NCBI GenBank assembly: GCA_025201365.1
Contig: JAIXMF010000234.1
Coordinates: 1 to 21,751 of the forward strand
Direction of reading: 5' to 3'
From: Syncephalis plumigaleata
Taxonomy: Eukaryota; Zoopagomycota; Zoopagomycetes; Zoopagales; Piptocephalidaceae
Length of the DNA: 21,751 bases
Shown here: piece by piece, positions 1-21,751 of the stretch
Layout of the letters: each line of letters starts with the position of its first letter
Numbering within the stretch: the stretch's first letter is position 1
Made by a program: the position numbers and the translations under genes
The notes under the pieces: model-generated
Told to the model about the DNA's origin: nothing
The model's database searches: none
Seen by the model: only the letters and a program-made list of their open reading frames with translations

Positions 1-658
1 AATGTAATATGCCCTATATCGTTTGCGTGTTCATGGCGCTATGGGCATGTATTCGTTGTACACGAGTTATACGATAAAAGCAACCAGCTCAGTAGTATGT
101 GGCATTTTTTATTGATCTTGAGAAAGCGACCTTCAAGGGGACCATCGTTCACATGCTCATTAGTATAAATTTGGCAGTGCTGATTGCAGTGGCCAAATAT
201 AGATTATGTAGCGTGCTAACTACAAAACCGAATATTCACCGCTACAATGGTAAGCGGTACTGTATCTGTATGCACCTGTGCACATACGCTAAGGCTAGCA
301 TAGCCGCGTGGTCATTTTGACATTAACCAAAGGTCAAGCTATGTTGCCCGTAAGTTCACTAGACTAACGTATATCATTGTTCTATTAAGATATTATATAA
401 AAAGATACTGTATACTAAATGTCGAGTGAATTAGCACTTTCTTCCTTTCTTTTCTGCTATTATATACAATTATTACGCGATAAATAATACAAGTATGCAT
501 CGTTTATATTGTAAAATCAACGGAGAGTATATTATTGATACTAAAATATGGAATACATGCTTATAGGACCATTATTGCGTAATTTTTTATAAATTTCATT
601 TTTTGGTGCTTTTTTACTATCCACTATACATATGTATAAATCCCTAAATCTTTAACAA
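1..658. other. Upstream stretch with no recognisable gene
   Basis: The stretch is AT-rich. It has only one short open frame (about 97-320), whose translation resembles nothing I recognise and has no convincing splice partners. I see no RNA gene or repeat of note. It is probably intergenic, or the flank of a gene outside the window. Confidence 0.5.
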
Positions 659-731
659 GCGACTTTAGCTCAGTTGGGAGAGCGTTAGACTGAAGTTCTA
701 AATGTCCCCCGTTCGATCCGGGGAAGTCGCA
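659..731 (+). tRNA. tRNA-Phe, anticodon GAA
   Basis: A complete 73-nt cloverleaf can be drawn. The acceptor stem is GCGACTT/AAGTCGC (7 bp), the D stem GCTC/GAGC, the anticodon stem TTAGA/TCTAA with loop CTGAAGT, and the T stem CCCCG/CGGGG with loop TTCGATC. Loop positions 34-36 read GAA, so it decodes phenylalanine codons in cytoplasmic translation. The discriminator base is A, as is usual for tRNA-Phe. There is no intron and no encoded CCA, as expected for a eukaryotic gene. The internal A box (in the D arm) and B box (GTTCGATCC) serve as the Pol III promoter. Confidence 0.96.
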
Positions 732-735
732 TTCC

Positions 736-747
736 TTTTTGTTTTTT
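736..747 (+). terminator. Pol III T-run terminator of the tRNA
   Basis: Two T runs (T5 at 736-740 and T6 at 742-747, separated by one G) begin five bases after the tRNA discriminator base. Short non-template T runs are the standard RNA polymerase III stop signal. The second run would act as a backup. Confidence 0.85.
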
Positions 748-1078
748 GTTGCTATTTAGATCACGTGATACTACTGCATAAGATGAATATATATTCTATT
801 TTATTATACTAGAGAATATGTAAGGTTGTATGTAGTTTAGCAAAGAGACAAGTAGCATAGAAAGAGAGCGTATTTATGATATGATATGCTACGGTGTTAT
901 GATTGTTATCGTGTACGATTGTGGTGATACACGGGTTGACCATTGACGACGTTTACCCACTTTCACTTACGTGGATATTTCCATTCTGTCATCCGACGTT
1001 TATCGCCAACTGCCATCTGTCTATTTCTTGTCGTGTCTCTACTGGTTGTTCATCCGTCGGGTTTCTTGTACATCCATC
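748..1078 (+). promoter_or_regulatory. Upstream region of the gamma-adaptin gene with a TCACGTGA box
   Basis: This is the gap between the tRNA and the adaptin start codon. It contains the 10-bp palindrome ATCACGTGAT at 760-769. Its CACGTG core is the site recognised by bHLH factors of the Cbf1/Tye7 type. No TATA position can be assigned with confidence. Short open frames at 903-1097 lack coding character and run into the real start. Confidence 0.4.
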
Positions 1079-4000
1079 ATGGTCTATTATCGTTTAAAGG
1101 GTGAGACGCGCTTGAGTTATTTGCATATATGCATGCATACTAATTGGTTCGTGGCCGTTAGACCTCATCAAGGCGGTGCGGTCCTGCAAGACTGCCGCTG
1201 ATGAACGTGCTATTATTCAAAAGGAATCGGCCGCTATTCGTACTTCGTTTCGCGAGGAGAGCTCTGATATGCGCTACATCAATATCTCCAAGCTGCTCTA
1301 CATACATATGCTGGGTTATCCGTCTTATTTCGGTCAAATTGAATGTCTAAAGCTAGTGGCATCACCGCGATTTACCGATAAACGTTTGGGCTACCTAGGA
1401 ATCATGTTGTTGCTCGATGAGAAGCAGGAAACACTTACTCTAGTGACTAATTCGTTGCAAAAGTACGTATTCTATGTCAATGCTGCTGCTATACTAATGA
1501 TAAATACGTAGTGATATGCATCATTCTAGCATGTACATCACTGGATTAGCGCTGTGTACAATGGGCAATATTGCCTCATCAGAAATGGCACGAGACTTGT
1601 GCGACGAGGTAGAACGATTGCTGGCCAGTTCCAATGCGTATGTTCGTAAGAAGGTGACTATTCATACTACTAGGAAAGGACAAGTATTAGTATAGTAAAG
1701 CTAATGAAATAACATAAACTAGGCAGCTTTATGTGCATTACGTATCATTCACAAGGTGCCAGATCTGCTTGATCATTTTGTCGATCGAGTTGAAGTTCTA
1801 CTTGACGATAAGAATCATGGTGTGCTGCTAACTGCCGTTACGCTTATTACCGAGCTATGCAAGAGAAGTGAAGAGACATTGCAGCAGTTTAGACGAGTAA
1901 GTGGAATAAATGATTGAATTGCTCGTTATTCATAATCATTAATTACTGTTATACTACGTGTAGATGGTGCCAACAGTTATACGTCGATTGAAATCATTAA
2001 TATCGGCTGGTTTCTCGCCGGAACATGACGTGAATGGCATTAGCGATCCATTTGTTCAGATCAAACTATTGAGACTACTACGTATACTAGGTCATGGTGA
2101 CAATGAAGCAAGTGAACTAATGAATGATGTACTGGCTCAGGTAATACGATAGCATTAGATTTAATTAGTATACAAACTGACACATATATACATATTAGGT
2201 GGCCACCAATACTGATGGTGCCAAGAATGCTGGTAATGCCATTCTATACGAAACGGTATTGACCATTATGGCCATCGAGTCTGATCAGGCATTGCGTGTA
2301 TTGGCCGTCAATATCTTGGGTCGTTTCTTGTCCAACAAAGATAACAATATTCGGTAATAGGCATGAATTGAACTATACGATTATTGTTAACTAATATATT
2401 CTGCTTATAGTTATGTGGCTCTTAACACCTTGTTAAAGACAATGGCCATTGATCATACAGCAGTACAGCGACATCGTAACACCGTGCTCGAATGTCTACA
2501 CGATGCTGACATTTCTATTCGTCGACGAGCATTGGAATTATCGTTTGCACTGATTAACGAACAAAATGTGCGTGTAATGACGCGTGAACTGCTAGCATTC
2601 CTGGAAACAGCCGATGAAGAATTCAAACCGAATATGACAACGCGAATTTGTCAGGCAGCACGTGAATACGCGCCTAATCCACGCTGGCACATTGATACAG
2701 TATTACGCGTATTAAAATTGGTAAGTGAATGAATGAATAAGATACTATAACAGCTTGTACTTACTTCAGAATTAGGCTGGCAATTCAATTAAGGAGGATA
2801 TACTTGCTAGATTCCTACGTCTAGTTAGTCAAACCGGTGATCTACACGGCTATACTGTACGCAAACTATTTGTAGCCCTACAGGAGGATGTTTCACAGGT
2901 AATTATTACGCTAGATCATTGATGTAGACATATACTAATGAAATGCACCATAATAGGAAGCATTAATATTGGCTGGACTATGGACTATGGGTGAATACGG
3001 CGACATTCTCGTGCAAGGAGGCAGTAATTTTGACGAGGAGAAGCTACAACAAGAGGTGGGTTATCGAGTTACTCTATTCTAGCCTGTATTGCATACTCAC
3101 TCATACTATCCATTGTTATTTATTGCGGTAGATATCGGAGAAGGATGTTGCTGACATGTTAGACACGATAGTGAATAGTCCACATGCCACCACTACAGTG
3201 CGAGAGTATGCACTTACCGCAGCTGTCAAGCTAACGGGTCGCTTCCAATCGAGTAATGTACTCCATCGTCTGCAACAACTGGTTGAACGCTACAAGACCG
3301 CAGTCGATGTTGAGATACAGCAAAGAGCCGTGGAATACGCGGCACTTATCAGTCTGGGCGATATTCGATCCGCTGTACTTGAGCGTATGCCTGTTCCAGA
3401 GATTAAAGAGGAAAAGGTGGCACCACTTATATCAGGTCCATCAACATCTGGCACCACAAGCAAAAAGACAACAAGTGCAACTGTTGATGTATGTCATTAT
3501 ACTAATACAATTACTGAATATCACTAATCTTTATTATTCTATAGTTACTGGATCTAATGGTCAATGAACCAGTTACTACGCCACCACAGGATCAAACGGG
3601 ATCAGGATCTACAGCAGCAACAATGAATCTAATCACAGATATCTTTGGCACTACCAGTTCACCTAATATCAGTACTACGCCATCCAGCAATGCTACACCA
3701 TCGTTATTGGATCAATTAGGCGGATCTGCTTTCACTAGTAGTCCAGCACCTACTACTACTACTACTACTAGTACAACTACAGGTCTAGGTATTGATGTAG
3801 CTACACCACCCACCAATACATCCTATACAGCTATCGATCAACATGGTCTACTAGTGACATTGTCACCGAGTAAAGACACACAGAACCCTAATGTATTGAA
3901 CATTCAAGTTAATTTCACGAATACTGGAGTGGGTGCCACTGTCGATCAACTACTATTCCAAGTTGCCGTACCAAAGGTATTTGTTAACTATCATTCTCAT

Positions 4001-4294
4001 TTATACGATCAGTGTAGTAATAATACATGTATAATAGACTCAAAAGATTCAATTCCTTCCTGTATCCGATACTACCGTGAAGTCAGGTCAAACTGTACAG
4101 CAAGTCATTCGTATTGCTAATCCTAATAAGGTACGTGACAAATAGTAACACACTCATCCTCGTATTAACTTATGATTGCCATTTATTAGACGGCTATCCG
4201 TTTACGACTCAAGCTATCCTTCCGTAATGTATCTACTCAGAATACAGTGGAGGTGCTAGGTGAATTTAGCGGATTCCCCGCTGAAATGCGTTAA
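1079..4294 (+). CDS. APL4: AP-1 complex subunit gamma (gamma-adaptin)
   Basis: Large subunit of the AP-1 clathrin adaptor, which sorts cargo at the trans-Golgi network and endosomes. Exons: 1079-1100, 1162-1462, 1512-1653, 1723-1896, 1964-2140, 2199-2353, 2411-2720, 2776-2898, 2957-3055, 3132-3488, 3545-3976, 4038-4130, 4190-4294. All junctions are GT-AG and in frame, giving 829 aa, close to the family's usual size. The N-terminus reads [20 protein letters not shown], typical of gamma-adaptin, and was recovered by splicing a 22-nt first exon. Residues 1 to about 590 form the helical trunk (e.g. [18 protein letters not shown] and [12 protein letters not shown]). A low-complexity Thr/Ser/Pro hinge follows, with a clathrin-box-like LLDLM (about 621-625). 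Residues about 712-829 are the ear, ending at the TAA at 4292. Intron lengths are 49-76 nt, and several have TACTAAT branch sites. It is convergent with CDC16. Confidence 0.95.
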
Positions 4295-4493
4295 TATCCT
4301 CTTCACGTAGTAGACACATCTATTGATCTGTTACTCATTCTTTCATCTTTCCCTTAACGTTGATCCATGTTGTCCACGTAACTCATATTAGTAGAAAAGC
4401 ATTAATAAAATAGGTTGGCTTGATTATACTTTATTGATACTATTACTAATATACGGTGTATTTGCTATGATTACAGTCCAATTCCTCTATTAA
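4295..4493. other. Convergent 3' region with interleaved poly(A) signals
   Basis: Only 199 bp separate the adaptin stop from the CDC16 stop. A + strand AATAAA lies at 4404-4409, and a - strand AATAAA (TTTATT on +) lies at 4430-4435. Each signal is therefore past the point where the opposing transcript would be expected to end. Confidence 0.6.
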
Positions 4494-7400
4494 TTAGTCA
4501 AAACTCATATCTGTACCACTACTTTCACTATCAATGTGATGATAATCATCTTGTTGATCTACTCCTTCAACATGATCATCATTGTCTCCATTATTACTAG
4601 TATGTTGTTGATGTGATGACATGAAAGCATTTAAACTAGCAGTAAGTGGTCTCTGTTCAGTACCCTCTATACTCAATGTATCTGATGGTAGATCATCTAG
4701 TGAGAATGACACTTCATCATAGGAAGCTATCTTTGCTAATCCACCATCTACCTGTTCTTGTATTGCCATATTCAATAACTCAGTAGTTAATGGATTGTTT
4801 GATGATAACCCTAATGCCTATAACATACAGCAATATTAGTCATGATCATCATTGTAGCATAGTGACTAATAGCTACTTACTTGATGATAGTATTCAATGG
4901 CCTTCTCAATGTCACCCATTGCATGATGAACGTAGCCTAGACCGGTGTAAGCATCTGCTCGTCGTGGACATCGTGTTTTCAGTTTAATGAAACACTTTTT
5001 AGCCTCCTCGTAATTGCTAATTTATTTATTTGTTTATTTCATAGTTATTATTCACCTAGCATGATGACTTACCCTAATCTACGATGAGCTTGACCTAGAT
5101 TGGACCATATGTCATTCTCAACAGATGCATCATACTCCATTTCTTTAATCATGTCAAGTGCCATGTTGAAATGCTCGATAGATTTCTCGTATCTATTTCC
5201 ATTGAATGTAAATCGATGCATCAATAGATAGAATTGTGTGTGTCACTTACTCTTTCTGTTCGTAATAAAGTACTGCAAGTTCATTGTTGAGTAGTGCATC
5301 ACTAGGACCTAATTCGGCAGCACCCAACAAGTATTCCTGAGCTACACTTAGATTTTTCTGTTTTAGTAATTGCATGCCAATGAATAAAGTAGGGAAATGT
5401 GATCTATATATATATATATATTCACATAAATGAAGGCAATATAGCATTAGTATTCGCATTATAGAATGGCATCATTCACTTACCCGGGAAATAGTCGATC
5501 TGCACTGGAATACTCTTGAATTGCTTGATCATACTCTCCTTCTTCAGCAAATGTATGAGCATAGCCAATACGTGCAGGACCATAGTTGGTGTCCATTTGT
5601 GAGGATTTCCTACATCATCATCATCATCATTATTCATTGGTGTATTAGTCTATCAATTACAATAGGTGCATGTCATTGTATTCCCTACTTGAAGTAACGA
5701 CGTGCTTCTGTTGTTTTCTTAACAGAAAAGTAGTAGCAACCCACACAGAACCAAGTGACCGGTAATTCAGGGAATCGATCCACCAATTCCTTACCCAAAT
5801 GGAAAAGGCGATGTTGATCACGTAACTCGTAGAGACATGCAATATGTGTGGTTAGAACTGTAGGATGATACTGCTCCACTTTGAGTAGTCTATATCAATT
5901 ACATTGCATCAGTATACAAGCTAGCTTCTATACCAATAAATAACTTACCCTTTAGTAATGGTTAGACAGTCTTTGAAACGACCACGTGCAAATGCACTAT
6001 CAGCTATACTAAGCTCAACATCAACATTGTTTACTAGTCCATATTCCTCTTCAAGTGTACGCTTAAGCGGTAGCAATTCCTTATTATTAGATGGCTGTAG
6101 TATACCATGTATAGAATGATAGTATTAGTAACCAATCAACTAACACATTATGATTAGATTTCATGTACTTACCATGCGTTGCTTAATGGTATAAATACTA
6201 CGAACGAACTTGGCATCTTCCTCTCTCAACTGAGTGAAATCCAATGAGGATAGAAACTCTTGTTCTAGATATACAATGTTAATAGACTGTATTACTATCC
6301 CATATTCCTCATTAAACTCACCTTCTGTCTGTTTCATCATTTGATTAATCACTAATGCTTGATATGCCTAATAGTATTGTCATTAGCCATCATCATGATC
6401 TATATTATTCATTATACAATTGATATAATTACCTCATAACATTTGATATCAGTCTTCAATGCTTCTTTAAAACATTCTTTGGCTCGTTTTACATTCTCTT
6501 GTTCCAAGTAGACTTGTCCTCTTAGATAACACATGGATGCTTCTAACTGATAATGATAAATAAGTAAATATACACACACATTGTATTTGTCATTATTTAC
6601 CTTGATACCTTCCGGTGCATTCTTTACTTGACTAACTTGTCCATTGCCTATAATAATAGTTGGTTATTGTGTCACATCTTATTTCTACATTATTAGATTA
6701 CCATTCATTCTAGTAAATGGATTGGTCTCTCCTAGTATTTCTAGAGCTGCTTGCCATTTCTTTAATTTCGTCTATACTCATGTTTATAATTAAGCATGTT
6801 ATTATCGCAATGTCTATTCATCTTACCATGCATTGAGCAGCTAGGAAACGACAGGCTACACTCGAGTTAAGCAAGTGCTTTCTCGTTAATAATTTCTCCA
6901 CTCGAACGTATTGTCCGGTCAAGTAGTAGACCTGAGCTAGCCAGAATATATCATTGGGATCATTGGTCATTGACACCACTTTGTCACCCCAGAATATTGC
7001 ACTATCATATAGATGTTGTTGCATCGCATCATGTCGCCAACATCGAATACGCTCAACTAGATCCGAGTCTGATACTTGCGTGTCTTGAACATCAGTCAGA
7101 TTAGCCTCTGGTATATTCATCGTTTCATTCGCGTTCACATCAAATAGATTCGATCGTCGATGATTAAGCTTCTTTGCTACGGTGGATCGATTGATCGTAT
7201 GTCCCGATGAATTAGAAGAGGGTGCTGATAGAGTGGAAGCACGAGCTGGTGACAATATATGTCCACCGATATTGTGATGTGACGGTGAACCTTGCAGATA
7301 TAATTGTTGCGTGTCATGTGCCGGTGAATGTGGAAAGGATCTCGGTGTTAGTGCGGTTTGCGAGAATCCTTGAATATTTGGTTGTGCTTCTGCGATTGCC

Positions 7401-8119
7401 GATGACATGTTTCTTTGAATGTTCGATTGACGATGTCGTTGATCCGAGCCATGTGATGCTGATTCTACTGAAGATGGATTGGCACTACCTGATAATGAAG
7501 CGGAAGCAGAAGAAGCGGAAGAAGAAGCTTGCGATGCAACAATAGCAGATGGTGTATGATAGTTATTTGTATTGTCTGCAGTTAATAAATTATCGGATGA
7601 TCGAGATAGTTGAGGTGTATGACGTTGTTGCTGCTGTTGCTGATGCTGCTCGCGCTGTTCTCGTTGTTGTACACGTCTACGTGTTCGCGTTCCAATAGGT
7701 GGTGATATTGCTTGTGTGTTCACCGGTGTGACTATCGTACGATTCCGATTTGTATGTTGTGCTGCTGTAGCATTAGGTGTAGTTGATGTGTTATTTATTG
7801 AGTTTACACGACGAATAGATGCTGCTGGTGTTGGTGTAGTTGCTGTAGCTGTCTGCGCTGTTCTACCAATGTCTGTATGCGTAGTATTTGATTCTACACG
7901 TCTTCTAGTTACATGGATTGTAGTACTACGGCTTGTAACCGTGCGACTCACTCTGTTAGAACGCGTTGATATGGTGGGCGTTTCAATCACTCTATCTCTT
8001 ATTCGTGGTTGACGTCGCGTTGATGCTGTTGAGCTACCTTGTATGCTATCACGCTGCTCGCTATTTCTAGATGCTGCTGCTGCCGCCGCTGTTCTTCGAG
8101 TGCGTGGTGCTGCCGGCAT
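4494..8119 (-). CDS. CDC16: Anaphase-promoting complex subunit 6 (Cdc16/Cut9), TPR protein
   Basis: TPR scaffold subunit of the APC/C ubiquitin ligase, which drives mitotic exit. Exons (high to low): 8119-6827, 6771-6702, 6647-6601, 6546-6433, 6367-6322, 6264-6173, 6094-5949, 5889-5689, 5609-5484, 5403-5251, 5192-5073, 5016-4881, 4817-4494. All are GT-AG and in frame, giving 955 aa with a TAA stop. From about residue 350 the protein follows Cdc16 closely: SAIFWGDKVVSMTND, DIFWLAQVYYLTGQY, a hydrophobic TPR array, VTWFCVGCYYFSVKK, YGPARIGYAHTFAEEGEYDQ and AYTGLGYVHHAMGD. The end is acidic and disordered. The first ~350 residues are low complexity (Arg/Thr/Ser/Ala/Gln-rich, with a Gln run) and hold several S/T-P sites, including SPAR and LTPRS. 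This makes it longer than animal Cdc16 (about 620 aa). The start ATG at 8119 opens the long first-exon frame. The donor at 5688 (GTAGGG) is weak but preserves the frame. Confidence 0.94.
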
Positions 8120-8464
8120 TGTGTGCGATGACTACACGATGCGGTGTTTATATCAAGAAAATACCAGTTGTAGAAAAGAAGAGAGAGAGAGAGGGGGAAA
8201 CAGATTGTGCAAATAACCAGGCGATGACTAACCAGTATTCACCTATACCATCTAATAATAAATTGCGCACTGACTTGCTAAAGAATGAATACAATCGTCG
8301 TTACCACTACAATGACTCACTGTAAATAGACGATTGAACAGATTAGTGTGCGTACGTACACTCGTTCGTTCGTTCGTTCGTGTGCTAGTAAGTAAGCGGG
8401 AAGGACAAATAACGAGTGACGAATGATTTGTGTAGATATCACACAGACAAAATCAAAACAAATC

Positions 8465-8478
8465 AAATCACGTGATTT
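8465..8478. promoter_or_regulatory. Palindromic E-box (TCACGTGA core)
   Basis: AAATCACGTGATTT is a perfect 14-bp palindrome around CACGTG. The inner 10 bp (ATCACGTGAT) are identical to the box at 760-769 upstream of the adaptin gene. CACGTG flanked by T and A is the classical site for Cbf1-like bHLH proteins in fungi. Binding is inferred. Confidence 0.5.
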
Positions 8479-8665
8479 AACATAACCAGTATCTCATTTA
8501 ATCGTGGACATTGATCAAAAGAAATCGACATGTAGATGCTCCTATAATACTATGATATTGTCTATATCTATAACAACAACTAATACTATAATGCATATAC
8601 ACTATGATAACAGCTCATCTAGATAGTATATTGTTACGTATTTTAAGTAGCTTGTAAAGAACAAT

Positions 8666-8709
8666 AATCGAAATGTATAATCAAGTGTGACTGCTTACAC
8701 ATTTCGATT
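8666..8709. repeat. 11-bp perfect inverted repeat
   Basis: AATCGAAATGT (8666-8676) is the exact reverse complement of ACATTTCGATT (8699-8709), with 22 nt between. It lies immediately before the CCAAT/ACGCGT cluster. It could be a paired factor site or a cruciform or stem-loop. It is not followed by a T run, so a terminator is unlikely. Confidence 0.6.
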
Positions 8710-8753
8710 TTAAGACACGCCCCTACTCTAGTAGAGCCAATCATTGGTGAGTT

Positions 8754-9053
8754 ACGCGTTTCGACGCAGTCTAGTAAAAACAAACGTTTAGGGCAACACT
8801 AGATTGAACGCGTCTACACTCGTATGTTTATTAAAGCCTTGATTCCACATATAGTCTCATTTAAATCCCCATTGAATGATCACACCTACTACAGTGTGTA
8901 TGTGATATCAGCTGGATATTCTATTGTTTGTTTACTATTACGCGTTTTATTTCTACTACTGCTACTACTACTACTGCTTCTTCTTTTCTTCTTCTTCCTC
9001 GTATTGATATCATTCATATACTACTGTGAACAAAAGTAGTAATTAATACGCGT
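8754..9053. promoter_or_regulatory. Cluster of four ACGCGT (MCB) boxes
   Basis: Perfect ACGCGT hexamers lie at 8754-8759, 8808-8813, 8940-8945 and 9048-9053, 153 to 452 bp before the ATG at 9206. ACGCGT is the MluI cell-cycle box, bound by MBF (Mbp1/Swi6-type complexes) at G1/S genes in yeasts. A fifth copy lies inside the downstream gene's intron (9915-9920). The density far exceeds the rest of the window. The neighbouring genes are a cell-cycle ubiquitin-ligase subunit and a candidate G1/S repressor, which fits the motif's known role. Confidence 0.65.
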
Positions 9054-9205
9054 CTTACTGATTTATTTATCTCTTGTCCACTACACCTATAAGCCGTATG
9101 GTATATCCATTTGTATTTAGTACTTGTTTATCATCTACGCTATACACTCTCATAGTAGGCTGAATTGGATTAGTTATTATTGAGTGAGTGTTGTTTATTT
9201 ACATC

Positions 9206-10785
9206 ATGCCATTGACATCATTAGTTGTATCGGATAAGCATGACTTGTCGGTACTTTTGAATCGTTCCTCCTCTTCCTCTTCTTCTTCACCTTTGATGGC
9301 AACATCGAGACATGATCATTATGATAAACAAATGATGATGTATCGCTCCTATTCACTTGATACTGCACACTTGTTTAAGAATTCACCGGCAGCGGCGTTT
9401 ATTAAGAAATACGCGCCAAAGCGTGGTACTACAACTGATGATGATGATGATGATGGCACTCACATGATTGGTCGGAAAAAAACGCGAAAGTCGATTTGTT
9501 ACTCGATGAATAATCGTATCCTAGTTGACTCGACCGTGTCTAATACACCCATGAACTACAACAAATCATCAACCACACCACGTACTACTAGTACAACACC
9601 ATTACAAGTAAGAACGACAAATCTACCACATCATCATGAGAAGGCCACATCATCACCACTCCGTGCATCATTGCATGCATCTAATACCAGTTGCTATAAT
9701 GATGTTGTATGTCGGAATACAATCGATCAGAATCCTACAGACAACAACAACAACAACAATAGTGATGCTGATGATGATGTTAGTTGTCCATCTACACCTG
9801 ACAATGTTTACTCGAATAAACATCAATCGTCTAGTGGAGATATTGCCGAGTTCAAACGCTCGCCTCAACTTAAGAATGATTTACAACGACATTTACGTAT
9901 TGAAAAAGTAAGTTACGCGTTTATTACTGACTATCTTCTATACCACGACTAACATCAATCTCGTATGCCATCTAGTGTATTAGACAGTTACGCTCTCGTT
10001 TAGGGTTGGCAATACACAAATCATCCACAGGACAGTGCTCCAAATCATTCGATGAACTTGTAGCCGAGCAAATCATCCATCATTCTCCTACCTGCACACA
10101 AGGGGTGACACGAGACGCGACAAGCTGCACAGCCCAAGTAGTCGAGGATGCATTTGGGCGGTGTGTGCTGCAACCATGCCGTGCACTAGTTTCAACATCG
10201 TCATACATCACTCATACAGATGCATGCTATTCTACTCAATATAGCAATGCAGATGTACCATTATCATCATGTAGAAGCACAACAACCACAACAGATGAAG
10301 AGGAGGAAGACGAAGAGGAAGACGAGGTTGGCATCATGACCATGCCATGGACGACTCCATCACATTTACTGCAAGCACATCGTCATCATCATCATCATCA
10401 CGTTCGTCATCGTAAAAGACGCGCTTTAAACCATGTCACACCATTGATTCATCGACAGCCATCACGTTCTGCTTGTTACAAGAGTGCCACAGTAGCTGCC
10501 TACTTTGCTACTCCTTGTGTGGCACTACCACCACCTGGATCACCCTATGAATCCATGTTGAAACGACGAACAAAGAAGAAGACAAAAGAGGCATCACTAA
10601 TGATGACAAAGGATAAACCATCCACTAGTAATAGTGATAATAATAGTCAATCTCGTTCTACATCATCTGTATCCAATATGAAACATCATAACAACAACAA
10701 CACTATTGTAACATCCAACATGTCACCATTGGATTGTACGGCAGCAGCAGAAGCAATGCTCTTACTACATCAACAGGACAACTAA
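9206..10785 (+). CDS. Whi5/Nrm1-like (GTB-motif) putative G1/S transcription repressor, copy 1
   Basis: Exons 9206-9907 and 9976-10785 (68-nt intron, GTAAGT donor, CTAAC branch, CTAG acceptor, phase 0) give 503 aa ending at TAA. The ATG at 9206 is the first in frame; an upstream GTG is not needed. Exon 2 opens CIRQLRSRLGLAIHKSSTGQ and continues SFDELVAEQ (about residues 235-265). This resembles the GTB motif of the Whi5/Nrm1 family, which binds SBF/MBF to repress G1/S transcription in the nucleus. The rest is disordered: Ser, Asp, Asn and His runs, and more than ten S/T-P sites (SPLR fits the full CDK consensus), as expected for a CDK-inactivated repressor. The C-terminus has AAAEAMLLL, a short hydrophobic patch also hinted at in the second copy. 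The family call rests on motif reading only; the gene model itself is firm. Confidence 0.6.
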
Positions 10786-11380
10786 GATACATACCATTAT
10801 GAATGTGTGTGTATCGTATAGTATCCTTTTTTTACATTGACATCATCTATCTATTCACTTTTCACCTTTTCTTTTTAAGCTGTATTATTCTTTGATATAC
10901 TCGACAGTGCTACACTTCGTATTATAATAATCATTTACCTGTTTTTTCTACTTATTTTTTACATACCATCAATAAACCATTTGATACTTGCATTTCTTGC
11001 TCTATTAATAATTATTGTGTGTAAAAAGAGTGTAGTAGTAGTAGTCATCTACCAATAAATGATAGTTATCTCTTTCTACACTGCTACTCATTTGGACATT
11101 CACTACTATTGAGGTATACCACAGGGTCGATACAGCAATGACACTATTTATCATCATACCGTTCTATGTTTCCCTTTTTTCTCTAACCATTTATGATGAC
11201 ATCAATTTCAACTATCTCTTACAAGGCTAATAGATGAATATTAGTTCATTCACGAACATACACACATATATCCACATACACATAAATACACACACAAATA
11301 TACATATACATATACATTATTGTCGCATCATTCATGTGATCATGACCGGATAGGGTAAACAGGTTTGTAAAGACACGCGT
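10786..11380 (+). other. 3' flank of copy 1
   Basis: No gene is supported. A candidate poly(A) signal AATAAA lies at 10971-10976, with a further AATAAA near 11055. T-rich stretches and a CACA/TATA-rich run (11262-11316) follow. One ACGCGT box is at 11375-11380. Confidence 0.45.
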
Positions 11381-12228
11381 GTTCATCTGCACAAAGAATG
11401 TGGGGTAATCCCATAGCATATTCACAATGTTCAAGGGAGGAAAGAGAGAGACAGAGAGTAAGTTAAACAACAACAACGCGACCACATCGCGACAGACATG
11501 TGACGTGGGACGAATAAACAGTACGCGACAGATAATTCAAGAGAATGACGATTGCATGGTTGTCATTTGCTGTTCAACTATTTTTATACACTCTTTGCTG
11601 ATTCTACTTGATCAATACAAAGTGACAATGTCAATCAAAGGTACTACAATACAATACAATAACAATAGCAATAGTAGAGTAGATGTACAAGATTACCCTT
11701 GATCCATCTACGGTAATGGTAGTGTGCCATTCAAGTGGAGACTGAATAACAGACAATGATGTATGGCACGCGTCTCGTGACCGCGATACAGAATGTGTGA
11801 AACCATGGTTGGCGGAGCAGATAAGAGAAAAATACTCCATACCGCGTTGTATCCACTTGGTTAGTATTCACGCTTGCTGTACAAGGCAATGGACTAAAGA
11901 GAACAGCAGTATCATTCTCTATCCTTCGTGTAGAATGTATACGAGTGGCTAGTGTGTGGCCTTTGAAATAGACTTTGACAGTGGTAAGTCGATCATGCTT
12001 ACGCATACTGCTGCTACTATGGTTGATTGTTTATTTGTAGGACATCTATGCACACAAACACGCGTGTGTATATCAACCTTTGTAGTTCGTAGTATTTAAC
12101 GTAGAACATTTACGCATATAGGAATGATGATATGAGTCATTCTAGTGGATAAATGGTATCGATAACAGAAATTGACGTCATTGTTACCATTAATAACCAC
12201 ATCGTTTTACTATTTTGATGCGACGCGT
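11375..12228. promoter_or_regulatory. Dispersed ACGCGT (MCB) boxes upstream of copy 2
   Basis: Perfect ACGCGT copies occur at 11375-11380, 11768-11773, 12060-12065 and 12223-12228, about 1.1-1.9 kb before the ATG of the second Whi5/Nrm1-like gene. They are less tightly spaced and farther away than the cluster before copy 1, so a regulatory role is less certain. Confidence 0.35.
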
Positions 12229-12440
12229 TTGATTTTTTTCGTCATTTATTCATCTACTACTACTACTACTACTACTACTAGATCCTTGTTAACACAGTTC
12301 TACACGAACTTGTCTGTATCTCGATCAATAAGAGTTGTAGTCGTATAAACAAGTAATAGATGGAACACTATTGTCACATAATAAAACTCCGATGGTCATC
12401 TGAGAGGAAAAAGTGTTTCCACTTCTTCTATTTGGTTCTA
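11381..12440. other. Unassigned region with exon-like open stretches
   Basis: No gene is recognised. Several short stretches look more protein-like than the surroundings. On +, 11683-11742 and 11746-11949 are open in the same frame, separated by a single TGA; the second translates as DVWHASRDRDTECVKPWLAE and onward. On -, 12006-11731 is also open. A strong donor-like GTAAGT sits at 11459. I could not assemble a convincing spliced gene on either strand. ACGCGT boxes lie at 11768-11773, 12060-12065 and 12223-12228, and nine CTA repeats at 12254-12280. Confidence 0.3.
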
Positions 12441-12499
12441 CACTTTCATCCACGCATTGCATTCCTTCATCATGAGTGAATGGATGTGACATGATGAAC

Positions 12500-13311
12500 A
12501 AGCCGTAAATGCGCGGGCGCGTGTCAACTGACTCATGCTCGTTCGCTTGCTCGCTCGTTTTCGGTCATACTTGCGCCTTCCTCCCCTTTTTTCCCTTCCA
12601 ATCCATCCTACACATACATACACACTCATGCTCACATTCACGCTGTTTATTTGACTGGCGTCGTCTTCATCGTCGTCCCTTCTCTTCCCATTCTTGTTCG
12701 AGCTCACATGTTCACCCCGCTTCGGTTCATCTACTTAATCGCTTTAATATCACTCGCGATTGCTTCCTTTGCATTCGTTATCCATTCCTCGCCTTCTCTT
12801 TCTTCTATCTTACTCTCTCACTCTCTCCCTTCTACCTACTCGCTCACTCGCTCATTCTTCATTGCTTATTACTCGACTTGTCTATCACACTCACGTACTC
12901 ATTCACCTTTGTTTCTCCTCGTCGTCGTTGATAGTTGTCTGTTTACTCGTTTGCATTTGCTTCTTCTTCCTCTCTTCTACACTACCTACCCTTTACTCAT
13001 TACACTTGTTCACTCTCCTTCCTTACACCGTGTTTTTTCTCGCTTCCTATTGTCAGTCACATTGACTTTGCGTTACATTTCCCTTTATCCTATTGAACGC
13101 TTAGTAGCACGTCTCTCTCTCTCTCTCTTCCTCTTTCTCGTACCTTCTCGTGCTTTCTCCTCCTACTTGACCCTGTTCCTACACCTGAACCACATTCACG
13201 CTTCTTCTCCTTTCCCCTTCCTCTCTCTCTCTCTCTCTTTTGCTTTACTATTGCCGTGTATATTACGCGCTTGTGTGCATTATCCTCTCCACTTTCCATC
13301 ACTTTTCACCC
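12500..13311 (+). promoter_or_regulatory. Pyrimidine-rich leader/promoter of copy 2
   Basis: About 0.8 kb of the + strand is dominated by C and T (TCTC, TTCC and CACTC patterns), with CT microsatellites at 13112-13129 and 13219-13238. Because TAA/TAG/TGA need purines, up to three + frames stay open at once here (e.g. 12509-12931, 12651-13334, 12760-13065). They read as Leu/Ser/His-rich nonsense, so I treat them as composition artefacts. Pyrimidine tracts just before a start codon are typical of fungal promoters and 5' leaders. Confidence 0.5.
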
Positions 13312-15485
13312 ATGGACCTCGGTCGTCTACTTAATCCACCCACTTTGGTGGAGCCAGTCACTAGTGACTCTTCTTCTATTGCCACCCAACGATTTGCACA
13401 AACAGCCAAGAGTGCACAGGTGAGTAAGCGGCACATGTTCCCTCTTTACATGTAGTACGGTGATATGAATATGCTTGTGTTTGTTAAATGATTTATTAAT
13501 GAGCAGCGTTGATGAAGAGTCATCCTTGATTCTTGGCACTTTTCTCCTGATCCATATACCATTATTCTAAATGTATATCTATTATTGTTATATTCATGAT
13601 GGATATAATACGAGATAAATGCTCGCTTTTTTCTCTTGTATATTATTAATTGCTTTTGCTGATAATTTACCCTGCCAATAAGCATGTTATGACATTGAGA
13701 GGGAATGACCTGGCTATTATTGCCTTTCCCCTCACTTGTGTCAGCCTTGACATTATCTGAAAGCTTACCACTTGAATAATCGATGGCGTGTTGTGTGCAT
13801 CATTTAGTAGAGCAGCTTGTACATTCAGGCTTCTACTTCTTCGTAGGGTGAACAATTGCCTATTGGAGTGTACATGTTCAAACCAAGCGATGTTATGTGT
13901 GGTCTGCTGACCATTCCATATAACATGGCTTGAAACACCGATGCCCCATTAACAATACAAGCCATGTAGTGTGTGGCGTGGCAGTTCCATTGGATGGCAT
14001 CTATGAAACAACGTGCTATTGATGATATATGACGATATAATCGATATTTGTTATGTAGTATAATGCGAGATATGGAATGGATTGTTGTGTCTATATGGAT
14101 ATGCACGGACATATGCAGTGTACATAAAACGACAAAAACAACCTCTGTTTCTTTCTCGCGTGCGTGCACGATTCAGGGTGCAATCTATTTGTGAGGCCTA
14201 GATTGTCATTGTTATTGTCATTGTCGTTGACTTTTCCTCATTTTCTCGGTCTTTCTTCCATTTGTGAATGACATGCAGGTTACTGCTACTGCTGCTAGAC
14301 GCGTCTCATTGGTGCTATTCGCGTTTCTCCTCCACACACATACACAAACATACATACATACATACATACATACATGTATCATAGTCGTGTGAGAATTGAT
14401 GATAACACAAACGAGAATAATGTTGCTGGGCCCTTGTGCGACACACGCGCTACTACGATGACAATCCTGTAATTTTACTCGTCTGGTTCAACCGCACTAA
14501 CTAACCACATTCTTTGTGATGATCTATTCTATTCTATTCTACTGTATAGTATCTACGCCGTTTACGTGCTCGACTTGGTCTCGCTTCCCTTCGTGTTACG
14601 TGTCAGAAAGACGACGCTCTAGCTGCGCTGGAACGTGCACTTCAATTGGATCTTTCGGATCGTACAAGAACACCAATCGCTAAGGATGCTACTGCCAATC
14701 GCAGAGGAAGAAGCCATACAATGCCAAGTAGTTTGTCTATGCGCGGCATATCGTTGAAAAGTACTCATGATTTGGTGGACTACTCACCACAACGAGCTTC
14801 CTCTTCCACACCCTCTACATCTACTGTATCGTCAACCAATAACGACACAACATCAACATCAACTATTACCAGTGATGCAGAAGCTGGTGCAGAACTTTTG
14901 CTTTTCGTCAAGTATGCACATACACAACCGCTTCAATCGCTGGATGAAGCACTCAATGTATCCAATATCAATTCGCGTATCAATAATCGTGTAACTAGTC
15001 ATGTATTATCTTCTCCTGTTCATGTATCTTCTAAAGTAAGCATGCCATTACCATCCTCAACATCTTGTCATTCTTTATCAAATCAACATCCACATCCACA
15101 TCCACCATCACGTCGACATACCATGGCCAAACGGGTAGCTGCGCATCCTTATCGTGCCATTGCTCCTTTACCTGCATTATCAAGTCTCGTTCCTAATGTG
15201 ACAAAGCAGCCTACTACTACTGCTGCTGCTACTTCTTCATCTTCACCACCTCTCAACGCTCAATCAATGATGATGATGATGCCACCGCCACCGCCACCAC
15301 CCATGCCACGACAGCGAACATCGACTGAACTGCCCCTTCAGTCTCCCTGGCCTACACCCGATTCATCGCCCAACTTCTCTGCATTATCTTGTTCAGCCTC
15401 CAATCTACGTGAAATGCCATCAGATATGCCCAGTTTCACTAAACTTCCTCAGTCACTTTTACCCGCTGGTCAATACATGGCCTAG
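13312..15485 (+). CDS. Whi5/Nrm1-like (GTB-motif) putative G1/S transcription repressor, copy 2
   Basis: Exons 13312-13419 and 14550-15485 give 347 aa ending at TAG. The ATG has a good context (CCCATGG). The 1,130-nt intron (GTGAGT donor, CTAAC branch about 50 nt before the TATAG acceptor, phase 0) is far longer than others here. The model is supported because exon 2 opens YLRRLRARLGLASLRV, aligning residue for residue with exon 2 of the 9206 gene at the same intron boundary. The GTB-like motif (about residues 37-70, with LAALERAL after it) suggests SBF/MBF binding in the nucleus. AGAELLLFV may match a short conserved patch of the family. The rest is Ser/Thr/Pro/Met-rich and disordered, with a proline run and S/T-P sites (SPQR fits the full CDK consensus; also WPTPDSSPNFS). 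Exon 1 (MDLGRLLNPPTLVEP onward) is the least certain part. Confidence 0.55.
13420..14549 (+). other. Long intron of copy 2
   Basis: At 1,130 nt it is roughly twenty times the usual intron length in this window. It contains an ACGCGT box (14299-14304) and a CATA microsatellite (about 14349-14374). It also has - strand open stretches (14169-13825 and 13855-13667) with a donor-like GTAAGC near 13770. I do not recognise any product in those stretches. Confidence 0.45.
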
Positions 15486-16690
15486 TTGTGTGTTCCTTTC
15501 TCATTACCATATGCCATAAGATGTGATATTACAATAGATCATCTCTAATCAAGGCTATCGTCTACCTCTTTGATCATCATCATCATCATCATCATCATCT
15601 TATTACTACTACACGCTATAGCATTATTATGTGCATTTCGTTATCAAATATTCTATCTGTCTATTTGTCTATTTGTTTGTTTGTTTGTTTGTTTTAACTA
15701 TACACGTCTTATGTTTTCTTCTTTATCATTGACGTCTCTTACTCTTACTTTCATCTTTGTTTACTTTTTTATTTGTGTTGTTTATATACATATAATATCA
15801 TTCTTTAGTAGTTGATTACAAATATAATCATCATGGTATTGCACACTATTGTCTAGTACTATTGCTACTATTATCTCCGTAATAATAATAATAACTTCGT
15901 ATTTCTTTTTCTATTCATTATAATTATGTGTATATATATACATTAGTGTTGTTTGCTAATAATGTCAAGTATACGCAATAGATTGATTTACATTGTAACA
16001 GTGAGTGATTTCTTTTCTTAATTACAAAAGGGCATATGTGAATATGTCTACGACAGTAGGTAGGTTATCTACGTTCAAAGGGTATGCGATTATCATTCAC
16101 ATTAGTATCAGCTTATCATGACTTGCCCCAACTGAATTAGTAAAACAACGATGATGGTTGATTTGTACACATGTTTCATCTAAATCTAGACAGCGTCTTT
16201 TCCTATTAAAACCATTGAGTAGACCATTTACCTATAACCTCGTGCTAATGGCTCATATGATCAAATTAGGCAGGCGTAGCATGTTTGACATCGTACGATA
16301 TTGGCGCTGTTAACGAGGCATGATGCATTTATACACACGAATGTAAGATAACAAGTTATTCAGTTTGATAGCATTGATGAAACAATGCTAGTATTACGAT
16401 TATATTGACATTGATATTGATCTCATTGCTAAAGATGAGCTAGTCCTTGATATCTTACAAATGTGTGTACAAGTGTACGCAATTGTACATAAGCGTACTT
16501 CATGCGTGACGGTGGTGTACACACGCTATTTAACAAAATCAGGATCATACATTCATGCGAATCAGACCGTTGAGTAACCTAGTTTGTATCAAAGTGGGAC
16601 AAGTAAAACCGATCGGAAAAGAAGAGTACGTGTACGTGTATACATACATGTACGTATGTGGAGAGGAGGAGCCGACAGATAGGAGAGAAT
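15486..16690. other. 3' flank of copy 2 and intergenic DNA
   Basis: No gene is supported. It holds an ATC triplet repeat (15573-15599, nine units) and a TTTG repeat (about 15672-15694). Several GTAC-rich near-palindromes lie around 16465-16500 and 16625-16660. Confidence 0.45.
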
Positions 16691-17110
16691 AGAAAGGGTT
16701 ACAAACAGCATGGCAGTGGTGCTGCTAATAGTAGGATACGAGCTAAGACGGAGTTATCGTCTACCAATGGTCGTTAGGTATTTTATATATTCCGCTGTGG
16801 TGAACCCATTTGAAACCATAACGAGACGCGGAACGAAAAGAGAGTGCGAGCTCGTATCTCCGCACGACAAAGCAAACACATGGCATCGCTGTTTTATTTT
16901 TTTATTTTCAGTGGAACAAGGCAATGCCAGCTCTTCGATGATTACTACTCTTGGCAAATGGCATTCCATGTACTCCGCCAATTTTAGTTTCGCAGTCCAG
17001 TACGAGGAAAAACGATGGTAAAGCTTCTTTTTGCAATAATGTGCCATTTGGGTTCCTCTTTCTATTTGGCCTCCATTGATCCGTTTATCTCGTTCGCGCT
17101 CGCTCACTCA
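16691..17110. other. Unassigned region open on both strands
   Basis: A + strand frame (16710-17021) and a - strand frame (17107-16754) are both open over about 100 codons. A T-rich tract ending in TTTTCAG at about 16911 looks like a 3' splice site on +. Neither translation is recognised. Both could be chance, or fragments of an unrecognised gene. Confidence 0.2.
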
Positions 17111-18181
17111 CTCTTACTTTCTTTCTTTTCGTCTATTCCATCTCTTGCCCGTAAAACAATTGAAAGAGACGGCTTCGTTACGACTTCTTAGCCGTTAGAT
17201 TATTCACACTTGATACTGTGATCAATTTGATCACTTTATCATCTACTACAATATCACGCCATTTCACTTTTTCTTTTCTTACTTTTTGACGTAAAGAATA
17301 TACGGAGTGAACGCATCAAGAAGAGTAGAAAGATTGTTCAATCGCTTCTTCTTCTTCTTCTTGTCCTTTCGCGTTCATTCACTTAGACGTAACCACTTCT
17401 GACCATACAACTACGGATCCATTGGGCCTATAAACACACCACACCCACACACCCACACATAACGTACAACATAACGGAAACACACTTTCTTTTATCATCT
17501 TATAACATTGATTGATCAGCGAGACTGCTTATTCAAGTGCCAGATAGCTGAAGAGAAAGCGTTGATACTTGTCAGTCCATCGATACTCTATCACGTTTGA
17601 TCATCGTAATAATAGTTGTAGTTGTAATATTATCATTTATATTATTACGATTGCTATTATTATTATTAGCATTAGCGGCGTTGTTATCGGATACAAGTGG
17701 TTTGATCTCTATTCATTTCACTCACCTCATACCAATTAGCACACTACACAGTTGTAGATTTATTGTACACTTCTTGCGAACACTGTACTAGTAGCTCGTA
17801 GTCGTGTCTACATTTATCATTTATAAGAGGAGCAACGACCACAACAACAATTACATCAACGGCAGTAGCAGCACGATTAATCGTATGCGATCATCGCCTT
17901 CATATCGCCTTCACACCAACTGTATCAGTGGTCTGTCCATTGATTCGCGATATTACAACAACATTATCGACCATTTATACTTTATCTTTTCTATCACTGA
18001 ACATCAGTATCATTTGTGATTATAGCAACACAACAGCTACTGTTACGAACATTATCGTCGTCGTCGTCATTGCATCATTTGCATCATTTGCATCATTGCT
18101 AATCCATTTGTTTCCTTATCGACTAACACTATTTCATTTGGCTTGTTTATTCGTTGATTTCTACTTATTAACGTCTAGCTT
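17111..18181 (+). promoter_or_regulatory. Upstream region of the receptor gene
   Basis: No gene is recognised. It contains CTT triplets (17345-17361), a C/A-rich tract (17434-17460), ATT/TAT repeats (17617-17670) and a GCATCATTT repeat (about 18069-18097). An in-frame TAG at 18176-18178 fixes 18182 as the first usable start. Long hydrophobic open frames here (e.g. 17928-18308) lack an ATG and come from T-rich repeats. Confidence 0.4.
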
Positions 18182-19776
18182 ATGGAAAGTACAGCGTCTA
18201 ACTCATCAAATCAAAGCGATTCTTTTTTCATCGGCAACACTTCCTCATCTGCACCTCGGCCTGGACCCATTGGCATGCAAACCTACGAGCTTATCAATTT
18301 GTGTGTAGGCGCGCTTCTGTTCACCATCTCGTTGGCGGGTCTAGCCATCGCGCTAGCAAACGCTCGTTTCCCCCGATTAAAGCCAAAAGCCCGCATTTGG
18401 TGGCGCTGGCGCTACTGGCCAATATTGCCTTTTGGATCGGGAAACTACACGCGCATGGATTTCTCGGCTACGAGGGCATATTGCAGAATTGTACTCTCTG
18501 GGGAATATGGCTACAATGCGTACTAGGTGTATGCTTAATGAACGCGGTACTCAGCCTACGCTACCAGCGACTATACACCGTGTTGATTCTACGCCAGTCA
18601 GCGTGGAATCTACGCACCTACCTTCCTAGTATCATTTACGCATTTGTCGTGTTGGTCTGCGCCATTCTGTCCAGTGCCATGCCCCAGAAGATGGGTTTCT
18701 ACTGGGACGATGAGAGTAACAATTGTTTCTCGACCATCGCTTCGATGTACCTCTTTCTACCGTGCGTCATTATCGGTGTCACCACACTGGCCGTACTTAC
18801 CTGGCGTTTACGACGTGTACGCGACGCGTTTAACGAATACCGCGAAACACGCTACGGCGTGATTCTCCTCTTGGTGGCATTCGCCATTAACACCATACTC
18901 ATGGCCACTGGATACGGACGCTATCGCTGGGCCAAGCACATTCTCGTGGTGATCTCGTTCCTGTGGGGCAACCTCTACTTCTGGATGGTGATGGGCAAGC
19001 CAATCTACGGCTATCTATTCGATCGAAACCGGTGCCAGGAACGATTCGTGGCGGGTCTAGAGATTGACACATGTCAGTACATGGAATATACACGTAACAA
19101 GAGCGACAGTAAAACTAAAATGGTATCACAGTCACGCTACTTTGATCTCGATATACGCAAGAACTCGCAAGCACACTCGGTTAATCCACGGTCCATGCAT
19201 AGCCAGCAGCATCGAGTGACGAGGAAAACGACCAACTACGGCTGGGACAGTCCCACGGATCGATCGGATCACTGTGTGGAGGAAGACGAGGAGGGGACAG
19301 CAACAGGTCGATATGTACCACCGCTGCCATTGTCCGCGTACCCGATGCACACCATACCCGCGAAACATCAGAATAATTCAGGTGAGGATGCCGAGCATGT
19401 TCCCGTAGGCGAACCACCTTTACCGCAACAACAATCACTATCGGCAAATGGTGATGATAATGGTGGTGATGCTGCTGCTGCCATTACCATCTTGCCATCG
19501 CCACCGGCTCCGTCTCACTGGTCTTCCTCGATTACGCGTACCGCTCATAATAGTACAACGAGTCTTGCCTCGCCATCTTCCTCGACGAATCACTACCATG
19601 AAATAGGAGAAACGTACAATAACAATACTGCTAATGGTAATGCGCGGCAATCTCCTTTGTTCCCTAGTCATCACGAACACTGGGATGCTGTCCCTATAGT
19701 CAGTAGACAAAGCGAGTTCTCTGACACTCTGAAGAAGAATGCTATAGGCGAGAACACGCATAGTGTTATTCTATGA
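18182..19776 (+). CDS. Putative seven-transmembrane receptor (GPCR-like), frame-disrupted at a C run
   Basis: Likely a plasma-membrane receptor with an extracellular N-terminus: three N-glycosylation sequons (NSS, NQS, NTS) lie in the first 21 residues. No introns are needed, but the frame changes at 18370-18374 (five Cs). The first frame gives MESTASN... through ANARFP; the second, from PIKAKSPHL on, continues to the TGA at 19774. Read across that point the protein is 531 aa. Seven hydrophobic segments lie at about 37-61, 71-90, 105-127, 148-166, 185-208, 225-245 and 250-279. Cys104 (before TM3) and Cys182 (before TM5) could form the usual extracellular disulfide. A conserved-looking end of TM7 reads FLWGNLYFWMVMGKPIYGYL. 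A ~250-residue disordered cytoplasmic tail follows, with no RGS domain that I can see. It recalls fungal 7TM proteins of the RGS-linked type, but that assignment and any ligand are uncertain. Unless repaired or frameshifted, translation ends at about 18526 (114 aa). Confidence 0.75.
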
Positions 19777-20366
19777 TTATGGTATAAATACGATAGGATC
19801 AAGACCAGCCGTTTCAGTTGGAGGAGTACATTTGTGCATGCATGCGTGCATGCGTGCAAGTATGTTCTTTTTTGTTCTTCTCTTGCTCTTCTCCTCTTCC
19901 TTCTCTTTGATTGCTGTGCTGTTCTTACACTTTCAACCAAGTACGATGGATTAATCGCGTATTAAGTTTATCGATATACGCACCTATGTTATTATTGCTA
20001 TAGGATCATGATCGCTTCCTCCCTTCCCTTCGCAACATCCATCGGTTATTTGTTTCTCTAATGGATGTCTGTTTTCCAATGAATTTTTGACAACATTTGG
20101 ATGTTCACTTTTCATTATATATGTGTATGTATGTACGTATGGATATGTCTGTGTGTGCGCCTTTATTTTAAAGAAATTATTTTATTTTCTTCTAACACTA
20201 TTATTATTATAAATGTAAGCTATGTTATGGAGTAAGCCTGTAATTACGGATGGGAATGCTACGTAGAGTACAGAGTCGAGATATACGTATGAATCTATCT
20301 TGATATATGGGTTAATTGACGATTAATGGCGTGCATAATAACTTGGTCATTATTTCTTTCACTCGA
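19777..20366. other. Convergent intergenic region between receptor and homeobox genes
   Basis: No gene is seen. It includes an alternating TGCA/TGCG run (19834-19858) and T-rich stretches. TTTATT motifs on + near 20163 could serve as the - strand poly(A) signal of the homeobox gene. Confidence 0.45.
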
Positions 20367-21612
20367 TTATAGCGTATATTGATTGATCAAATTCAGTTCA
20401 TCCGTATCATTTGTATCATCTGTTTCAGCTGTTGATGTAGCAGCAGCAGCAGCAGCAGCAGTAGCAGTAGCAGTAGCAGTAGCAGCAATGATATTATGCA
20501 ATGTTAACATGTTGTTCAATCGTACATAGTTTGTTATCATGGAAATGGTATCAAGCGGTGCATCCATCATTACAGATTCATTCATGTTCTCATTTGTAGG
20601 CAATATGCTTGGTTGTTCATATGCATTGTTTGACATAGTATAGGTTTGGCACTGGAGGTTTGCAGGATTATCATATAAAACTGTCGTATTTAATAGGTTA
20701 TTATTATTATTGTTCGTAGGCTGGATTAAATTCGTGAATTTAAGCATCCTATGGAGCGTTCAGGTAATGCTTGGCTAGATGCTTGCTCATACATCGACCA
20801 TTCTTGCAATCCTAGTCCTACAAGACTTTGTGGATTATAGTCATACGTTTGATACTGTGGTAATGATGTGGTCATTCTCATCGTATTTGGGGCAGATGGC
20901 ATGGTTATGGCATTGGCATACTGCGGTGAATTCATACAATGCTTATTTTCGCCTAATATTTTTGGTATATTACGGCGACGAGCATTGGTGAACCAGTCAT
21001 TCAGCTGTGTTGCCGTCATGCCTGTTTTCACGCGTAGCATTACTTTTTCATCAGGATTCGGGTAAGGATTATCCAAATGCTGCATCAACCAGCTTCTTAG
21101 TATACGTATAACGTGTGGACTATGATATCTACGATGCGATTTCTGTATACGGCATGATGATTTGGCCAAGTACGATGGGCCTATATGCTCATTGCCGCGT
21201 TTCATCAATTGATCTTTGCAAGGCTTCTTATGACCATTACGCGATTGACTCATGAAATGGGAATCGCTTCTCTTTTTAACACCGGCGAATGTGTTCAGAT
21301 GATGCAGTGCGATACTTGGATTGTTTTCACAATCATCAGTATTATCCATCGTATCATCCTCCATCACTAAATCCTGGAATAGTGTAGATGATGGTACAGC
21401 AGTGCATACTATAATGCATATCAAATATGATTATGATAGTAATGAGATAATACATTATACTTACTGTTGCTGTCATTTTTATGGTTGTTGGACACTTGTC
21501 CAAGCATTGTTGAAGGTGTAGCTTGATGATCCGAATCATTCGGTTTATTCGTCGTCTTCTGTTCTGACCATAGGCCTAGTAGATCATTTAGTATACCATT
21601 CGGATTATCCAT
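20367..21612 (-). CDS. TALE-class homeodomain transcription factor
   Basis: Exons 21612-21465, 21408-20793 and 20748-20367 give 381 aa ending at TAA. The ATG at 21612 has a strong context (AACAAAATGG), although the frame stays open upstream without an ATG. The homeodomain is at about residues 138-198: [18 protein letters not shown] shows the three-residue TALE loop (P-Y-P) between helices 1 and 2, and [13 protein letters not shown] is the recognition helix with its invariant W, F, N and R. It should bind DNA as a nuclear regulator; fungal relatives act in mating-type, morphology or development control, but which role applies cannot be told. The C-terminus is Asn-rich, with an Ala/Thr run encoded by GCA/GTA triplets (20440-20488). 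Intron 1 is 56 nt. Intron 2 (20792-20749) is only 44 nt; without splicing the protein would end at 20726 with a different tail. Confidence 0.88.
20440..20488 (-). repeat. GCA/GTA triplet repeat coding an Ala/Thr tract
   Basis: On + this is a run of GCA units, then alternating GTA/GCA. On the coding strand it gives [18 protein letters not shown]. Such repeats vary in length among strains. Confidence 0.8.
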
Positions 21613-21751
21613 TTTGTTGACGTTCTTCTTGGCGGTGATAGGTTGACAAGCTCTTGTTTTTCTCAGATAGATCACAAAGATGTGTTGTAGAATGTTGAAT
21701 AGACGATACTGATAAACGAGAAGCAAGTCATAGGAAGCTTCATTTTTATAT
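21613..21751 (-). promoter_or_regulatory. 5' flank of the homeobox gene, cut by the window end
   Basis: Only 139 bp are available. The reading frame remains open upstream of the ATG to about 21726, but no in-frame ATG is seen, so this is probably 5' leader. An upstream coding exon beyond the window cannot be excluded. Confidence 0.4.

Follow-up and report, generated by a model that had tools for sequence, protein, structure and literature searches.

Four perfect ACGCGT boxes lie within 300 bp of Syncephalis plumigaleata DNA upstream of a gene, here named GTB1, which suggests a switch that may turn on its own brake. GTB1 is probably a target of MBF that codes for a GTB co-repressor, and would form an Nrm1 loop as in yeasts. 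This reading, and the view that S. plumigaleata probably uses MCB-type elements, is based on features that can be read from the genome: the box cluster and its rarity, a GTB-like motif together with the position of the intron before it, a gene for an Mbp1-like factor with its wing, and the CGCG core at replication genes. We infer that the Mbp1-like factor would bind the four MCB (MluI cell-cycle box) sites at 8754-9053, that the boxes would drive G1/S-timed transcription of GTB1, and that the GTB1 co-repressor would bind the MBF-like complex and shut it off. We lean modestly toward this explanation in its entirety, that is, an MCB cluster read by an Mbp1-like factor, a G1/S-expressed GTB1, and a co-repressor closing the loop.

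The window, meaning the whole stretch of 21,751 nucleotides analysed, is C151:1-21751 in an assembly of 32.6 Mb and 383 contigs. The four boxes, which have no strand, occupy 8754..8759, 8808..8813, 8940..8945, and 9048..9053, starting 452, 398, 266, and 158 bp 5' of the GTB1 ATG, respectively. A fifth ACGCGT is at 9915-9920, inside the GTB1 intron. The original prediction had listed these five sites and all are exact matches. It had also expected one copy per 4,096 bp or fewer, which proved too low: the genome contains 10,904 ACGCGT in 32,639,069 bases, or 1 per 2,993 bp, and 5,164 copies of the reversed word TGCGCA. Against that measured rate four copies in 300 bp remains exceptional.

With a word this common, about 1 per 3 kb, the cluster could be a product of chance, as one or two like it are expected. 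A Poisson model at the genome rate gives ~1.6 starts of clusters with at least four ACGCGT per 300 bp in 32.6 Mb. Pairs spaced 4-34 bp number 129 genome-wide versus ~113 hand-calculated from the genome rate, and therefore the model is not badly off at short range. Eleven further 10-kb loci (110 kb, gene-chosen and thus non-random) hold 39 copies versus 38.6 by maximum-order Markov expectation, and the entire window is box-rich, with 16 copies where the genome rate would give 7.3 and dinucleotide shuffles (n=100) give a mean of 4.07 and at most 12. Set against chance is the placement of the cluster, 158-452 bp 5' of the ATG in a candidate G1/S gene and, at its nearest box, ~635 bp from the presumed start of the neighboring gene CDC27. 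The word is also sparser outside long ORFs, with 15 copies in 58,373 bp of the 110-kb sample. We therefore regard chance as an unlikely origin of the cluster. The densest 300 bp holds two copies among the first 100 ACGCGT sites of contig C1, which span 380 kb, and three in the 11 loci, at a locus selected for its triple; no second cluster of four per 300 bp was present in the ~490 kb of other sequence sampled. Close ACGCGT triples were considered for marking G1/S genes across the genome and dropped, since they occur at two places of identical sequence, on C329 and C359, which is about chance. Most simply, these two are alleles of one locus.

The locus itself has a counterpart, C223:207419-210113, which aligns to window positions 8100-10800 at 97% and is most simply its other allele. 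Alleles seem to be retained as separate contigs in this assembly (pairs C151/C223, C374/C223, C68/C191, and C329/C359), so that some loci are counted twice in genome-wide figures. In C223, 14 of the 16 ACGCGT in the window are unchanged, including all five of the GTB1 region. This also speaks against chance, albeit weakly, because ~3% divergence would often spare boxes by chance. The box-bearing promoter block (8638..9187, unstranded) differs between the contigs by 2 substitutions in 550 bp, versus 13 in 518 bp for the CDC27-proximal half of the intergenic region (Fisher p 0.003; block versus rest of window, p 0.027). Conservation of the block between alleles is suggestive only, because its bounds were drawn after the alignment had been seen and because 12001-13500 lacks any substitution. 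That 1.5-kb invariant stretch, 5' of the downstream gene GTB2, stands beside 500-bp bins in the left half of the window that mostly differ by ~1-3%; recent exchange or strong constraint are possible causes. A DNA match on C318 (77% over 82 bp) was examined as a relative of the promoter and rejected, since it reads as a trinucleotide-like repeat within coding sequence.

The boxes share their intergenic region, 8120-9205, with a divergent neighbor, CDC27/APC3 (4494..8119, - strand; extent read from ORFs, ANAPC3 Pfam match on 6818-8131), and might thus serve CDC27, or CDC27 and GTB1 together. We consider this quite improbable. Four of four boxes are closer to GTB1, each is more than 500 bp from the presumed start of CDC27, and the 500 bp upstream of that ATG contain no CGCG.

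Replication promoters offer a view of what the genome does with such sites. The replication set consisted of six MCM genes and RNR1. Starts were read from translations, with that of MCM2 approximate; the identities of MCM2-7, RNR1, and StuA, the CDC27 extent, and exon starts were likewise read from translations, as Pfam gave families only. Controls were 15 small-GTPase genes drawn from 89 Ras-family matches, with a profile start of at most 10 and one gene per judged allelic pair. Within 500 bp upstream, CGCG occurs four times in RNR1, three in MCM7, twice in MCM2, once in MCM5, five times in MCM3, and twice each in MCM6 and MCM4, whereas the control counts are 0, 0, 0, 1, 0, 0, 0, 1, 0, 0, 0, 0, 2, 0, and 1. 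All seven replication genes thus have the core (19 sites) versus 4 of 15 controls (5 sites), an 8-fold increase (one-sided p 0.00014), at a GC content of 36.6% versus 37.5%. Six of the 15 control upstreams are without an anchored ATG; with the nine ATG-anchored controls only, the excess stays at p 0.0016. Spans of 200, 300, 400, and 530 bp give p 0.0003, 0.0006, 0.0002, and 0.0002. The 500-bp span was picked after a 1-kb scan that showed no excess over mixed background: 14 CGCG in 6 kb for six replication upstreams with first-guess starts, about the 2.17/kb found in sampled sequence that combined coding and non-coding parts. Over the full 1 kb upstream, the mean for the seven replication genes is 3.0 CGCG, the controls having been counted over spans of up to 530 bp. 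The CGCG positions were already known when starts were assigned to MCM3 and MCM5.

As a point against the MCB reading, CpG in general is also higher in replication upstreams (20.9 versus 12.9, 1.6-fold, p 0.007); CGCG is raised more, 8-fold, and CCGG, TCGA, and ACGT show no significant enrichment over the control upstreams. GCGC, an E2F-like word, was rejected as the driver: it is raised at p 0.004, but at p 0.58 once sites touching CGCG are removed, whereas CGCG sites not touching GCGC stay raised (p 0.0014). The full ACGCGT was likewise rejected as the replication-promoter element, being present in two of seven replication versus one of 15 control upstreams (p 0.096); the CGCG core was taken as the element instead. 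The GTB1 promoter, with four CGCG in 500 bp, all palindromic, ranks with the strongest replication promoters. The corresponding count is one each for GTB2, for a Whi5-like gene on contig C46, and for Mbp1, and zero for StuA and CDC27.

Two KilA-N genes were found in the genome. One (L003/L028) combines KilA-N with ankyrin repeats, the only such ankyrin-bearing gene found, and its KilA-N domain aligns to the Mbp1-type structures 4ux5, 1mb1, 1l3g, and 1bm8 with E values from 8.6e-32 (4ux5) to 1.2e-29 (1bm8). Its wing, VQGGYGKYQG, fits the motif QXGXGXXQ, whose two glutamines are described as recognizing the CGCG core in PCG2 (PMC4333399). By its sequence the genome has an Mbp1-type factor with a predicted CGCG-reading wing; the second KilA-N gene looks like a StuA/APSES type. 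The proposal that ACGCGT is an MBF site here thus gains from the factor and from CGCG at the replication genes, but the palindrome itself, at two of seven, is not the general element. No gene with an E2F_TDP domain was found in the genome, a weak negative, as control genomes matched no better. E2F-like TTCGCGC contexts do occur 5' of MCM2 (L031) and MCM6 (L034), although no E2F gene was found.

GTB1 is read as a two-exon gene on the + strand. Exon 1 (9206..9907) is an ORF with an ATG at 9206 and a donor at 9908, the intron (9908..9975, GTAAGT..CTAG) has inferred splice sites, and exon 2 (9976..10788) has an ORF listed as coding to 10785, a position that either takes in the stop codon or falls one codon short of it. 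The predicted product has 503 residues. Between alleles both exons together have 16 synonymous and 15 non-synonymous changes, a dN/dS of ~0.27, and no stops, and the gaps in exon 1 are 12, 12, and 9 bases; these differences behave as coding. The GTB-like motif (QLRSRLGLAIHKSS..DEL, 9985-10059, + strand) lies in exon 2, where the Whi5 family PF08528 matches with 14.1 bits for the exon, 17.8 in a six-frame genome search, and 19.3 for a short peptide. All are below the gathering cut-off of 25 bits, and the genome-search E value is 0.16. GTB1 and its allele are nonetheless the second-best Whi5 place in that search, in which five candidates scored and the C46 gene came first. S/T-P pairs number 14 versus 6.5 in shuffles (p 0.002), one of them a full CDK site, and the protein holds long asparagine, histidine, and acidic runs. 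The product is S/T-P-rich and probably disordered, and the motif would presumably form a short helix within it.

These properties make GTB1 a plausible GTB (Whi5/Nrm1-type) protein. The original prediction of a GTB repressor stands in part, favored by the rank in the genome search and by the intron position, and held back by a score below the Pfam cut-off. The same low score leaves room for a reading in which the boxes are functional MCB sites and GTB1 is a G1/S gene, but its GTB-like helix is a chance resemblance, with no co-repressor and no loop. No other Pfam family reaches its cut-off either (the best is Nha1_C, 16.1 bits against 23.7), NCBIfam has no match for exon 1 or exon 2, and every match of exon 2 in the PDB has an E value of 0.17 or worse. 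A resemblance due to chance alone sits poorly with the second rank in the six-frame search and with an intron placed as in the clear Whi5-like gene, and we regard that reading as rather doubtful. A co-repressor that closes the loop is the interpretation we prefer.

The clear Whi5-family member of the genome is at C46:650515 and scores 30.6 bits, above the PF08528 cut-off. In both this gene and GTB1 the Pfam motif begins with residue 4 of the exon that follows a phase-0 intron. These two and GTB2 have an LRxRLxLA segment soon after a phase-0 intron, by inferred splice sites. Similarity between GTB1 and the C46 gene is confined to the motif, LRxRLxLA. We take the matching placement of intron and motif as moderate evidence that these genes may have a common origin. 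Against the preferred reading, the C46 gene has only one box within 500 bp upstream and two within 600 bp, and its S/T-P pairs are not enriched (2 versus 2.0 in shuffles).

GTB2, tentatively a downstream tandem relative of GTB1, has exon 1 at 13312..13419 (+ strand, donor at 13420) and exon 2 at 14550..15485 (+ strand), which begins YLRRLRARLGLA and has the phase-0 intron position of GTB1. Its alleles differ by three synonymous changes and one non-synonymous change, and its S/T-P pairs are not enriched (8 versus 10 in shuffles). GTB2 was rejected as an equal GTB member; it has no Whi5 Pfam match and weak TPR matches instead. Looser boxes occur elsewhere in the window, at 11375, 11768, 12060, and 12223. 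Four ACGCGT sit 1.1-1.9 kb 5' of GTB2, and one is within its 1.1-kb intron. A broader scheme, which we consider fairly unlikely, is that this fungus, outside the yeasts studied so far, has kept the Nrm1 loop with a small GTB family: the clear Whi5-like gene plus a tandem pair, GTB1 and GTB2, derived from a single gene by way of a shared intron, with GTB1 as the member driven by four MCB boxes and all of them acting on a single Mbp1-type factor. Under that scheme MBF-driven self-repression would predate the radiation of model yeasts.

In budding yeast, Nrm1 is an MBF co-repressor and itself an MBF target. The fission yeast nrm1 gene is described as MBF-regulated, with a product that acts as an MBF co-repressor, and the loop is established there (PMC2726434). 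GTB1 resembles Nrm1 of S. pombe and S. cerevisiae in its GTB-like motif, its upstream MBF-type boxes, and the loop logic proposed for it. Unlike Nrm1, its motif is under the Pfam cut-off, its product has the homopolymeric and acidic runs noted above, and its loop is a predicted one. Fission yeast Whi5 is reported to repress MBF in quiescent cells (PMC12828573). With the SBF repressors Whi5 and Whi7 GTB1 shares a motif of family PF08528, at a sub-cut-off score; unlike them, it is not the clear Whi5-like gene of its genome, and either GTB1 or the C46 gene might play the Whi5 part and the other that of Nrm1. The factor resembles the winged-helix proteins Mbp1 and PCG2 in its KilA-N alignments and QXGXGXXQ wing, whereas the set differs, with one ankyrin-bearing KilA-N gene found and the other of StuA/APSES appearance. 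SBF and Whi5 are described in early-diverging fungi (Medina et al. 2016, PMC4862756). The present genome resembles the SBF-Whi5 network of that account in pairing an SBF/MBF factor with the Whi5 family in a fungus, and differs in the weak negative for E2F_TDP. ACGCGT-driven Nrm1-type genes did not appear among the matches listed for early-diverging fungi in open-licence papers.

Since the loop is already known in yeasts, GTB1 is likely a new case of it. If this is true, the negative feedback closing the wave of G1/S transcription would be wired alike in a fungus away from the model yeasts. A reading of the genome alone, by box cluster and GTB motif, could then find a brake gene. The GTB1 promoter and protein would give a concrete handle on the age of the MBF-Nrm1 loop.

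Other features of the genome and window are recorded here. The presence of Whi5-family and Mbp1-type genes fits a fungal genome; the flagellar marker PF04712, used as an indicator of lineage, had no match, which is not decisive. At 18202-19776 a long ORF reads as a seven-helix receptor-like protein, with no Pfam match above cut-off. A TALE-type homeobox gene lies at 20726-21430 on the - strand, identified by a Homeobox_KN Pfam match.
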